A stretch of DNA of 64,000 nucleotides from Bdellovibrio bacteriovorus HD100 (GTDB lineage Bacteria > Bdellovibrionota > Bdellovibrionia > Bdellovibrionales > Bdellovibrionaceae), in NCBI RefSeq assembly GCF_000196175.1, contig NC_005363.1, positions 372,001 to 436,000 on the forward strand. Reading direction: 5' to 3'. Shown in pieces: positions 1-64,000 of the stretch. The first letter of the stretch is position 1. Each line of letters begins with the position of its first letter. A model generated the notes under the pieces. It was not told where the DNA came from. It ran no database searches and worked only from the letters and a program-made list of their open reading frames with translations. The position numbers were made by a program, and so were the translations under genes.

Positions 1-166
1 GGGAGCTTGCGCAGCCGGCCGGGTGACCACCAATTTTTGGGTCGCCTTTTTCTTTGTCGGTGCGGTGATTGGCTTGCCAGATCATCTGGGTAGCCAGGTA
101 ATGGGCGCGTCTCGCGATAGAGTCCAGAACCTCAGGTTTTGCGTTTTTGAGATTAGTGTTATCCAC
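1..166 (-). CDS. Pyruvate dehydrogenase E1-like / transketolase-family protein, N-terminal fragment
   Basis: Only the first 55 codons lie in the window; the gene continues beyond base 1. The start is GTG at 166, chosen because TAGGAGA sits just upstream. The segment ILxSIARR..YLATQMIWQAN followed by KIGGHPAGCASS resembles the N-terminal thiamine-diphosphate-binding region of AceE-type pyruvate dehydrogenase E1 and related transketolase-fold enzymes, which keep a G-G-H-x-(A/S)-S element there. If so, the product would be a cytoplasmic ThDP enzyme of central carbon metabolism. The fragment is too short to separate AceE from other transketolase-like enzymes, so the family is an inference. Confidence 0.6.
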   Translation of the reverse strand, partial: MDNTNLKNAKPEVLDSIARRAHYLATQMIWQANHRTDKEKGDPKIGGHPAGCASS

Positions 167-322
167 GTGGTTCTCCTAAGTTTTTTCAGTCTTTTATAGC
201 GACTGCAAACTAGCACTCTACAGAGGAGGAGTCCATGCCTTTAAGCCCCGCAGCAAGAGTTCTGGCTCTATTTAGGACGAAGGGGCTGCACCCTGCACAG
301 CCCCGAATGAATATTTTTCAGT
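167..322. other. Intergenic stretch
   Basis: This lies upstream of the E1-like gene and downstream of the small minus-strand gene. It holds one clear stem-loop (282-304). A plus-strand ORF from 235 has an AGGAGG-like motif before its ATG, but its protein has no recognisable character and would run antisense through the small gene, so it is not called. No tRNA or repeat was seen. Confidence 0.5.
282..304 (-). terminator. Stem-loop after the small basic protein gene
   Basis: GGGGCTG (282-288) pairs with CAGCCCC (298-304), with extra TGCA pairing inside the loop. It lies just downstream of the minus-strand gene ending at 323. There is no strong T tract, so termination is only likely. Confidence 0.4.
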
Positions 323-496
323 TTAGGGGGCCTGTTCTTCGTGGCTTTCCTCTATGGTGCCTTCGGGAGTGTGTTGTACGCGGCCCACCTCAGGTTTTGA
401 TGGTTTTTGATGTCGCCCGGTTTCATGCAACGGGGGGCTGCGTTTTTGTGTGGGTTTGCCTGCGGAAGGGACGGGTTTGGTTGGATGATGCTTCAC
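323..496 (-). CDS. Small Lys/Pro/His-rich hypothetical protein (57 aa)
   Basis: Start GTG at 496 with a perfect AGGAGG six bases upstream. The Shine-Dalgarno lies inside a palindrome (AGGAGGTCCTCC), so it could hide itself by pairing. The product is basic and disordered: rich in Lys, His, Pro and Gln at first, with an acidic tail ending EESHEEQAP. There is no signal peptide or membrane segment. An in-frame ATG a few codons upstream overlaps the ribosome-binding site and is less likely. It stands alone between two minus-strand genes and is followed by a stem-loop. The function is unknown. Composition and the ribosome-binding site are the only evidence for coding. Confidence 0.5.
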   Translation of the reverse strand: MKHHPTKPVPSAGKPTQKRSPPLHETGRHQKPSKPEVGRVQHTPEGTIEESHEEQAP

Positions 497-639
497 GGAG
501 GACCTCCTCTTCATCAATTTTGATGGATAAGAAGGCCAGGGATGCAAGTTCTGCGCTGCCTGTGTTCGGCTTAATTTGAGTTACACGAATCGTGGCAGGG
601 AAAAGTGCCCTGCGATCGGGGCAATTTGCCCGCAGCCGA

Positions 640-1830
640 TCAGGCGGCTTTTTTGACCAACAGACGGTGCAAAGCCAAAGCCAGCACTCCACAGAACCCG
701 ATCATCGCACACATAGGCAAGGTTGTGCCGTCATGCAAACGGCTGACAGCGGCGGAAGACAGTGCTGCGATACCGTACTGCAAAGTTCCCAAAAGAGCGG
801 AAGCGCTGCCGGCTGCTTTCCGCTGCGTCGCCATGGCGCCGGCCGTGGCATTCGGGAAGGTCATGCCCAGGGCCGCGATGAACAGGAACAGCGGGATCGC
901 CAGACCCCAGAAGCCCCAGTTGAAGATTCCGGCCATGGCCAAGATCACACCCAAGACCCCAAGAACGACAAAGATTTTTTCTAAGATAACATCATAGCTC
1001 AGGCGTTTCAGCAGGCGGGCATTGATTTGTGAACACGCAATCAGGCCGATGGCGTTGGAGCCAAACACCCAGCCGAAACTTTTTGCGGGAATCTCAAACA
1101 GATTGATGAACACGAACGAGGAACCAGTGATGTAGGCAAACAGTCCCGCTTGAGCCGCGCCTCCCGCCAGGGCATAACCCATGAAGTGGCGGTCTTTAAT
1201 AATCTGCACATAGTTTTTCAAAGAGTCTTTGATATGCACCCTTTGATCCGGCTGATGTGTCTCAGGAAGGAAGATGGCCAGCATCACGATGCAGGAGGTG
1301 CTGATAATCACCATCAAAGCAAAGATGGCGCGCCAGCCGAAGAACTCGGAAATATAACCGCCAAAGAACGGAGCCAGAATCGGAGCAACCCCCATCACCA
1401 GCATCAAAAGTGAAAACACACGTGCGGTTTCCTGATGAGTGAACAGGTCACGCACAATCGCCCGTGAAATCACCACGCCCGCACAGGAACCCAGAGCCTG
1501 CAGGAAGCGGAACAGGATCAGCATCTCCACATTTTTGGTGAAGGCGCAGACCAAAGACGCCAAAGCATAAATTCCCAAACCCACATACAAAGGTTTTTTG
1601 CGCCCGAAACGATCTGTGATCGGACCATAGAAAATCTGACCCGTGGCAAGACCGATGAAGAAAGATGCCAGAGACATCTGCACAGATGACAGGGGCACAT
1701 TCAGATTTTCCGCGATTGCCGGAAATGCCGGAAGATACATGTCGATGGAAAGTGGACCGAAGGCAGTCAGACTGGCCAGCAGAAGAATTAATAAAGCAAA
1801 GGGAGTGTTGGGCTTGGCGGAGGATTGCAT
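640..1830 (-). CDS. Bcr/CflA-family MFS drug exporter
   Basis: A 396-residue major facilitator with about 12 hydrophobic segments. The N-terminus SIDMYLPAFPAIAENL is typical of the DHA1 Bcr/CflA branch: the first helix carries the D-M-Y-L-P signature. The loop between helices 2 and 3 reads GPITDRFGRKKPL, the standard MFS motif. Proteins of this family sit in the inner membrane and export drugs or sulfonamide-like compounds by proton antiport. Length is normal for the family (about 400). It appears to be a single-gene unit; the next gene upstream on the strand is a TonB-like protein ending 85 bases away. The substrate cannot be inferred. Confidence 0.88.
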   Translation of the reverse strand: MQSSAKPNTPFALLILLLASLTAFGPLSIDMYLPAFPAIAENLNVPLSSVQMSLASFFIGLATGQIFYGPITDRFGRKKPLYVGLGIYALASLVCAFTKNVEMLILFRFLQALGSCAGVVISRAIVRDLFTHQETARVFSLLMLVMGVAPILAPFFGGYISEFFGWRAIFALMVIISTSCIVMLAIFLPETHQPDQRVHIKDSLKNYVQIIKDRHFMGYALAGGAAQAGLFAYITGSSFVFINLFEIPAKSFGWVFGSNAIGLIACSQINARLLKRLSYDVILEKIFVVLGVLGVILAMAGIFNWGFWGLAIPLFLFIAALGMTFPNATAGAMATQRKAAGSASALLGTLQYGIAALSSAAVSRLHDGTTLPMCAMIGFCGVLALALHRLLVKKAA

Positions 1831-1915
1831 GGGCCCGTCATAACAGGAAGCGAAGTGATTTGCACGAGGGAAGTCGGCAGAGGCTCTTTAATGAAAAAAG
1901 CCTCACGAAATAAGC

Positions 1916-2866
1916 TTAGGTTTCCAGAACAAAGTCCCAGCGGATTTTCACCGTGCCGTCACCTTCCACGATGCCTTTTGGAGGATTCGGGAATGGAGCT
2001 GCCGCGCGGAAAGCCTCAATGGCAGCATCATCCAGATCCTGCACGCCAGAGTCACTCAGAACCTGCACACGCACCAAAGTGCCTTTGTCATTCAGAACGA
2101 TCATCAGCTTGGTGATACGATCCTGATTGGCCGCCGCGGGCGCGCGTCCTTCTTTGAACATTTTGCTCAGTTTGTCACGCACACGGCCTTCCCAGTGCTG
2201 GGACAGTTGTTTGCGGATGCGGTTGTAATAAGAGTAGTACTTGAACTCGCGAGTGTTCAGCAAAGTCTCAAGACCCACTTCAACGTCTTTAATATAATCG
2301 TTGGATTGGCTGGCTTCAGCGCCGGTTCCGGTGTTTTGTTCACCGGTACCACGACCTTCACCCAGTCCAGTTTTTTGGTCAGCAAGCTTCTGTCTTTCGA
2401 TCGCTTCATTGGCATCAAAACCTTTGAAAAGATCCTTGGCGATCTGTTTTTGGGACTCTTCAGATTTGGCCACATTTTTCTGACGGCCATCGCCTTTTGG
2501 ACCCGATTTCACGGCTTGTTCTTTTTTGGTGTTCTGGAACTGCCCGCGTTCAACGGCAATCGTTTGCTTGTTAACCTTCTGGTTTTTGGCGGAAAGGAAG
2601 CGCGTGTCGACCTCTTCCTCGTTCGCAGAGGTCTCACTTTGCTCTACAATCTGATTGGCAGGCACCTGCAAAGCCTTTTTCTGCAGGGCTTGTTCAGCTT
2701 GGGCAAATTGTTGCAATTGTTCCGGCGTCAGAAAATCAATACTGACAGTCTCTTTCGGGGGGGCTTCTTCTTTAAGCAAACTCGTGATGTAAAAGCCTCC
2801 TACGACTACAAAGTGCAGAAGCAGGGACAGCACAATATATTTTCTGAAAGTCGGTGACTTCTTCAT
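1916..2866 (-). CDS. TonB-family energy-transducer-like protein
   Basis: The 316-residue product has a short basic N-terminus, one membrane helix (about residues 10-28), and then a long charged Gln/Lys-rich periplasmic linker. The C-terminal domain (about 215-316) shows the TonB/TolA-C pattern: YYNRIRKQLSQHW, then MIVLNDKGTLVRVQVLSDSG, then DDAAIEAFRAAAPFPNPP. TonB-type proteins carry proton-motive energy across the periplasm to outer-membrane receptors or machines. No ExbB/ExbD gene is adjacent; the nearest energising subunits are in the operon near 25 kb. Its partner is therefore unknown. Start ATG at 2866 follows AGGGGTGAGG. Confidence 0.8.
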   Translation of the reverse strand: MKKSPTFRKYIVLSLLLHFVVVGGFYITSLLKEEAPPKETVSIDFLTPEQLQQFAQAEQALQKKALQVPANQIVEQSETSANEEEVDTRFLSAKNQKVNKQTIAVERGQFQNTKKEQAVKSGPKGDGRQKNVAKSEESQKQIAKDLFKGFDANEAIERQKLADQKTGLGEGRGTGEQNTGTGAEASQSNDYIKDVEVGLETLLNTREFKYYSYYNRIRKQLSQHWEGRVRDKLSKMFKEGRAPAAANQDRITKLMIVLNDKGTLVRVQVLSDSGVQDLDDAAIEAFRAAAPFPNPPKGIVEGDGTVKIRWDFVLET

Positions 2867-3000
2867 AAGACCTCACCCCTTTCTATCGGTATTATGACAC
2901 TTGAAATTGAGAAGATGGTGAGCTGGACTCAAAGATTGCGACCCAAGTCTAGGGCCAGACTTTGACTCTTCTGTCGGTAGTGGGTGAAAATGATACAACT

Positions 3001-3726
3001 ATGAAATTTGACTCGTGGTATCTGACAGATAAAGGTCTTCGTCGTGATTCGAACCAGGATTCCTGCCTTATTAACCGGGAACTGGGATTATTCATTGTGG
3101 CGGATGGAATGGGCGGCCATATGGGCGGGGAAGTCGCTTCCAGCATGGCTGTGGAGACGGTTGAAGAAATCATGCTTCAGCCAGAAGCCACAAGAAAATC
3201 ACCGCGCGAAGTGATTTTGCAAGCCTATGAAGAGGCTTCAAAACGCATTTTTGACAAGGCTGCCAATGAACGCCCCGAGCTTGCCGGTATGGGCACCACG
3301 ATGGTGATGGCCTACATCCGCGGCAAACATCTTTATGTCGGAAACGTCGGTGATTCCCGCTGCTATTTGTTCAAGCGTCCGAACCTGTGGCAGATCACGG
3401 AAGATCATTCCCTGATCAATGAGCAGCTGCGGGCCGGCGTGATGAGTGAAGAGCAGGTGCGCCAGTTTGTGGGGCGAAATGTCATCACCCGCAGTGTAGG
3501 TTATGAGCGTGAAGTTTATCCGGATATCATTGAGCGCGAGATCTTCCCTGGGGAAATTTTCCTCATGTGCTCCGACGGACTTTCCGGTTTGGTGGAAGAT
3601 GGAAGAATTTCTGAGATTTTAAATCAAAATACACCTGACAAAGCCGTAAAAGCCTGTGTAGAACAAGCCCTGGCAAATGGTGGAGATGACAACGTCACAG
3701 TGATGCTGGTGCATTTCCACGAATAA
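3001..3726 (+). CDS. PP2C-type protein phosphatase (Stp1-like)
   Basis: A 241-residue bacterial PPM/PP2C serine/threonine phosphatase. The metal-binding and family motifs are all present: RDSNQD near residue 20, the DGMGGHMGGE block at 35-44, NVGDSRCYL, the CSDGLSGLV block and the final GGDDNVTVMLV. The enzyme should be Mn/Mg-dependent, cytoplasmic, and oppose Hanks-type kinases; no such kinase is in the window. The start is set at the ATG at 3001, where homology begins. A longer frame opens at 2962 but those residues do not match the family. An M23 peptidase follows 53 bases downstream and may share the transcript. Confidence 0.9.
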   Translation: MKFDSWYLTDKGLRRDSNQDSCLINRELGLFIVADGMGGHMGGEVASSMAVETVEEIMLQPEATRKSPREVILQAYEEASKRIFDKAANERPELAGMGTTMVMAYIRGKHLYVGNVGDSRCYLFKRPNLWQITEDHSLINEQLRAGVMSEEQVRQFVGRNVITRSVGYEREVYPDIIEREIFPGEIFLMCSDGLSGLVEDGRISEILNQNTPDKAVKACVEQALANGGDDNVTVMLVHFHE

Positions 3727-3779
3727 TTGTGAATAGTTACTGATAGTTTTAGCGAAGATATCTAAGTAGGGGTCAAGGT

Positions 3780-4784
3780 TTGGATAAAAAGAAGGTCACG
3801 CTGTTTATTGTGAGCAATCAGACGGGGAAAACCCGTAAGCTTGTGCTCTCGGCTGCCTGGCTTAAAGCCATTTCCTTTATTTCCGCCATCGTTATCATCA
3901 TTTTTGCCGCCGGTCTGGTGGATTACTTCGGTCTGCTTTTGCAGGCCATGGAAAACAAACGTCTTAAAGCTGAAAATGCGCAGCTGATCAAACAGTTTCA
4001 GGTGGTTGAAAGTAAAGTCAGCGCCTTGGAAAACTCTTTGGAGCGTGTGAAGACCTTCACCACCAAATTGAAATTGATCACCAACGTCGATGCCGACGAC
4101 CGTATCACCAAGCTGACCATGGGTCCGAAGCCTGCTGCCGGGCAGCCGGTGGAAGAATACGAACCGATGGAGCAGCGTGAAAGCACGGATGTCCTGGAAG
4201 AACAGGATCAGGTCTTTGCCAACAAAAAACCTTTGAACGATCAGGCGGGTGAGCTGGCCAACGAAAATGCGGATAAGGACTATGCCTCTTTGGTGGTTCG
4301 TATCGACAAGGCCGTGAAAGAAACCCAGTTGAAAGAACAAAGTGTCATCGATCTTTGGGAAAGTCTTTCCGAGCGCCAGAGCTTGCTGAATTCCACGCCG
4401 AACATGAAGCCAGCCAAGGGTTGGATCACTTCACGCTTCGGTTATCGTATTTCTCCGTTCACCGGCAAAACAGCTTTGCACGCGGGTCTGGACATTGCGG
4501 CAGCGCCGGGTTCACCGGTGTATGCTCCGGCTGATGGCGTGGTGGTCTTTGCCAGCTACGATGAATCCTACGGTAAACTGATCACCATCGATTACGGTTA
4601 TGGCGTGACGACTCGTTTCGGTCACTTGTCACAGATCTATGTTCAAGTCGGTCAGCGGGTGAATAAGTGGGATGTTGTGGGTGCGGTAGGTAATACCGGG
4701 CGTTCAACAGGACCGCACTTGCACTATGAAGTCCGCATTAATGGTACCGCCGTAGATCCAATCAACTACATCTTAGACGAATAG
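3780..4784 (+). CDS. M23-family peptidase with membrane anchor and coiled coil
   Basis: Start is TTG at 3780, preceded by AGGGGTCAAGG. The 334-residue product has a basic cytoplasmic N-terminus, one membrane helix (about 29-50), a coiled coil (about 55-110), a charged linker and a C-terminal LytM/M23 domain. Zinc-site residues are visible: HAGLD (H234, D238) and HLHYE (H313, H315), preceded by ITSRFGYRISPF. The domain should face the periplasm and either cut peptide crosslinks in murein or bind them. With intact ligands it is probably active. It may be co-transcribed with the PP2C gene. A long hairpin follows immediately. Confidence 0.9.
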   Translation: MDKKKVTLFIVSNQTGKTRKLVLSAAWLKAISFISAIVIIIFAAGLVDYFGLLLQAMENKRLKAENAQLIKQFQVVESKVSALENSLERVKTFTTKLKLITNVDADDRITKLTMGPKPAAGQPVEEYEPMEQRESTDVLEEQDQVFANKKPLNDQAGELANENADKDYASLVVRIDKAVKETQLKEQSVIDLWESLSERQSLLNSTPNMKPAKGWITSRFGYRISPFTGKTALHAGLDIAAAPGSPVYAPADGVVVFASYDESYGKLITIDYGYGVTTRFGHLSQIYVQVGQRVNKWDVVGAVGNTGRSTGPHLHYEVRINGTAVDPINYILDE

Positions 4785-4787
4785 ACC

Positions 4788-4851
4788 GGAACCGTTGAAA
4801 AAGGCCCATCCGACTGCGTTGCCTTGCGGCTGGACCTTTTTGAACGGTTCC
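4788..4851 (+). terminator. Long near-perfect inverted repeat after the M23 gene
   Basis: GGAACCGTTGAAAAAGGCCC on the left and its complement on the right (TGGACCTTTTTGAACGGTTCC) pair over 21 positions with two mismatches around a GC-rich loop. It starts four bases after the stop codon. There is no long T tract, but the position suggests termination or 3' end protection. Confidence 0.6.
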
Positions 4852-4933
4852 TTGTTCTTGGTTTTGGCAAATATCATGGAAAATCTTTGAGTATAATTTT
4901 TTGTAGGCACTACACTTTAAGGGTGAGGTGTTT

Positions 4934-5530
4934 ATGAAGGTTCTGTCTTTTGTCTTGGCATTGCTTTCTGCAACCCCTGTTTGGGCGGCGTTGCCTCCGC
5001 AGTTTTCGGAGTGTTTGCAGCAGAATTCGGGTTCGAATATGACGGCGGCGGATGTGGCCGAGATCGCGAAGGTGTCGCGTATCACTTATTGCCAGAACCA
5101 GGTCAGTTTGATTGGCAAGGCAGAGCTGCTTTCCATGCTTTCCAATCCCAATGTGAACATGGGGCTTTCGGTCAGTAAAACCAGTTATACCAATCAGGAT
5201 TTTATCGATATGGCGGCGGCAGGCACTTATGTGCTTTATGTCGATAGCAGTCGTCTTTCCCGTGACAATTTGGTGGCTCTGCTAAATGCCAATGTTCAGT
5301 TGGTGGTGATGTCGGGAAGCTCGGGGTTGTCCCGCGCGGATCTTTTGATTCTGGCGGCGACTAAGCCGTTTATTTACAACGTGAACTCGGTGGTGTTGAA
5401 GACAGACTTGCAGGATTACGTTCGCGCCGGGGTGCAGGTGGTGATTCGCACGGCTCAGGCGGGTCTTAGTCGTCAGGACATTCTGGATGTGGCGCAGTTG
5501 AATTCGGAGCGTGTGTCCATCTTCCCTTAA
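4934..5530 (+). CDS. Secreted repeat protein of unknown function
   Basis: The 198-residue product starts at ATG 4934 behind GGGTGAGG; an in-frame GTG six bases upstream is less likely. A signal peptide is clear (cleavage after PVWA, about residue 18). The mature part contains two Cys, then imperfect repeats of roughly 30-36 residues, each with an L-S-R-x-(N/D)-(L/I) turn followed by a short hydrophobic strand: LSRDNLVALL, LSRADLLILA, LSRQDILDVA. This suggests a small solenoid exported to the periplasm or outside. No family was recognised. It is followed by a bidirectional terminator. Confidence 0.75.
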   Translation: MKVLSFVLALLSATPVWAALPPQFSECLQQNSGSNMTAADVAEIAKVSRITYCQNQVSLIGKAELLSMLSNPNVNMGLSVSKTSYTNQDFIDMAAAGTYVLYVDSSRLSRDNLVALLNANVQLVVMSGSSGLSRADLLILAATKPFIYNVNSVVLKTDLQDYVRAGVQVVIRTAQAGLSRQDILDVAQLNSERVSIFP

Positions 5531-5537
5531 AAAAGAA

Positions 5538-5561
5538 AAGGGTCTCTTTTCAGAGACCCTT
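5538..5561. terminator. Bidirectional rho-independent terminator
   Basis: AAGGGTCTC (5538-5546) pairs with GAGACCCTT (5553-5561) around a six-base loop, with A-rich sequence on the left. It lies between convergent genes ending at 5530 and 5590. Confidence 0.85.
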
Positions 5562-5589
5562 CACTTGGCATTAATTTAAGAAACTCTTA

Positions 5590-7767
5590 CTACTGATTCA
5601 TGACGGAAACAGCTGGCATTGGGCACTGAAGCTCTTTCAGCTTTTTGCTGACCAGGTTTGCCTCGTTCTGGTAGCCCTTGGAGCTTAGAACAAATTTTGC
5701 CTGATCTACGGTGGACTTCACGAAACCACGGCCATTCAACTGGGCGTTACCACGGCAGGAAGTCACAACAGACGCATCCATTTTAACATCCAAAACCGGA
5801 TCGATCATGTCACAGAAGAACTGGATCGCACCGATATGGTCGATCGCAGAAGACCAATCCAACCAAGCAGACTCAAGCTGTTGGCACGCGATTTCGTTTT
5901 CACGAGAACCCACTGGCAACTGATCCACTGTGAAGTTCGCCAGGTTCTGGCTGATCTTCGCACTTGCGACCTGAATTTTAGGGTCCGTGTAGTAACCACC
6001 CGCTGGAGTGATGATCACGCCTTTACCCAAGCCCGCATCTGTCAGGCTGTAAGAACCCGCACGAAGAGCCTTCATGTTGGCGATAAAGCCGGAAACAGCC
6101 TGGTCGTGCATGGTTTTAGTGTGGTTGATCCACGCCAGAACCGGTGGTTTGCCGAAGCCCCAAGCGCTGCGGGAACCGAACAGGCCGGATTTCAGATTCA
6201 CCATGCGCTGAGCAAGTTCAGAACGGTCGATGATGGAGTTGTCCTGAGACAACTGTTGCATCGCTTTTTCAACACGTTTGATCGTTGTTCTTTCAGTTTC
6301 GATCAAAGTGTACTGAGCTTTCCACTGACGGTAGTCCGCATTGCTGGAAAGTTGAACTTCCAGATCGGATTTGGATTTAGCCACCACGTTGCCGGTTGTG
6401 TTCACAGCCTGACGAATGCCCTGGATCCAGGAACGGCCGGTCTGCGCACACGCTTTCAAAGCCGCTTCGTTGTCGCCGGATTTTGCTGCGTATTCAGCAA
6501 CACGTTTCATGGAATTCGTGTGCAGGGTTTTCAGCGTCAAAGCCTGAAGTTTTGTTGTACGGTCCGATTGAACTGTCGCACGCTCCAGGTTCAGGATCGC
6601 AGAAGACGGGAAGGTCTTGCCATCCGCACCCCAGTTCACCAGCTCGTTAGCCAGTGTACAAACCATCAGGTCGTCGTTGTTGCTTTGGATCTGTTCTTCA
6701 ACGGTGGTGATGTCAGCTTTATCGCTGACAAGCTGATTGCCCACAGCGGACAGATATTTCTCGGAAGAATCCTTATACTTCAGCAGGTTTGCCAGTTCGC
6801 CTGTTGGCTTGGCAAATTTCGCGTTGTACAGGTCCACGTTCTTTTCAAGCTCCTGGGTGATCTTTTCGATCTTGCCGGATTGAGCCAGCTGCATGAAACG
6901 AACTTTTTTCGCCACTTTGGTGTATTGGCAGGTGTTCTGAAGAACCGCTTTGCGGTGTTCAGGATTGCTCATGTCCAGAGTGTTCTGGTCGATCATTTTC
7001 GCGATCGCGGAAATACCGCTGGTAGCAACCGCACCACCGATAACAAATGGAAGTGCCGGACCCAAAGCCGCGTTCATGGAAACCGCGAACAAAGCGTATG
7101 GAGCCAGACCGTTGATTACGTCATTCAGCGCCAACAGAACTTTACCAGTGGACATGGTCTGACGACCACACTTGGAGTTCAGGAAGTTGTTGTTGTTGAC
7201 GATGTCACCCAGGTTACCCACCGCCGTCAAAGCAGACGCCATTGTGGATTCGATGGAGTTCACATTCACCTGGGAAGGATCCTGCGCCGTCATCAATTTT
7301 TGAAGAGCGGAGATGCTTTCTTTGATCGCATTACCGTTATCTTCCAAAGATTTTGCTGAAGGACTGCCCGTACACTCCGGAGAAGCCTTCACTTCTTTGG
7401 AAAGAGAGTCGATAGCAGAAATAAGTTCTGCGTGAGGTCTGTTGTCGAATAAAGGACAGCTGTAAGCCTCTGGAACCTTGGCAGCGTTCATTCTGCTGGC
7501 CCCTGTTGTGGTGGGCTTGGTCGTTGTCGAACGTGGCTGTGAGGTGGAGGACGAATTGGAATTGGATTTGCCGCCACCGCCCGTGGATGGAATTGTGGGA
7601 GACGTCGAACCCAGGCCTGTATCGCTGGTGTCGTCATCGCCGAATAAATTCAGCGGAAATGTTGATGTGCTTCCCGCCGCCCACACCTGTTGAGGTGTTT
7701 GGGGGACGATGAAGCTCGCTGTCAGCGCGAATGCCATCACGCCACTTTTAACGTTCTTGAGTTTCAT
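5590..7767 (-). CDS. Large secreted protein of unknown function (725 aa)
   Basis: The signal peptide is clear (residues 1-30, ending QQVWA). A Ser/Thr/Gly/Pro-rich low-complexity linker covers about residues 32-95. The rest is a mainly helical, charged body with scattered Cys (for example CTGS, CGRQT, CQYTK, CTLAN, CAQTG, CDM, CRG), suggesting disulfides in the periplasm or outside. A hydrophobic Gly/Ala segment at about 225-250 (LFAVSMNAALG...IGGAVATSG) could insert into a membrane. I do not recognise a family. Start ATG at 7767 follows CTGGAGAC. It is a single-gene unit ending at a strong terminator. Confidence 0.85.
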   Translation of the reverse strand: MKLKNVKSGVMAFALTASFIVPQTPQQVWAAGSTSTFPLNLFGDDDTSDTGLGSTSPTIPSTGGGGKSNSNSSSTSQPRSTTTKPTTTGASRMNAAKVPEAYSCPLFDNRPHAELISAIDSLSKEVKASPECTGSPSAKSLEDNGNAIKESISALQKLMTAQDPSQVNVNSIESTMASALTAVGNLGDIVNNNNFLNSKCGRQTMSTGKVLLALNDVINGLAPYALFAVSMNAALGPALPFVIGGAVATSGISAIAKMIDQNTLDMSNPEHRKAVLQNTCQYTKVAKKVRFMQLAQSGKIEKITQELEKNVDLYNAKFAKPTGELANLLKYKDSSEKYLSAVGNQLVSDKADITTVEEQIQSNNDDLMVCTLANELVNWGADGKTFPSSAILNLERATVQSDRTTKLQALTLKTLHTNSMKRVAEYAAKSGDNEAALKACAQTGRSWIQGIRQAVNTTGNVVAKSKSDLEVQLSSNADYRQWKAQYTLIETERTTIKRVEKAMQQLSQDNSIIDRSELAQRMVNLKSGLFGSRSAWGFGKPPVLAWINHTKTMHDQAVSGFIANMKALRAGSYSLTDAGLGKGVIITPAGGYYTDPKIQVASAKISQNLANFTVDQLPVGSRENEIACQQLESAWLDWSSAIDHIGAIQFFCDMIDPVLDVKMDASVVTSCRGNAQLNGRGFVKSTVDQAKFVLSSKGYQNEANLVSKKLKELQCPMPAVSVMNQ

Positions 7768-8107
7768 AGAGTCTCCAGTGTTTAACTTTTCGACAAGTAA
7801 CTAATTTTGTGTGCCGTTTTGAGCCAGTCAGCAGTACGGCTGTGATCTAAGTTCTTGAAATCACAACAATCCCTCTGACTGAATTCTTAGGACCCACAAG
7901 TTCAGCGACCAAAGATGCAAAACCGGTGCGCAGATGATTCGTTTTGAAACAAGTCCATGGACTGGCTGACAATTAGTTGTCATGTGAAGTGCCGCTGGAC
8001 GTCCTTGGTCTTACATCCCGCTGTACCGCTGTTATTTGCTCATTATCTCCGCTTTAAAGGGACTGGAGCCACTTTGGGTGGAATGCTCTTTGAATATGGA
8101 GGTATGT
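7768..8107. other. Divergent intergenic region
   Basis: This 340-base gap separates two divergently transcribed secreted-protein genes and must hold both promoters. The only structure I can point to is a short dyad, TGACAA-TTAG-TTGTCA (7967-7982), that could be an operator. No small gene, tRNA or terminator was seen. A plus-strand frame open from 8036 is a fortuitous 5' extension of the next gene. Confidence 0.4.
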
Positions 8108-8656
8108 ATGAGACTTCTGGTTTCTTGCCTTCTAATAATGATGAGTTTTTCAGGTGCCTGCTGGGCCAAGGTGGACTTGCGTACCACGAAGCCCCTGGTG
8201 ATTCCTGAGGATAAAGTCACACCTAAGATCACCAAAGAAGACGTCGCGAAAATCATTCCTTTGGACATTCAAAGCAACGAAAGCACGGGTTCTGTGATGA
8301 GCCGTATTGCTGATCGTGGCTTCAATATGTGGTTCAACTCTCCGATCATTAAAAACAGCCTTCTGGGTCGTGCTGTGGAAGAAACCCAGGAAAAACTGAA
8401 AACGGACGTGGTGGTGCCGGCGGCAACTCCGCGCGGAGTCAGTCATAAGTTCTCTTTCCGTGTTGAAGCCTTCCAGGCTTTGGCGAAGGTGGAATATTCC
8501 GGCTGGGTGAAGGCTGCGGTCAATTATGATGCAAAAGCTTCGGCAACCGATATTCAGTTCAAAGACAAAGTCATGAACAACAAAGATCTGGTTGTCAGTC
8601 ACAAAGCCAACAAAGAACAGGGCCTGTCGATGATTGGCCTTGCCTGGTCCTGGTAA
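8108..8656 (+). CDS. Secreted protein of unknown function (182 aa)
   Basis: Start ATG at 8108 is fixed by TGGAGG six bases upstream and by the signal peptide that begins there (MRLLVSCLLIMMSFSGACWA). The mature protein is about 162 residues. Its second half alternates polar and hydrophobic residues (HKFSFRVEAFQALAKVEYSGWVKAAV) and ends in an aromatic residue, as many small outer-membrane or periplasmic beta proteins do. No family was recognised. It ends 18 bases before the thiolase gene and may be co-transcribed with it. Confidence 0.75.
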   Translation: MRLLVSCLLIMMSFSGACWAKVDLRTTKPLVIPEDKVTPKITKEDVAKIIPLDIQSNESTGSVMSRIADRGFNMWFNSPIIKNSLLGRAVEETQEKLKTDVVVPAATPRGVSHKFSFRVEAFQALAKVEYSGWVKAAVNYDAKASATDIQFKDKVMNNKDLVVSHKANKEQGLSMIGLAWSW

Positions 8657-8674
8657 GCGTCCTACCCTTAGGAC

Positions 8675-9856
8675 ATGGAAAAAATCGTATTTATCTCTGG
8701 AAAAAGAACTCCCTTCGGAGCCTTCGGCGGTTCATTGAAGGATGTATCAGCAACGGATCTGGGTGTCGCTGCCGCTAAAGCGACCCTGGAGCAAGCCGGT
8801 CTGTCTGCAGACAAGATTGATCACGTGGTGTTTGGCAACGTGGTTCAGTCCGGTGCGGATGCAGCCTATCTTCCAAGACATATTGGTTTGAAAACCGGAG
8901 TGCCGGTCGCGGTGGGCGCTTTTGCGGTCAACCGTCTGTGTGGCAGTGGTTTCCAGTCCTGGGTGAATGCCGTGCAGATGATCCAGTGTGGGGAAGCCAC
9001 CGCGGTTCTTGCCGGTGGTGTCGAGCAAATGTCCCAGATTCCTTATGTGGCCCGCAAAGTCCGCTTTGATGGCATGCGCATGGGGAACTTCGAACTGGAA
9101 GATCTGATGACCTCGGCGCTGACGGACGCTTATGCCAAGATGCCTATGGCGATCACGGCTGAAAATCTGGCGGTGAAATACGGTATCACGCGCGAAGAAT
9201 CTGACAAGTATTCCATCCAGTCCCAGCAGCGCTTCCAGGCCGCGGTTGAAAAAGGTTTCATGAAACAGGAAATCTGCCTGGTCACAGTTGAGGGTCGCAA
9301 GGGCACCGTGGTGATTGAAAAAGACGAACATCCAAAACCGGATTCCACTCTGGAAAAACTGGCGACGCTAAAGCCTGTCTTCAAAAAAGACGGGATTGTA
9401 ACGGCGGCGGCGGCTTCCGGTATTGTCGACGGGGCGGCTTGTTCTTTGTTGATGAGCGAATCCAAAGCCAAGGAACTGGGCATGAAACCAATGGCGCGTA
9501 TCGTGAGCTACGCTTCTGTGGGTTGTGACCCGACGATCATGGGTATTGGTCCAGCGGGCGCAGCTCGTCTGGCATTACAGAAAGCCGGACTGACTCTGGA
9601 TCAGATGGATCTGGTGGAAGTGAACGAAGCTTTTGCGGCCCAGTACCTGGCGGTGGAAAAAGAATTGAAACTGGATCCGGCAAAAACCAATGTGAACGGT
9701 GGTGCGATTGCTGTCGGTCACCCCTTGGGTGCCTCCGGCACCCGCATTATGAATCACCTGGTGTATGAGCTTCATCGCCGCAACGCCAAGTACGCTCTGG
9801 GTTCTGCTTGTATTGGCGGCGGTCAGGGTATTGCGATCATCATCGAAAGAATCTAA
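8675..9856 (+). CDS. Acetyl-CoA acetyltransferase (thiolase)
   Basis: A 393-residue thiolase. The nucleophile Cys89 lies in NRLCGSGFQSW. The second active-site pair is His349 in AVGHPLGASG and Cys379 in ACIGGGQG; NEAFA is also present. Such enzymes interconvert two acetyl-CoA with acetoacetyl-CoA, or cleave 3-ketoacyl-CoA in beta-oxidation. The length and single-domain form favour the AtoB/PhaA/FadA type; which direction it runs cannot be told. It is followed 44 bases later by an SDR-like gene, the usual partner family, although that SDR lacks catalytic residues. Confidence 0.93.
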   Translation: MEKIVFISGKRTPFGAFGGSLKDVSATDLGVAAAKATLEQAGLSADKIDHVVFGNVVQSGADAAYLPRHIGLKTGVPVAVGAFAVNRLCGSGFQSWVNAVQMIQCGEATAVLAGGVEQMSQIPYVARKVRFDGMRMGNFELEDLMTSALTDAYAKMPMAITAENLAVKYGITREESDKYSIQSQQRFQAAVEKGFMKQEICLVTVEGRKGTVVIEKDEHPKPDSTLEKLATLKPVFKKDGIVTAAAASGIVDGAACSLLMSESKAKELGMKPMARIVSYASVGCDPTIMGIGPAGAARLALQKAGLTLDQMDLVEVNEAFAAQYLAVEKELKLDPAKTNVNGGAIAVGHPLGASGTRIMNHLVYELHRRNAKYALGSACIGGGQGIAIIIERI

Positions 9857-9900
9857 CAGCGAGGGGCCGCCAAGGACTGCGGCCTCTGGAACAGGGACTC

Positions 9901-10653
9901 ATGGAATTTAATTTGAGAGAACGAACGGCGCTCATTGTTGGACCTTTTACTTCAACCGTTCAAAGTCTGGTGATGGGTTTGACCCAAATGGGTTCTGACT
10001 GCGTCCTGCTGGATTTTGATAACAGCGCCAGTCAGCGTTTTTGCAATCAGATCAATGATGCCCGTGAAATCAACCCTAAGTTCGGTCGTGCGTTGGGGAT
10101 CAAGTCCCCGATGAAAACTGCGGAAGACATCAAGGATGCGGTGGGCTCGGCGGCTCACGCTTTTGGCAGTGTCGATCTGTTCATTGATGCTCAAGCCTAC
10201 AATAAACCCAATCGTTATAAAATCGGCGACAGCATTGATTATCTGGATGATGAAATCCAGCATAACTTTAAAGCTTCGGTGATGCTGACCCATGCGGTGT
10301 TAAACTTCCTTAAAAACCGCAAGCGCGGCCGTATTCTTTATCTTTTGAATGAAGTTTACCCGGATCCGATTCTGGCGGGTTCCCGCGGGGCGCTGGTGCC
10401 GTTTGCACAAAGTCTGTCCAAACAGGTGGCTGAACACAACATTACCGTGAATGTACTGAAGCTGGGTTTGACTGAAGAATTCATTCTGGCGATGCACCCG
10501 GAAGCCAAATCCATCAAAGAAGCGGTTGAAAATCTGAAGGTGAAAGAACCACACTTGCGCATCACGGAACCCGAGAAAATCACCAACACCGTGACCTATC
10601 TGGTTAGTCAGTTTGGTGCGGCGGTGAATGGTCAGGTTATTTCTTTAAGTTAG
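9901..10653 (+). CDS. Degenerate short-chain dehydrogenase/reductase-like protein
   Basis: Start ATG at 9901; a frame opening at 9808 overlaps the thiolase and is not used. The 250 residues follow the SDR Rossmann layout: first strand TALIVGPF, a FGSVDLFIDAQA segment at the position of the NNAG motif, HNFKASVMLTHAVLNFL helix, RGRILYLLNE strand, and NITVNVLKLG near the end, as in FabG-like enzymes. However the Gly-rich nucleotide loop (TGxxxGxG) reads VGPFTSTVQ and the catalytic Tyr-x-x-x-Lys is absent: the aligned stretch reads GSRGALVPFAQSL. It is probably a pseudoenzyme or one with another function. It probably forms an operon with the thiolase and the next gene. Confidence 0.8.
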   Translation: MEFNLRERTALIVGPFTSTVQSLVMGLTQMGSDCVLLDFDNSASQRFCNQINDAREINPKFGRALGIKSPMKTAEDIKDAVGSAAHAFGSVDLFIDAQAYNKPNRYKIGDSIDYLDDEIQHNFKASVMLTHAVLNFLKNRKRGRILYLLNEVYPDPILAGSRGALVPFAQSLSKQVAEHNITVNVLKLGLTEEFILAMHPEAKSIKEAVENLKVKEPHLRITEPEKITNTVTYLVSQFGAAVNGQVISLS

Positions 10654-10662
10654 GTTATTAAA

Positions 10663-11040
10663 ATGCAGGCAACCGGTAAAATCACAATCACCCCTCATTC
10701 TCCGATGTTTCAGTGGTGGGATTTCATCCCGCACTACACCCTGAAGGACTATTGGAACAAGGCTCCTCTGGAGCTGGATCTTTCCGAAGTGAAGGCCATT
10801 TACAAGCGCGGTCCGGCATATCTGTTCGCCTGCGAAAGAAACGGCGTGGACTATGTGGTTTACATGGGGTCGGTTCCCGAAATGCTGGGCCATCTTCCGG
10901 TCACCGATGTTGGGCCCTTTGAAGTGGTGAAACTTATCCGCAAGTTCCCCTCTAAATGGAAAAAGGCCTTCCCCAAGCTCTTGGGTCTGGCCTTTGTCAC
11001 CATCATCCTTCTAAAGATGTTCTTTTCTTTCCGAAACTAG
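10663..11040 (+). CDS. Hypothetical protein with C-terminal membrane anchor
   Basis: A 125-residue product with no signal peptide. Residues 1-100 are soluble, rich in aromatic residues near the start (MFQWWDFIPHY), and the last 20 form one hydrophobic helix (LGLAFVTIILLKMFFSF) typical of a tail anchor. It begins 9 bases after the SDR-like gene and is most likely co-transcribed with the thiolase and SDR. No family was recognised. It might recruit the two upstream proteins to the membrane, but that is a guess from position. Confidence 0.7.
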   Translation: MQATGKITITPHSPMFQWWDFIPHYTLKDYWNKAPLELDLSEVKAIYKRGPAYLFACERNGVDYVVYMGSVPEMLGHLPVTDVGPFEVVKLIRKFPSKWKKAFPKLLGLAFVTIILLKMFFSFRN

Positions 11041-11046
11041 AAGCAG

Positions 11047-11065
11047 GCGGCCTTCAGCGGGCCGC
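11047..11065. terminator. GC hairpin between convergent genes
   Basis: GCGGCC (11047-11052) pairs with GGCCGC (11060-11065). It sits in the 25-base gap between convergent stop codons. It lacks a T tract, so it is a weak terminator at best. Confidence 0.4.
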
Positions 11066-12382
11066 TTATAGTTTCAGGCTTTTCAGTATCAGTTCAGCCT
11101 GTCTTAGATTTTCCGGAGCTACATAGATACGGTCGATGATACGAGCACCTTCGTAGCGCTGGAAGATCTCTGTCGTTTGATTGATCGGGGACGGCTGCGC
11201 CCAGCGGTCATACTGGTCCACCACATAAATCTGCAGTGCACGCTCTTCCGGGGAAGCCGTGTGATACTTCGACAGACGCGCCTTGGAACTGGTGCGGATC
11301 ACTTCAATACCGTCAGCTTCCAGAGCTTTTTTGATGGCTTCCGGGCTTTCCGATTCCGCCGTGTTGTGCTGCTCAATCAGAACCTTGAACGGTTTTCTTT
11401 GCGCGATTCTTTGTGCCCACGGGTTGTTGGCTCCGGACAGATGCTCGTGCAGGCGATAGTCGTTGTACTTGGTGTATTCGTTAATATCCCCCGGCAGCAC
11501 GAACGTGCAATCCGGCGAAGTCAGATAACGGTTCAGCATTTCCTCATAGATGATGCTCTTGTGATGGCAATAAACCATCAAGTGCATGTGGTGACGTGAA
11601 ATCAGGAAGTCATCGAAAGAATAAAGCGCACGGCGGTTCAGGCCCAGATACATTTTGTTTTCACGACGGTGGAAGGTCATGTTCTGAATCAACCAGGACA
11701 GATCGATTTTTCCGTAGTTTGTGCCGCAGAAATAACTGTCACGCTCAAGGTAATCCATGCGGTCCACATCCAGCTCACTGGACACCAGCTGGCTTAGGAT
11801 CGGGCGGAAGTCGACGCCATTGTCGACAAAGAAATCATCCGGGCAGTGCAGGGCCTTGTCGATCAGGCACGCCACGTGGATCGGCTGAATGTCAGGGAAG
11901 TTCGTGCGCAGGGTTTCGGAGATCGCAGAATCCGTGACGTATTTAATTGTATAGTCTTCGTGATTGGCGCGACGATTGTGATTCATCACTGTGTGCGCCT
12001 CTTCGCCGTATTGTTCTTGTTCTTTGTATAGCTGAATCTTCAGCTCGGACAAATGCGGCATCACTTGCTCTGTGGTGTGGCTTAAAGGCCCGTGGCCCAC
12101 GTCGTGAAGCAAAGCCCCCAGGCGCAGCACCTGACGGAAGCGGGTTTTGACTGAGGGTTTTGAGAAGGGATAAACGCGGAAAATCGCATCGAATGTTTCA
12201 CCGGCAAGATGGCCCACACCGACAGAGTGAATGTAGCGGTTGTGAGTCGCACCCGGGAAGCTGAACTCGGCATAACCCAGTTGTTTGATCGCTCTCAGGC
12301 GCTGATATTCCGCCGTATCAAGCACGGCGACTTCCTGTTCAGAGTAGTAAATAGAGCCGTGAACGGGATCGCGAATTTCCAT
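11066..12382 (-). CDS. HD-domain phosphohydrolase (dGTPase/SAMHD1-like)
   Basis: A 438-residue cytoplasmic protein. The opening IRDPVHGSIYYSEQE is characteristic of the YwfO/SAMHD1-like branch of the HD superfamily. Metal ligands are visible: His52 (RYIHSVGVGHLA), His93-Asp94 (LLHDVGHGPLSH) and the later Asp in ELDVDRMDYLERD. Family members are dNTP triphosphohydrolases or related nucleotidases; the exact substrate is unknown. Length is normal. Start ATG at 12382 follows TAGGAGAC. It is divergent from the flagellin locus and seems to be a lone gene. Confidence 0.9.
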   Translation of the reverse strand: MEIRDPVHGSIYYSEQEVAVLDTAEYQRLRAIKQLGYAEFSFPGATHNRYIHSVGVGHLAGETFDAIFRVYPFSKPSVKTRFRQVLRLGALLHDVGHGPLSHTTEQVMPHLSELKIQLYKEQEQYGEEAHTVMNHNRRANHEDYTIKYVTDSAISETLRTNFPDIQPIHVACLIDKALHCPDDFFVDNGVDFRPILSQLVSSELDVDRMDYLERDSYFCGTNYGKIDLSWLIQNMTFHRRENKMYLGLNRRALYSFDDFLISRHHMHLMVYCHHKSIIYEEMLNRYLTSPDCTFVLPGDINEYTKYNDYRLHEHLSGANNPWAQRIAQRKPFKVLIEQHNTAESESPEAIKKALEADGIEVIRTSSKARLSKYHTASPEERALQIYVVDQYDRWAQPSPINQTTEIFQRYEGARIIDRIYVAPENLRQAELILKSLKL

Positions 12383-12658
12383 AGGGTCTCCTAGCAGTGA
12401 ATCTCAATTAGCTGTCATTCATGGGGACTGTCAAACAGCTTCATCTATAGATAAAGGAGGTCTTTGCACTTGCCTAGATATGCCTGTTTGATACAGGACC
12501 AAGGGCTAGATACAGGGTTTTTGCCTCTACAGGCTGCGGCGAAGTGGTTTGAAAAAACTTCATTGATAATAGCTATTTAGCTTTGATTTCGGGTGGTGGG
12601 GCGAGGGTGCCTGATACAAGCCCTCGGTCCAGAAATGTAAAAAAATGAGACGTATCAC
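12383..12658. other. Intergenic region upstream of the flagellin locus
   Basis: No gene was found in this stretch. It must hold the minus-strand promoter of the HD gene. AGGAGG at about 12456 is not followed by a usable open frame. Confidence 0.4.
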
Positions 12659-12685
12659 TTTAGGAATTTCTGGGGACTCCGATGA
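12659..12685 (+). promoter_or_regulatory. Candidate sigma-28 (FliA) promoter
   Basis: TTTA, 15 bases, then TCCGATGA. This is close to the sigma-28 form TAAA-N15-GCCGATAA and lies 92 bases before the flagellin ATG. The -35 match is weak. Confidence 0.35.
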
Positions 12686-12729
12686 GTAAGGTAAGCAAAT
12701 GAACCACCCAAGGGCACCAAACAGGTGCA

Positions 12730-12754
12730 CTGAGTTTCAAGGATCGAAACTCAG
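12730..12754 (+). promoter_or_regulatory. Leader stem-loop before the first flagellin gene
   Basis: CTGAGTTTC (12730-12738) pairs perfectly with GAAACTCAG (12746-12754) around AAGGATC. It ends about 11 bases before the AAGGAGGAGG ribosome-binding site, so it probably lies in the 5' untranslated region and may stabilise the message or act on translation. The ACAGGTGCAC immediately before it is also found upstream of the second flagellin. Confidence 0.55.
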
Positions 12755-12777
12755 CAAATCTTCAAGGAGGAGGAAAC

Positions 12778-13626
12778 ATGGGTCTCAGAATTAATACGAA
12801 CAGTGCTTCGTTGAATGCTCAGAGAGTTCTCTGGGGGACGAAGATCGGTCTGGATAAGAGCATGGAAAAGCTCGCTTCCGGTTTCCGCATCAACAGAGCT
12901 GGTGATGATGCCGCCGGCCTAGCGATCTCTGAGAATTTGAAAGCTCAGATTCGCGGTCTAAAACAAGCATCCCGAAACGCTCAAGACGGTATCTCTCTGG
13001 TCCAGGTGGCCGAGGGTTCCATGAACGAGATCTCTTCGATCTTGATCCGTCTGAGAGAATTGTCCGTACAAGCAGCTTCCGATACTATCGGTCCTGTAGA
13101 AAGACAGTTCCTGAACGTGGAATACGATCAGCTGGTTTCCGAGATCGACCGTATCTCCGAAGGTACAGAGTTCAACGGAACTCAGTTGCTGGCGGGTGTA
13201 GGTTCCATCCTGGACTTCCAAGTTGGTACCAGAAATAATCCTGAAATCGACCGTATCTCTTTCGACGCTTCCAAAGCCGATGCAAACTCTGCCGCTTTGG
13301 GTGTGAACCTGACCTCAGTTTCTGACAAAGCTTCTGCACAGAACGCTTTGGCGGCGATTGACCAGGCGATCGTGAGTGTCTCCGCGATGCGCGCAGACTT
13401 CGGTGCGATTCAGAATCGTCTTCAATCTACAGTTTCAAACATTCAAGTGTCTGTAGAGAACATGTCAGCCGCAAACTCTCGTATCAGAGATGTGGATGTA
13501 GCTGAAGAGACATCTGAAATGACCAAGAACAACATCTTGTTGCAAGCCGGTACTTCCGTCCTAGCACAAGCGAATTCCCAAGCTAACGTAGCACTTGGAC
13601 TCTTGAACAAGTCATTCCAGGGTTAA
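12778..13626 (+). CDS. fliC: Flagellin
   Basis: A 282-residue flagellin made only of the conserved D0/D1 coiled-coil regions, without the variable D2/D3 domains. The N-terminus is canonical (LRINTNSASLNAQR, then LASGFRINRAGDDAAGLAISE) and so is the C-terminus (AANSRIRDVDVAEETSEMTK, then QANSQANVALGLL). It builds the filament, exported through the flagellar type III apparatus and, in this genus, covered by a membrane sheath. Start ATG at 12778 has a strong AAGGAGGAGG. It is followed by its own terminator, then a second flagellin gene. If the genome is Bdellovibrio HD100-like this may be fliC3, the filament subunit reported as necessary for normal motility; the numbering is from memory. Confidence 0.96.
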   Translation: MGLRINTNSASLNAQRVLWGTKIGLDKSMEKLASGFRINRAGDDAAGLAISENLKAQIRGLKQASRNAQDGISLVQVAEGSMNEISSILIRLRELSVQAASDTIGPVERQFLNVEYDQLVSEIDRISEGTEFNGTQLLAGVGSILDFQVGTRNNPEIDRISFDASKADANSAALGVNLTSVSDKASAQNALAAIDQAIVSVSAMRADFGAIQNRLQSTVSNIQVSVENMSAANSRIRDVDVAEETSEMTKNNILLQAGTSVLAQANSQANVALGLLNKSFQG

Positions 13627-14080
13627 TCCTGGAGTGACCTAGGTTCCCGATCTTGACTGATCAAGATCACCCTCAAGTGTAACGACCCGAGCTCTGTAAA
13701 ACGAGCTGACAATTTGATCTGTTTCCTGCGACGAGGCCGTCTTTCACGGCGGCCTCATTTTTTCAGTCAGCCTCTGACTGGCGGGGAGTGGAGTACACGT
13801 TTCTTCTGACGAAGACCCATCACGGGTGACTTTGTCCGCCATTTTTCAAAGCTGCATTTTTCTGTCGCAGCGACCGAATTTTCAAAAAGTTTTTCCTCAG
13901 CAAAAAATAGAAAAGAAAAGACAAAAACTGGACTCGAGCAGTTGTATTATTTTTCCGAAAAGTAAGCAGGGAACTGTATCGCAAGTTCCGAATATTAATT
14001 TTACAGGTGCACGGATCGCGCCTTATGCCAATGGATGGCACACTTTCACGGAGGAAGAAATATGAAGCACGGAGGATAGA
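13627..14080. other. Intergenic region between tandem flagellins
   Basis: It contains the terminator of the first flagellin (13733-13764) and then about 300 AT-rich bases leading to the second gene. An ACAGGTGCAC block at 14003-14012 matches the one before the first flagellin exactly. No clean sigma-28 promoter and no small gene was found. Confidence 0.45.
13733..13764 (+). terminator. Rho-independent terminator after the first flagellin
   Basis: GAGGCCG (13733-13739) pairs with CGGCCTC (13750-13756) and is followed by ATTTTTTC. It ends the first flagellin message, so the two flagellin genes are separate transcription units. Confidence 0.85.
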
Positions 14081-14914
14081 ATGGGATTAAGAATCGGTAC
14101 CAATGTGGCAGCGTTGAATGCACAAAAAAATCTGTACATGACTAACATCAACGCAAACAGATCAATGGCAAGATTGGCTTCTGGAATGAGAATCAATCAA
14201 GCTGCTGATGATGCTGCAGGTCTTGCGATCAGCGAAAACCTCAAAGGACAAATCAGAGGTTTAAGACAGGCCAACCGAAATGCCAACGACGGTATTTCCC
14301 TTGTGCAGGTCGCGGAAGGCAGCTTGAATGAAGTATCCAATATGCTCATTCGTTTGAGAGAATTGGGTGTACAGGCTTCCTCTGACACAATTGGTGAAAC
14401 AGAAAGAAAGTTTTTGGACGTTGAGTATCAACAGCTGAAATCCGAGATCCAGCGTATTACTGAATCCACGGTTTTCAACGGTTACGAACTGCTTAACGGT
14501 ACTGGTGGGATGATTGACATCCAGGTCGGCGTAAACAACGACGCTTTCCGTGACCGTATCAGCTTCAACGCTGGCGCGGCCAACGCCTCCATCGATGCCC
14601 TGGGATTGACGGCAGAGAATGTGGGGACCAAGGAAAGCGCTCAATTGAGCCTGGGGACCATCGATCAGGCCCTGACATCGGTGAACGCGATTCGCGCGAA
14701 CTTCGGTGCGCTACAAAATCGTCTGCAATCAACATCGAATAACTTGTTGATCGCTGATGAAAACTTGTCAGCCGCGAATTCCCGAATCAGAGACACTGAC
14801 GTGGCGGCAGAAACATCCGAGATGACAAGAAATAACATCTTGTTGCAGGCGGGTGTGTCAGTCCTGGGTCAGGCGAACCAGTCACAACAATTGGCTTTGA
14901 AGCTTTTGGGCTAA
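14081..14914 (+). CDS. fliC: Second flagellin
   Basis: A 277-residue flagellin of the same short type, closely similar to the upstream one (MGLRIGTNVAALNAQKNLYM; QAADDAAGLAISENLKGQIRGL; AANSRIRDTDVAAETSEMTR). The C-terminus ends NQSQQLALKLLG, six residues shorter than its neighbour. Start ATG at 14081 follows CGGAGGA. Separate regulation is likely, since each gene has its own terminator. Multiple flagellins are typical of Bdellovibrio, where they occupy different parts of the filament. Confidence 0.96.
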   Translation: MGLRIGTNVAALNAQKNLYMTNINANRSMARLASGMRINQAADDAAGLAISENLKGQIRGLRQANRNANDGISLVQVAEGSLNEVSNMLIRLRELGVQASSDTIGETERKFLDVEYQQLKSEIQRITESTVFNGYELLNGTGGMIDIQVGVNNDAFRDRISFNAGAANASIDALGLTAENVGTKESAQLSLGTIDQALTSVNAIRANFGALQNRLQSTSNNLLIADENLSAANSRIRDTDVAAETSEMTRNNILLQAGVSVLGQANQSQQLALKLLG

Positions 14915-14939
14915 GGCTGAATGACAACCAAAACCAAAA

Positions 14940-14970
14940 AGCGGCTTCCCTCGGGAGGCCGCTTTTTTTT
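14940..14970 (+). terminator. Rho-independent terminator after the second flagellin
   Basis: AGCGGCTTCCC pairs with GGGAGGCCGCT (one G-T type mismatch position) and is followed by eight T. It lies 26 bases after the stop codon. Confidence 0.9.
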
Positions 14971-15088
14971 GTTCCCGTCGCTGCCCGCGATCATTTGCAT
15001 TTTCAACGCGTTTTCATTTAGCCATTTCCAACCCCGGCCAGAGCGAATATTGTTGAATCAAAAGCCTCTCCAAGGAACAACCAATCCT

Positions 15089-16240
15089 ATGAAACTGCTA
15101 ATGATTCTTCTGACCAGCATGGCTGTGCACGCTCAAGCGGCGTGGGACTTGAACGATGTCACTTATCTGATGCCTTTGCCACAATCCGTGGACGGGGATT
15201 CGTTGTTAAAACTCGAAAGTCCGGGCCGCGGGGGCGCTTTGCTGCCAGTATCCATGGTGAATCAGCTGCCGGTTTTGGCCATTGATCGCACTCGTCCCGA
15301 AGTGAACAGCACTCTTCGTGTGATGGCCGTTCGTATTGATCCGTGTTTCCCGCTTCCGACCCCTCAATCCTGTCAACGTCAGATCCGTCTTGCGTGGCAG
15401 CCGATTGAATTGAACCGCCGCAATGAGGTTGAAACCGTCGATGCAGCTTTGCACAGCTTCTATGTTCTGCAGGACTGGGAGTTTGCAAATCTTCTGAAAG
15501 AGATCAGCGCCTGGAAATCCAAATATTCTGTGAATACCAAGTACCTGCCTTTGCAGGTTCATCCGGCGTGGGCGACGGAAAAAGATGCTTCTCCGGCTCT
15601 GGCGGAGTTTCAAAAGATCATTTTGAAGTATGCCGGGATCGAGAACTTCAGCCGGGTGACAGCGATGGTTTTGCGGGGCAATGGGGACATGTGGGCTTTT
15701 GCCGGTTTTGAACCGCGCGGTGGTAAATTGGAACTTTTGCCGATTCCTCGTCTGAACCGTCTGTCCCAGTCCTTTATCAACATGGCGGTACCGGCAGATC
15801 ACTTCAGCGGTGGCGGGATTTCTCCGATTCCAAAAGGGGATGACACCTTCAATAATCTGGCGGCGGAATCCATCCGTATGGGTGAAGGCACTGAAGACAC
15901 CATCCGCGAGGAAGTTCGCGCCGCATTCCGTATCGAGAATCCCAAGTTCTTCAATCCGGAAAACATGGACTGCGTCAGCTGTCATGTGGCCCAGCCAGCG
16001 ATTCACTGGGTGCTGAACAAACGCCCGGAACTGCAGGTTGAAAAGCTGTGGAGCCAGGAAATTTACGGCAATCCTAAGTATAATCTGAAAAACACGAGTG
16101 TAGAGATTTGGAATACCCAGCAGATTCGTGCGTTGGGTTATTTCGGGAAGAACGTGGCGATCAGCCAGCGCGTGATCAATGAGTCCGCCGAAGTGGCGGA
16201 CTTCATCAACAGAATTACTGCGCCAAAGTCAGAGGAATAA
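15089..16240 (+). CDS. Secreted protein with one CxxCH motif
   Basis: Start ATG at 15089 was chosen because CAAGGAAC precedes it and a signal peptide begins there (MKLLMILLTSMAVHAQA); the frame is open further upstream, but that part runs back over the flagellin terminator. The 383-residue product is otherwise unlike any family I know. One heme-type motif, DCVSCH (Cys295-His299), lies in the C-terminal third, so it may be a periplasmic monoheme protein; a plain disulfide or metal site is also possible. Its last 26 bases overlap the convergent vWA lipoprotein gene. Confidence 0.75.
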   Translation: MKLLMILLTSMAVHAQAAWDLNDVTYLMPLPQSVDGDSLLKLESPGRGGALLPVSMVNQLPVLAIDRTRPEVNSTLRVMAVRIDPCFPLPTPQSCQRQIRLAWQPIELNRRNEVETVDAALHSFYVLQDWEFANLLKEISAWKSKYSVNTKYLPLQVHPAWATEKDASPALAEFQKIILKYAGIENFSRVTAMVLRGNGDMWAFAGFEPRGGKLELLPIPRLNRLSQSFINMAVPADHFSGGGISPIPKGDDTFNNLAAESIRMGEGTEDTIREEVRAAFRIENPKFFNPENMDCVSCHVAQPAIHWVLNKRPELQVEKLWSQEIYGNPKYNLKNTSVEIWNTQQIRALGYFGKNVAISQRVINESAEVADFINRITAPKSEE

Positions 16241-17486
16241 GGTCGACTGCGAAGCGGGCCTTGTCCTGGTACTTGTACTCGATATCACCCGGAAGCAACA
16301 CAGAGTTGTTCTCCGGATCGTAAGTCCAGCCACCGTTAGCTTTGTTTGGGATCACCTGACCGCGACCGGCGTTCAGTTGTTCCGGAGTTCCGTAACGAAC
16401 GCGGATTTGCAAAGAACCGTCAGCCGTCGCACGTGGACGCTGAGTCAGGAAGATCTCTTTAGCCAGAGTCTTTTTGGTGATGTCAGAACCGATGCGGGCC
16501 AGATCCTCACCGAAGTTTTTGTTCACGATACCCACGATGTATTTGGATTTGATCGCGTCCGGAGCACCTTTGTCCTCGTTGGCGCGAACAATCAGCTCTT
16601 CCAGCTTCTCAGGGCCAAAGCCAGTGCAAGTGCCGTTGTTCTTAGGCGTCTTCTGAGTCATATCAAAGCACTGTTCGTTGTACTTAGGGTGAATACGCAA
16701 AGCCCAGTCTTTGTACTGATCTGAATCTGAAGCCTTCACCAAAGCACCATAGACCGCCAGTTTGTTGGCTTTGCCTTTTTTGAAATCCAGCAGAGTGCGG
16801 GCCATTTGTTCTGCAGTGATGCGGGACTGTTTGAATTCGTCCGCATCCGTCAGGAACACCACAACCAGTTGGGCGTCTTCACGGAAGAAACCTTCATTGA
16901 CACCGCCACGGCCGGACTTTTCCAAAGCCGCTGTCAAAGGAGCAAAGAATTCTTCATCCTCGGGGCCACCTTGAGCGTACGGGGCCACACCCAGATCCAG
17001 CGTGGAAGCCAGAAGGTGCTTTTCTTTTTTGGTCACGAAGCGCTTGTTGTAGTTCTGGGACTTGCCGTCTTTGATATGGCGAAGTTCGCCGATGCCGTAT
17101 TTGTCTTTTTTGGTTGCAGAGAAACGCTCGGAACTGTCCCATGTGGAGATCACACCGATCTGATAGTCGATCATGGCGTTTTTGTTGATCCCGTTGGTGA
17201 AACGATCCAGATTGCGCACCAGATTTTCCTGGGCGGACTTCATGGATTCAGAGTTGTCCGTCACAAATAAAATGTCCACTTGCGGATTGAAATCCAGCTG
17301 GGACTGTCCGCCGTCTTCCGTGATCCACTTGAATTCCTGCTGAGCCGGCATTTCATACTGCGGGATCTCAACCGGTGTTTCAGGAATAGGATCCTGCTGG
17401 ACCATGAGGCCCGGGGATTCAGGACTGCAGCCCGTAACCAGCATCAAAGCAGATGTGTAAATGCAAAGAGCGATGATCTGTTTCAC
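16215..17486 (-). CDS. vWA-domain lipoprotein, last gene of the Agl/Glt-like operon
   Basis: The 423-residue product has a lipobox (LVTGC, Cys20) and a Pro-rich spacer, then a von Willebrand A domain starting at about residue 68. The MIDAS residues DNSES (Asp77, Ser79, Ser81) are intact in VDILFVTDNSES, so metal-dependent protein binding is likely. It should be tethered to the outer membrane, or possibly the inner. Its start overlaps the stop of the upstream TPR gene by four bases (17483-17486), so translation is coupled to the motor-like operon. The role may be adhesion or scaffolding of that machine. Confidence 0.85.
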   Translation of the reverse strand: MKQIIALCIYTSALMLVTGCSPESPGLMVQQDPIPETPVEIPQYEMPAQQEFKWITEDGGQSQLDFNPQVDILFVTDNSESMKSAQENLVRNLDRFTNGINKNAMIDYQIGVISTWDSSERFSATKKDKYGIGELRHIKDGKSQNYNKRFVTKKEKHLLASTLDLGVAPYAQGGPEDEEFFAPLTAALEKSGRGGVNEGFFREDAQLVVVFLTDADEFKQSRITAEQMARTLLDFKKGKANKLAVYGALVKASDSDQYKDWALRIHPKYNEQCFDMTQKTPKNNGTCTGFGPEKLEELIVRANEDKGAPDAIKSKYIVGIVNKNFGEDLARIGSDITKKTLAKEIFLTQRPRATADGSLQIRVRYGTPEQLNAGRGQVIPNKANGGWTYDPENNSVLLPGDIEYKYQDKARFAVDLIPLTLAQ

Positions 17487-18550
17487 ATTTTCCTCCTGAT
17501 GTTCTGCGGGCAGGTTTTGGCCGCCACGTCGTACTTATCAAGTTCGTCAATCCACGGACGACCGTCGTCCATGAATACCAGCTGATCTTCGCCGGTCTTT
17601 TTGAAATCGCCCTTGGAGTAAAGCTCCTGAGCCAGTTTCATGTCGGTGTGGATTCTTTGAATGGCTTCAACTTCAATCAGATTCAACTTCTGAACGATGC
17701 GGAAGTTCGCATCGGTTTCTTCCTGAGCCAGTTTTTTCAGGCGGGACTTCATCTTATCCAGACTGTCCTGCTGAATTTTGCTGACCTGGGACTGCAAAGT
17801 CGGGTGAGTGCCGCGGTTTTGCAGAACCTCCAGAGCTTTTTCAGCGACCTTAAAGCGCAGCATCTGACCCTGAAGCTCGGTGTCTTTATAGTAAAGAACC
17901 GGAAGATCCAGCAGGGATTCTGCCACGTCGGAAGCTTTAACCGGGAAGCTTGTCACCTTGGTCAAAGCTTTAGCAAAGGCCGCATTCATGCCGGTCTTGG
18001 AAAGGTTTTGAACTTCCAAAATACGGGCTTTTTGTCTTTCTTTGAAGATCTCGTGAGTTTCAAAGACGCCTTTGTAATCACAAATGCGCAACTGAGTCAG
18101 GGAACGCAGGAAGTAGGCTTCCGAGTTCACGACTTCACCAAACTGCGGGCTGACCAGAGTTTTGGTTTGCGCCAGGGCTTTTTCAGAGTCATTTTGGCGG
18201 AAGTAAGCCCAGCCTTTTTCCTCGATAGCCTGGAACCAATAATCACTGCCTTTAGGCACCTGATTGTAAAGCTTCAGGGATTCGTCAAAGTTGCCTTTGG
18301 CAAAAAGAACGCGCGCTTTTTTCATCGCGTCCTTGCTGGAACAGTCCACACACTTTGGCAGAGCGTCTTTTTCAAGAATCTTAAAATCCAACAGCTTCAG
18401 AGCGTCGCCAGAGTTTTTGGAATCCAGGGCCGTCTCAAAAGATTTGCCCCAGTCCTTGATGGACAGCTTGTCGGCCGCACCTGCCACAGAAGCAGTGCTG
18501 ACCAAAGCCATCATCAAAATGTTTTTCAGGAACAAATTGCCGGAAATCAT
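17483..18550 (-). CDS. Periplasmic TPR-like protein
   Basis: About 355 residues. I favour the ATG at 18550, which overlaps the upstream stop as ATGA and has GGATGG five bases before it; an in-frame ATG at 18559 would add three residues. A signal peptide ends near AGAAD. Helical repeats follow (AMKKARVLFAKGNFDESLKLYNQV, then EEKGWAYFRQNDSEKALAQ), matching tetratricopeptide spacing, and the second half is a long helical region. A CVDC pair near residue 50 may form a disulfide. By position it is a periplasmic scaffold of the operon, comparable to GltC-like TPR proteins of Myxococcus; this is inferred. Confidence 0.75.
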   Translation of the reverse strand: MISGNLFLKNILMMALVSTASVAGAADKLSIKDWGKSFETALDSKNSGDALKLLDFKILEKDALPKCVDCSSKDAMKKARVLFAKGNFDESLKLYNQVPKGSDYWFQAIEEKGWAYFRQNDSEKALAQTKTLVSPQFGEVVNSEAYFLRSLTQLRICDYKGVFETHEIFKERQKARILEVQNLSKTGMNAAFAKALTKVTSFPVKASDVAESLLDLPVLYYKDTELQGQMLRFKVAEKALEVLQNRGTHPTLQSQVSKIQQDSLDKMKSRLKKLAQEETDANFRIVQKLNLIEVEAIQRIHTDMKLAQELYSKGDFKKTGEDQLVFMDDGRPWIDELDKYDVAAKTCPQNIRRKM

Positions 18551-19287
18551 AAAATCCATCCAAGTCCCAAAGAACCCGTCACAGTGTCCAGAGTTCTGGA
18601 GCCAGTCACTGGTTGATCTTTGTAAGTCTGGTATCTCATCTCGGCACGAGCAGAAATATTTTTAGTAATCCAGGCGCCCACACCGGCACCCGCCGTCATC
18701 AAAGCCGTTGTGCCGCTGGAAAGAGTCATCTGACCGCCACCTGCCAGCAGGTAAAGGTCAAATTGAGTCACACCCATATCAAGGAAGCTGGTTTTGCCAT
18801 AGATTGGATACCAGTTCACCACGGCCAAAGCGGCGTTTTCGGGATAGTCGATATCCACAGCGTAAGCGCGGCCACCGGCTTCGTAGTTCTTGCGGGCTTG
18901 TTCAAACACGCGTTTGCCTTCGTCAGTCAGGTTGTTGCCGAAATCCATGTAACGAACACCCAAAGACCAGCGTGGAGTGATGTGATAGTCCATCGCAAGG
19001 CTCAGGGACTGAGTTTTAACGTAAGAGTCACCACCGAAAGTGGAGCCATAAGCCAAACCGAACTCAACACGGTTTCTGCGCTCAACGATACGGTCCTGCA
19101 CGATACGAGTGCGAGTCTGGGATTTGATGTTTTGAGCCATCTCTGCCAGCTCTTTGTTGCCGCCCAAAGAATCAATGTCGTCAGCCAGTGTCGCTTTTTT
19201 AGCGGACGCTTTGCCTTGAGCCATTGCCGGGGAGGCCATAAATGTTGCAGCGATTACAGACAGGGAAAGCAGTTTAAGTGTTTTCAT
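18547..19287 (-). CDS. Outer-membrane beta-barrel protein of the motor-like operon
   Basis: The 246 residues start with a signal peptide (cleavage after PAMA, about residue 23), then a charged helical section containing RTRIVQDRIVERRNR, then alternating strands (RVEFGLAYGSTF, SLSLAMDYHI, WSLGVRYMDFG, FDLYLLAGGGQM, ISARAEMRYQTY) ending in VTGSLGLGWIL. This matches the small barrel family shared by myxobacteria and bdellovibrios, and by position it parallels GltA/GltB/GltH, the outer-membrane parts of the gliding complex. It overlaps the next gene by ATGA. Confidence in the barrel is high, in the role moderate. Confidence 0.8.
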   Translation of the reverse strand: MKTLKLLSLSVIAATFMASPAMAQGKASAKKATLADDIDSLGGNKELAEMAQNIKSQTRTRIVQDRIVERRNRVEFGLAYGSTFGGDSYVKTQSLSLAMDYHITPRWSLGVRYMDFGNNLTDEGKRVFEQARKNYEAGGRAYAVDIDYPENAALAVVNWYPIYGKTSFLDMGVTQFDLYLLAGGGQMTLSSGTTALMTAGAGVGAWITKNISARAEMRYQTYKDQPVTGSRTLDTVTGSLGLGWIL

Positions 19288-19289
19288 GA

Positions 19290-20360
19290 CTATTGTGCTC
19301 CTGTAGTAGCTTGACCCGCCGCTGGAGGAGTTGTTGGCTCCTGGGAAGCAAAGCGGATTTTAAGCTTGGACAAAGTCTCTGGGGTGGAAAGGCTGTTCGG
19401 GCTGTAAGCTTTAAAGCTCAGACGAACACGCAGGCCGTTGGCGTTGACCATGAAGGACCCGTCTTTTGCCAGTTGCGGTTGAACAGAGATATTCTTGGTG
19501 TCGAACACCAAGGAGAATTTCCATTTGGAGTCACCCAGGTACTCTGGGTCTTTTTTGTTTTTATCAGCAACAACGTGACGGGAACCATCCAATTCCAGGA
19601 AGTCATTGCCTGTGGTGTAGCTAACACCGTCATAGCTGATGACCAGACGCGGTTTTTGCGCAGAACGACCATCGATGCCCGGAACTTTCACAGTTACAGA
19701 GAATGGAATCTCCTGACCCTGCGCCACTTCGGCAGCCAAACCGTCCACTTTCAGTTCAGAAGGAGCTTCCTGGTTTTTGAACAGGAACAAATTCACTTCA
19801 CGCTCACGAACCAGGCCTTTGAGTTTGTCTGCGTTCTGCTGGCTGGAAACAGAAGTGATTTCAGCCACCAGCTTCACGTTGAAGGTTTTCATGTTTTCAT
19901 TGGAAGAAACCGTGTAAAGAGCCGGATTCCATTTCAAAAGGTAAAGATCTTTTTCAGCCTGAGAAGCTGTCAAAGTCGCGCCTTCCGGAAGGTTTTTTGC
20001 CGTCAGGGAGATTTGCACACCCGGCACCAGAACGCGGGCATAAACTTTAAACACACCTTCTTGGCCTTCGTTGAAAGTCATCTGCGCATCAGGAGTGATG
20101 ACGATGAATTTTTGGTCGATGGTGGATTCTTCCTTCACGACCACAACTGGTTTTTCAACGATTACGGTGTTGGTGATTTCACGGGGTTTGTCCTGGCCGT
20201 GAGTGATCACGTCCTTGGAGTGCTTTCTCAAAGTATCCAGATCGAAAGCCTCACCTGTGGAAGTCTTTGATTCCGGAACCGGGTTTTTATTCCAGTCACC
20301 GCAACCAGACAGCACCAAAGTGACAGGGACAGCTAGAAGAGTGGTTTTAAGAAAGTTCAT
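19290..20360 (-). CDS. Lipoprotein of the motor-like operon
   Basis: The 356-residue product has a textbook lipobox (LVLSGC, Cys20). The mature part has a charged N-terminal section followed by beta-rich segments: QMTFNEGQEGVFKVYARVLVPGVQISLTAKNLP and a second set with EIPFSVTVKVPGIDGR. These look like two immunoglobulin-like or cadherin-like modules, but I cannot name a family. It ends three bases before the beta-barrel gene and starts 13 bases after the AgmX-like gene, so the genes are tightly linked. Likely a periplasm-facing component of the complex. Confidence 0.78.
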   Translation of the reverse strand: MNFLKTTLLAVPVTLVLSGCGDWNKNPVPESKTSTGEAFDLDTLRKHSKDVITHGQDKPREITNTVIVEKPVVVVKEESTIDQKFIVITPDAQMTFNEGQEGVFKVYARVLVPGVQISLTAKNLPEGATLTASQAEKDLYLLKWNPALYTVSSNENMKTFNVKLVAEITSVSSQQNADKLKGLVREREVNLFLFKNQEAPSELKVDGLAAEVAQGQEIPFSVTVKVPGIDGRSAQKPRLVISYDGVSYTTGNDFLELDGSRHVVADKNKKDPEYLGDSKWKFSLVFDTKNISVQPQLAKDGSFMVNANGLRVRLSFKAYSPNSLSTPETLSKLKIRFASQEPTTPPAAGQATTGAQ

Positions 20361-20372
20361 ATTCTACCTCGC

Positions 20373-21599
20373 TTAGCGACTGCTTACGCGCATGAGTTCG
20401 AATGGATAAAGAACGTCTACATTTACGTTTCCAACCGGACGGGGGAACTGCCATGTTTTCATGCGTTGAAGCATGCAGTTTTCCACCATGCGGGAGCCCA
20501 AAGAGGATTGCGCCACTTTGGCTGTGGTGATGCGACCTGCAGGACCGATCACAAAGTCCACCGCCACACGTCCACCGATGGATGGCTGGGCTTGCAGACC
20601 TTTTTCATAGCAATAAACGATTTGACCTCTGTTTTTGTTGATGACGGCGATGATCTGATCGCGATCCAAACCGCCTTCAACACTGGCTTCTTCATCCAGA
20701 GGCAGGCTCACCGCGGAAGTGCCACCGACCAGAGAGATTTTGCCGTAGCCCGCACGACCACCGCCGGTGCCACGAGTGCCATAGCCGCCAGCGCTTTGAG
20801 CTTTACCGCTGCCTTCGCCCGCAGATCCAGCAATCAGACCGTTGCCTGGCATATAACCTTTGATACCACCGCGACCGGCAGAACCAACTCCACCACCACC
20901 GCTGCCAACACCGGCAGAACGAATGGCTTTCATAGAGTTGTTATCCAGACCCTCGTAGCCACGGGAGCCTTTCGGTGTGCCACCCAAAGCAGCCAGTGCA
21001 CCAAATCGCGAAACATCTTTGGCCTTGGCCGTGTTCACCTTGTAAGGTTTTGTTTTCAGTTTCGCCTGAGCTTTCGGGCGATAGACTTTGTTGGTTTGTT
21101 TGATCTTCTTTTGGGACACCTGAACGTGCTGGCGTGGTTCCGCTTTCTGAACAGGTTTTTCCTGAGGAAGTTCGATGGTCACCAGCATGGGTTCTTCAGT
21201 TTTAGTGAAGTAGGACGCCCAGATCCAGGCGCCCATCATCAGGCTCAGCACCGCGGCCAGATGAGCCAGCGAGGTCTTTTTGAGCATGACCTTAAGTTGT
21301 TCATCGTCCTTTTCATCCGCCAGCTGATAAGTCGGGCTGTTTTGAGCAGAAGCATCCGCCAAGCGCAGACGCCCCAGGCCTTCCAGTGCCACACCCTGGT
21401 CACCCATCTGGGTAAGATCCACGGTCTGCAATAGACGGTATTCAATGTCGTTGGAATCAAGGGCCTGCAGGTTGGAAACAGCCTCAATGCGACGGCTGTT
21501 TTTCAGGTAAACGATGTTCAGAGATTCGGAGTCCACAGCAAAGGTGCGGACTTTTTGTCCTAACCTGTTTTCGAGAATTAACAACTTTGCAGTACTCAT
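20373..21599 (-). CDS. AgmX/GltJ-like TonB-domain protein
   Basis: The 408-residue product has a cytoplasmic N-terminal domain (about 1-105, strand-rich), one membrane helix (about 110-129), a Pro/Lys/Gln linker, a Gly/Ser/Ala-rich stretch (about 200-280) and a C-terminal AgmX/PglI-type TonB domain (about 308-405). The last is clear: IIAVINKNRGQIVYCYEKGL, GGRVAVDFVIGPAGRI and MKTWQFPRPVG. In Myxococcus the GltG and GltJ proteins have this fold and carry motor energy from AglRQS across the periplasm. The zinc-ribbon and GYF modules of GltJ are not seen. It lies downstream of the channel genes, as expected. Confidence 0.88.
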   Translation of the reverse strand: MSTAKLLILENRLGQKVRTFAVDSESLNIVYLKNSRRIEAVSNLQALDSNDIEYRLLQTVDLTQMGDQGVALEGLGRLRLADASAQNSPTYQLADEKDDEQLKVMLKKTSLAHLAAVLSLMMGAWIWASYFTKTEEPMLVTIELPQEKPVQKAEPRQHVQVSQKKIKQTNKVYRPKAQAKLKTKPYKVNTAKAKDVSRFGALAALGGTPKGSRGYEGLDNNSMKAIRSAGVGSGGGGVGSAGRGGIKGYMPGNGLIAGSAGEGSGKAQSAGGYGTRGTGGGRAGYGKISLVGGTSAVSLPLDEEASVEGGLDRDQIIAVINKNRGQIVYCYEKGLQAQPSIGGRVAVDFVIGPAGRITTAKVAQSSLGSRMVENCMLQRMKTWQFPRPVGNVNVDVLYPFELMRVSSR

Positions 21600-21608
21600 A
21601 TTTACGTC

Positions 21609-21890
21609 CTAGTTTCTTTTCTCGTCTTGGTCGATTTTGTCATCGAACCGGTTTCGGCCACCCAGGAGATCTTCAAGAAGCTTGTCGTTCTCTACGGTGG
21701 CTTTCGTATTCAGTGAGCTCTGGTACTTACCTCTCAGCGCACTGCCATCAAATTTGAACGAGGTGCCGAGTTTGGGCCTGTGGCTTTGCTCTTTTTTCAC
21801 CTTATTCGTCCCTGTTGCTTTTTGAGACGCCAGGGAAGGTACCGCTAGTAGACTAAGCAAAAGGGGGGCCACAACAATCAGGGATTTCAT
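21609..21890 (-). CDS. Small secreted protein of the motor-like operon
   Basis: A 93-residue product with a signal peptide (to about LAVPSLAS) and a short, charged mature part of about 70 residues, rich in Lys, Asp and Asn, ending DDKIDQDEKRN. Its ATG overlaps the stop of the giant TPR gene by four bases, so the two are translationally coupled, and it ends ten bases before the AgmX-like gene. I know no family for it. Being kept in the middle of the operon suggests it is a small accessory subunit. Confidence 0.72.
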   Translation of the reverse strand: MKSLIVVAPLLLSLLAVPSLASQKATGTNKVKKEQSHRPKLGTSFKFDGSALRGKYQSSLNTKATVENDKLLEDLLGGRNRFDDKIDQDEKRN

Positions 21891-24850
21891 AGGCTCTTTC
21901 CTTTCTGAATTTGATTTAAACGGGCTTCCAGGTAGGACGGCATCAGGGGGTGGCCCATTTTTGTCTCTAGGTATTTCAGGTTTTCCAGGTCACGCACATT
22001 GGACGGGTTTTCAGACACGGATTTACGTGCAGAAACCAGGTCACGGCTGGAGAAGGATGACGAATCCAAAGCATCCGATACGGCGGACTTCATACGGCCA
22101 CGGCCTGGAAGCTCTTCCAGAATCTGCATTTCACGCAGAAGCAGCTTCTGGATTTCAGGACGCGCCATTTTGTATTCAGCAGCCAGTTGACCCAAAGCCG
22201 GGGACTGTGCCCACAGTTCATCCATCTTCTGCTTTGCCGTGCGGGCTTTCAGCAGGTACGGCTTGGAACGGCCCTTCAGCAGGTCCACATACTGACGCTG
22301 TTCTGCCGGGCTCAAACCTTTTGGCATCGGCAAAGAAGCCAGGTCTTTCACCAGACGTTCATTTTCAGACGCCACGATGTTCAACACAATCAGCTGAGCC
22401 GTGATGTCTTTCAGTGCCAAAGATTCCTTCAGCAAGCCATCTGCTTTTGCTGTCAGGCTCATGCGCTCTTGAATGGATTTCTGAACAGTGCGATCGTTCT
22501 TGCCATTCAACTGGTGGGAGGCAATCTTCGGATGGAAGTTAGCCACCTTGTTGTAGAAGTCCTGTTTTTGGAAGAACTGCGCCGCGGACTTGCGACGAAG
22601 TTCTTTCATTTCAAATACGGATTTCAAACCGGATTTGTCCATGGTGCGGGCGTAAACCAGCAAAGCAGTTTCATTCAGCAGATCCGGTTTTTGTTTCAAC
22701 TCTGGCGCCTGAGCTTTCAGCTCTTTCACCGGGTTGGATGAAAGCAGAACCAGACGGGATCTCATGATCAAAGAACGCTCACCTTTAAGGCCGGCCTTCA
22801 ATGCTGCCTTATAGTGTTTTTCTGGATTCATTTCAGCCAGATCCGCCAATGTGCCCAGACGGAACTCGCGGTCTTTTTCTGACACTTTCGAGCTGCGCAC
22901 CTGAGAAGCCATGCGGTAAGCATTTTTGAAATCCAGATGTTTTTCGTAGTGAGCTGCCAGCTGTTCGCGCAGTTCATCTTTTCTGGAATCAGAAACTTCG
23001 TTCATGGCAATCAAAGCCAGGATGGACTGAACATAGATTCCATCTTCGCCGGTCTTCTGAGCCAGAACGCTGGCGTTGGTGTAGAACAGAACTTTTTCAG
23101 CAGGTTTTGCTGTCGCCACGTCAGTGCTCATCACCTTCTTCAGGGCTTTTTTCATGTCTGAAGAAGACGATTTTGGATTGTTGGCCACCGCCGCGACCTC
23201 ATTCATAAGAGCTTTGCGTGCCAGAGTTTCAAACTCTGCACGGTGCGCAGGGAAAAGCTTCGCATAGTCCCAAGCCCATTTTTGCAGTGACTCTTCGTCC
23301 TTTAGTTGAGCGGCCGCATCCAAAGAAAGGTCCGCGGCTTTCTTGCGAAGATCAGCAGAACCTTTTTTGTCTTCGGCCAGGTCGTTGAAGGCGACCGCGG
23401 CCTCTTTCAGTTGCTTTTGCTGATAGCTCAGATAAGCCAGCTGGTAACGAACTTCGAAGGATTTTGCATCGTTGTCGGAATATTTCAAATAGTGAACATA
23501 GGCTTCACGGCGCAAATTCAGGTCTTGGGACTTTTCCGCTGCGGAAACTTCATTGTTCAAAGCCTCTTCGCGTTCTTTGGCAGAGAACTTGCGGCTTTCG
23601 CTGATGCTGCGATAGATCTGGATTGCCAGTGGATACTTCTTCATATCCATTGCGATCTGGGAACCGCGGTTCGCCATCTCGATGTCTGTCGGGAAAGTCT
23701 TGTTATAGATAACGTAAGCGTTCAGCAGATCCTGGTCCGGATTCAGCTTTTTCAGACGGTGAAGCTCTGTTACATAACGCTTCATTGTTTTCTGCAGCTC
23801 TTCACACTTGGATTCATCATCACAATCAGTGTTTTTGAAGGCTGCCGCCGCTTTGGCAAAGTCCTGCGTCGACTGCGTGGTCTGACCACGGTCATAGTTC
23901 ACTTGTGCCATGCGCACAAACGCTGACAGGCGCTCTGACTTGGTCAGATCCGGCTGTTCAAGATAGCGGTTCAGGATTTTATGGGCGGCCTGCTTTTGTC
24001 CCAGACGGTCCGCTTCACTGGCAAAGTGATACAGCAACTCTTTGCGGTTCTGTGCTGGAGCCAGGGATTCAAACTGGGCAATTTCTTTGTCGTTGATGTC
24101 TTTGCGGGAATAGAAAGTCGCCAGATCACGCATGATATCGGCATGGAAAACCGGGTCGTATTTGGAGCCTTCTTCCGTGTCGCGGGTGATCAGGTGTTTG
24201 TTTTTAAGAAGCGTTTCCAGGATTGTGATTGCAGAGGAAAGTTTGTCCTCGTTGAAATCACACCAAGCCATGTTGTAAGTCACCAGGGCGCGGTTTTCCA
24301 GTTTGTCGTCTTTAAGAGCGATCACATAGTGATAACGGGCATCTTTGAATTTGTTCTTTTGGAACAACAGGTCGCCCAAAGAGGCGTGGGACCGGGAAAC
24401 AATCGCCGGATTGATTTTCTTGGCTTTGGCTTCCTTGATGATTTGTTCAAACAGACGAATCGCGTTGTCGTTCTGGCCGGCCATTTCGTACAAATGAGCC
24501 AGTTGGAACAGGATAGGACCATGTTCGTTCAGGCTGACCTGACGAAGCAGTTCCTCATAGATACCAATGGCCTTCTGACGGTCGGCTTTCGATCCTTTGC
24601 AGCCGTCACAATTGGCTTCGACTTCCAGCATGAAGCGGTCACGCGCACGTTCAGCCAGCAAATCGGCCAGGCGCTGCTGGGTCGGAACCCAGGATGGATC
24701 TTCTTTGCCAATGGCAGATAGGACCCGCTCCATTTTCTGGATAACCAGGTCCTGCGTTCCGGCGTTCATCTTGTCAGCAAGGGCAAGACGACCATTCAGA
24801 GCACCAAGGACTACGATACTGATCAGAGTGATTCGTCTTAGATTTTTCAT
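21887..24850 (-). CDS. Giant periplasmic TPR protein
   Basis: The 987 residues begin with a signal peptide (to about RLALA). Most of the rest consists of helical tetratricopeptide-like repeats, for example AIGIYEELLRQVS, GPILFQLAHLYEMAGQNDNAIRLFEQI, ASLGDLLFQKNKFKDARYHYVIAL and ALVTYNMAWCDFNEDKLSSAITILETLL. A CDGC pair near residue 80 may be a disulfide. It probably forms a long periplasmic scaffold, like GltD/GltI of the gliding machine. It overlaps the genes on both sides by four bases (ATGA at 24847 and 21887), placing it firmly in the operon after the TolR-like subunits. Confidence 0.85.
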   Translation of the reverse strand: MKNLRRITLISIVVLGALNGRLALADKMNAGTQDLVIQKMERVLSAIGKEDPSWVPTQQRLADLLAERARDRFMLEVEANCDGCKGSKADRQKAIGIYEELLRQVSLNEHGPILFQLAHLYEMAGQNDNAIRLFEQIIKEAKAKKINPAIVSRSHASLGDLLFQKNKFKDARYHYVIALKDDKLENRALVTYNMAWCDFNEDKLSSAITILETLLKNKHLITRDTEEGSKYDPVFHADIMRDLATFYSRKDINDKEIAQFESLAPAQNRKELLYHFASEADRLGQKQAAHKILNRYLEQPDLTKSERLSAFVRMAQVNYDRGQTTQSTQDFAKAAAAFKNTDCDDESKCEELQKTMKRYVTELHRLKKLNPDQDLLNAYVIYNKTFPTDIEMANRGSQIAMDMKKYPLAIQIYRSISESRKFSAKEREEALNNEVSAAEKSQDLNLRREAYVHYLKYSDNDAKSFEVRYQLAYLSYQQKQLKEAAVAFNDLAEDKKGSADLRKKAADLSLDAAAQLKDEESLQKWAWDYAKLFPAHRAEFETLARKALMNEVAAVANNPKSSSSDMKKALKKVMSTDVATAKPAEKVLFYTNASVLAQKTGEDGIYVQSILALIAMNEVSDSRKDELREQLAAHYEKHLDFKNAYRMASQVRSSKVSEKDREFRLGTLADLAEMNPEKHYKAALKAGLKGERSLIMRSRLVLLSSNPVKELKAQAPELKQKPDLLNETALLVYARTMDKSGLKSVFEMKELRRKSAAQFFQKQDFYNKVANFHPKIASHQLNGKNDRTVQKSIQERMSLTAKADGLLKESLALKDITAQLIVLNIVASENERLVKDLASLPMPKGLSPAEQRQYVDLLKGRSKPYLLKARTAKQKMDELWAQSPALGQLAAEYKMARPEIQKLLLREMQILEELPGRGRMKSAVSDALDSSSFSSRDLVSARKSVSENPSNVRDLENLKYLETKMGHPLMPSYLEARLNQIQKGKSL

Positions 24851-25344
24851 TTGCCCGGCACCACAGCGAATTTTAGTTTTTCGATACCGGCCAGGGATCC
24901 GGCTTTTAGCAGAGGATCCAGGTCGGCGTATCTCATTTCCGTGTCTGCTTGAACCATCAGCTCAAGTTCTTTTTCCTCGGTGTTCTTTTTCAGTTCCGCC
25001 AACTTGTTTGTCAGGTCGTTGGCGGCCACACGCTTGTCATCAAGGAAGTAGCTCCCTTTTTCGATGCGCAGAATCGGGGTGATCTTTTCCACACCCTGGC
25101 TGTGATTGGCCGAAGGCAGAGTCATTTTATTTGGAATCTGTGTTTCCATCCCGCTGTTTTGAGTCCCGATCAACAGATAGATCACGATGATCGAAAACGC
25201 ATCGATTAAGGACGTTAGTGGCAAAGCCAGAGCCAGCTCACGACGGAACAAGCCTTTCTTTTTGCCACCACTGCTCAAAGTCAGCGACTCAGTCATTGGT
25301 GAACGTTTAGGGGATGCCGCATTTTCCAATAATGATTTTCTCAT
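24847..25344 (-). CDS. ExbD/TolR-family subunit, second copy (AglS/AglQ-like)
   Basis: The 165 residues comprise a 35-residue basic cytoplasmic tail, one membrane helix (about 42-60) and a periplasmic domain. The helix carries the essential Asp (Asp48 in LTSLIDAFSIIVIYLL), which takes part in proton flow through TolQR/ExbBD/MotAB-type motors. It begins five bases after the first ExbD-like gene and overlaps the TPR gene by ATGA. Two different TolR-like subunits next to one TolQ-like protein is the AglRQS arrangement rather than Tol-Pal, for which tolA, tolB and pal would be expected and are absent. Confidence 0.9.
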   Translation of the reverse strand: MRKSLLENAASPKRSPMTESLTLSSGGKKKGLFRRELALALPLTSLIDAFSIIVIYLLIGTQNSGMETQIPNKMTLPSANHSQGVEKITPILRIEKGSYFLDDKRVAANDLTNKLAELKKNTEEKELELMVQADTEMRYADLDPLLKAGSLAGIEKLKFAVVPGK

Positions 25345-25349
25345 AGTTC

Positions 25350-25799
25350 CTACCCCAGCGGGGACAAGCCCACGCCTTCAAAGGCACTTTGTTTCAGGCG
25401 GTCCATCACGCGAATCACATCACCGTAGGACGTGTTCGCTTCCGGGCGCACAACACTTGTTTTAAGATCCGGATACTGATCTCGCAGAGCCTTCAGCTTT
25501 CCTTCCAGCGCTTCCCAGTTCACACCCTTGGTGGATTTGGTAATGCGGGACTCAAGAACCTTGGCCTGGGGAAGATCACGCAAAGAGAGCTGAACGCCAC
25601 CGTCAGCAGCCATCGTCACCCAAAGTGAAGGGGGATTCTTGGCGCCGGCTGTGGAGTTGTCTCCAATAGCCTGCTTGGTATCCAGTGTCCCGATCTGGAT
25701 CCACACCGCAGTCAGAAGCAAGAAGCAAATCATGACTGACAGGATGTCCAGAATGGGCAGGATGTTGATTTCGAAGTTCAACTCTTTATTGCTGCTCAT
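25350..25799 (-). CDS. ExbD/TolR-family subunit, first copy (AglQ/AglS-like)
   Basis: The 149 residues have a short cytoplasmic tail, one membrane helix (about 15-35) with the conserved Asp18 (ILPILDILSVMICFLLL), and a periplasmic domain containing PQAKVLESRITKS and KTSVVRPEANTSYGDVIRVMDRL, the last segment typical of ExbD/TolR C-termini. Its start overlaps the channel gene stop by four bases. It forms the proton-conducting stator with the channel subunit and the second ExbD-like protein. Confidence 0.92.
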   Translation of the reverse strand: MSSNKELNFEINILPILDILSVMICFLLLTAVWIQIGTLDTKQAIGDNSTAGAKNPPSLWVTMAADGGVQLSLRDLPQAKVLESRITKSTKGVNWEALEGKLKALRDQYPDLKTSVVRPEANTSYGDVIRVMDRLKQSAFEGVGLSPLG

Positions 25800-26476
25800 A
25801 CAAGAGTTCTTTCTTTCTTGTCAGAAACCGGAGCGTAGTGGAAGCCCAGTTGGATGAACAAATTCAAAGACGCTTTATTAAGATCTTCTGACAGTTTGGT
25901 CGCACGATTCTGCAAAACTGCATACATGATCAGAGCAGGCACGGCGACAATCAGTCCGTAAGCGGTTGTATTCATCGCCAAAGAAATACCATTGGAAAGA
26001 ATCGCCGCTTTTTCAACCGGGTTGGCATTGGCAATACCGGCGAAAGAATGAATCAGACCGGTGATAGTACCCAACAGACCCACCAGAGTGGCCACGTTGG
26101 CAAACATCGCCAGGAAGCCGATGCGTTTTTCAATGCGGGAGTTTTCTTCAAGCAGGACTTCGTCCATCTTTAACTGGATTTCCTCTTTGCCGCCCATATC
26201 AATAGCCGCCTGGATACCAGCGGAAGCAACAACTCCCAATGGCTCTTTGGCGCTCATTTGCAGGGATCTGCGCAGAGCCTTGTCCAAGTTACCGCTTTTA
26301 ATGTCTTCAGCGATAGTTTTGGAAAGATCTTTTTGGTTCACCTTGCGGTTCACAAAAAGAGCGATAGAACGTTCGGCGATAATCGCCACGGACACTACCT
26401 GAGCAGCCAAAATAGCCCACATCCAGAAAGCGTCAGAAGAAGTGAAAGCGCGACCAAGTGACAATAGGAATTCCAT
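25796..26476 (-). CDS. MotA/TolQ/ExbB proton channel (AglR-like), first gene of the operon
   Basis: Start ATG at 26476 is chosen from the ACGGAGGACTT ribosome-binding site; the frame is open to 26542 but those residues are unlike the family. The 226-residue product has three membrane helices (about 19-36, 122-146, 165-188). The helix 2/3 block is conserved: NVATLVGLLGTITGLIHSF and AMNTTAYGLIVAVPALIMY. It should form the inner-membrane channel that uses the proton gradient with the two ExbD-like subunits. Ten genes on this strand from here to 16215 are spaced by 13 bases or fewer, or overlap, so it heads a single operon. Confidence 0.93.
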   Translation of the reverse strand: MEFLLSLGRAFTSSDAFWMWAILAAQVVSVAIIAERSIALFVNRKVNQKDLSKTIAEDIKSGNLDKALRRSLQMSAKEPLGVVASAGIQAAIDMGGKEEIQLKMDEVLLEENSRIEKRIGFLAMFANVATLVGLLGTITGLIHSFAGIANANPVEKAAILSNGISLAMNTTAYGLIVAVPALIMYAVLQNRATKLSEDLNKASLNLFIQLGFHYAPVSDKKERTLV

Positions 26477-26584
26477 AAGTCCTCCGTTAAAAGAATCCGG
26501 AAGCCTTAGGAGCAAGGGGGGTGCCAGAGCCCAGTGTCTCAATACGAGGCCCCCACAGCACCCTGTGTGAATAATTTCAACAGT

Positions 26585-26606
26585 GGTGACGTTTTATGGC
26601 GTCACC
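26585..26606. promoter_or_regulatory. Perfect dyad between the LysR gene and the motor-like operon
   Basis: GGTGACG (26585-26591) and CGTCACC (26600-26606) are perfect inverted arms around eight bases. It is 109 bases before the channel gene and 29 bases after the LysR-family stop. It could be an operator or a weak terminator for the LysR gene; no T tract follows. Confidence 0.4.
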
Positions 26607-26634
26607 GGTCCGTTACAGTGGGGGGGGGCGGGGA

Positions 26635-27405
26635 CTATTCCTCGATCGCGGAAATGATGTTTTCCCAGAGCATGGGATTGAGCAGTTCGGAGCCGATCAT
26701 CATCACGGGTTCGGAGTCTTTGGCGCGACCGCGTTTGGCTTCGGTGGGAAGATGTCCGGTGCCGCCATGTTTATCAAACCAGGAGCGACGGATGGACAGA
26801 GAGTTGGATACAAAAACGTGAGGGAAGTGTTCCAGTTCCTTCTTGTTGGCGCGACCGTATTCGAATGTGGAAAGAACATTGAACTTCTTAGAGGATTCAA
26901 TGTGCTCCAGTTTCTGGAAGCCCAGCTCCATCAGATATTTGAATTTCTGGCGGCCCGGTTGTTTGGAGGTGAAGATCAGATCCAGATTTCCGGACAGGAA
27001 ATTGGCTTCCAGTTCATTCAGGTCAAAGATATCCAGGGTGATCTTTTTAACGCCGACCTCTTCAAAACAAAGACGGGACGTGTTCAGGGCAAAATCGGAA
27101 AGCCCTTCCAGGGTGCCGATGTGCAGTTCACCCACCATCTGGTTGTTGCTGATACCCTGAAGTTCGGTTTCAAGACGACGGATGGATTTTTCAAAGATTT
27201 CGGAAAGCTGGAAGGCCACGGCGGTCCATCCGGACTTTCTTTTCGCCGAGCGATCCAGCAGGACGATTTTCAGTTCGTCCTCGATCTTGGCGATGATACG
27301 GGAAAGCTGGGGCTGGCTCAGTCCCACGTGCAGGGCGGCAGCAGAAAGATTCTTAAAGTTGACTGCTTTGGCCAGGACACTGAGTTCATAGTACAACTGT
27401 TGCAT
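26635..27405 (-). CDS. LysR-family transcriptional regulator
   Basis: The 256-residue product has an N-terminal winged helix-turn-helix (about 1-60: FKNLSAAALHVGLSQPQLSRIIAKIEDEL), typical of LysR regulators, followed by a shortened substrate-binding-like domain (GELHIGTLEGLSDF...LDLIFTSKQPG). Usual LysR proteins are 290-320 residues, so the effector domain is reduced. It lies immediately upstream of the motor-like operon on the same strand, which makes it a candidate regulator of it, but this is inference from position. The effector is unknown. Confidence 0.82.
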   Translation of the reverse strand: MQQLYYELSVLAKAVNFKNLSAAALHVGLSQPQLSRIIAKIEDELKIVLLDRSAKRKSGWTAVAFQLSEIFEKSIRRLETELQGISNNQMVGELHIGTLEGLSDFALNTSRLCFEEVGVKKITLDIFDLNELEANFLSGNLDLIFTSKQPGRQKFKYLMELGFQKLEHIESSKKFNVLSTFEYGRANKKELEHFPHVFVSNSLSIRRSWFDKHGGTGHLPTEAKRGRAKDSEPVMMIGSELLNPMLWENIISAIEE

Positions 27406-27417
27406 CTTATCTCCGTA

Positions 27418-29118
27418 TCAGGGTTTTCTAATGTAATTGAGAAACGCAAACATGCCCAGGAAGCCTGCGATGATATAGCCGATAAAGCTGATCGTCGGCA
27501 TTCCGGCAATGTGGCTGACCGTTTCGTGAACGTATACGAAAGACGCGCTCATAATCAAAGCGGCGATAATCACACCCAGGAAAAGCAAATTGGAAGAGCT
27601 TTCCACCGAGCGTTTCAGTTCCTTGATTTCCGTGACATTCAATTTAAAAGCATGGTCCGGACTATTCACCTTGCGCAGGAAGAAGTTCAGCTGGCGAGGC
27701 AGGGCGTTCAGGAAGGTTTTTGATTCCCGCGCCATTTGCGACATGTCGTTCAGGATTCTTTCAGGCCCGAAGTGAGTCTTGGCCAGATCGCCGGCAAACT
27801 CCAAAGAGTACTGCAGAAAATCAAAGTCCTTGTGGATCTTGCGGCCCATGCCTTCGATGGAAACAATCGATTTAAAGAACAGCATCAGATCCGTCGGCAC
27901 CTGAATATGGTGGCGGGCGGCGATACCGGAAGAGCGCATCAGCACTTTTCCCAGGTTCACATTTTTCAGTGTCAGCCCAAAATACGGTGCAATCAGTTCG
28001 CGCAGGTCCTTGGCGAAAATATCAATATTCACCCGGTCCGTGAACGGCGCCAGATCGACGTATTCATAGGCCAGGCGTTCATAGTCTTCACGTGACAGCG
28101 CCAAAAGCATATTGGCAATCGAGGCTTGCGTGCGTGTGTTCAGGCGTCCCACAACACCAAAATCAATCAAACCGATTCTGTTTTCAGGAAGGACAAAGAA
28201 GTTTCCGGCATGCAGGTCCCCGTGAAAAAGACCGTCTTGAAAGACCATCTTCAGATAGGCTTTGAGCCCCCTGCGAATGACCTCCTCGGGATCGATGCCC
28301 GGTTGCTGTAAAGAAGCTTCCTGGCTCAGCGGAACGCCCGGCAGGGCTTCCATAACCAGAACCCTTTCTGTCGTCAGATCCAGATAGACTTTGGGGATTT
28401 TGACATTCTCATCTTCTGAGAAGTTTTCCTGGAAGCGGCGGATATTGTTGGCTTCAACAACAAAGTTTGTTTCAAGTTCCAGGGTGCGGAAGTACTCATC
28501 CACGATGCCCACGGGATTATAGGTGCGGGTTTCGGGGATATAAGTGACCAGCAGTTCAGCCAGCAGATAAAGCACATTCAGGTCATCATTGATGGTCTGA
28601 ATGATTCCCGGCCGCTGAACCTTGATGACGACGCTTTCGCCGGTACTGAGGCGCGCGCGGTGAACCTGGGCAATGCTGGCAGAGCCCAGGGGTTCTTGTT
28701 CAATGGATTCAAATTTTTGGTAAAGGGAGTTCCCGAACTCCTCGCGCAGAACGGTTTCAACCGTTTCGAAGGACAGGGGCTGCACACGGTCATGCAGCTT
28801 TTCAAATTCAGTGACATATTCATCCGGAACCAGATCCGGACGGGTGGCAAGCAGTTGTCCCAGTTTTACGAACGTGGGACCCAGTTCCTCAAAGCTCATT
28901 CTCATCCGCTCTGGCGTCGAAAGTTGTTCGACGTCAGAGCTCGCGTTCAAACGCTGGATGATGAATTTACCGAGCTTTACCTTTTCCGCGACCTGGTGAA
29001 ACCCGTGCTTTGCGAACACCCCCACGATCGTTCTCAGTCTTGCCGCGTTTTTTAGAGTCTTTCCGATCTGGCGTCCGGTGTTTAAGGCTGTCACTATTCT
29101 TCTCCGAATTGTCGTCAT
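27418..29118 (-). CDS. ABC1/UbiB-family protein kinase-like protein
   Basis: About 566 residues. Conserved features: the KxGQ element (FVKLGQLLATRPDLVPDEY), the Ala-rich nucleotide loop (PLGSASIAQVHRARL), the kinase Lys (VVIKVQRPG), HGDLHAGNF catalytic loop and LIDFGVVGRL metal loop, and two C-terminal membrane helices. UbiB-like proteins are ATPases needed for ubiquinone or other isoprenoid-quinone synthesis or lipid movement at the inner membrane. I use ATG 29118; a TTG at 29145 is possible. Either way the 5' end overlaps the RNase R gene by about 150 bases in another frame, and homology (LKNAARLRTIVGVFAKHGF) lies inside the overlap. Confidence 0.88.
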   Translation of the reverse strand: MTTIRRRIVTALNTGRQIGKTLKNAARLRTIVGVFAKHGFHQVAEKVKLGKFIIQRLNASSDVEQLSTPERMRMSFEELGPTFVKLGQLLATRPDLVPDEYVTEFEKLHDRVQPLSFETVETVLREEFGNSLYQKFESIEQEPLGSASIAQVHRARLSTGESVVIKVQRPGIIQTINDDLNVLYLLAELLVTYIPETRTYNPVGIVDEYFRTLELETNFVVEANNIRRFQENFSEDENVKIPKVYLDLTTERVLVMEALPGVPLSQEASLQQPGIDPEEVIRRGLKAYLKMVFQDGLFHGDLHAGNFFVLPENRIGLIDFGVVGRLNTRTQASIANMLLALSREDYERLAYEYVDLAPFTDRVNIDIFAKDLRELIAPYFGLTLKNVNLGKVLMRSSGIAARHHIQVPTDLMLFFKSIVSIEGMGRKIHKDFDFLQYSLEFAGDLAKTHFGPERILNDMSQMARESKTFLNALPRQLNFFLRKVNSPDHAFKLNVTEIKELKRSVESSSNLLFLGVIIAALIMSASFVYVHETVSHIAGMPTISFIGYIIAGFLGMFAFLNYIRKP

Positions 29119-31543
29119 TATCCCGGAGTTTAGACTGTTCGGCAAACATCAATTTTTTACTGAGCTTTGGTTTGTCTGCAGCGTCTCCGTTGACTTGCTC
29201 ACGGTATCTCTCTGGACCAAGGATCATTTCGAGCAGGGACTTGTCTGGACCCCGCTTTTCCTCGTTGTCCAGCTGGCGTGGCTTCAGATTGTACTGCTTT
29301 TCCACCTTGCGCAGCTTCTCTGAGCTGCCTTCCGGGGCATCTTTGCGAACGTCGCCAAAGAACTTGGACTTTCCAGGCTTCTGCTTGAAACGATCCGGGC
29401 CTTCCTCGCGGAAGTTCTTTTTCCCGAACTCTTTCTTTTTGCCGAAGTCCTTGTTGCCAGCTTTTTTGTCAGCACGCTTTTCGCCGCGTTCAAACTCACG
29501 GTCCTGATGTTTTTTCTTGCCGTGACTGATGTGATCTTTAGGTCGCTTATCACCATGCAGACGTTTTAGAACCGCGGATGCGGATCTTTCTGCCGGGGTT
29601 CTGGCGTCGTCGTGTTCTTCTTTTTCAAGGCCTGCCAGAGCAAAGTTGATCTGCCCCTGCTCCGGATCGGCAGCCACGACTTGAATTCGGATGCTGTCCC
29701 CGATGGAATAGGCAAAACCGGAACGTTTCGCCACCAGGCGCAGGTTTTCTTCGTCAAATTCAAAGCGGTCCCCACCCAGATCATCCAGGCGTACCAGACC
29801 GTCAATGTCGTATTCACGAAGCAGCACAAACACGCCGAATTTCGCCACTGAACTGATCATTCCATCGAATTCCTGGCCAATGAATTTCTGCATGAAGCGG
29901 GCTTTTTTGATGGACTGAACCTGGCGTTCCGCCTTGGTGGAGCGTTGTTCTGCGGCGGAAAGAATGGTTCCAGCTGTGGCCAGATCATCTTCGCTCATCA
30001 GGCGATAGCGGGAATTGGGCATCACTTGAGTCTTAAGCAGGCGATGCACGATCAGATCAGGATAACGGCGGATCGGGGATGTGAAGTGAGTGTAAAACTC
30101 AAAACCCAAACCAAAATGGCCGACGTTATTCATGTTGTATTTCGCCTGACTCATGGATCGCAACGTCAGGATATTCAGGATCTGGGCTTCCGGGCGACCT
30201 TCAAATTCTTCCAGCGCCTTGGTCAGGCGCTTTTGCAGTTTGCCGCTGCCCAGTTTGGTTTTACCACCGAAATTTGCCAGGTATTTTTCCAAAGTACGAA
30301 TCGCCATTTCATTCGGCGGTTCGTGAATGCGGTACAAGGCTGGAATTTCGCGGCTGGACAGGAACTTGGCTACGGCGACGTTCGCCGCCAGCATCATTTC
30401 CTCAATCAGGCGGTGGGCAAACAGGCGCTCAGAGCGCTGAATGTCCACAGGAACTCCGGCGCCGTCGATAACCAGTTCGGTTTCGGGGATTTCCAGATCC
30501 AGAGATCCTTCTTTGAAGCGTTTCGCCATAAGGATCTTCGCAAGGTCGGAAAGACGCAGGATGTGGTCTTTGACGTGTTTGTGTTTTTCAACTTCGTTCC
30601 CGTCAATGATTTCCTGGGCTTCACCATAGGTGACGCGCGCTTTGCTTTCCATCACGGCTTCATAGAAGTCGGATTTGACCAGCTCACCGGTGAAATCAAA
30701 CAGCATCTCAGCCACCAGGCACAGGCGTGGCACGTGTGGATTCAGGGAGCAAAGGCCGTTACTCAGAACTTCAGGCAGCATCGGCACCACAAAGTTCGGC
30801 ATGTACACCGAGGTTCCGCGTTCATAGGCGTCTTTGTCGATGGCGGTGCCGATTTTGACGTAGTGGCTGACATCGGCGATGGCCACATAAAGCAGGAAGC
30901 CCTCATTCAGGGTTTCCACATAGACGGCATCGTCAAAGTCTTTGGCAGTGGCGCCGTCAATGGTGATCAGGGCTTTGTCGCGCAGATCGCGGCGGCCTTT
31001 GAAGTCTTTTTCATCAGGGACTTCGCTGAAGTGTTCGGCCTCTTCCAAGGTGGCTTTTGAAAACTCCAGAGGGATATGATTGGCGCGAATCACACGTTTC
31101 AGGTCAGTCAGGGGATCCATGGCGTCACCGATGATTTCGATGACTTTGCCGGTGAACGGTTTGCCGTCGTCGGGATAGCTGGTGATCTCGGCAGCAACCA
31201 GTTCCTTGTCCTTGGCTTGCATGGAGTCTTCGATCTTGATTTTCAGATCCTGACCCCAGCCTTTGCCTTCGTCGCGGATAAGACCGGTGCGTTCGTTCAT
31301 TTTGAAGAAGCGACCGACGACGGTTTTGGTTCCACGACTTAGAACATGATCAAGTTCGCCACGGAATCTTTCGCCCCCTTTTTCGGGGGTGACTTCCACG
31401 GCGACCTTATCATTGGTCATGATGCCTTCCATGGAGTGGCGGGGGATATAGACGTCGGGGTGTTCTTTGTCGTCAGGGATGAAAAATCCAAATCCGTCGG
31501 GATGTCTTTTGATGGTGCCAGTGAGGATTTTTTTCTTTTGCAT
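28967..31543 (-). CDS. rnr: Ribonuclease R
   Basis: The 858-residue product has N-terminal cold-shock domains, the RNB catalytic domain and a C-terminal S1 domain. The catalytic Asp cluster is visible in TIDGATAKDFDDAVYV (Asp196, 202, 204, 205). The S1 domain contains FDGMISSVAKFGVFVLL. A long Lys/Arg-rich tail (about residues 680-858) follows, as in many RNase R enzymes, and helps unwind structured RNA. The enzyme is a cytoplasmic 3'-5' exoribonuclease that degrades structured RNA and takes part in RNA quality control. The last 150 bases encode part of this tail while also encoding the start of the UbiB-like protein. Confidence 0.94.
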   Translation of the reverse strand: MQKKKILTGTIKRHPDGFGFFIPDDKEHPDVYIPRHSMEGIMTNDKVAVEVTPEKGGERFRGELDHVLSRGTKTVVGRFFKMNERTGLIRDEGKGWGQDLKIKIEDSMQAKDKELVAAEITSYPDDGKPFTGKVIEIIGDAMDPLTDLKRVIRANHIPLEFSKATLEEAEHFSEVPDEKDFKGRRDLRDKALITIDGATAKDFDDAVYVETLNEGFLLYVAIADVSHYVKIGTAIDKDAYERGTSVYMPNFVVPMLPEVLSNGLCSLNPHVPRLCLVAEMLFDFTGELVKSDFYEAVMESKARVTYGEAQEIIDGNEVEKHKHVKDHILRLSDLAKILMAKRFKEGSLDLEIPETELVIDGAGVPVDIQRSERLFAHRLIEEMMLAANVAVAKFLSSREIPALYRIHEPPNEMAIRTLEKYLANFGGKTKLGSGKLQKRLTKALEEFEGRPEAQILNILTLRSMSQAKYNMNNVGHFGLGFEFYTHFTSPIRRYPDLIVHRLLKTQVMPNSRYRLMSEDDLATAGTILSAAEQRSTKAERQVQSIKKARFMQKFIGQEFDGMISSVAKFGVFVLLREYDIDGLVRLDDLGGDRFEFDEENLRLVAKRSGFAYSIGDSIRIQVVAADPEQGQINFALAGLEKEEHDDARTPAERSASAVLKRLHGDKRPKDHISHGKKKHQDREFERGEKRADKKAGNKDFGKKKEFGKKNFREEGPDRFKQKPGKSKFFGDVRKDAPEGSSEKLRKVEKQYNLKPRQLDNEEKRGPDKSLLEMILGPERYREQVNGDAADKPKLSKKLMFAEQSKLRDNDDNSEKNSDSLKHRTPDRKDSKKRGKTENDRGGVRKARVSPGRGKGKAR

Positions 31544-31761
31544 TACAGGCTGTATTTCCTTTTATTTGAGATTAGCACAAGTTGCGCAGGCTTAAAGTAG
31601 AATCTTTTTTGCTGACTTGTGATCGAACAGTGAATGGAACTTAGAGATTGGATCAAGATTCTCAGAGGAATCTTTTCTAAGAGATGTGGCTTTAAGATAG
31701 CGGAATTGCCGGGAAAATGCAACTGCGGACTATTGTGAGTGCTTTCGGTAGCTTAGATTAA

Positions 31762-31784
31762 GACGGGGAGCTGAAGTCCCCGTC
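31762..31784 (-). terminator. Terminator-like hairpin after the porin-like gene
   Basis: GACGGGGA (31762-31769) pairs with TCCCCGTC (31777-31784) around a seven-base loop, 15 bases after the minus-strand stop. The T run beyond it is short. Confidence 0.65.
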
Positions 31785-31798
31785 GAAAAGTGCGGATA

Positions 31799-32842
31799 CT
31801 AGAAGTGCGCCAGTGCGCCCAGGGTCACAACGCTGGCCTTGTCGGTGGCGGCGCCATCACCATCCACGAAGGCATCTTCGTTGGACATGTCCTGACGGTA
31901 CTCCACATACAGATTGAAGTTGTCATTCAGGACGAATTTGTCTGACACACTGATAGAGTTCACAGTGTCAGCCGCTCCGTAGCCGATCTCATTGGCGCCA
32001 CGGACCATTTCATAGCGCAGACCCAGGTTGTTGCGACCTAGACCATAAGTCAGTAGAACCGTTGTGGCGTCAGACCAGTGCAAACGGTCGCCATCTGGTT
32101 TCGTCGTCAATGAATCATAGATCAAGGCTGCCAGGAAGTTTTCAGTGATCTGATAAGAGGCCCACACACTGGAAGAGGATCTTTCAGTCTTTACGCCTGC
32201 AGGATCATCGGTGCCCAGATAGTAACCCGCAAACCAGGTCAGACCTGCGCCCTTTCCTGTTGCAGACAGTTCTGTTGTTTTGGTTGGAGCATAGTCTTCA
32301 CCGAAGGCGCCGTAGGCGGCTTGGTTATAAGTGGACAAAGTGGCTGTCAGCCAGTCGCCGGCAACGTACTTTGCACGCAGACCTTCACCGTAGCCAGGCA
32401 CGATGCTTTGGTAAGCGATCGTTGTGCTGTAGAAAGCGTTTTCATACTTCATCAATGATTCATATCCCATGGTGGTCAGGAAGCGACCGAAACCAATATA
32501 AAGATTGGGCATGGCTTTGTAGAAGATTTCTGCCTGGTCCAGCATACCAAAGTTCGCTGTTTTATTGTCTGTAAGTGAAGATTGATAAGCCGTCGGCGCA
32601 TAGTTCAGGCGGGTCACGAAATACACCTGTTCGGTTTCCTTACTGATCAGCACCTGTGCGTTGCGCAGGCGGTACGCCTCATTTGTAACGCCATCTGTAT
32701 TTTGCATGGCTGTGTCTTTAGTGGATAGGAAGCTGTAATCGAAAGCGACCTCTCCGGTCACTGTCAGGCCAGAGATTTCTGCGGCGTGTGCGTTGAAACT
32801 GCCAAGCACCAGCAAAGTGGAAAGTAGCATTGGGATTTTCAC
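31799..32842 (-). CDS. Outer-membrane beta-barrel (porin-like) protein
   Basis: A 347-residue product with a signal peptide (to AHA, about residue 20) and a beta-rich mature part with alternating strands and aromatic girdles, ending ASVVTLGALAHF with the terminal Phe recognised by the BAM machinery. Strand pairs such as VYFVTRLNYAPT, LYIGFGRFLTTMGYE and FNLYVEYRQDMS fit a 14-16 stranded porin of the beta-barrel porin-2 (OmpL/BBP2-like) type. It is divergent from the major porin gene 500 bases away. The substrate is unknown. Confidence 0.82.
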   Translation of the reverse strand: MKIPMLLSTLLVLGSFNAHAAEISGLTVTGEVAFDYSFLSTKDTAMQNTDGVTNEAYRLRNAQVLISKETEQVYFVTRLNYAPTAYQSSLTDNKTANFGMLDQAEIFYKAMPNLYIGFGRFLTTMGYESLMKYENAFYSTTIAYQSIVPGYGEGLRAKYVAGDWLTATLSTYNQAAYGAFGEDYAPTKTTELSATGKGAGLTWFAGYYLGTDDPAGVKTERSSSSVWASYQITENFLAALIYDSLTTKPDGDRLHWSDATTVLLTYGLGRNNLGLRYEMVRGANEIGYGAADTVNSISVSDKFVLNDNFNLYVEYRQDMSNEDAFVDGDGAATDKASVVTLGALAHF

Positions 32843-33346
32843 ATGAACTCCTTATATATAAGTTCAAAATTTGGTTAGGTTTGCGAAAAATCTTATGACC
32901 GAGGTCTGGTTGTGTAACGTAAAATATTTGTAAACCTAGACCTTCATCCAGCGTTTGACACCCAAATGGAGCTTTTGCGTCAATTGTCGTTTTCATTTTT
33001 TATTTTGGACCAATAAACAGCAGACAATTCACAACTATGCATCTTTCGCGAGGAAAAATTCGCAGTTTTACTTTTTGAGCGAAAGCCGCTACTGGCGCGA
33101 GTTTCACTGGAATAAAAACTTTATAAAACAGGATTTTTAGGCACTGGGGTTCGGTAACAAAGTCCTGTGGAGTTGAAGTCACAGTCCTGATGCGTCTTTC
33201 GACTTTTTAGGTGGGTTGAAAACGTATCGAAAATTTTTGTTGTTGATCTTGGACCTGGTCCTCATTAGCATTTTTTGTGTAAACGATTAAAGCTTTTAAT
33301 GGATTTAAAAGTTCATAAGATTGCAACGAAACGAAAGGATGCAACA
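32843..33346. other. Divergent intergenic region between two outer-membrane protein genes
   Basis: About 500 AT-rich bases without a convincing gene. It must hold the strong promoter of the major porin and the promoter of the minus-strand barrel. TTATATATAA just upstream of the minus-strand start is notable. ATTAAAGCTTTTAAT (33287-33301) is a palindrome 45 bases before the porin start and may lie in its leader. I cannot place the -10/-35 boxes with confidence. Confidence 0.45.
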
Positions 33347-34408
33347 ATGAAAAAGATTTTGGTAGTAGCAGCTTTGACTATGGCAGCAGCTCCAGCAGCA
33401 ATGGCTTCTAAAGCACGTGTAGAGGCTTTGGCTAACTCACGTCACGTTTTGGATTTCCAAACTGCGTTCGACAGACCTTACCAATTCATGGCGCTTTCTG
33501 AACAAGCGACTATCGAATGGGGTAACACTGGTGATGCAAATCCACACGCTGAAGGTGGTTTCGTAAAACGTCACGGTGACGACTCTGCATTCGGTGCTTA
33601 CTTCGGTCGTCGTTCTGCTGACTTCTCTGAAGCAGTTCAGACTGTTCGTGATGCCAATCCAGCTTTCGCTGATCTTATGTTCGAACAAAACGGTTTGAAC
33701 TTGTTCTACGCTTCCAAAATGGGCGAATGGACTTGGGGTGTGACTGCGAAATACTCTAACGGTAAAAACGAAGATCCAACTGTAGGAACTAAAGCTACTT
33801 CTGCTGGTGTTGCAGTTGCGGCTTCCAACGGAACTTGGGACTTCGAATTGGTTCAAGGTTTCACAGGTAAATCTGAATTGGACAACGGTACTGTTACAGC
33901 TGAAGTTGAGTCTAAAGGTTTGACTAACGTAACTGTTGGTTACCACATGTCTCCAGAAATGGAAGTTTACGGTAACGTAAAAATGTCTAAAGTTGAAGCA
34001 GACCTAAACGGTACTCCAATTGAAGTTGAAACTACTTCTTACAAAGTGGGTATGGTTAATACTCTTGCTAAGTCTGAAGAAGGCAACTTCTTCTACGGTG
34101 TAGAAGTAGCTTCTACTAAAGTAAAAGACGACTCTGAGTCCCTGTTGCTTCCAGTTTACATGGGCGTAGAGCACAATGCGGCTTCTTGGTTGGTTCTTCG
34201 TGCATCCGTTGCTCAAAACGTGATCTTGAACGAAACTAAAGACGATGCAACTGGCAACAAAACTGACGAAGATTCCACTAGAATGGCTGCTGGCGCGGGT
34301 ATCAAATTCGGTAAATCCGTTATTGATGCTTCCTTCGCGGGTTCCACTACTGGTGTTATCAACGCCAACAACTTGTTCTCTCAAGTTGCTTACACTTACA
34401 CTTTCTAA
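33347..34408 (+). CDS. Major outer-membrane porin
   Basis: Start ATG at 33347 follows GAAAGGA; an upstream in-frame extension lacks sense. The 353-residue product has a signal peptide (to AAMA), a beta-strand-rich mature part and a C-terminal YTYTF signature ending in Phe. Codon choice is strikingly biased (GCT, GTT, GGT, ACT, AAA, GAA) compared with neighbours, as expected for a very abundant protein. A strong terminator follows. It fits the abundant OmpF-like outer-membrane protein described for Bdellovibrio, which lets small solutes cross; the equivalence is from memory of that protein. Confidence 0.88.
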   Translation: MKKILVVAALTMAAAPAAMASKARVEALANSRHVLDFQTAFDRPYQFMALSEQATIEWGNTGDANPHAEGGFVKRHGDDSAFGAYFGRRSADFSEAVQTVRDANPAFADLMFEQNGLNLFYASKMGEWTWGVTAKYSNGKNEDPTVGTKATSAGVAVAASNGTWDFELVQGFTGKSELDNGTVTAEVESKGLTNVTVGYHMSPEMEVYGNVKMSKVEADLNGTPIEVETTSYKVGMVNTLAKSEEGNFFYGVEVASTKVKDDSESLLLPVYMGVEHNAASWLVLRASVAQNVILNETKDDATGNKTDEDSTRMAAGAGIKFGKSVIDASFAGSTTGVINANNLFSQVAYTYTF

Positions 34409-34434
34409 GACCTAGTCTTAAAGTTTAAGAACTC

Positions 34435-34467
34435 AAAGCCCAGGTAACCCCTGGGCTTTTTGTTTTT
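34435..34467 (+). terminator. Rho-independent terminator after the major porin
   Basis: AAAGCCCAGG (34435-34444) pairs with CCTGGGCTTT (34450-34459), loop TAACC, followed by TTGTTTTT. Confidence 0.93.
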
Positions 34468-34689
34468 GGGGAATCGAAGTTTCCGTCTTTTTCGCTCCCA
34501 TAGCCCGTTCGGCCGATATCTTTCTGTTCTGTATTCTGAAAAACTCAAGAAAAACTCAAATAGATGAGTGATGTAAACTCTTATAATGTCTGCTGACTAA
34601 GTTGATGTTAGTTTACTTTTTGACATAGCTTTAACATTAAAGCGTAGAACAGATTTCTTTAGTGGTAATATTGAACGTTGGAAGGAGCC

Positions 34690-35322
34690 ATGGAGAAAAA
34701 GATACTTCTTGTTGATGACAACAAGGATTTCGCCCTGCTTTTTCAGGCTAAATTCAGTCATTTGGGAAAGATTGAGTGTGCTTCCACCTTTGCGGAAGCG
34801 ATGAGATTGATTCATGATCAGTCGTGGGATCTGTTTTTCCTGGATCACACTTTGGATGAACACACTTGTTTTGAATTGATTCCCGCGATTCGCGAGCGCA
34901 GTCCGCGCGCCTTTATCATGATTGTTTCGGGAAATGCCGACAAAGAGATGGCCATTCGTGCAGTGAACAGTGGTGTCAGTGGTTTTCTTGAAAAGCCGAT
35001 CAATGAATCAGACCTTCAAAATCGTCTTGCTGCCATTGGTTGGTATGAAGCTCACATTTCGTTGGACGACAAGAACCGCAGTATCTATGTGTCTGGCAAC
35101 AGTCATTCCCTCACCAAAGTGGAATACATGATCCTCAGAATTCTGATGGATAAAAAGAATCAATTGGTCACGCGTATCGAGCTTGAAGAAAACATCTGGG
35201 GCGGGCGTCACATTGTGAAGAACTCTCTGGACACTCATCTGTACAATTTAAAGCGCAAGGTGCCCGAACTGAAAGGGCGACTGTCCTCGATTCACGGGAC
35301 CGGATATTTGCTGAAAATCTAA
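34690..35322 (+). CDS. OmpR-type response regulator without adjacent kinase
   Basis: Start ATG at 34690 follows GGAAGGAG. The 210 residues form a receiver domain (about 1-120) with acidic pair Asp9-Asp10, phosphorylation site Asp52 (LFFLDHTLDEH), switch Ser80 and Lys102 (EKPINE), then an OmpR/PhoB-type winged helix (about 125-210: LTKVEYMILRILMD...NSLDTHLYNLKRKV...GTGYLLKI). The function is DNA-binding regulation controlled by phosphorylation. No histidine kinase is adjacent, so the partner is elsewhere. It has its own terminator and is a single-gene unit. Confidence 0.92.
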   Translation: MEKKILLVDDNKDFALLFQAKFSHLGKIECASTFAEAMRLIHDQSWDLFFLDHTLDEHTCFELIPAIRERSPRAFIMIVSGNADKEMAIRAVNSGVSGFLEKPINESDLQNRLAAIGWYEAHISLDDKNRSIYVSGNSHSLTKVEYMILRILMDKKNQLVTRIELEENIWGGRHIVKNSLDTHLYNLKRKVPELKGRLSSIHGTGYLLKI

Positions 35323-35329
35323 TAAGAGC

Positions 35330-35361
35330 CCCACTCCGAAAAGAGTGGGTTTTTTGTTTTT
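35330..35361 (+). terminator. Rho-independent terminator after the response regulator
   Basis: CCCACTC (35330-35336) pairs with GAGTGGG (35343-35349), followed by TTTTTTGTTTTT. Confidence 0.92.
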
Positions 35362-35370
35362 AAGGGGCCC

Positions 35371-35412
35371 AAAAAAGGGAAAACCCAAGCCCTGGGGGGA
35401 AGGCTTGGGTTT
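35371..35412 (-). terminator. Rho-independent terminator after the 59-aa secreted protein gene
   Basis: AAACCCAAGCC (35381-35391) pairs with GGCTTGGGTTT (35402-35412). On the minus strand the stem is followed by TCCCTTTTTT. Confidence 0.85.
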
Positions 35413-35438
35413 GGGGGAACTTAAATTAAATCAGCTAA

Positions 35439-35618
35439 TTACTGGATGCCAGAGTTTGTAGCAGTCTTAACAACTTTCACAGTCGGAGAAAATTTAGACT
35501 GGGAAGCGGTGTGAGCGTGGCGGCCCATGTTTGCTTTGTCTGTACATTTGGTAGCACCGAAAGAAGCTGTCGCTGACATTGTGATGATTGCTGCTGTGAT
35601 GATTTTAGTGAATGTCAT
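35439..35618 (-). CDS. Small secreted protein (59 aa)
   Basis: A short gene with a good ribosome-binding site (AAAGGAG, seven bases before ATG 35618) and its own terminator. It encodes MTFTKIITAAIITMSATASFG as a signal peptide (up to about residue 21), then ATKCTDKANMGRHAHTASQSKFSPT and a Lys/Thr/Val-rich tail. The mature peptide would be about 38 residues, basic, with one Cys and two His. This could be a small periplasmic or secreted peptide; the family is unknown. Signal peptide, ribosome-binding site and terminator all support a real gene. Confidence 0.75.
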   Translation of the reverse strand: MTFTKIITAAIITMSATASFGATKCTDKANMGRHAHTASQSKFSPTVKVVKTATNSGIQ

Positions 35619-35661
35619 TTTGAACTCCTTTGTAACAAGCGGTATACATACACCTATTGCT

Positions 35662-35796
35662 ATGATCGTGCCATGGTGGGTGTTTAAAGATGAGAATCCT
35701 TCGACCTGCTGTCAGGCACTTAGCACGTGCGATTCTCAGTGTGAGACCGGCCTGACACTTTCGGCCCAAGAGCGCGCGCGCCTGTTAGAAAAGTGA
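35662..35796 (+). CDS. Possible small Cys-rich protein (44 aa)
   Basis: This open frame ends with TGA overlapping a GTG (GTGA) at 35793, one candidate start of the exporter gene, as in coupled translation. The peptide contains STCCQALSTCDSQCETG, a four-Cys cluster that could hold a metal, and ends SAQERARLLEK. No ribosome-binding site precedes the ATG at 35662; a GTG at 35680 is an alternative start. The evidence is composition and overlap only. Confidence 0.3.
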   Translation: MIVPWWVFKDENPSTCCQALSTCDSQCETGLTLSAQERARLLEK

Positions 35797-35810
35797 CGGA
35801 GAGTACCCGA

Positions 35811-36650
35811 GTGCAACCGCTGTATAAATCCATCTATCTCATTTTGATCGCCATGCTTTCCATTCAGTTTGGCGCCTCGGTTGCTAAAGGTCTTTTCCCG
35901 GTGGCGGGCCCGGCGGGCACAACGGCCCTGAGGGTGTTCATTTCCGCGCTGATATTGGTTCTGGTGATGCGCCCGTGGCGGGAAAAATTCACAGCCTCCG
36001 GTCTTCGGCGAATTGCCGCCTATGGTATTTCGCTGGGGCTGATGAATCTGCTGTTCTATTTCGCTCTTGAGCGCATTCCCCTGGGAATCGCGGTGGCCTT
36101 GGAGTTCACCGGGCCTTTAACCGTGGCGTTGCTTTCCTCCAAACGAGTTTTGGATCTGGTGTGGGCGGTGCTTGCCGGGTTGGGAATATACCTGATTCTG
36201 CCTTTGTCTGAAGTCAGTCAGGCATTGGATATGGTCGGCGTATTGTTGGCATTGGGCGCGGGCTTCTTTTGGGCACTTTACATCGTGTTTGGCAAGGCGA
36301 CGGGGAAAGAAAACTCCTCTTCAGCCACTTCTGCCGTCGGAATGTGTTTTGCTGCGGCTGTGGCTTTCCCGGTGGGCCTCTACACGAACTTTGAACAAGT
36401 GGTGGATCCTTCGCTTTGGATGATGGGTTTTTTGATTGCGATTCTTTCAAGCGCACTGCCGTACTCACTTGAAATGAAAGCCATGCAAAACATGCCGGCA
36501 AAGACTTTTGGAATTCTGATGAGCTTAGAACCCGCTTTTGCAACGTTGATCGGCATCTTGTTCTTAAGTGAATCCCTGATGCCATCCCAGTGGGTGGCCA
36601 TCGGCTGCATTATGGCGGCCTCGGCAGGAAGCACGATCACCGCCCGCTAA
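35811..36650 (+). CDS. RhtA-like DMT-family exporter (EamA domain)
   Basis: About 279 residues with ten hydrophobic helices in two EamA repeats. The opening AMLSIQFGASVAKGLFPVAGPAGTTALRV closely follows the threonine/homoserine exporter RhtA of enterobacteria. The second repeat has ALPYSLEMKAMQNMPAKTFGILMSLEPAFA, also typical of RhtA. It should pump homoserine, threonine or similar amino acids out across the inner membrane. Start GTG 35811 is favoured by CGGAG nine bases upstream; GTG 35793 (overlapping the upstream frame) is the alternative. A strong terminator follows. Confidence 0.87.
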   Translation: MQPLYKSIYLILIAMLSIQFGASVAKGLFPVAGPAGTTALRVFISALILVLVMRPWREKFTASGLRRIAAYGISLGLMNLLFYFALERIPLGIAVALEFTGPLTVALLSSKRVLDLVWAVLAGLGIYLILPLSEVSQALDMVGVLLALGAGFFWALYIVFGKATGKENSSSATSAVGMCFAAAVAFPVGLYTNFEQVVDPSLWMMGFLIAILSSALPYSLEMKAMQNMPAKTFGILMSLEPAFATLIGILFLSESLMPSQWVAIGCIMAASAGSTITAR

Positions 36651-36655
36651 AAAAA

Positions 36656-36680
36656 AAGCCCCGGGGTTTTTCCGGGGCTT
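36656..36680. terminator. Bidirectional rho-independent terminator
   Basis: AAGCCCCGG (36656-36664) pairs with CCGGGGCTT (36672-36680), flanked by an A run on the left. It lies between convergent genes. Confidence 0.88.
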
Positions 36681-36711
36681 CTGTGCATTAAATGATTCTT
36701 TTGTTTCGCTA

Positions 36712-37212
36712 TTAGTATCTTAGCTCGGGGTGAACACGCAGACCCTGAATCTGGTTTCTTTCATCCATTTCGTTCAAAGAATGCCATCTTTCATCCAGAT
36801 CGCCGGAAAGTTTCTGCAACATTCTGGAGTTGTGTTTGTTCATGTCGCGCAGCTTTTTGGCTTCGGTGACTGTTTTCTGCACTTCTTTGTTCAGTTGTGA
36901 CTGACTTGCATCTTTCAATCTTTCGATTTTGGAGATCTTTACGGTGACTTCGCTGATGAGCTGTCGTTCTTTGATGTCTTCTTCTGCCGCGTAGGTTTTA
37001 GTGAGCTGATTCAGATTGTCGAATTCCACGGCATCAAGCTTTCCATCAGTATTCAGAGCGCATTCTTCGCAGCCGTTGGCAGCTTCTGTTGCGTCAATTT
37101 TTCCCAACTGGATTTCGCGGTAGATTTCATCCTGTTCGTATTCTTCCGCCATCGCTTTAACAGAACCCAGAACCATAATGATAGCCATCGCCAATACAAT
37201 CTTCTTTTTCAT
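36712..37212 (-). CDS. Secreted coiled-coil protein of unknown function
   Basis: A 166-residue product with a signal peptide (to KAMA, about residue 21). The mature protein is highly charged and helical, with heptad-like segments (ISEVTVKISKIERLKD; LNKEVQKTVTEAKKLRDM) and a CEEC pair near residue 47. This suggests a small periplasmic coiled coil. A hairpin (37316-37342) lies upstream. Ribosome-binding site AAGGAGAGAG precedes ATG 37212. No family is recognised. Confidence 0.75.
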   Translation of the reverse strand: MKKKIVLAMAIIMVLGSVKAMAEEYEQDEIYREIQLGKIDATEAANGCEECALNTDGKLDAVEFDNLNQLTKTYAAEEDIKERQLISEVTVKISKIERLKDASQSQLNKEVQKTVTEAKKLRDMNKHNSRMLQKLSGDLDERWHSLNEMDERNQIQGLRVHPELRY

Positions 37213-37315
37213 GCTCTCTCTCCTTAATAAAAGTTTTTCTCCAACTTTGAAGAGTGCGAGCTTTATGCCCCGGTCAAAAAGAGCCTGGAAGAACTGGGCG
37301 TCTAAGGATATGACA

Positions 37316-37342
37316 GGGGCCTTGTAACGGCATACAGGCCCC
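37316..37342. other. Stem-loop in intergenic region
   Basis: GGGGCCT (37316-37322) pairs with AGGCCCC (37336-37342) around a 13-base loop. It lies between the secreted coiled-coil gene and the terminator of the next operon; the role is unclear. Confidence 0.4.
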
Positions 37343-37370
37343 GAGGTCAGTTTCAGAATGAGACAATAAG

Positions 37371-37395
37371 AAAAGCCCGCTTTTGGCGGGCTTTT
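37371..37395 (-). terminator. Rho-independent terminator of the SdpAB-like operon
   Basis: AAAAGCCCGC (37371-37380) pairs with GCGGGCTTTT (37386-37395). On the minus strand it lies nine bases after the last stop codon of the operon. Confidence 0.88.
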
Positions 37396-37403
37396 CGGGG
37401 AGC

Positions 37404-37991
37404 TTAGTTCTGGTAGTTTCTTTGAATATCAAAGTCTCTTTCATCATACTGACGGACATCCTTATTCGGATCGCCAAAGACTTTTCGCATGCTGTATTCA
37501 GCCGCTTTGTAAGCCACCGTTCCAGCGACGGCAGTTCCCACTGCAGCCGGTGTCAGGGCTACGGGACCGATATCGCGTCCGCCCACTTTGGGTGGATCGG
37601 CGGGCAGCACGGGCACCGTGCCGGGACGAATATCAAAGTATTCTTCCTGAATATAACGGTCTTTCGGGCCGTTACCAACATAGCGATCCCAAACATACTC
37701 GACAACGGAAGCGGCGGCGCCTGCTGCGGCGGCTGCCACAAAGGCATTGGCGTTAATTCCTTTCGGATCCATCTCAGAATACTTGTCCAGTGAAACTAGG
37801 ACAGGTCTTCCCAAAATCTCTTCCAGCTTGCGGTCGCCCAGTTCCTGCCGGAGTTCTTTCAGACGCTCTTTCACGACGATGGGTGGAACAAAGCCGCCAG
37901 CGGGGCGGGTGACCGGACTGCACAGTTGCGCGTGCGCTGTTGAAGAGACAAGGACCAAGCCCGCCAGTGCCCCTGTGATAAACTTTTTCAT
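37404..37991 (-). CDS. Secreted protein with Ala-rich hydrophobic segment; possible SdpC-like substrate
   Basis: Start ATG at 37991 is set by TAAGGAGG upstream and by the signal peptide (MKKFITGALAGLVLVSSTAHA). The 195-residue product has a charged helical middle (KERLKELRQELGDRKLEEILG), a 20-residue Ala-rich hydrophobic segment (about 82-101) that follows DPKGINANAF and ends VEYVWDRY, and a second hydrophobic Ala/Val stretch at 143-162. It starts 11 bases after the serine hydrolase and is the last gene of the operon. Size, signal peptide and hydrophobic core resemble the SdpC toxin precursor of Bacillus (about 200 aa), but no clear homology is claimed. Confidence 0.75.
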   Translation of the reverse strand: MKKFITGALAGLVLVSSTAHAQLCSPVTRPAGGFVPPIVVKERLKELRQELGDRKLEEILGRPVLVSLDKYSEMDPKGINANAFVAAAAAGAAASVVEYVWDRYVGNGPKDRYIQEEYFDIRPGTVPVLPADPPKVGGRDIGPVALTPAAVGTAVAGTVAYKAAEYSMRKVFGDPNKDVRQYDERDFDIQRNYQN

Positions 37992-38001
37992 TTTTTCCTC
38001 C

Positions 38002-39018
38002 TTAGTAAAGGTATTGTTCAAATGCTTCGGCCCTGTCGGACCAGTGTTTTATAAATTTATAGTTGTCAGTCAGAATCACGATCTTCAGGTCCGATTCCGG
38101 TATCACTGCGACCAGCGAGTAAAATCCCGGAGTCGCCCCATTGTGCCAGTAAGCCTGATAAGACTGGTTTTCCGAGCGCACCCATCCCAGTGAATAGTGC
38201 TTGTCCTTGTTCAACTTCGGCAGTGTTTGCCGCTGCTGCCCTAGCCACCGCATAAGATCCAGAGCTGACGACTTGATGCCTCCGGCACCCGCGGATTTAT
38301 ACAGAGTACTTTCCTTGTTCAGCTCCCATTGAATTGAACTTCCCGGGACCAGTGCATATGCCGGAAGTCTGTCCCCTTTTTGAATCGCTGCAGTTGTGGA
38401 GTCAGGGACATGCTCTTGCAGGATTTGGGAAAAGTTTTTCTGCTCAATGACTTCCAGAACCCGGGACAAAACCAGATACCCAAAGTTGGAATATACGAAC
38501 TTTTCTCCGGGTGCCGATTTCAGGTCTTCGTCGTCCAGAACCAGTGTGTCGATGTCCTGCAAGTTCCAGTCAGCACTCATGGAGCGTTTTAAAAAGCTTA
38601 TGAGGCTCAGATCCCGGCCAAAGCCGGATTTGTGATCCAATAGCTGCTGCAGAGTGATCTTGCGCAAGTCTCCAGTGCAGAAGTTTTTCAGCCAGTGGCA
38701 GACCGGGCTGTCGAGTTTTAAACCCCGCTGCGACTTGTGAAAGTAAATCAAACCCACAAAGGACTTCGAGATGCTGGCGACGGGAAAAACTTTGTTCAGG
38801 TCGCCGTCGGCATATAGAACCTCGGAGCCTTTTTGGATCAGAATGCTTCCGTGAATCAGATTGTCTTTCTTGAGCTCCTGCCAAGTGCTCTGCAGGCGGG
38901 TGGCTAATTCGTTTTCTTTCACTTTCTGGATGTCGGGGCTGCACGAAAAGAACTGCAGGCCCACCCAGGAATAGATCAGTATGGTGAAAGTATGGCTTAG
39001 AACTTTTTTGATTTTCAT
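38002..39018 (-). CDS. Beta-lactamase-fold serine hydrolase
   Basis: The 338-residue product has a signal or lipoprotein-like N-terminus (IYSWVGLQFFSC, possible lipobox Cys26). All three penicillin-recognising motifs of the class C/DD-peptidase fold are seen: S82-I-S-K85, Y176-S177-N178, and H292-N293-G294. So it is probably an active serine hydrolase in the periplasm; family members are DD-peptidases, esterases or amide hydrolases, and few are true beta-lactamases. Its ATG overlaps the stop of the HTTM gene by four bases. In an SdpAB-like context it might process or counter the product, but this is inference. Confidence 0.88.
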   Translation of the reverse strand: MKIKKVLSHTFTILIYSWVGLQFFSCSPDIQKVKENELATRLQSTWQELKKDNLIHGSILIQKGSEVLYADGDLNKVFPVASISKSFVGLIYFHKSQRGLKLDSPVCHWLKNFCTGDLRKITLQQLLDHKSGFGRDLSLISFLKRSMSADWNLQDIDTLVLDDEDLKSAPGEKFVYSNFGYLVLSRVLEVIEQKNFSQILQEHVPDSTTAAIQKGDRLPAYALVPGSSIQWELNKESTLYKSAGAGGIKSSALDLMRWLGQQRQTLPKLNKDKHYSLGWVRSENQSYQAYWHNGATPGFYSLVAVIPESDLKIVILTDNYKFIKHWSDRAEAFEQYLY

Positions 39019-39890
39019 GCTCGTACCCTTTTCAGCAGGGAACCAAACAGTCCCTTTTCGCCATCTTCATAGAAAAAGAAGTAGCTTACGCACATGGCGA
39101 GTCCGAACATAAACAGACCCATCACCAAAGAAATCGAAAGATGCAAGGCCGTCCCCATCAATACGATGTAGGGTCTCCAGGTGCGCTGCCAGATCAGATA
39201 AGGCAGCGAGATTTGGAACAGAACAGTTCCCAACGTCATCGCCGCCAGCAGCAGGGGATAGTTGGAAAGGGTGCTAAAGATTCCGTGGTTGCCGTATTCG
39301 CTGACCCCCATGGTGTAGTAAAGGGCGACCCCTTTGTTCCACAAAGGTCCCATGACCTTCAAAAGACCTGCGGTGGCGTAGACCAGTGTCACCTGGATTT
39401 TGATCATCAGCGCAGCAAGGTTCGTCAGGGTGATTGAAAAGGCGGATTGTGTTTTCTTTGTGTTGATGAAGATCAGATAAAAGGTCACCAGATGCATCAG
39501 ATTGTTGCCGCCGTCCAAAGTCACATAGGCTTTGTTGTCCAGATTCATCATCAGGAAGTAAACCACTGCCGCCGAGGCACGTGGCGCCTTTTCAAAGAAT
39601 GCCAGCGACGTCGCGACCAGAGTCAACGCCAGAAAAACGGGATAAGCATCGGCGAACGGTCCCCAGTGCAGAAGGTTCAGGGATTTTTCCAACAGATTCA
39701 GACTGTCGAAATCCTTGGCCGGAATGTAAGCACTGCTGGAATAGAAGTAGGCGGCTTTTGTTGCAAGGATGGTGTAGTTGATAAAGGCCCAGGCATACAC
39801 CAGACGGCGGGCAAAGCGCAGAGCCTGCAGAGATTTCACTTCCAGATGCAGTTTTAGATAGAATTCCTTAAGTTGCTGAATCAGTTCCAT
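39015..39890 (-). CDS. HTTM-domain membrane protein (SdpB-like)
   Basis: A 291-residue integral membrane protein with several hydrophobic helices, beginning LRFARRLVYAWAFINY and containing LLHWGPFADAYPVFLALTLVA, NGGNNL-type turn DGGNNLMHLVTFYLIFINTK and LVYATAGLLKVMGPLWNKGVALYY. The segment IQ-TLVYATAGLLKVMGPLW is characteristic of the HTTM family, related to vitamin K-dependent gamma-carboxylase and to SdpB of Bacillus. SdpB acts in the membrane together with SdpA to mature the SdpC peptide toxin. The gene overlaps the upstream DUF5819-like gene by ten bases and the downstream hydrolase gene by four, so all are translationally coupled. Confidence 0.83.
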   Translation of the reverse strand: MELIQQLKEFYLKLHLEVKSLQALRFARRLVYAWAFINYTILATKAAYFYSSSAYIPAKDFDSLNLLEKSLNLLHWGPFADAYPVFLALTLVATSLAFFEKAPRASAAVVYFLMMNLDNKAYVTLDGGNNLMHLVTFYLIFINTKKTQSAFSITLTNLAALMIKIQVTLVYATAGLLKVMGPLWNKGVALYYTMGVSEYGNHGIFSTLSNYPLLLAAMTLGTVLFQISLPYLIWQRTWRPYIVLMGTALHLSISLVMGLFMFGLAMCVSYFFFYEDGEKGLFGSLLKRVRA

Positions 39891-40429
39891 GCGAAGGACT
39901 CCTGTTTGATGCCGAAGGTGAAGGTTTCAGTGCGGACTTCCATGTTGGTGAAGCGCTTGGAATAGTCTTGAGTGAACACACGCTGAATGCGCACTTCGGC
40001 TGCGGCTTGTTCGCCGCACTGGTCTTGCAAATATCTTTGCAGGATGTGCAGTTCATCCATGGCCGCGTCTGTTTTTTTCAGAATCTTGCTGTTAAAAATC
40101 TCGCGGGCCAGGTGTTGCAGAACGTAGGTTTGTTTTCCTGTGGCTGTCACCGGCAGGGATTTGTGGGCTTCAAGCATGTCGTTCAAGGGAAACTTCCACG
40201 CTTGAAGGCTGTGGCAGCGATAGGATAGCTGCAGACTGGAGGTCGCCGGTTCTGGTGCAAACAAGTGCCAGTTCTGAGTGAAGAAAGTTCCCATGTAATT
40301 GTCGACGAAGCTCATATATTGAGGTGTCGCGGGATTGTTGGGCGCCAGATAAAGGGCATGAATTCCCAGGTGAGCAACCAGGGTGCTCACCAGAGTCAGT
40401 TTTAATATATGTAGAAGTGGCGTGTTCAT
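39881..40429 (-). CDS. DUF5819-like / SdpA-like membrane-anchored protein, first gene of operon
   Basis: Start ATG at 40429 is set by CAGGAG upstream and the membrane helix that begins there (LHILKLTLVSTLVAHLGIHALYLAP); the frame is open much further upstream but without sense. The 182 residues contain FFTQNWHLFAPEP (about 49-61), the hallmark of DUF5819 and similar to the tryptophan-rich FFT/FAP block of SdpA. Such genes are commonly paired with HTTM genes. The protein is probably anchored in the inner membrane facing the periplasm. It ends ten bases into the HTTM gene and heads a four-gene operon. Confidence 0.78.
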   Translation of the reverse strand: MNTPLLHILKLTLVSTLVAHLGIHALYLAPNNPATPQYMSFVDNYMGTFFTQNWHLFAPEPATSSLQLSYRCHSLQAWKFPLNDMLEAHKSLPVTATGKQTYVLQHLAREIFNSKILKKTDAAMDELHILQRYLQDQCGEQAAAEVRIQRVFTQDYSKRFTNMEVRTETFTFGIKQESFAWN

Positions 40430-40645
40430 TTGTACTCCTGCGGATGCCATAAGTCGGATAGCACCGGACGTGCCGCGGCCATCTGCAATAGGTTCCTGCT
40501 GGGGGCGGATTTCGCTGGTGACTATCTTAAAATCGAGATTCGGTCCGAGAACGTGGAAGAAGGCCAGTGGCGTCCGGCAGGGCCGGCGGCAGGCCAGTTT
40601 GAGTGGGTTGGTCAACGGTTGTAGAATGGGCGCTAGGAGGTGACT

Positions 40646-41080
40646 ATGGCTACACAACAAACTTCCGCTTCGCCGCAGAAGCCGAATCCTTCGACCGTCT
40701 TTGCAAAGGTCAGCGGAACTCTTAAGTCGCTGAATTTTAGTTCTGCCGATGAGGTTCGTGAGTTTCCCAATGGCCGTCTGGAGCTGGTTCGCTTCGGGGA
40801 AGCTGTTGTCGGACGGGCGATCTTGCAGCCAGGCTGGCGCTGGTCCAAATCAGTGAAAGAGATCGCGCAAACGGACAGCTGCGAAGCTCCGCATTTTCAA
40901 TACCATGTTTCAGGAATACTCAGAATCAAGATGGATGATGGAACGGAAATAGACTGTAAACCCGGAGATGTGTCTTTGGTTCCACCAGGACATGATGCCT
41001 GGGTGGTGGGTGATGAGCCTGTCGTGATCGTGGACTTCCAGGGAATGGTGGACTACGCGATTCAAGCCCACAAACATTAA
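40646..41080 (+). CDS. Cupin-domain protein
   Basis: Start ATG at 40646 follows TAGGAGGTGACT. The 144-residue product ends in a cupin-type beta-barrel: FQYHVSGILRIKMDDGTEIDCKPGDVSLVPPGHDAWVVGDEPVVIVDFQG. The GDVSLVPPGHDAWVV stretch matches the second cupin motif. Metal-binding His residues are partly present (H in FQYHV and GHDAW). It is cytoplasmic, and the substrate is unknown. It is divergent from the SdpAB-like operon and has its own terminator. Confidence 0.82.
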   Translation: MATQQTSASPQKPNPSTVFAKVSGTLKSLNFSSADEVREFPNGRLELVRFGEAVVGRAILQPGWRWSKSVKEIAQTDSCEAPHFQYHVSGILRIKMDDGTEIDCKPGDVSLVPPGHDAWVVGDEPVVIVDFQGMVDYAIQAHKH

Positions 41081-41083
41081 AGG

Positions 41084-41121
41084 AAAATGTCCACCGCCGC
41101 AAAAGCAGTGGACATTTTTTT
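41084..41121. terminator. Terminator between convergent cupin and nuclease genes
   Basis: AAAATGTCCAC (41084-41094) pairs with GTGGACATTTT (41108-41118), followed by more T. It works for the plus-strand gene and, with the A run on the left, probably for the minus strand too. Confidence 0.9.
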
Positions 41122-41124
41122 GAA

Positions 41125-42195
41125 TTACTTCTTGGCTTCGGCTTTCGGAACTTCGATATAATCCGGAGCCACGAAATCAACCGTGAACGGGTACTTGTAG
41201 GACTTGTAGGCGCCAATCTTTGGTTTGCCGGCAGAAGCATAAGCTTCATCCCACAAAGCGGCCAACAAAACCGCGCCACGAGCCATTTCAGTCACGATCA
41301 TCGGCTTCATTTTCTTAAACGCCACAGACGCGGGTTGACGTTCCGCTGCAGTTTTAAGTTCCATGCCTTTTTCTTTCACCAGAGTGGACTTTTTGATGAC
41401 TGGATCCATTTTCAGGATCTTTGGAATCTCTTTGTTGGAGATCACGCTCAGCACTTTCATTTTCTCAATGGCGGTTTTCGGTTTTAGGAATTCCGGATTT
41501 TTCATTCCGCGTGCGGCTTTTAGCACCAGATAATCTAGGTCGCCATCGAACTGGCCGACAACCTGATCTTCAAAGTAAGCATGGATGCCACCGTGACCGG
41601 CGGCATAACCGTCATAGTCCGCCGTGGTGTGGAATGGCTGGCAGTTGTCGCCAACAAAGTGACCCATCAGACCCATGGACACGACCATATCATAGGCCAG
41701 CTTGTTATAAGGAAGCTCGTTGTCCTGTTCTTCTTTGAAGCTCGTCGGAGCTTTGGCTTTCGCGAAGTCCTCTTTCAGGCCGGCGATGTGGCGCATGAAC
41801 TGGTCGGCTCTCCACCAAGAAGATCCGAATTCCTGGGGGATGGACTTGATCGTGGAACCGTCATTTTTGAATTTGTTTGGTTTGCCGGTGAAGTCAGTCA
41901 TCAGTTGTTTGTAATCAACTGTGATATCTTTTACATCCAGGCCAATAACTTCGATGTCGATGAAGTGGGTGGAGTTACCCAGCTTTGCAGCGTCGCCACC
42001 CAGGCTTTTCCAGTAAAAGTCCGGCATGTTGCACAGGTGTCCCATCATCTGGGGTTTGTGTTGCATGTATTCTTTCAGGCCCGGTTCTTTCACCAGGAAG
42101 GTGGCAACACGGCAGATGGTGTCGTGACCACGGCCACCCCAGGCAAATGCCTGAGAAGATCCAAGAAGAAGCAATGCCAACAGAATATTTCTCAT
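41125..42195 (-). CDS. Secreted S1/P1-type nuclease
   Basis: The 356-residue product has a signal peptide cut after AFA, leaving Trp19 as the first mature residue, which is the usual zinc ligand of S1/P1 nucleases. Other ligands are visible: His24 (WGGRGH), Asp59 (NMPD), His77 (THFID), His179-x-x-x-Asp183 (GHFVGD), His189 (CQPFH), and His205 (GGIH) with Glu/Asp209-210. The enzyme would cut single-stranded RNA/DNA and release 5'-nucleotides or nucleosides in the periplasm or outside. It starts 15 bases after the last nucleoside-transporter gene with AAGAGG upstream, so it is probably co-transcribed with it. Confidence 0.85.
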   Translation of the reverse strand: MRNILLALLLLGSSQAFAWGGRGHDTICRVATFLVKEPGLKEYMQHKPQMMGHLCNMPDFYWKSLGGDAAKLGNSTHFIDIEVIGLDVKDITVDYKQLMTDFTGKPNKFKNDGSTIKSIPQEFGSSWWRADQFMRHIAGLKEDFAKAKAPTSFKEEQDNELPYNKLAYDMVVSMGLMGHFVGDNCQPFHTTADYDGYAAGHGGIHAYFEDQVVGQFDGDLDYLVLKAARGMKNPEFLKPKTAIEKMKVLSVISNKEIPKILKMDPVIKKSTLVKEKGMELKTAAERQPASVAFKKMKPMIVTEMARGAVLLAALWDEAYASAGKPKIGAYKSYKYPFTVDFVAPDYIEVPKAEAKK

Positions 42196-42209
42196 AGAGA
42201 CCTCTTAAA

Positions 42210-43082
42210 TTATTGGTGACCCAGTGCCTTTGGAGCCCGGCTTTTGCCGATAAAGCCCGCAAGAGCAATGACAGTCACGATGTAAGGTAAAATCTGAACA
42301 AACTGAACTGGAATTTCCACGCCGCCGATTTGCACACCCTGCAGACGGATCTGCACGGCATCAGCAAAGGCGAACAACAAGCAGGCCGCAAAGGCCGGAA
42401 CCGGCTTCCATTTACCGAAGATCAGTGCCGCCAGGGCCATGAAGCCACGGCCGCCCGTCATCATCGGGGAATAAGACGAAGCCAGGAACAACGAAAGGCT
42501 TGCGCCACCCATGGCGGCGAAGGCTCCACTCAAAGTCACCGCCGACCAGCGGACTTTACGAACACTGACACCACTGGCAGTCAGTGCTTCCGGATTTTCA
42601 CCAGCAAACAAAACCCACAGACCAGAACGGGTGCGGAACATCCACAAGCTGATCGCGACGACCAGCAGACCGGCCATTAATAAAGGCTCAAAGGTAAAGC
42701 GGTCTTCCACCAGTAGCGCCGGGGTCGATCCGGTGGAGCTGTAAAGAATCTTCGTCACAAACGGAATAAAGCCCATCACAAAAAGATTCACGGCCATGCC
42801 CGTGATGATCTGATCAGCTTTGAGTTCAATCACAAACAACGCATACACAGCACCGATAGCAAAACCTGCCAATAAGGCAAAGCCCCAGCCCATCCAGGCC
42901 GACGCAAAATACTGACCGGCAATCGCACCCGCGAAGGCACCGATCAGCATGAAACCCTCCAGCGCCACGTTGACGACACCCGAGCGTTCACTCATCAATC
43001 CACCCATGGAGGCAAACACCAGCGGAGTCGCCAAGCGCAGGGTGGCCAAAGTCAAAGCCAGAATCCAGGTCATTGTTTCCAT
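42210..43082 (-). CDS. Nucleoside ABC transporter, permease 2 (NupQ/YufQ-like)
   Basis: A 290-residue inner-membrane permease of the BPD_transp_2 type (related to ribose and branched-chain amino-acid permeases). Hydrophobic helices with typical segments: MGGLMSERSGVVNVALEGFMLIGAF, then GGRGFMALAALIFGKWKPVPAFAACLLFAFADA. The E-R-S-G-V-x-N-(V/I)-A-x-E-G block is diagnostic. It forms the second half of the channel with the permease encoded one base upstream. In this family the imported solute is a purine or pyrimidine nucleoside. Confidence 0.9.
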   Translation of the reverse strand: METMTWILALTLATLRLATPLVFASMGGLMSERSGVVNVALEGFMLIGAFAGAIAGQYFASAWMGWGFALLAGFAIGAVYALFVIELKADQIITGMAVNLFVMGFIPFVTKILYSSTGSTPALLVEDRFTFEPLLMAGLLVVAISLWMFRTRSGLWVLFAGENPEALTASGVSVRKVRWSAVTLSGAFAAMGGASLSLFLASSYSPMMTGGRGFMALAALIFGKWKPVPAFAACLLFAFADAVQIRLQGVQIGGVEIPVQFVQILPYIVTVIALAGFIGKSRAPKALGHQ

Positions 43083-44111
43083 CTAACCTTTCCTCCTTTT
43101 GATTTTTATCCATTCCCAATAGCCTTGTGCCACCACACCCAAAATCACCAGTGCCTGGATGATGCGGGAGAAGTCACGGGTGATCGTGGTCGTTTCAAGA
43201 TCCAGATCGGAAGCGCCTTTGTGAAGCGCGCCCATCAGGAAGGCTGCCACGATAATTCCCAAAGGGTTGTTGCTAGCCAGCAAAGCTACCGCGATACCGA
43301 TAAAGCCATAGTCCGGAGAAAACCCAATACGATACTGTCCGGCGCTGCCCAGAACTTCAGACAACGCGACAAAGCCTGCCATCACTCCGGCCAAGGTCAT
43401 CGCCAGAATGCGCACTTTCTTTTCTGAAATTCCCGCACGGTGAGCGGCTTCGGGATTAGAGCCCACCGCCCGCAATTCAAAGCCCCATGTGGTTTTCCAG
43501 AGGAATATCCACATCAAAACAGCCAGCACAATCGCAAAGCCCAAAGAGGCATTGGCCGGGGTGTCCGGGAACAGGCGGGCAATCAGATCATAGTCCTTAA
43601 ACATGTACTGAGGTGCCACCAGGGCCGTTTCAGGATTCTGGGATTCTGGATTGGGAATGATCTTCAGGGTGAACCAGCTTGCAAGGCCTGCGGCGATAAA
43701 GTTCATCATGATGGTGATGATGACTTCATGACTGCCACGCACGGCGCGCAGCCAGCCCGCAATCCAGCCCCACAGCCCGGCGGCCACAAGACCCGCGAAC
43801 AGGGCAATGACTGGAGCCAGCGGGAAAGGGATCTGCGGGAACAGCACGCCAATGGCAGCAGTGGTCACCACCGCCATGGTCAGCTGACCTTCAGCGCCGA
43901 TATTAAAAAGCCCGGCATGAAAGCCGATGGCCACGGAAAGACCACAGAAAATCAAAGGCGTGGTGTATGAAAGAGTCAGGCCCAGATCGTACATGGAACC
44001 AAAAGCACTGCGCACCAGAATCATAAAGACATTCCACGGGTTTTCACCCGCGAACAAAGTCAGCAGCAAAGCCAGCGTCAATCCCAGGAAGAAACCAAAG
44101 ACCCGTTTCAA
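43083..44111 (-). CDS. Nucleoside ABC transporter, permease 1 (NupP/YufP-like)
   Basis: The 342-residue permease has the same fold as its neighbour. The key stretch GLSVAIGFHAGLFNIGAEGQLTMA and later VRGSHEVIITIMMNFIAAGLASW, plus AALVASNNP-type loop (VALLASNNPLGIIVAAFLMGALHKGAS), are typical of YufP/NupP. Its ATG overlaps the stop of the ATPase gene by four bases and it ends directly before the second permease. It pairs with that protein in the inner membrane. Confidence 0.9.
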   Translation of the reverse strand: MKRVFGFFLGLTLALLLTLFAGENPWNVFMILVRSAFGSMYDLGLTLSYTTPLIFCGLSVAIGFHAGLFNIGAEGQLTMAVVTTAAIGVLFPQIPFPLAPVIALFAGLVAAGLWGWIAGWLRAVRGSHEVIITIMMNFIAAGLASWFTLKIIPNPESQNPETALVAPQYMFKDYDLIARLFPDTPANASLGFAIVLAVLMWIFLWKTTWGFELRAVGSNPEAAHRAGISEKKVRILAMTLAGVMAGFVALSEVLGSAGQYRIGFSPDYGFIGIAVALLASNNPLGIIVAAFLMGALHKGASDLDLETTTITRDFSRIIQALVILGVVAQGYWEWIKIKRRKG

Positions 44112-45580
44112 TGTCCACCTCCCATGGCTTTCCCAAGGGAAATTTCATTGAAGGCGGAGCGGGTGAATTCGGCCACCAGATGACCTTTGTAAAGAACAAC
44201 AATGCGATCAGAAAGGGCCATCAGTTCATCCAGCTCGGAAGAGATCAAAAGCACACCCGCACCTTCATCGCGGCAGCGGCGCAGTTCATTGTGAATAAAT
44301 TCAATAGCCCCGATATCCACGCCACGGGTGGGTTGAGCGGCAATAATCACATCCGGCTTTTGAGTCAGGGCGCGGGCCACGACCAGTTTTTGCTGGTTTC
44401 CGCCGGACAGCTTTTCAAAAGGCAGATGTTCATCGTGAGGACGGACATCGTATTCCTTCATGATCTCGCGCGTGCGCTCAATCAAAGCGCGGGTTTTTAG
44501 CAGCAGGCCGGAATTGAACAGGCCAGAGCGCTGTTGGCCCAGCAGGAAGTTTTCGTAAACGGGACGGGAGGGCAGAACACCAAAGCGCAGACGGTCTTCG
44601 GGGAAGGCCTGAAGCTTTCCTTCGCAAAGGACCTGACCTTCCAGGGAATGCTTGTTCAGAGATTTTTGATCCAGTAAAGCGCGGATCAGAATGTCCTGGC
44701 CGTTGCCTTCAACGCCGGCCACGCCGACGACTTCGCGGGCGTGAACTTTCAAAGAGATGTTTTCAATGCGATGATTGCCCATGGCGGCCGAGAGGTTTTC
44801 AAAATTCAGCAGCACATGGTTTGGGTCCACTGAACTGGTGCGCTCTTTCGGGTTTTGCAGGCAGCGACCCACCATCAGTTCCGCCAGTTCTTCCACGGAA
44901 GTTTCGCGGGTCGCTTTGTGGGCGACCATGCGACCCGCACGGAAGATGGTCACCGCATCAGACAGTGCCATCACTTCCTTAAGCTTGTGAGTGATGATCA
45001 GAATGGTTTTTCCTTCGGCTTTCAGTTTGCGAAGGTTGGCGAAGAGCTCCTGCACTTCCTGCGGAGTCAGAACCGCAGTGGGTTCATCCAGAATCAGAAT
45101 CTTGGAATCCTGGGACAGGATCTTCAAGATTTCAATGCGTTGCTGTTCGCCGACGGACAGATCCTCTACCTTGGCGTCAAGATCGACATGGAAACCATAC
45201 CGAGAGGCAATGTCATTCAGACGCTGTCGTTGTTCCGTGCGCGGAAGCAGGGAAAAGGCAGAGCCTTTTTGTTGCAGCAGAATATTGTCCAAAGCCGTGA
45301 AGGGTTCTGCCAGCATGAAGTGCTGGTGAACCATGCCGATACCGGCGGCCATGGCATCAATCGGAGTTTCGAATGTGACAGGGTTTCCGTGAATCAGAAT
45401 TTCACCGCCATCAGGCTGGTACATTCCGAACAGGATTTTCATGGCGGTGGACTTGCCGGCTCCGTTTTCACCTACGATGGCATGAATGGAGCCGGAGGGG
45501 ATTGCAAAAGAGATGTCGGAGTTGGCGCGAACGGCGCCAAAGTATTTGCTGATCCCTTTGAATTCAACCGCCGTGGACAT
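44108..45580 (-). CDS. Nucleoside ABC transporter, double ATPase (NupA/YufO-like)
   Basis: The 490-residue product has two fused ABC domains. Domain 1 has an intact Walker A (GENGAGKST), LSVGEQQR signature and LILDEPTAVLTPQE. Domain 2 has a degenerate Walker A (GVEGNGQD), LSGGNQQK signature and AAQPTRGVDIGAIEFI, as usual in sugar/nucleoside importers. Start ATG 45580 is preferred over GTG 45592 because AGGTG precedes it. It sits between the binding-protein gene (ending at 45593) and the permeases, forming a complete importer. Confidence 0.92.
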   Translation of the reverse strand: MSTAVEFKGISKYFGAVRANSDISFAIPSGSIHAIVGENGAGKSTAMKILFGMYQPDGGEILIHGNPVTFETPIDAMAAGIGMVHQHFMLAEPFTALDNILLQQKGSAFSLLPRTEQRQRLNDIASRYGFHVDLDAKVEDLSVGEQQRIEILKILSQDSKILILDEPTAVLTPQEVQELFANLRKLKAEGKTILIITHKLKEVMALSDAVTIFRAGRMVAHKATRETSVEELAELMVGRCLQNPKERTSSVDPNHVLLNFENLSAAMGNHRIENISLKVHAREVVGVAGVEGNGQDILIRALLDQKSLNKHSLEGQVLCEGKLQAFPEDRLRFGVLPSRPVYENFLLGQQRSGLFNSGLLLKTRALIERTREIMKEYDVRPHDEHLPFEKLSGGNQQKLVVARALTQKPDVIIAAQPTRGVDIGAIEFIHNELRRCRDEGAGVLLISSELDELMALSDRIVVLYKGHLVAEFTRSAFNEISLGKAMGGGH

Positions 45581-45592
45581 GTTAACAGGCAC

Positions 45593-46573
45593 CTATTTCT
45601 TTTTGTAGTAATCAGGAACCTGGATCTGGCCAGCGATGATCTTCTTTTTGATCTCTTCGACCTTTTTCTTCATGTCCGCCGTGATCAGTTTTTCATTGTG
45701 CTTGTCCAGAGTGTAGTTCACGCCCTGATTCTTCAGGCCGTAACGAATCTCACCTGCCGTGAATTTGCCGGCTTGGGTTTCTTTGATGGTGTCATATACC
45801 GCCACATCGACGGCTTTCATCATGCTGGTCAGGATCACACCAGGCTTGATCCAGTTCTGGTTGGAATCCACACCGATGGCGAATTTCTTTTTTTCTTCTG
45901 CGGCATCAAAGACGCCGGTGTTGGAAGCGCCTGCTGCCACGAAGATCACGTCGCTGCCTTTGGCAATTTGTGCCAGGGCAAGTTCTTTGGCTTTGGCCGG
46001 ATTGTTCCAGGCTTCACCTGTGACGCCCACGTAGTTTTCAGTGATATTGATTTTCGGGTTCACATATTTGGCACCTGCCACATAACCCATCGAGAATCTG
46101 CGGATTAACGGGATGTCCATGCCGCCGACAAAGCCGACTGAGTTGGACTTGGAAGCCATCGCAGCCAGGGCACCGACAAGGAAAGAACCTTCATGTTCTT
46201 CGAATAACAAAGAGCGCACATTCGGTGCTTTGACATCACTGTCGATGACAGCAAACTTAATTTTCGGGAATTGAGCTGCTACTTTTTTAACCGCTTCCTG
46301 CTGGGCAAAGCCCACACCGATGATCAGGTCAAAATTTTTGCGAGCAAAAGCACGGTGCAGATTTTCAATGGCGTTGGTGTCTGTGGCTTCAACGTATTTC
46401 AGTTCGATCTTCAAATCCTGCTCGGCTTTTTTAGCACCTTGATAAGCAGCGGAGTTGAAAGACTTGTCGTCTTTGCCGCCTTTATCGAGAACCAAGCCAA
46501 CTTTAAGGGAATTTGCGTGGGAAAATGTGCCGACTGACAAGAATAACAGCATCGTAAGGAAGCTTTTTGCCAT
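45593..46573 (-). CDS. BMP-family nucleoside-binding protein
   Basis: Start ATG at 46573 is chosen from GTGGAGTAC and the signal peptide (MAKSFLTMLLFLSVGTFSHA). The 326-residue product matches the Bmp/PnrA/Med family: LKVGLVLDKGGKDDKSFNSAAYQGA, DLIIGVGFAQQEAV, EEHEGSFLVGALAAMASKSNSVGFVGG and VDSNQNW. These proteins bind purine nucleosides for ABC import. No lipobox Cys is visible, unlike many BMP lipoproteins, so it is probably free in the periplasm. It heads the five-gene operon that ends with the nuclease. Confidence 0.9.
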   Translation of the reverse strand: MAKSFLTMLLFLSVGTFSHANSLKVGLVLDKGGKDDKSFNSAAYQGAKKAEQDLKIELKYVEATDTNAIENLHRAFARKNFDLIIGVGFAQQEAVKKVAAQFPKIKFAVIDSDVKAPNVRSLLFEEHEGSFLVGALAAMASKSNSVGFVGGMDIPLIRRFSMGYVAGAKYVNPKINITENYVGVTGEAWNNPAKAKELALAQIAKGSDVIFVAAGASNTGVFDAAEEKKKFAIGVDSNQNWIKPGVILTSMMKAVDVAVYDTIKETQAGKFTAGEIRYGLKNQGVNYTLDKHNEKLITADMKKKVEEIKKKIIAGQIQVPDYYKKK

Positions 46574-46665
46574 TTTAGTACTCCACTTAAACCACTCTTG
46601 CAGCGCCGTCATATGCTGAGTAAGAGCATGAAATTACGAAAAAATTCCATTTTTGGATGGGGCTG

Positions 46666-46694
46666 AAAGTAGGGGAGGGGCCACTGTGAGTCAA
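46666..46694 (-). promoter_or_regulatory. Candidate promoter of the nucleoside importer operon
   Basis: On the minus strand TTGACT (46694-46689), 17 bases, then TACTTT (46671-46666). The -10 match is weak. It lies 93 bases before the binding-protein start. Confidence 0.35.
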
Positions 46695-46744
46695 GTCATA
46701 AGTAGGTTTGTGCGTAAACAGGAGGCCGTTACAAGAGTGTTATG

Positions 46745-46773
46745 TCGAAATTTCAATTAGGAGGCTGTATAAT
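46745..46773 (+). promoter_or_regulatory. Candidate promoter of the Crp/Fnr-family gene
   Basis: TCGAAA, 17 bases, then a perfect TATAAT (46768-46773), 59 bases before the start codon. The -35 is a four-of-six match. Confidence 0.45.
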
Positions 46774-46832
46774 ACCAGTTTAGGATGACTCCAACAATTA
46801 ACCCAACGAAGAAAGCTCGGAGGTAAAAGAGT

Positions 46833-47549
46833 ATGGAATCTCAGACAATACTCAACGGCGGAGTAAACTCCCTTGGTTTTATGGGTGGTCAAAACCTAAG
46901 TATTCCAAATACTTCAAACGTTCCCTATGAAGTCATTCATCTTAAAGAAGAGGAGATGATCTTCAAAGAAGGGGAGCCGGCGAAGGGTCTATATTACGTT
47001 CAGTCGGGATGTGTTAAAGTTGTTGTAAATCGATCCCACGCGCGCGGCCGCACCACGACTAACGAATACGTGACGAAGCTTGTATCACCAGGAGAATACT
47101 TTGGCTACAAGGCACTTGTGAAAGGTGCTGTAACACAAAGTCATGCCAAAGCTGTGAAATCCACGGTTCTTTGGTTGTATCCACGCGAACTTATTCAAGT
47201 GGCGATGGCACAATCCAGCCCGCTGATTAAGTTGCTTTTGAATCAGGCCGTTAACGACCTGGAATCTTTCGAAACCATCAGTCAGCTTCACTACCTGGCA
47301 TCTGTTCAGGAACGTATTGCTTATCAACTGGTGCTTTTGGCAGACAGATTCGGGGTTCAAACACCGAACGGTATTTCTTTGAATTTGAAACTGACAAGAA
47401 ATGAGTTCGCTCAGCTTGCCAGCACGATCAATGAGTCCTTGTCTCGTCATTTGACAGAGTTTAAAAACGAAGGCCTTATCGACCTCAATGGTAAAGAAAT
47501 CATCATTAAGAACAAAGACGGTCTGATGAGAAGATCAGGCAATTTCTAG
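46833..47549 (+). CDS. Crp/Fnr-family transcriptional regulator
   Basis: The 238-residue product has a cyclic-nucleotide-binding-type beta barrel (about 40-150: MIFKEGEPAKGLYYVQSGCVKVV, SPGEYFGYKALV) and a C-terminal Crp-type helix-turn-helix (LTRNEFAQLASTINESLSRHLTEFKNEGLI). The FNR iron-sulfur cysteines are absent. Ligand residues of classic CRP (G-E-L/R-S) are replaced by the PGEYFGYKALV stretch, so the effector is unknown. Ribosome-binding site GGAGGT precedes ATG 46833. A strong terminator follows; it is a single-gene unit divergent from the importer. Confidence 0.92.
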   Translation: MESQTILNGGVNSLGFMGGQNLSIPNTSNVPYEVIHLKEEEMIFKEGEPAKGLYYVQSGCVKVVVNRSHARGRTTTNEYVTKLVSPGEYFGYKALVKGAVTQSHAKAVKSTVLWLYPRELIQVAMAQSSPLIKLLLNQAVNDLESFETISQLHYLASVQERIAYQLVLLADRFGVQTPNGISLNLKLTRNEFAQLASTINESLSRHLTEFKNEGLIDLNGKEIIIKNKDGLMRRSGNF

Positions 47550-47581
47550 TCGCAACGCTATCTGCAGACGAAATTGTGAAG

Positions 47582-47610
47582 ACCCCGGGTTGAAAACTCG
47601 GGGTTTTTTT
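47582..47610 (+). terminator. Rho-independent terminator after the Crp/Fnr-family gene
   Basis: ACCCCG (47582-47587) pairs with CGGGGT (47599-47604), followed by a run of T. Confidence 0.9.
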
Positions 47611-47657
47611 ATGCCCTAATCTATGCGACCATGAGTTTTAGCAAATGGGAGGCTTTG

Positions 47658-48242
47658 ATGTCCTGGGGTGAATACTATGAAAAGATGAAGGGCATGCCTC
47701 CGCGCCCGTTGCTAACTCGAGCTCTGGAGCTGATGCCTGAAGACCAAGTCAAAATCGCGCTGGATCTGGGATGTGGAATCGGAACAGATTCTATGCATCT
47801 GTTGCAAAAGGGGTGGCGGGTGACGGCAGTGGAAAAAGAGCCTGAAGGCGTTTCACTTCTTAAATCCCAACTCGATGTGACTGTGTCATCCAACCTGCGA
47901 ATCATTCAGTCTTCTTTTGAAGCTCTGGATTCTTTGCCAGTTGTCAATTTTGTGTATGCAAGTCTAAGTCTGCCTTTTTGCCAGCAGGGAAGCTTTCCTG
48001 GATTCTGGAAAATCGTAGAGAGCTCTTTTTCTGATAATTGCTTTTTTGCCGCAAACTTTTTTGGTCCCGAAGATGACTGGGTTCGCCCTCGCGGCTGTAC
48101 GGGGCACAGTGAAGCTGAAATCCGCGAGTTGCTTCACGATTTTGAAATTCTGTATCTGCACGAACGAAAAGAACTCGGACCAACAGCCACCAGTGGTGAC
48201 AAGTTCTGGCACCTGTATTCGGTGATTGCCCAAAGAAAGTAG
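47658..48242 (+). CDS. SAM-dependent methyltransferase
   Basis: The start is placed at ATG 47658, which has GGGAGG six bases upstream; an ATG at 47631 is an alternative adding nine residues. The 194-residue product has a Rossmann-type methyltransferase core: motif I IALDLGCGIGTDSMHLLQKGW, then VTAVEKEPEGV, and NFVYASLSLPFC as motif post-II. It resembles TehB-like small methyltransferases acting on small molecules. The substrate is unknown. It ends two bases before the convergent phospholipase gene. Confidence 0.85.
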   Translation: MSWGEYYEKMKGMPPRPLLTRALELMPEDQVKIALDLGCGIGTDSMHLLQKGWRVTAVEKEPEGVSLLKSQLDVTVSSNLRIIQSSFEALDSLPVVNFVYASLSLPFCQQGSFPGFWKIVESSFSDNCFFAANFFGPEDDWVRPRGCTGHSEAEIRELLHDFEILYLHERKELGPTATSGDKFWHLYSVIAQRK

Positions 48243-48243
48243 T

Positions 48244-49785
48244 TTACAACCAGGATTCGGGAATGAAAATCGCGCTGAGGCTGGCTTTAAATCTCTTCCA
48301 CCAGCTGGTTTCCGGATCTTTGCTAAAGACATGTTCCAGCCCGCAGTCATCGGTGGTTTTCCAGATCAGATTGTTTTTTTCATTCAGCAAAACCTGATAG
48401 CTGTCCCTACGAAGATGGGCGATTAGATTCGTGCTGATCATTTCAGCCAGCTCGGGGCTGTCCACGACGACCCCCATTTCACTGTTTAAAGTGGCCGAGC
48501 GGGGATCCAGATTCATGGATCCGACAAAAACCTTTTTTCGGTCGAAAACAAAGATCTTTCCGTGCAGACCGGCGCTGGAAAAACTTGAACCGACACGATT
48601 CTTTTTGGGTGTGGTCGTGGGGCTGTTGGGTTTTAGTTCATACAGGCTGACACCTTGATCCAGCAAGTCTTTGCGATAGCCCTTGTACCCGGAAAACACC
48701 GTGGCGACATCGCTGGAGGCCAGTGAATTGGTCAGAACCAGCGATTGAACGCCTCGGTCGTTTAAATGTTTGAAGAACTTCACACCCTTCTTGCCGGGAA
48801 CGAAGTATGGCGAAACCAGAATCAGCTCTTTTTCAGTCTTTTCTATCAGGGGATAAAGTTGTCGTGCGAGATTGTCGACCTGGTCTTTGGAGTCCTGGTG
48901 GAATTTCTCGGGGGGATCCATCACCACGTCGGCTTTTCCCCAGTAAAGTTTCATTGGCTCGTGGGTGAACTTTTTCACTATCGGGGTTTCTTTGAGGGCG
49001 TCGGCATACTGGGTCTTTTCGGCTTCAGTGATGGCGGCAGCGGCGTCGTCTTTCAGTTTTTGCAGGTCTTCAAGGGTGGGTTTGAATCCCTTAACTAGAA
49101 CAGATATGGGATAAGCGATTTCGCTGTTCCAGTATGTATCAAAATGTCGCGACAGTTCCTGCACCACCGGGCCGATGGCCCACAGGTCGAAGTCACCAAA
49201 ATTCATCTCTTCACTGGCACCGAAGTATTCATCCCCGATATTGCGCCCGCCGACAATCGCGGTCTGGTTGTCGACGACAAAGACTTTGTTGTGCATGCGT
49301 CGATTGACAGTGGAAAAGCGCATGGCATCTAGAATTTTCCAAGTGCGACCGGCGAAAGGGTTGGCCATGCGCACTTCGACGTTCGGGTGATAATCCAGAA
49401 TCGCAAGGCCCTTTTCGTAGCGGCTCTGATTTAAGTCATCGAGCAGGACACGCACCCGCACACCGCGGTCGGCGGCCCGCAAGACCTCATGCAACAGCAT
49501 TCGTCCGGTCAGATCATTTTCCCAGATATAGTACTGCAGATCGATGCTGCGATCAGAAACGACGACAGCCGCCATGCGCGCCACCAGGGCCTCCAGACCC
49601 GATGCCAGAGGATAGAAGCCGGACTGACCAGGATGACCTTTGATCTGAGTTTCTGTGGCTTGAGCCAACGGGGTCTTGGGATCGGGAGGCAGGGCTTCAG
49701 AGTAGGGCCGGTTTGTATTCGCAGGAAGTGAGGCACACCCTGCAGAAAGTCCAAGCAAAATGGGAATGGGCAGTATTTTTATCAC
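48244..49785 (-). CDS. Phospholipase D-family lipoprotein (cardiolipin synthase-like)
   Basis: The 513-residue product carries a lipobox (LSAGC, Cys17 from the GTG start) and two HKD motifs: HNKVFVVD (His165, Lys167, Asp172) with GGRNIGDEYFG, and a second HGKIFVFD followed by GSMNLDPRS. Family members hydrolyse or transfer phosphatidyl groups. Being exported, it may act on prey or self membranes. The start is uncertain: GTG 49785 is right behind a terminator hairpin with no ribosome-binding site, while TTG 49836 would place the hairpin inside the coding region and lengthen the signal peptide. Confidence 0.87.
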   Translation of the reverse strand: MIKILPIPILLGLSAGCASLPANTNRPYSEALPPDPKTPLAQATETQIKGHPGQSGFYPLASGLEALVARMAAVVVSDRSIDLQYYIWENDLTGRMLLHEVLRAADRGVRVRVLLDDLNQSRYEKGLAILDYHPNVEVRMANPFAGRTWKILDAMRFSTVNRRMHNKVFVVDNQTAIVGGRNIGDEYFGASEEMNFGDFDLWAIGPVVQELSRHFDTYWNSEIAYPISVLVKGFKPTLEDLQKLKDDAAAAITEAEKTQYADALKETPIVKKFTHEPMKLYWGKADVVMDPPEKFHQDSKDQVDNLARQLYPLIEKTEKELILVSPYFVPGKKGVKFFKHLNDRGVQSLVLTNSLASSDVATVFSGYKGYRKDLLDQGVSLYELKPNSPTTTPKKNRVGSSFSSAGLHGKIFVFDRKKVFVGSMNLDPRSATLNSEMGVVVDSPELAEMISTNLIAHLRRDSYQVLLNEKNNLIWKTTDDCGLEHVFSKDPETSWWKRFKASLSAIFIPESWL

Positions 49786-49790
49786 AAAGA

Positions 49791-49822
49791 AAAACCCCGT
49801 CCCGAGCAGGATACGGGGTTTT
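49791..49822 (-). terminator. Hairpin between the subtilase and phospholipase genes
   Basis: AAAACCCCGT (49791-49800) pairs with ACGGGGTTTT (49813-49822). On the minus strand it follows the subtilase stop by 30 bases and has a T-rich tail that runs into the phospholipase start. Confidence 0.8.
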
Positions 49823-49851
49823 GCGTGAAGGCTCAAACTGTAAGGACACAG

Positions 49852-51429
49852 CTACAGACGGAAGTTCTTGCCGTTGACCGGAGTCGGACGGCAAAGACCT
49901 GCCTCCAGTGGACGCTGGAAGACTTCGACCGCACCCGGAGGAATCATCGCGCGGCGATTGAAGATGCCGTATCCGCCCTGAGGCAAAGCCACGATCATGT
50001 CATTCAAAAGCTGACGGTTCAGACCCGGAACCAGCAAGATGGGATCAAATGCCACCATCACACGAATGGCTGCCGTGGTTTGCACGGGTACACCCCCACG
50101 AGCAACGACATCACGGATTTGTTCCGGGATTGGATTGAAGGCCACATCAACAAAACAGTTGGGACCTGTCGGACCAAAGCCCAACAAGTTCAAAGACAAT
50201 CCACGCTGTTCCCAGTTGTGTTTGGAGCTGACAGCATCCAGTAAATCTTTGCGAGTCATGCGTGGTTCGCGGGATTTCAAAATTCCCAAACCTGCAGCCA
50301 CAATCGCCGCGGAATTGGAACTTCCACGATATTCAGTGCCATCAGACAGCTTGATGGAAGAAGGCGCCAGAAGATCGGGTTTGTCTTTAAAGAACGAAGT
50401 CGAAGAACGGTCCGAATCACTTGCACCCACCGTGATCACCGTCGGGTTGTCAGCAGGATTCAAGATACTTTCACCACGGGAATGGGAAGGCATTACCAAA
50501 CCATCACCATCAGCCGTGATACGCAATTGATCCCGGTTGGTGAAATTGTTGGATCTGTTTTTCACACGCAGGAAATAAAGCCCCGGAGAAAGTTCGGCAG
50601 AAATGATTTCACGCGGGTACTTGGAAAAGCCCGGACGACCTTCATTGCGGTTGTCCGATTGTTTCAAGGCGCTGTTCTGAATCACATTCAGCATGTCATC
50701 AGTCAGAGCTAAATCCAGATCCTTGGTGGTGCCTTCTTCAACATCATCTTTGAAGTCATTCCAGGAAAGAACAATCTTCGCCGAACATTTTTTCCCAGCC
50801 GCCGCCTGACAGCGCAAAGCCAGAGCATTGTTCTGATCCGGCAACAAAACCCAATTATCCTGAACAGTCGTCAGCGGCCCATTGTAAGTGGTCAAAGCAA
50901 AGTTACCAGCCGCATTCACCCAAATGACACCCGCACGAGTGGCACGGTTGACCTCAGCATTGATAAAGCCACCACCATCCCCATTGCCACCGTATTCCCA
51001 AACCTCAGAATAAAGAACCAGGTCATATTGACGAGCAATCACATCATCAATAGCCGCTTTGAAATTGGAATACCCAAAAGCATTATACAAAGTCAGCTCG
51101 GGCATCCACTGAGAAGCACGCAGATCATTCGTCATCATGGCCGTCAGAATCTGCGCCATCTTCAACCCATGCACGACCTTCAAATTCTCAGGATTCGCCA
51201 CCGGCCCGGCAACATACCGAGTCCCCGCCGGCAAAGTACGCCCAATCTCTTTCTCATACCCAAAGAAACCTTTATCAAGAACCGCAACCTTCAACTTGCG
51301 CCCTGGATTCTGCGAAGAATAATACGGCGTAAACCCCAATGAATTTTTCAATGAATCCGTATTAGTGAATGGAGACGCAAAGGCAGAGGTCAGACCAAAA
51401 GTTAAAGCGAGAAAAACGAATGCTTTCAT
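49852..51429 (-). CDS. Secreted subtilase (S8-family serine protease)
   Basis: The 525 residues start with a signal peptide (to SAFA). The catalytic triad fits: Asp52 in VAVLDKGFFG, His87 in VVHGLKMAQIL, and Ser371 in RGSSNSAAIVAAGLG, with KPDLLAPS just before and oxyanion Asn around 172-176 (VNAAGNF). The usual GTSMAxP is GSSNSAA, so substrate handling may differ. There is no long pro-peptide. An inserted region (about 205-300) and a C-terminal extension flank the core. It is probably secreted to digest or process proteins of prey. Confidence 0.87.
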   Translation of the reverse strand: MKAFVFLALTFGLTSAFASPFTNTDSLKNSLGFTPYYSSQNPGRKLKVAVLDKGFFGYEKEIGRTLPAGTRYVAGPVANPENLKVVHGLKMAQILTAMMTNDLRASQWMPELTLYNAFGYSNFKAAIDDVIARQYDLVLYSEVWEYGGNGDGGGFINAEVNRATRAGVIWVNAAGNFALTTYNGPLTTVQDNWVLLPDQNNALALRCQAAAGKKCSAKIVLSWNDFKDDVEEGTTKDLDLALTDDMLNVIQNSALKQSDNRNEGRPGFSKYPREIISAELSPGLYFLRVKNRSNNFTNRDQLRITADGDGLVMPSHSRGESILNPADNPTVITVGASDSDRSSTSFFKDKPDLLAPSSIKLSDGTEYRGSSNSAAIVAAGLGILKSREPRMTRKDLLDAVSSKHNWEQRGLSLNLLGFGPTGPNCFVDVAFNPIPEQIRDVVARGGVPVQTTAAIRVMVAFDPILLVPGLNRQLLNDMIVALPQGGYGIFNRRAMIPPGAVEVFQRPLEAGLCRPTPVNGKNFRL

Positions 51430-51477
51430 ACATCACTCCTCAAAATACAAAAGGTATTCAACACGAGTTTGGTTGAG

Positions 51478-51598
51478 CCCTTAGGAGGAGATTTAAGCTG
51501 GAGTCGACCTCCGGTCAGCGGATGCGTTGGCCGCGAAGCGGACAGACCGGCGAGGGCAGGAGCCCGAGTCGACGCAAGCTTAAATCTCCTCCTAAGGG
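51478..51598. repeat. 121-base inverted-repeat element with 22-base perfect arms
   Basis: CCCTTAGGAGGAGATTTAAGCT starts with the arm at 51478-51499; its exact complement is at 51577-51598. Inside are two GTCGAC sites, a further pairing of CTCCGGTC with GACCGGCGAG, and a GC-rich core with GCGTTGGCCGCGAAGCGGAC. It lies between the tyrosine-rich gene and the subtilase start. No T tract follows on either strand, so it is not a simple terminator. It may be a repeated intergenic element or a structured RNA. Confidence 0.8.
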
Positions 51599-51625
51599 CG
51601 GCTAGCAAGAGCCGCCGTCCGGAAA

Positions 51626-52021
51626 CTACCAGTAGTAGTTCGAGTAGTAATAGTAAGAATAGTACCCGTAGTTATACGTGTAGCATGGTGTGTACCAGTT
51701 GCCGTACCAGTAGACGTAGCTGTAGTAGTTGTAACCGCTGTAGAAGTACCAGCTGGAAGCCCCACCATCCTGATCAAGTTCGTTGCGAACGTTTGCAGAT
51801 TGGTCGAAGGATCCTGTTTGTGCCAGAACCTGCGCCTGAGCGTCGCTGGTCACAGCTTGTTCAGTTGCCAGTACCGCTGTTTGGTTGTTGCGGTTATCAA
51901 CACGGATCACCACAGTGCCGTTCATGGACTGATTGGTTACCGAAGACTCGTTATCAAGTTCGCCCGCAAATGCAGAGCCTGAGCCCAACACAAGAGCTGC
52001 TACCAAAATAAGGTGTTTCAT
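51626..52021 (-). CDS. Tyrosine-rich secreted protein
   Basis: Start ATG at 52021 follows TTAGGAGG. The 131-residue product has a signal peptide (to SAFAG, about 19), a middle section of Gln/Asn/Val-rich repeats (VTNQSMNGTVVIRVDNRNNQTAV), and a last 45 residues dominated by Tyr (YSGYNYYSYVYWYGNWYTP, YGYYSYYYYSNYYW). Such domains can form amyloid-like or dityrosine-linked surface layers. No homologous family is known to me. It ends 28 bases before the long inverted repeat. Confidence 0.8.
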   Translation of the reverse strand: MKHLILVAALVLGSGSAFAGELDNESSVTNQSMNGTVVIRVDNRNNQTAVLATEQAVTSDAQAQVLAQTGSFDQSANVRNELDQDGGASSWYFYSGYNYYSYVYWYGNWYTPCYTYNYGYYSYYYYSNYYW

Positions 52022-52147
52022 CAATGCCTCCTAAATGGCTCTTAATTTGCCTCCGTTTTATGCTTTCAGGGGCTCATGTCATCTGAAAAAGCCTTGTTAT
52101 TCGAAAGTCCTTGACGCAGGAAGACCGCGAGCGGTACGGGCTAGCGT

Positions 52148-52855
52148 ATGGAACCTATTGGCTACTTGGAGTCTTGCTTTAAAGATAAATTTGGAACACC
52201 GCGACAGCCTGGACTTGTTAAGCGGGCTGAAGCACGTCTGAAAATCCGCGCGGATCTTCAGCCGGAGGAATCTTTGCAAGGGCTTGAGGGCTTCAGTCAT
52301 GTATGGCTGATTTGGGTCTTCCATCAAAACAAAGTGGCGCGCTTCCATGCGAAAGTGCATCCGCCGCGTTTGGGTGGGGAAAGCATGGGGTTGTTTGCGA
52401 CCCGCACTCCGCATCGTCCGAATCCGATCGGGCTGTCTTTGGTGGAACTGGTGCGCGTGGAAAAAGACGGCATCGTGGTCGCCGGAGCGGACCTGGTGGA
52501 TGGCACTCCGATTTTGGATATCAAACCTTATCTGCCTGAGGTCGAAGCCATTCCCACGGCCCGCACAGGCTGGCCGGCCGAGATCGCCAAGAACCCGATC
52601 ACAGTGACATTCGACGACAAGGCCGAGCAACTTTTACAAGAGTGGCAGGTAAGAAACCCTGACAAGGCTTTGCGTGAGGTGATTGAAGAAACCCTGAAGC
52701 AGGATCCGCGTCCTGTCGTTTATCGTGGTTTTGAAGAGGGAGATTCCCCTTATAGAAGCTCGCACGCAGTCCGTTTGTACGACGTGGATGTTCATTTCAA
52801 ATTTGAAAGCCCCACCCAGGTGCGCGTCTTCGATATTCTTTTTATGCATAATTAG
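52148..52855 (+). CDS. trmO: tRNA (N6-threonylcarbamoyladenosine37) methyltransferase TrmO
   Basis: The 235-residue product matches the YaeB/TsaA family: MEPIGYLESCFKDKFGTPRQPGL at the start (IGxxxSCFxxKFGxPRQ), then GLEGFSHVWLIWVFH, and ATRTPHRPNPIGLSLVEL and DLVDGTPILDIKPYLP. TrmO uses SAM to methylate t6A at position 37 of certain tRNAs in the cytoplasm. The length matches the family (about 235). Start ATG 52148 agrees with the conserved N-terminus, although no strong ribosome-binding site is visible. Confidence 0.93.
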   Translation: MEPIGYLESCFKDKFGTPRQPGLVKRAEARLKIRADLQPEESLQGLEGFSHVWLIWVFHQNKVARFHAKVHPPRLGGESMGLFATRTPHRPNPIGLSLVELVRVEKDGIVVAGADLVDGTPILDIKPYLPEVEAIPTARTGWPAEIAKNPITVTFDDKAEQLLQEWQVRNPDKALREVIEETLKQDPRPVVYRGFEEGDSPYRSSHAVRLYDVDVHFKFESPTQVRVFDILFMHN

Positions 52856-52919
52856 TTGCAGTTGCCTTTTAATTGCGCAGCAGGCTACTCTCCGGATGAA
52901 CCAATACAAGGGAGGATTC

Positions 52920-53903
52920 GTGAGAACACTGGAAACTGCTTCTCATTCTGAAAACAGCACTCTTCGTAAAGTGCCAACATTGAGCCTTGCAAGTTACACC
53001 AAAGGGACTGCCGGCGAACGCTCAGAGTTCATCGGCAAACTTTTCACTGGTCTGAAAGAATATGGTTTCATCATTCTGAAAGATCACAACGTCCAAGCCG
53101 CAGATCTGCACAAAGCTTACGACATCCTTAAAAACTTCTACGCACTTCCGACAGAAGTTAAAAAATCCTATATCTCTCCAAAAGCCGGCTTCCAGCGCGG
53201 TTACACTCCATTCGGTCAGGAACATGCCAAAGATTCCCCGGTGATGGACTTGAAAGAGTTCTGGCACGTGGGCCGTGAGCTTTCTGAAGGCAACCCCTTG
53301 AAGGCTGTTTACCCTGCAAACGTATGGCCGTCTGAATTGCCGGAATTCCAGTCCCATTTCTCCAAGTTGTATGCAGCTTTGGAAGAAGCGGGCGATGTGA
53401 TGCTGGAAGCGTTGACCATGCCTTTGGAAGTTGAAAAAGATTTCTTTGCCAAGATGACCAAAGATGGAAACTCCATCCTGAGACTTTTGCACTACCCACC
53501 AATTCCTGAGGGTGTGGATCCTCGTTGTGTTCGCGCGGCGGCTCACGAAGACATCAACTTCATTACAATTCTTCCAGCTGCAACCGCTTCCGGTCTGCAA
53601 TTGAAAGATCGTGATGGCACTTGGTTGGATATCGACTCTGAGCCAGACACTTTGATCGTGGACGTGGGCGACATGCTGGCTCGTCTGACGAATGACGTTT
53701 TGCCAAGCACTACCCACCGTGTGATCAATCCACAGGATGGTACAAATCAAAGCCGTTATTCCATGCCGTTCTTCATGCACCCGCATCCGGAGGCAATGCT
53801 AAGCTGCTTGCCATCTTGTAAAGGGACAGGTGCGAAGTACGCTGATATTACTGGACAGGATTTCTTGATGCAGCGACTGCGCGAGATTGGTCTGTTAAAG
53901 TAA
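52920..53903 (+). CDS. Isopenicillin N synthase-family 2-oxoglutarate/Fe(II) dioxygenase
   Basis: Start GTG at 52920 follows GGGAGG; the open frame to 52725 runs back into trmO and is not used. The 327-residue product carries the iron ligands His209-x-Asp211 (AHEDINFITIL) and His266 (TTHRVINP), with Arg279-x-Ser (QSRYSMPFF) for 2-oxoglutarate. The N-terminal domain (GKLFTGLKEYGFIILKDH) is the DIOX_N type. The reaction and substrate are unknown; relatives hydroxylate or cyclise small molecules. A 13-base perfect-stem terminator follows. Confidence 0.9.
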   Translation: MRTLETASHSENSTLRKVPTLSLASYTKGTAGERSEFIGKLFTGLKEYGFIILKDHNVQAADLHKAYDILKNFYALPTEVKKSYISPKAGFQRGYTPFGQEHAKDSPVMDLKEFWHVGRELSEGNPLKAVYPANVWPSELPEFQSHFSKLYAALEEAGDVMLEALTMPLEVEKDFFAKMTKDGNSILRLLHYPPIPEGVDPRCVRAAAHEDINFITILPAATASGLQLKDRDGTWLDIDSEPDTLIVDVGDMLARLTNDVLPSTTHRVINPQDGTNQSRYSMPFFMHPHPEAMLSCLPSCKGTGAKYADITGQDFLMQRLREIGLLK

Positions 53904-53936
53904 GCCCAAACTTGTCACCACAGTTGAAATGACTTC

Positions 53937-53966
53937 AAGAAAGGGATCCACACGGATCCCTTTCTT
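53937..53966 (+). terminator. Rho-independent terminator after the dioxygenase gene
   Basis: AAGAAAGGGATCC (53937-53949) pairs perfectly with GGATCCCTTTCTT (53954-53966), loop ACAC. Confidence 0.88.
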
Positions 53967-54028
53967 GCGTTTTGGGCCCTGGGGCCACTAGAACAAAGTC
54001 ACCTGCGAATTTCACATGAGGGGGAATC

Positions 54029-54508
54029 ATGCGATATTTGATGTTAGTGGTGATGGTCCTGACAGTTCTGTGGTCGGCGTATGGCCAGGCAATGCAGACG
54101 ATGGAAGCCAGTCGTATGAGCTTCCGCATTCAGCCCTTGGGCGGCAAAGGCTATGACTATTCGGCGATCTGGAATCCGATTAGTGAAACAGCGATGTTGC
54201 GCATTGGACTGGTGCTGAATTCTGCGGATGCATTTTTGGTGAACAAATCCATTTCATTTGCCACGGCCAGTGCCGTTGATTTTGAAACCAGTGAGGGAAT
54301 TTCTCGCCGGGGACATTGTGAAGTGGACCAGTGGTATTTGGAGTACGAGCCGGGTCTTCCCAACTATTTGATGTATGTGGGAATGAAGGGGCCGGGCTGT
54401 GCGGATATTGCAAAGGAATTTGATATTTTGCAGGTTCGCTTTAACTTTAAAGGAATTTCCCTGCCGCAGTTTGTACCCATTGACGTCGCTGTTGATATCA
54501 GTCGATAA
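54029..54508 (+). CDS. Secreted protein of unknown function (159 aa)
   Basis: Start ATG 54029 follows GAGGGGGAATC. The signal peptide (to about VLWSAYGQA) is followed by beta-rich residues with two Cys (ISRRGHCEV and MKGPGCADI) that may form a disulfide. No family is recognised. The next gene begins seven bases later, so these two hypothetical proteins are probably co-expressed. Confidence 0.75.
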   Translation: MRYLMLVVMVLTVLWSAYGQAMQTMEASRMSFRIQPLGGKGYDYSAIWNPISETAMLRIGLVLNSADAFLVNKSISFATASAVDFETSEGISRRGHCEVDQWYLEYEPGLPNYLMYVGMKGPGCADIAKEFDILQVRFNFKGISLPQFVPIDVAVDISR

Positions 54509-54515
54509 ATAAGGG

Positions 54516-55295
54516 ATGAGCAAGAAATCAGCTTTGATTCTATCCCTTGTTGCCGCCGTATTATTGATTTTTACCTTCTGCCATTTTTATGGCGACTCAC
54601 CTGATGAGGCCGCTGAAGAAACGCTTCGTGTTCAGGACGCCACTGGTGTACCTGCCGAAGCTGTTGCTCCACCAGTGAAGGCGGAGCCCCCTCCGGTGGA
54701 TGTCAGCGCGGCTCCTCCTTCCACCGGTTTTCTTCCGACAGAAATGGAAGAGCCAGGAAAGTTCGCAGCCTACCAGCAAAAGTTAAAAGAGATGGCTGTA
54801 TGTCTGAACATGCAGATGAATGCGCTGGATCCCAACGTCGAAATCAATTTTGAAACTTTCAATCAGGTCATCAATCCGGACCTCGGTGAAGTTGTCACGC
54901 AGTCGGAAGAATGGACAGCGACGGACATTCGCACTAAAAATGGCGAGCTTCGCCGTATTTACATCGAAAACGGGCCGAGTATCGAGGCAGAGTCCTCGCG
55001 CACCTTGAAGTATGAGGCTTTTTCTCAGGATGGCACTTCCAAGTCCCTGCCTCTTTCCAAAGAGCAGACGTCCAACCCATCCGACGCTCTGGTGGCGAGC
55101 CTGGAGGCGGATGGCGAAGTCGTCAGTCGTTCCGTCTCCCGCCGTATTTTTTATTCAAATGGGGATGATCTTTTGCTGGTTGAAAAGAACGGAAAGATTT
55201 TTTCTTTTGAACTGACCCATGACGGGGCGACGTTCCGCTGCAGTGGAGCTGACAAGTCCTCGACATTCCAGTGTCAGTGTCGCAACAATCCTTAG
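54516..55295 (+). CDS. Membrane-anchored or secreted hypothetical protein (259 aa)
   Basis: The N-terminus has one hydrophobic helix (ALILSLVAAVLLIFTFCHF, about 5-23) that can serve as a signal anchor. A Pro/Ala/Glu-rich spacer (about 25-75) leads to a folded domain with Cys (AVCLNMQMNAL; FRCSGAD; FQCQCRNNP). The C-terminus has a three-Cys cluster. No family is recognised. It begins seven bases after the preceding gene, and the next gene begins eight bases later. Confidence 0.75.
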   Translation: MSKKSALILSLVAAVLLIFTFCHFYGDSPDEAAEETLRVQDATGVPAEAVAPPVKAEPPPVDVSAAPPSTGFLPTEMEEPGKFAAYQQKLKEMAVCLNMQMNALDPNVEINFETFNQVINPDLGEVVTQSEEWTATDIRTKNGELRRIYIENGPSIEAESSRTLKYEAFSQDGTSKSLPLSKEQTSNPSDALVASLEADGEVVSRSVSRRIFYSNGDDLLLVEKNGKIFSFELTHDGATFRCSGADKSSTFQCQCRNNP

Positions 55296-55303
55296 GGGGA
55301 ATC

Positions 55304-55732
55304 ATGGAAACAAATGAACTGCATCGAGGGCGTCTGATTGATCACTTGCAGCTGGTGGTGAAGGATTTGGATAAAACGAAAAGGTTTTATTCTGCGGTTT
55401 TTGAGACTCTGGGCATTCCGATGGGTGGTGAAGGCCCTGGATTTTTCTGGTGTGATGAGTTGTTTATTTCCTCTGCCGACAGTCCGGCCAGCGCAGGCAA
55501 GCTGACTGGCAGAACGCATCTGGCGTTTCAGGCCAAGGATCGCGACATGGTGAAAAAGTTCTACGAAGTGGCGCTGCAATCCGGCGGCCAGGATAACGGT
55601 GCGCCGGGCGAGCGTCCTTACCACCCGGGTTATTATGCGGCCTTTGTGCTGGATCCAGACGGAAACAACATCGAAGCGGTCTTCCATGGTCCGGCGAAAA
55701 AGTCGGCGGAGTCGGTGAAGATCACCTTCTAA
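55304..55732 (+). CDS. VOC-family (glyoxalase/bleomycin-resistance-like) protein
   Basis: Start ATG at 55304 follows AGGGGGAATC. The 142-residue product has the vicinal oxygen chelate fold: IDHLQLVVKDLDKTKRFYSAVFETLGIP at the start, THLAFQAKDRDMVKKFYEVAL in the middle and YYAAFVLDPDGNNIEAVFH at the end. Metal ligands His (DHLQL), His (RTHLAF) and Glu (NIEAVFH) are in place. It is cytoplasmic; the substrate is unknown. It is probably the last gene of a three-gene unit with the two hypothetical proteins before it. Confidence 0.87.
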   Translation: METNELHRGRLIDHLQLVVKDLDKTKRFYSAVFETLGIPMGGEGPGFFWCDELFISSADSPASAGKLTGRTHLAFQAKDRDMVKKFYEVALQSGGQDNGAPGERPYHPGYYAAFVLDPDGNNIEAVFHGPAKKSAESVKITF

Positions 55733-55850
55733 ATGACAGGCGCATGTTGAGATGCATGAAGGGCTCTTTGCTTTGGCAAAGGGCCTTTTGCTTTCTTGAG
55801 GGTGACAATGCTGGATTCTAAGATGAGTTGTCACACCCAAGGAGGTTTTC

Positions 55851-56417
55851 ATGGAAAGAAACCGCTGGAGACAGGATGACTCCCGCCGTCGCGATCGTGA
55901 CAGGGAGCCGGACTACAGTGAATTCATTGACGAGTACGAACAGCGTTTTCAAGCGCCCCCCGTGCCCGAGGAACGGCAGCGCTACCGCCGTGAAAGCCGG
56001 CCACCTGACGACTATGTCGACTATCGGGAGCGCAGTCCGCGCCCACATCCGGACTATGATGAGCGTCCGCGCCGACTGCGACGCAGAGACAATGAGGATA
56101 ATCTGGATTTCGAAATGAATCGGGATTATGAGCGCGGCACCGAGATGGACTATCGCGATTATGAACCTCATCGAGAAAGATATCCCGATGAACGGGCTTA
56201 TGGTCAGTCAGATTGGACGCCGCGGGATTCCTACGAAGCCGAACGCATCCGCAACGGCTATCGCAATTCCTATGAGGCGCGCCATCCTGAGCTGGATCGC
56301 CATTATGACCGGCACTTTGACTATCGCTATGGCAGTGATGATATTGATTTCGACAGCCGGGAAGAGCGGCCTTTGCGGCGCCCTCGCCGTCGCCCACGGC
56401 ATCGCTCGGGTTACTGA
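55851..56417 (+). CDS. Arg/Asp/Tyr-rich disordered protein
   Basis: Start ATG 55851 follows CAAGGAGGTTTTC. The 188-residue product consists mainly of Arg, Asp, Glu, Tyr and Pro: SRRRDRDREPDYSEF, RERSPRPHPDYDERPRRLRR, DYERGTEMDYRDYEPHRERY, with a basic C-terminus RRPRRRPRHRSGY. There is no signal peptide or membrane segment. The composition resembles RNA-binding or phase-separating RS/RD-rich sequences of eukaryotes, but no domain is seen. A strong ribosome-binding site and terminator argue that it is a real gene. Confidence 0.78.
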   Translation: MERNRWRQDDSRRRDRDREPDYSEFIDEYEQRFQAPPVPEERQRYRRESRPPDDYVDYRERSPRPHPDYDERPRRLRRRDNEDNLDFEMNRDYERGTEMDYRDYEPHRERYPDERAYGQSDWTPRDSYEAERIRNGYRNSYEARHPELDRHYDRHFDYRYGSDDIDFDSREERPLRRPRRRPRHRSGY

Positions 56418-56429
56418 TTTTGAAATAAA

Positions 56430-56463
56430 AAAAGCCTCCGTGATTTGCACCACGGAGGCTTTT
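56430..56463. terminator. Bidirectional rho-independent terminator
   Basis: AAAAGCCTCCGTG (56430-56442) pairs perfectly with CACGGAGGCTTTT (56451-56463). It serves the convergent disordered-protein and valS genes. Confidence 0.92.
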
Positions 56464-56474
56464 GATTCTTCATC

Positions 56475-59153
56475 TTACTGGAAGCGGGTCAAAGCATCAC
56501 GCAATGAATCCAGCTGAACCTTGGACTGTGCCAGCAGGGCACGGTCCGCGGCGACAACTTCTTCATCCGCATTGGCGACAAACTTTTCATTGGAAAGCTT
56601 GCCGGAAAGCATGCCGATATCGCGAGTCAGTTTTTCAATCGACTTGTTGATACGTTTTACTTCCTCGTCGAAGTCCACCAGACCTTCCAGCGGGATGATC
56701 ACTTTCACGCTGGCGTCTTTCACCACCACCGGAGCCACGGCACACTTCATCATGTCGCCTTCAGGTCCGATTTCCATGTTTTCCAGACGACCCATGGTCA
56801 TCAAGGCCGTGCGGTTGTTGCCAAGGATCTTTTGCGTCTGATCGTTCGTCACACCCAGGCGCACGTTCAGTTTGACGGCCGGGCTGATGCGGTTTTCACC
56901 ACGGATATTGCGGATCGCCGTGATCACTTCCTTGACGATGTCGATTTCCAAAGCGGCTTGGGCAGAACCCAGGCTTAGGAACTCTTTGTCGTTACGGGCG
57001 TTCGGGTACTGATCCACGATACACGCGGTGCCTTTGATCGGAAGCTTCTGGTAAATCTCTTCAGAGATAAACGGAGCAAACGGGTGCAGCAGGCGCATGA
57101 TACGGTTCAGAACCTGAGCAATCACCAGCTGGGTGGCGGCTTTTTCTTCCGCGTTGTTGCCGTTCAGGATTGGTTTCGTGAACTCGATGTACCAGTCACA
57201 GAACTGATTCCAGATGAACTGGTACAGAGCTGTGGAGGCATCAGAGAATCTTTCCTGTTCCATGGCTTCTTCAACAGTTTTGGTCACTTCCTCAAGTTTG
57301 GTGATGATCCACTGGTCAAAGACGCTGATGTGGACTTTGTTAGGCAAAGCCTTCACGCCTTCAGTCGGAGCCTTGAAGTCAGACAGGTTGGAAAGCGCGA
57401 AACGAGCCGCGTTCCAGACTTTATTCATGAAGTTACGGTAGCCCTCAAGACGCTGTTCGCTGAACTTGAAGTCTTTCCCCGAGTACAAGTGCGCCGCAAA
57501 GGTGAAGCGCAAGGCATCGGCACCGTGTTTTTCAATCATTTCAACCGGGTCAATGGAGTTGCCCAAAGACTTGGACATCTTGCGACCTTGAGAGTCGCGC
57601 ACCAGGCCGTGGATGTAAACCGTGCGGAATGGAACGTCTCTTTGGAACTCAAGACCCATCATGATCATACGAGCCACCCAGAAGAAGATGATATCGTGAC
57701 CAGTCACCAGATAACTGGTTGGGTAGAATGTTTTCAGGGTTTCCGTTTCATTTGGCCAGCCCATTGTGGAGAACGGCCACAAAGCGGAACTGAACCATGT
57801 GTCCAGAACGTCGTCGTCCTGGTGAAGTTTTGTGCTGCCGCACTTTTCACAGGCTGTGACATCTGTTTCAGCCACTGTTTGATGGTTGCAGTCTTCACAG
57901 TACCAAACCGGAATGCGGTGACCCCACCACAATTGGCGGGAAATACACCAGTCTTCGATGTTGTTCAGCCAATGCAGGTAAACTTTTGTCCAAGATTCCG
58001 GTTCAAAGCGGATCGTGCCGTTTTCAGCAACACGTTTTGCCGGAACGGCCAAAGCTTCCATTTTCACAAACCACTGTTCAGAAAGGTAAGGCTCCACCAC
58101 CGCACCCGAGCGCGAGCAGTGACCAACAGAGTGAACGTGGGGTTCTTCTTTTTCCAGAAGGTCCTGGGCTTTCAGGTCTTCCAGGATGCGCTTGCGCGCC
58201 TCTTGAACTTTCAAGCCGGCATAAACGCCGCCGTTTTCGTTGATCTCGGCTTTTTTCGTCAGGATGTTGATGAACTCAAGATTGTGGGTTTTCCCGATCT
58301 TGTAGTCATTGAAGTCGTGCGCCGGAGTGATCTTCACCACGCCAGAACCGAATTCTTTGTCCACGTAAGTGTCAGCAATGATCTTGATCTTTCTGTTGGT
58401 CAGAGGCAGCAGAACGTTTTTGCCGATCAGGTGCTTGTAGCGTTCATCTTCTGGATGCACGCACACAGCCGAGTCACCCAGCATGGTTTCTGGACGAGTC
58501 GTCGCCACAACCAGGAAGCCGGAACCGTCTTCCAGAGGGTACTTCACGTGATACAAAGAGCCTTTGATCTGCTTGTGTTCAACTTCCAGGTCGGAGATCG
58601 CTGTTTCCAGAGGACCGGACCAGTTCACCAGGCGCTGACCACGATAGATCAGGCCTTTTTTGTGAAGGGATACGAACACTTTCCGAACGGCTTTGGAAAC
58701 ACCTTCGTCCAAAGTGAACACCGCGCGATCCCAGTCACAGGAATCACCAAGGCGGCGCATTTGTCCATAGATGCGGTTTCCGTACTGGTGTTTCCAGTCC
58801 CAAACTTTCTCCACGAATTTTTCGCGACCCAGATCATGACGGGTGACACCGTCTTTTTTCAATTCACGCTCGACCACGGATTGAGTGGCGATACCGGCGT
58901 GATCTGTACCCGGCAACCACATGGTGTTGTAGCCGTTCATTCTTTTCCAGCGGATCATCATGTCCTGAATCGTGTGATCCAAAGCGTGACCCATGTGCAG
59001 GAATCCCGTGACGTTCGGAGGCGGAAGGATGATGGAGAATGGAGGTTTTGTGGATTGATCCTGGGCTTTGAAGTACCCGTTCTTTTCCCACCATTCATAC
59101 GTGCGCGATTCAACATCTGCGGGATTATAACGATCTGATAACTGTTCTGACAT
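56475..59153 (-). CDS. valS: Valyl-tRNA synthetase
   Basis: The 892-residue class Ia synthetase has the HIGH motif as HMGH (53-56 in PPPNVTGFLHMGHAL) and KMSKS in GRKMSKSLGNSIDP. The editing domain (RPETMLGDSAVCVHP), the DWCISRQLWWGHRIPVWY segment and the C-terminal coiled coil (EEVKRINKSIEKLTRDIGMLSGKLSNEKF) are typical of ValRS. It charges tRNA-Val with valine in the cytoplasm. Start ATG 59153 is preferred to the ATG-like start at 59159 because AGAGG lies at a suitable distance. Confidence 0.97.
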   Translation of the reverse strand: MSEQLSDRYNPADVESRTYEWWEKNGYFKAQDQSTKPPFSIILPPPNVTGFLHMGHALDHTIQDMMIRWKRMNGYNTMWLPGTDHAGIATQSVVERELKKDGVTRHDLGREKFVEKVWDWKHQYGNRIYGQMRRLGDSCDWDRAVFTLDEGVSKAVRKVFVSLHKKGLIYRGQRLVNWSGPLETAISDLEVEHKQIKGSLYHVKYPLEDGSGFLVVATTRPETMLGDSAVCVHPEDERYKHLIGKNVLLPLTNRKIKIIADTYVDKEFGSGVVKITPAHDFNDYKIGKTHNLEFINILTKKAEINENGGVYAGLKVQEARKRILEDLKAQDLLEKEEPHVHSVGHCSRSGAVVEPYLSEQWFVKMEALAVPAKRVAENGTIRFEPESWTKVYLHWLNNIEDWCISRQLWWGHRIPVWYCEDCNHQTVAETDVTACEKCGSTKLHQDDDVLDTWFSSALWPFSTMGWPNETETLKTFYPTSYLVTGHDIIFFWVARMIMMGLEFQRDVPFRTVYIHGLVRDSQGRKMSKSLGNSIDPVEMIEKHGADALRFTFAAHLYSGKDFKFSEQRLEGYRNFMNKVWNAARFALSNLSDFKAPTEGVKALPNKVHISVFDQWIITKLEEVTKTVEEAMEQERFSDASTALYQFIWNQFCDWYIEFTKPILNGNNAEEKAATQLVIAQVLNRIMRLLHPFAPFISEEIYQKLPIKGTACIVDQYPNARNDKEFLSLGSAQAALEIDIVKEVITAIRNIRGENRISPAVKLNVRLGVTNDQTQKILGNNRTALMTMGRLENMEIGPEGDMMKCAVAPVVVKDASVKVIIPLEGLVDFDEEVKRINKSIEKLTRDIGMLSGKLSNEKFVANADEEVVAADRALLAQSKVQLDSLRDALTRFQ

Positions 59154-59312
59154 TTTCAACGACCTCTAAAGGTTTTAAGGATATGAAATTCTTAAGTTTT
59201 TAACCCCTAGAGGCTAACAAATTCAAGCACTTTGGGATAGGCCAAATCGGCAGAAGTTCAGGTGAAAATAGACGAGGGAAGGTGTGGGGATGGGGAGCGG
59301 TGCGAAATAAAA

Positions 59313-59335
59313 AAGGGAGGCTTTGGGCCTCCCTT
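59313..59335 (-). terminator. Rho-independent terminator after the porin-like gene
   Basis: AAGGGAGGC (59313-59321) pairs with GCCTCCCTT (59327-59335). On the minus strand the stem is followed by TTTTTTATTT. Confidence 0.85.
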
Positions 59336-59368
59336 GATCTAAGTCTGTATGAACAGTGCTTATTTTCC

Positions 59369-60412
59369 TTATTTTAGGAAGTCCGCCATCAAGCGGGCAC
59401 CCAAAACTACTTCCTGGCTTGTGATGTCGTCGCCAGCTTCTGGTTCTTCCTTCACGTTTGCGTAAGCAAGGTGGTAGCGGAAGTTGGTGTCAGTGTATGG
59501 TTTGTACTCAAGAACCGCACCGTAACCGATGAATTTGTTGGTTTCTTCGCCGCCGATTTCCAGTTTCTCTTCAGAAGTCTGGAACTCAAGACGTGGAGTC
59601 CACTGTTCCCAACCAGTGTAAGCGAATTTCGCCACGATGGAAGTCACAGTGTCTTTCTCGCCAGCATCCAATTTTGCTTCAGACATCAGGTAGTCTACCG
59701 AAACCATCGCTGGTTTTGCATTCCACATCACACCTGCAGTCATGAACTGGTGTTTGTCGCCATCCGCAGGACCGTTCAGGGTGTGGTAAGAAAGGTTTGT
59801 CATCAAGGCTTTGTCTTCTGTCCAAGCGCCTCTCCAAACTGCACCCATCATCATAGTGTTTTGAGTTGCAGTTGGGCCCGCCAAAGTCTCGGATTCGTTT
59901 GTTGCCATGACGTAGACGTTGTGGCCACCGAAAGTGAAAGTCCCTTTGGCACCAGTCATATATAGAAGATCAGAAGTGCCCAGATTCGCACCACCAAGAG
60001 CTCCATCCGGTCCACGGCCTGTGTAGAACTGGGAAGTCAGGTACAAGTCTGCGCCGCTGGTTGCGCCTTCGAAGCCACCGAATTCAGTGTTGAAGCGACC
60101 TACGGACAAAGCAAACACGTCGGACATTTTGTGTGTCAGGAACGCGTATTCGACAGCGGTTTGGGCGCTATCTACAAGCTGGGTTGCTGATTTATTGAAG
60201 GCCAAGCGAACACGGAAAGAAAGATCTTCCGTCGCTTTACCCATATAATCCAAGCGGCCCGTCTTGAAATAGAACTTGGAGACGTCCGGTTGGGAAGACT
60301 CGTCGTAGGTGGTTGAGTTGTAGTCTGCACGCAGGTCCAAATTCAAAGTTCCGGCCTGAGCTGCAGAAGTCATCGTTGTTGTAGCAAGAGCTGCAATCAA
60401 AAACTTTTTCAT
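59369..60412 (-). CDS. Outer-membrane porin-like beta-barrel protein
   Basis: A 347-residue product with a signal peptide (to AAQA, about 20) and a beta-rich mature part (LNLDLRADYNS, LSFRVRLAFNK, VFALSVGRFNTEFGGFEG, FRYHLAYANV) ending VVLGARLMADFLK. Strand length and number suit a 14-16 stranded porin similar to the barrel at 31.8 kb. The segment SVGRFNTEFGGFEGATSGAD resembles the porin constriction loop. It is probably a solute channel of the outer membrane. Its own terminator follows. Confidence 0.82.
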   Translation of the reverse strand: MKKFLIAALATTTMTSAAQAGTLNLDLRADYNSTTYDESSQPDVSKFYFKTGRLDYMGKATEDLSFRVRLAFNKSATQLVDSAQTAVEYAFLTHKMSDVFALSVGRFNTEFGGFEGATSGADLYLTSQFYTGRGPDGALGGANLGTSDLLYMTGAKGTFTFGGHNVYVMATNESETLAGPTATQNTMMMGAVWRGAWTEDKALMTNLSYHTLNGPADGDKHQFMTAGVMWNAKPAMVSVDYLMSEAKLDAGEKDTVTSIVAKFAYTGWEQWTPRLEFQTSEEKLEIGGEETNKFIGYGAVLEYKPYTDTNFRYHLAYANVKEEPEAGDDITSQEVVLGARLMADFLK

Positions 60413-60516
60413 GTTACTTCCTTGTTTAAAGTTCTAAGTTTTGATGTAGCTAGTATGGTATAAAGTCGTGCCTTCAACAACAACGCTTTAAAAAATTATG
60501 TTGGTTCTATGTCAAA

Positions 60517-60852
60517 TTATTGTTGGCGTTCAATCAAGAGGCCCTCAAGGCCACCTTTAACATAGAAACTGTTGATGAATCCGGCTTGTTCTAACATGGC
60601 CGCAACCTTCGGGGCGGTGTTTTCGTCGCGATCCAAAACAACGACGGCAAAGTGGGGAGGAAGGTTCTTTCCCTTCACCGCCTCCAACGCCCCCTCGGGG
60701 GTGGATGGCAGACTGATGTTATCCAAGTGCATTTTGGTCACGCTCTTGTACCAGTCATTCAGATCCACGTTGTCCAAAATCAACAGAAGAAAAGGAGTGC
60801 GGGTTTGAATCAGATTGTCGAACTGGAAATAGCCGATTGAATTAAAGTCCAT
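60517..60852 (-). CDS. Degenerate rhodanese-like protein
   Basis: The 111-residue product ends in AVVVLDRDENTAPKVAAMLEQAGFINSFYVKGGLEGL, which follows the rhodanese pattern of strand, active loop, helix and final GG motif. The catalytic Cys at the start of the loop is replaced by Asp/Arg (LDRDEN), so sulfur transfer is not expected. It may bind a ligand or partner, as other inactive rhodanese domains do. It starts four bases after the MFS gene on the same strand, so the two are co-transcribed. Confidence 0.65.
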   Translation of the reverse strand: MDFNSIGYFQFDNLIQTRTPFLLLILDNVDLNDWYKSVTKMHLDNISLPSTPEGALEAVKGKNLPPHFAVVVLDRDENTAPKVAAMLEQAGFINSFYVKGGLEGLLIERQQ

Positions 60853-60855
60853 GAT

Positions 60856-62073
60856 CTATCCTACGCGCCCGTGTTCCGGGATGAATTTGTAAATGATGAT
60901 AACAATGGCAAGACCCAGGAAGGCCATCAGGCCCGATGCCCAGAACGGAGCGGTGATCGCCACAGTTCCGTAAAGGGCCCCGCCCAATGCAGGTCCCAGA
61001 ATGCGACCCAATGAAGCCATACTTTGAGTGACTCCCATGGCGGCACCTTGTTCGTTGGCATCAGACAGCAAGCTGATGCTTCCCAACGTTGAAGGATTGG
61101 CCAGGCCATTGCCCAATGACAGTAAAGTCATCGTGATCGCCATGCCGGTGATGGAATCCGCGATAGCAATGCCAGTCAGGCCCAGAGCCAGAAGCAAAAC
61201 CCCCAGACGCAGAACCTTGCGCTCGCCCCACTTTGGCAGCAGACGTCGCACCAAAAAACCTTGAGTGAAGATGATGATGACTCCGATATAGGCAAAACCG
61301 AAGCTGACCTGTTTGACGTCCCACTGGTATTTTTCACCCATGAACAGGATCAGGGTGGCCTCCATGGAAGACATTGCCAAAGATGACAGCAGGAACACTG
61401 TCATCAGAGGGCCCACGGTTTTTTTGTTCAGATACTGCCACATGATCGAGAAACGTTTTCTTTTTGCGGCAGACTCGCTTTTCTCGCTTAAGGATTCCTT
61501 CAGGAACTTCACACCAAACAAGAAGTTCGCAAAGCACAAAGCCGCCACCCAGTAGGAGGCAAACGAAGTGTCAAAGTGCGGGGCGGGATTGATGTGCTGA
61601 CCCCAAACCGCCAGGCCACCACCCAAGGCCGGTCCGACAACAAAGCCCAAACCAAACGCCGCCCCAATCAGGGCCATGCCTTTGGAGCGTTCGTGTTTTG
61701 GGGTGATATCCGAAATATAAGCCGAAGCAGTGGAAAGGCTGGCGCCGAAGAAACCCGCCAGGATGCGTGCGACAAAGAGCCACTCCAAAGACCTCGCCCA
61801 GGCAAACATGATGTAAGAAAGAGTTTCACCCACCAGGCAGAACAACAGAATCGGACGACGACCCATCCGATCGCTCAGGCGGCCCCAGAATGGTGCAAAT
61901 AGAAATTGCATCAGGGAATAAACCGACAGCAGCAAGCCTGTTTCAAGCGCCGTGGCGCCAAAGTTGCGACTTAGGATGGGGAGGATTGGAATAACCACAC
62001 CAAAGCCCACTAAATACAGGAAAACAGTGAAAAAGATGATGGCCAGCTGTGATTTGTTTGATGTCGCAGTCAT
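60856..62073 (-). CDS. TetA-like MFS exporter
   Basis: The 405-residue product has 12 hydrophobic helices. The motif between helices 2 and 3, GRLSDRMGRRPILL, and VIPILPILSRNFGATALE in helix 1, plus GMALIGAAFGLGFVVGPALGGGLA in helix 5, match the tetracycline-exporter branch of DHA1. It should be an inner-membrane drug/proton antiporter, but the substrate is unknown. It appears to be co-transcribed with the degenerate rhodanese and is divergent from the outer-membrane protein gene. Confidence 0.9.
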   Translation of the reverse strand: MTATSNKSQLAIIFFTVFLYLVGFGVVIPILPILSRNFGATALETGLLLSVYSLMQFLFAPFWGRLSDRMGRRPILLFCLVGETLSYIMFAWARSLEWLFVARILAGFFGASLSTASAYISDITPKHERSKGMALIGAAFGLGFVVGPALGGGLAVWGQHINPAPHFDTSFASYWVAALCFANFLFGVKFLKESLSEKSESAAKRKRFSIMWQYLNKKTVGPLMTVFLLSSLAMSSMEATLILFMGEKYQWDVKQVSFGFAYIGVIIIFTQGFLVRRLLPKWGERKVLRLGVLLLALGLTGIAIADSITGMAITMTLLSLGNGLANPSTLGSISLLSDANEQGAAMGVTQSMASLGRILGPALGGALYGTVAITAPFWASGLMAFLGLAIVIIIYKFIPEHGRVG

Positions 62074-62096
62074 AGGGTTGTTAATATTAGGAAGTT

Positions 62097-63251
62097 ATGA
62101 AAATGGCAAATAATCTTCCGCGTTGGGCGTGTGTCGCTCTGTCTATTTTTTCGATTTCATTGCCAGCTCTGGCTGTGGATAACTACAAGGAATTTCGCCG
62201 GGATCACTGGGATTTTGAGGTGAATGCCAACTATTTCTATTCTGAGGCCAATTATCCGGCTTCAGGGGGCGGCAGTCAGAGCCTGGTCAGTGGTAACAGC
62301 TACTCGTTAATCGACACTTCTTTTGGGACTCGCTATGTTCCGAAAAGAAACTGGTCGATTCTGGGCTGGGGAACGATCAGCAATGCGGAAAGCAAGGACT
62401 CGGTCGCCACTCGTTCCAACAGTTCGATCAGTGAAGCGGCTGTGGGCTTTGATTTCCTGATGTATTCCGACGCATTTCAGCTGATTCCGGAAGTCATCGC
62501 GGTCATGCCCTTTGAAGAGGTCAACCCTGCTTCGGATACCGTACTGAATTCAGAAGGTGTTTTTGAGGTTCGCTCCCGTTTGATTGCACAAAAAGACTTC
62601 GGAACTCTGCGCGGCTATGGCTGGCTGGGTTTCAATTATCGCGGCAGTGGCCGCTCATTCCTGATGCCTTGGGGGGTGGGGGCGCAGATGAAGCTGCAGC
62701 GACTGCGTTTGGGAGCCGAGCTTTTCGGTTATCAAAGTGTTTCTGATGACACCACGGACGTGACTGAAGCTTTGCGAACTTCTTACATCAACAGCGTCAA
62801 TGCGGGTTCAATGAAATTCTATTCTGTGAAACCGAATTTGATGGACAGTCAGCTGTATGCAACCTGGCTGATCAGTCCGAAGTTGAGTGTGCAGGCCAAT
62901 GGGGGCATGACGCTGACGGGCTCTAATTCGGCGGCGGGCTTCCATGTCGGTGGTTTCATCCGCTACAGCTTTGATATGAGCGAGGGTTATTCAGAGCCGG
63001 ACTATGTTCCTCCGGTTGAAAACCCGGTGCCGAACTACCGCTCCAATATGTATGAAGAAAGCGATTTGAGCTCCGAAAAGAAAGTCCGCCGCTTTAAAGA
63101 GCAGACAAGCGACGGTGTGGATCAGAACCTGTTCAAGCCCCGTCCGACTGCGCCGAAAAAGCGTCCGCGGGTGGATGATGAATTGCAACAGCAGCTGGAT
63201 GATACGGAATTCCAGATCGAGCTGAAATCCAACAAAAAGAAACGTCGTTAG
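62097..63251 (+). CDS. Outer-membrane beta-barrel protein with basic tail
   Basis: Start ATG 62097 follows TAGGAAG; an ATG two codons later is a possible alternative. The 384 residues comprise a signal peptide (to PALA, about 26), beta-strand segments (HWDFEVNANYFYSEANY, FGTRYVPKRNWSILGWG, LGVGAQMKLQRLRLGAELFGY), and a charged Lys/Arg-rich tail (about 315-384, RFKEQTSDGVDQNLFKPRPTAPKKRPR) that is unusual for a barrel C-terminus. Barrel annotation is from composition; family unknown. The gap to the divergent MFS gene is only 23 bases. Confidence 0.75.
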   Translation: MKMANNLPRWACVALSIFSISLPALAVDNYKEFRRDHWDFEVNANYFYSEANYPASGGGSQSLVSGNSYSLIDTSFGTRYVPKRNWSILGWGTISNAESKDSVATRSNSSISEAAVGFDFLMYSDAFQLIPEVIAVMPFEEVNPASDTVLNSEGVFEVRSRLIAQKDFGTLRGYGWLGFNYRGSGRSFLMPWGVGAQMKLQRLRLGAELFGYQSVSDDTTDVTEALRTSYINSVNAGSMKFYSVKPNLMDSQLYATWLISPKLSVQANGGMTLTGSNSAAGFHVGGFIRYSFDMSEGYSEPDYVPPVENPVPNYRSNMYEESDLSSEKKVRRFKEQTSDGVDQNLFKPRPTAPKKRPRVDDELQQQLDDTEFQIELKSNKKKRR

Positions 63252-63253
63252 TT

Positions 63254-63538
63254 TTAGGGAAGCCTCAGTGCTTCCCTTGTTTTTTCCACATCAAGACCTG
63301 CCAGCTCCACCACCTTGTGGCGTCCGGTTTCGCCTTTGATCAAATGCACATCGCGCTTGGGAATATCAAACAGATCCGAAAGAAATTCGATCAGGCATTC
63401 ATTGGCTTTTCCGTCGACAGGCGGGGCGGTCAGTTTGATTTTGATTTCGCCGTTGTGAGGACCCACAACTTCGTTTTTGGAGGACTTGGGCTGAATAAAA
63501 AGGTGGAGTCGAACTCCACCTTTTGTTGCTTCAATCAT
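63254..63538 (-). CDS. YggU/DUF167-family protein
   Basis: The 94-residue product matches DUF167: VRLHLFIQPKSSKNEVVGPHNGEIKIKLTAPPVDGKANECLIEFLSDLF and RDVHLIKGETGRHKVVEL. The order of strands and the APPVDGKAN block are diagnostic. Structures of the family are small alpha/beta folds of unknown function. It is next to the DivIVA-like gene, as is common for YggU-type genes, and lies 17 bases after it. Confidence 0.92.
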   Translation of the reverse strand: MIEATKGGVRLHLFIQPKSSKNEVVGPHNGEIKIKLTAPPVDGKANECLIEFLSDLFDIPKRDVHLIKGETGRHKVVELAGLDVEKTREALRLP

Positions 63539-63555
63539 GAGTGTCTTCGTGCTGA

Positions 63556-64000
63556 TTATTCAGCAGAAAGAGGGGACACGTTTGGAGAGCGGCCGGCGCC
63601 ATTTCCATTCACGATATTGTGATTTGGAAGCTGAGCTTGTGGCATGTACTTTTCACCTTGCTCCAGCAGGGACAGATGCGCTTGCGCCAGAGCTTTCAGG
63701 TTGGCTTCAAACTGCATGCGCACGCGCTTCAGTTCGGTCACTTCCTGGTACATTTTCTTCAAAGAGTCGCGGGAATCACGAGTGATGATCTCGGCCTTTT
63801 GCTGGGCATCGGCGATGATCAATTTCGCTTCACGGTCGGCATCCTGACGAAGGCGGTCTGCCATCTGAGTTGCAGTGGCGATAGTCTCTTTCAAAACCTG
63901 ATCGCGCTCTTTGTATTCCATCAAAGAAAGTTCTTTTTCGCGAATGGCTTCTTTCAGGGTGTTTCTTTCCTGAATCAAGGACTCCATCTGGGCAGCGATC
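63556..64000 (-). CDS. DivIVA-like coiled-coil protein, C-terminal part
   Basis: The gene extends past the right edge; the readable part begins IAAQMESLIQERNTLKEAIREKEL and continues as a long coiled coil (TATQMADRLRQDADREAKLIIADAQQKAEIITRDSRDSLKKMYQEVTELKRVR), typical of DivIVA C-terminal regions, and ends with a short disordered tail. DivIVA proteins bind curved membrane at poles or septa and recruit partners. The N-terminal lipid-binding domain is outside the window, so the call rests on the coiled coil and the YggU neighbour. Bdellovibrio has a DivIVA that shapes progeny cells; this may be it. Confidence 0.78.
   Translation of the reverse strand, partial: IAAQMESLIQERNTLKEAIREKELSLMEYKERDQVLKETIATATQMADRLRQDADREAKLIIADAQQKAEIITRDSRDSLKKMYQEVTELKRVRMQFEANLKALAQAHLSLLEQGEKYMPQAQLPNHNIVNGNGAGRSPNVSPLSAE

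Follow-up and report, generated by a model that had tools for sequence, protein, structure and literature searches.

The large palindrome that lies between two genes of Bdellovibrio bacteriovorus HD100, at positions 51477-51599 of the window (the whole stretch of 64,000 nucleotides analysed here), is on balance, and with moderate confidence, regarded as one of a family of low-to-moderate-copy, dispersed and non-autonomous elements of the Bdellovibrionota that are probably mobile and would act as folded single-stranded DNA. Its relatives have a common branched centre, here called the head, on a stem whose sequence is specific to each locus, and this combination therefore points to a probably mobile repeat rather than to an ordinary terminator. 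No description of the family was found in the open literature, to which the search was confined, and the family is apparently previously undescribed.

The inverted repeat, originally predicted to have 22-base arms and lying at 423,477-423,599 of the genome, is real and slightly larger: its perfect arms measure 23 bp (51477-51499 and 51577-51599), or 32 bp with two mismatches (51477-51508 and 51568-51599), with 59 nt between them. Among perfect inverted repeats of the 64-kb window with loops of up to 150 it is the longest, while 40 first-order shuffles of the window gave longest perfect arms of 10-14 bp. Both strands fold far more stably than shuffled sequences, with energies of -80.8 and -78.5 kcal/mol and z scores of about -9.7 and -9.5. 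The two arms form the stem P1 on the plus strand, and the GTCGAC sites of the original prediction, two in number, face each other in the inner part of this stem as its opposite sides. Also on the plus strand, the P3 arm of the head (51511-51550), in which CCGGTC (51511-51516) pairs with GACCGG (51545-51550), encloses the P4 hairpin CCGC-GAA-GCGG (51531-51541), which varies family-wide in sequence and length. The conserved motif (51552-51565) reads GGGCTCCTGCCCTC on the minus strand, where it forms the hairpin GGGC-TCCT-GCCC, and GAGGGCAGGAGCCC, with an AGGA loop, on the plus strand. A covariance-model match on the minus strand (51497-51579; G000:C1:423497-423579; E 3e-14) covers the repeated head and 12 bp of P1. 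The neighbouring genes are both on the minus strand, as originally noted, and encode a 525-aa subtilase (Peptidase_S8; 49852-51429) and a Tyr-rich protein of 132 aa that looks secreted and has no Pfam match (51626-52024). A small hairpin, GGCGGCT-AGCAAG-AGCCGCC (51597-51616, strand unassigned), extends over the element's final three bases and may be the old terminator of the neighbouring gene or part of the element boundary; a related hairpin, GCGGCTC...GAGCCGC, is present at the element-free locus of genome G011.

Reading of about 120 places with the conserved motif distinguished two types that have its hairpin in common. In type A, which includes the window copy, the repeated centre of ~80 nt is a three-way junction of P1, the GGGC-AGGA-GCCC hairpin and the P3/P4 arm, with the consensus P1 - (A/T)C - hairpin 1 - TC - P3 [P4] - AGG - P1' and with a long P1 stem as its hallmark. 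In type B the common hairpin is followed by a CCCC-TTCG-GGGG hairpin and then by a hairpin resembling a bidirectional terminator, AAAAATAGCATCCTGCTATTTTT. Covariation of P1 and P3 was already seen in a sequence-only alignment of 23 members, from which number the first covariance model was built. The members that this model added have an altered hairpin 1 stem (CGC/GCG, GCTC/GAGC) and keep the TCC-containing loop, so that the conserved hairpin stem covaries in other family members as well. Over 69 distinct sequences, in an alignment that was fitted to the model and is hence biased towards the tested structure, 93.6% of cells were paired, compared with at most 50% in slid controls, and 439 double changes were observed versus 132 in shuffles, none of the 500 shuffles being as good; P3 covaries over the same sequences, with 98% of its cells paired. 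At three loci (L163, L164 and L173, in G181 and G184) the P4 hairpin is apparently swapped for an insert of about 100 nt.

The suggestion of a mobile-like or repeated element is supported for the head, which recurs both within the genome and elsewhere in the phylum and is absent from orthologous loci of relatives. The 121-bp unit as such is unique in the genome because its arms are locus-specific. A BLAST search of the element against its own genome returned only itself and a few short, weak matches, the best of which (38 bp) belongs to a second element, whose centre is the same and whose arms are wholly different; the covariance models likewise find two copies in HD100, the second at 3,086,148. 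The 24 Bdellovibrio genomes contain 46 occurrences of the motif GGGCTCCTGCCCTC, spread over 15 of them, and none of the reversed pattern, and exact matches to the motif 15-mer number 119 in 50 of 369 phylum genomes versus 2 for the reversed control. With the second covariance model, whose copy counts are lower bounds as 12 candidates per genome were scored, 68 of the 369 phylum genomes and 22 of the 24 Bdellovibrio genomes carry the element. The carriers belong almost entirely to the order of Bdellovibrio, with some in family f26, and the same kind of search, used as a negative control, found no elements in 129 genomes of the sister family f12. When one copy from G013 served as a nucleotide query, G015 yielded about 28 matches of the size of the head (~80 bp) and G010 about 19, and most of these stop at the arm boundary. 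A GTDB-wide scan for the exact motif returned Bdellovibrio-related records and about half a dozen single matches in other taxa, which were treated as chance matches or mis-binned contigs.

Several arrangements of the head were recorded in addition. At L133 and L134 (G216) and at L332 (G217), units of about 100 bp that each include a head are arrayed in tandem, and inverted pairs of heads about 220-250 bp apart occur at L271, L278, L228 and L330; the L271 pair, as read by eye, sits between rplL- and rpoB-like sequence. At L274 and L279 (G013 and G015) a related hairpin with 42-bp arms lies directly upstream of what by eye is SRP-RNA-like sequence.

The stem differs in sequence from copy to copy and is almost perfectly complementary in each, with a median P1 length of 36 bp and a maximum of about 70 among 68 members. 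Between HD100 and G006, whose adjacent protease genes are 97% identical, five substitutions and a 2-nt indel in one arm are all mirrored in the opposite arm (counted by eye). In the orthologues L008/L009 the left-arm sequence of P1 is replaced and its pairing kept; the AGGAGG that had been taken for a Shine-Dalgarno-like sequence is lost in orthologues, whose arms read AGGAATGGGG, and that reading is not supported. At L276 (G013) and its G015 orthologue the head and flanks align, and the mid-stems are unrelated yet paired in each. Similarity at the outer boundary is weak and is seen only in one Bdellovibrio subgroup, most arm sequence being locus-specific, and when a third copy of the arms was sought near each element, nothing beyond tandem duplications and inverted partner copies came to light. 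Bacterial genomes do not normally keep large palindromes stably. It has been described that template switching in replication creates and repairs stems without G.U intermediates (PMC8794818), and we infer that the same process keeps the arms matched here.

Orthologous loci differ in whether they carry the element. The gene pair that flanks the window copy is syntenic in 12 genomes, four of which (G000, G003, G006 and G007) have the element, while the other eight keep both genes and lack it. With multiple copies at unrelated loci and presence or absence between relatives, the family has the distribution expected of dispersed mobile elements in general. One element-free orthologue, L213 (G011), has at the same position a 13-bp inverted repeat, GCTTTGAAATAAG...CTTATTTCAAAGC, without the head, which is possibly a remnant of the element. 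Empty sites were looked for at two loci, L275 and L276. Opposite L275 (G013), the G015 site has only a 14-bp hairpin with a 20-nt loop, the head and the inner right arm being missing; because the junction shows microhomology, deletion in G015 is as plausible as insertion in G013. G013, which bears the element, has an inverted copy of the loop sequence of this short hairpin. Separately, type B relatives from several families (L181, L182, L183, L184, L199 and L202) adjoin tRNA genes (Ser, Glu), and there the flank past the conserved hairpin repeats, in direct orientation, the tRNA 3' end from the T-loop, a copy that at L183 extends through the terminator (about 65 nt); this looks like integration at tRNA genes.

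The two strands of the element are not equivalent. Across 83 elements, arm mismatches read on the motif strand were pyrimidine.pyrimidine rather than purine.purine in a ratio of 161:23 and A.C rather than G.T in a ratio of 69:29, and in the locus-specific arms beyond 12 bp the same ratios were 72:14 (p 1e-10) and 53:19 (p 8e-5). A smaller, earlier count (12 G.T and 14 A.C) had shown no wobble asymmetry, which emerged with more Bdellovibrio copies. It follows that the opposite strand, the plus strand of the window, carries G.A and G.T mismatches, and these are the mismatches that a folded strand tolerates best. The plus strand is also the more stable one in 61 of 72 whole elements with DNA energy parameters, which are approximate, and in 51 of 72 with RNA parameters; for heads alone the figures are 59 of 72 and 36 of 72, respectively, although the former does not represent 72 independent observations because the heads are homologous. 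We take this asymmetry to reflect selection on a single folded strand, which is more likely to be DNA than RNA.

A mechanism consistent with these properties would begin with single-stranded DNA, exposed on the lagging strand or during conjugation or repair, in which the plus strand of the window would fold into a giant hairpin. A putative enzyme that processes single-stranded DNA would then recognise the head and move or copy the element; the arms would be free to drift because only their complementarity would be needed, and polymerase template switching inside the hairpin would copy changes from one arm to the other. It is also conceivable, albeit improbable, that the enzyme reads only the branched head and that insertion makes an inverted copy of the target flank, so that each copy acquires its own stem; the G015 loop found inverted in G013 and the direct copies of tRNA 3' ends in the tRNA-adjacent relatives are hints in this direction. 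Several observations weigh against a mobile single-stranded DNA element: Y1/RAYT genes do not adjoin the copies and have no match in some carriers, HD100 has only two copies, the near-empty site of G013 and G015 is ambiguous between deletion and insertion, and a check for a target-site duplication around the window copy found none, direct repeats of at least 4 nt being absent from its 30-nt flanks.

Other explanations account for part of these data. The large structured RNA that the original prediction offered, namely a non-coding RNA or an RNase III-processed RNA element made from the plus strand of the window, whose AGGA loop could bind a CsrA-like protein, is unlikely but deserves consideration, since strong folding, covarying helices and the strand-asymmetric mismatches would all suit an RNA of that strand. 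CsrA sites present GGA in a hairpin loop, and the first plus-strand hairpin loop of the element holds GGA in nearly all copies. RNA stems, however, usually carry several per cent of G.U pairs, which are nearly absent here (4 of 1423 cells), and type A orientation to genes, as judged from crude ORF-based gene calls, is random (28:26 for upstream and 20:21 for downstream genes). In addition, no Rfam 15 covariance model scored above its gathering threshold in the window and only sub-threshold look-alikes of miRNA models appeared in relatives, no sigma-70-like promoter was found near the window element, and the element is absent from the eight attack-phase sRNAs mapped in HD100, a set that does not list growth-phase RNAs (PMC3627812). 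A fixed 3'-UTR RNA element had also been considered on the basis of an early 65:36 bias towards the strand of the upstream gene and was rejected: that count mixed both types, and type A shows no such bias. Maintenance of the arms at the DNA level, the intergenic position and the random orientation would fit a chromosomal DNA structure, such as a cruciform or a protein-binding palindrome involved, for example, in chromosome organisation, that spreads by recombination without a dedicated enzyme. This is a rather improbable account, given that a cruciform should use both strands equally, whereas the mismatches are 7-fold strand-asymmetric, and that related species differ widely in copy number, with values between 0 and about 28.

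The link to RAYT transposases (TnpA-REP), which are common in the genus Bdellovibrio, and hence to REP/REPIN-type repeats moved by them, was tested in two rounds and found no support. The element is palindromic, intergenic and dispersed, it forms inverted pairs (L228, L271, L278), and, within the genus, genomes with more RAYTs tend to have more elements (Spearman 0.52, p 0.009, uncorrected for phylogeny). On the other hand, none of 20 inspected RAYT loci has the element beside it, some of them carrying GGGGTATCGGTCA repeats instead; the carriers G001, G014, G201 and G251 have no Y1_Tnp match, while several element-free genomes hold many; and the size and locus-specific arms of the element are unlike those of REPs. 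Together these data make movement by RAYT very unlikely. About 2 kb beyond the window, at L250 (G000:C1:438277-438351), a RAYT gene is directly followed by a perfect inverted repeat of 21 bp (loop of 33 nt) that lacks the head of the family. The location of the window element, 26 nt past a stop codon and with genes of one and the same strand on both sides, would be in keeping with a large but ordinary terminator of the upstream gene or with a hairpin in its 3'-UTR; this reading is nonetheless hardly credible, as the absence of a terminator-like T tract at the element, already pointed out in the original prediction, is borne out, the orientation of the family is random and the head is conserved across unrelated loci.

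The family is a form of dispersed palindromic DNA that is restricted to the phylum and apparently new, and a mobile single-stranded DNA element of the kind favoured here would stand close to several known systems. It resembles REP/REPIN sequences and their RAYTs in consisting of dispersed intergenic palindromes, sometimes in inverted pairs, that probably act as folded single-stranded DNA with strand choice. REPs measure 20-50 nt, are tagged with GTAG or CGTC and have stems that are conserved within a family (PMC3733652, PMC8266576, PMC3116915), whereas the element measures about 120-200 bp, with a three-way-junction head, locus-specific stems and copies without a neighbouring RAYT. It is about 120 bp in the window, its copy number is two in HD100 and about 28 in G015, and no unpaired GTAG or CGTC tag was found, the bases beside the conserved hairpin being (A/T/G)C and TC, and GTC on the other strand belonging to the paired P1. 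Integron attC sites and IS200/IS605 ends are recognised as one folded single strand, attC sites having a conserved stem base without a branched head. By analogy, the element would likewise be recognised as one folded strand; it differs in its branched head and in having no integrase or TnpA linked to it. MITEs are characterised by terminal repeats that are conserved and, in most cases, by target duplications. These and the RU/ERIC-like palindromes of enterobacteria (RU: PMC2759123) are similarly of about 100-200 bp, palindromic, intergenic, non-coding and dispersed, but in the present family it is the middle that is conserved while most arm sequence is variable, no terminal inverted repeats are common to the copies, and the window copy has no target-site duplication. 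Multi-base compensatory stem changes without G.U intermediates are also seen in the hairpins maintained by template switching (PMC8794818), although those were described for RNA genes, and the stems of the element are far longer and differ between copies.

In conclusion, one order of predatory bacteria possesses a branched hairpin that is conserved, with stems that vary in sequence from locus to locus and nevertheless stay paired, despite the usual instability of palindromes. If it is truly a mobile single-stranded DNA element, it would join REPs, attC sites and IS200/IS605 ends as a new architecture and would imply an enzyme that handles it; either way, the family provides a natural record of concerted evolution in the arms of palindromes.
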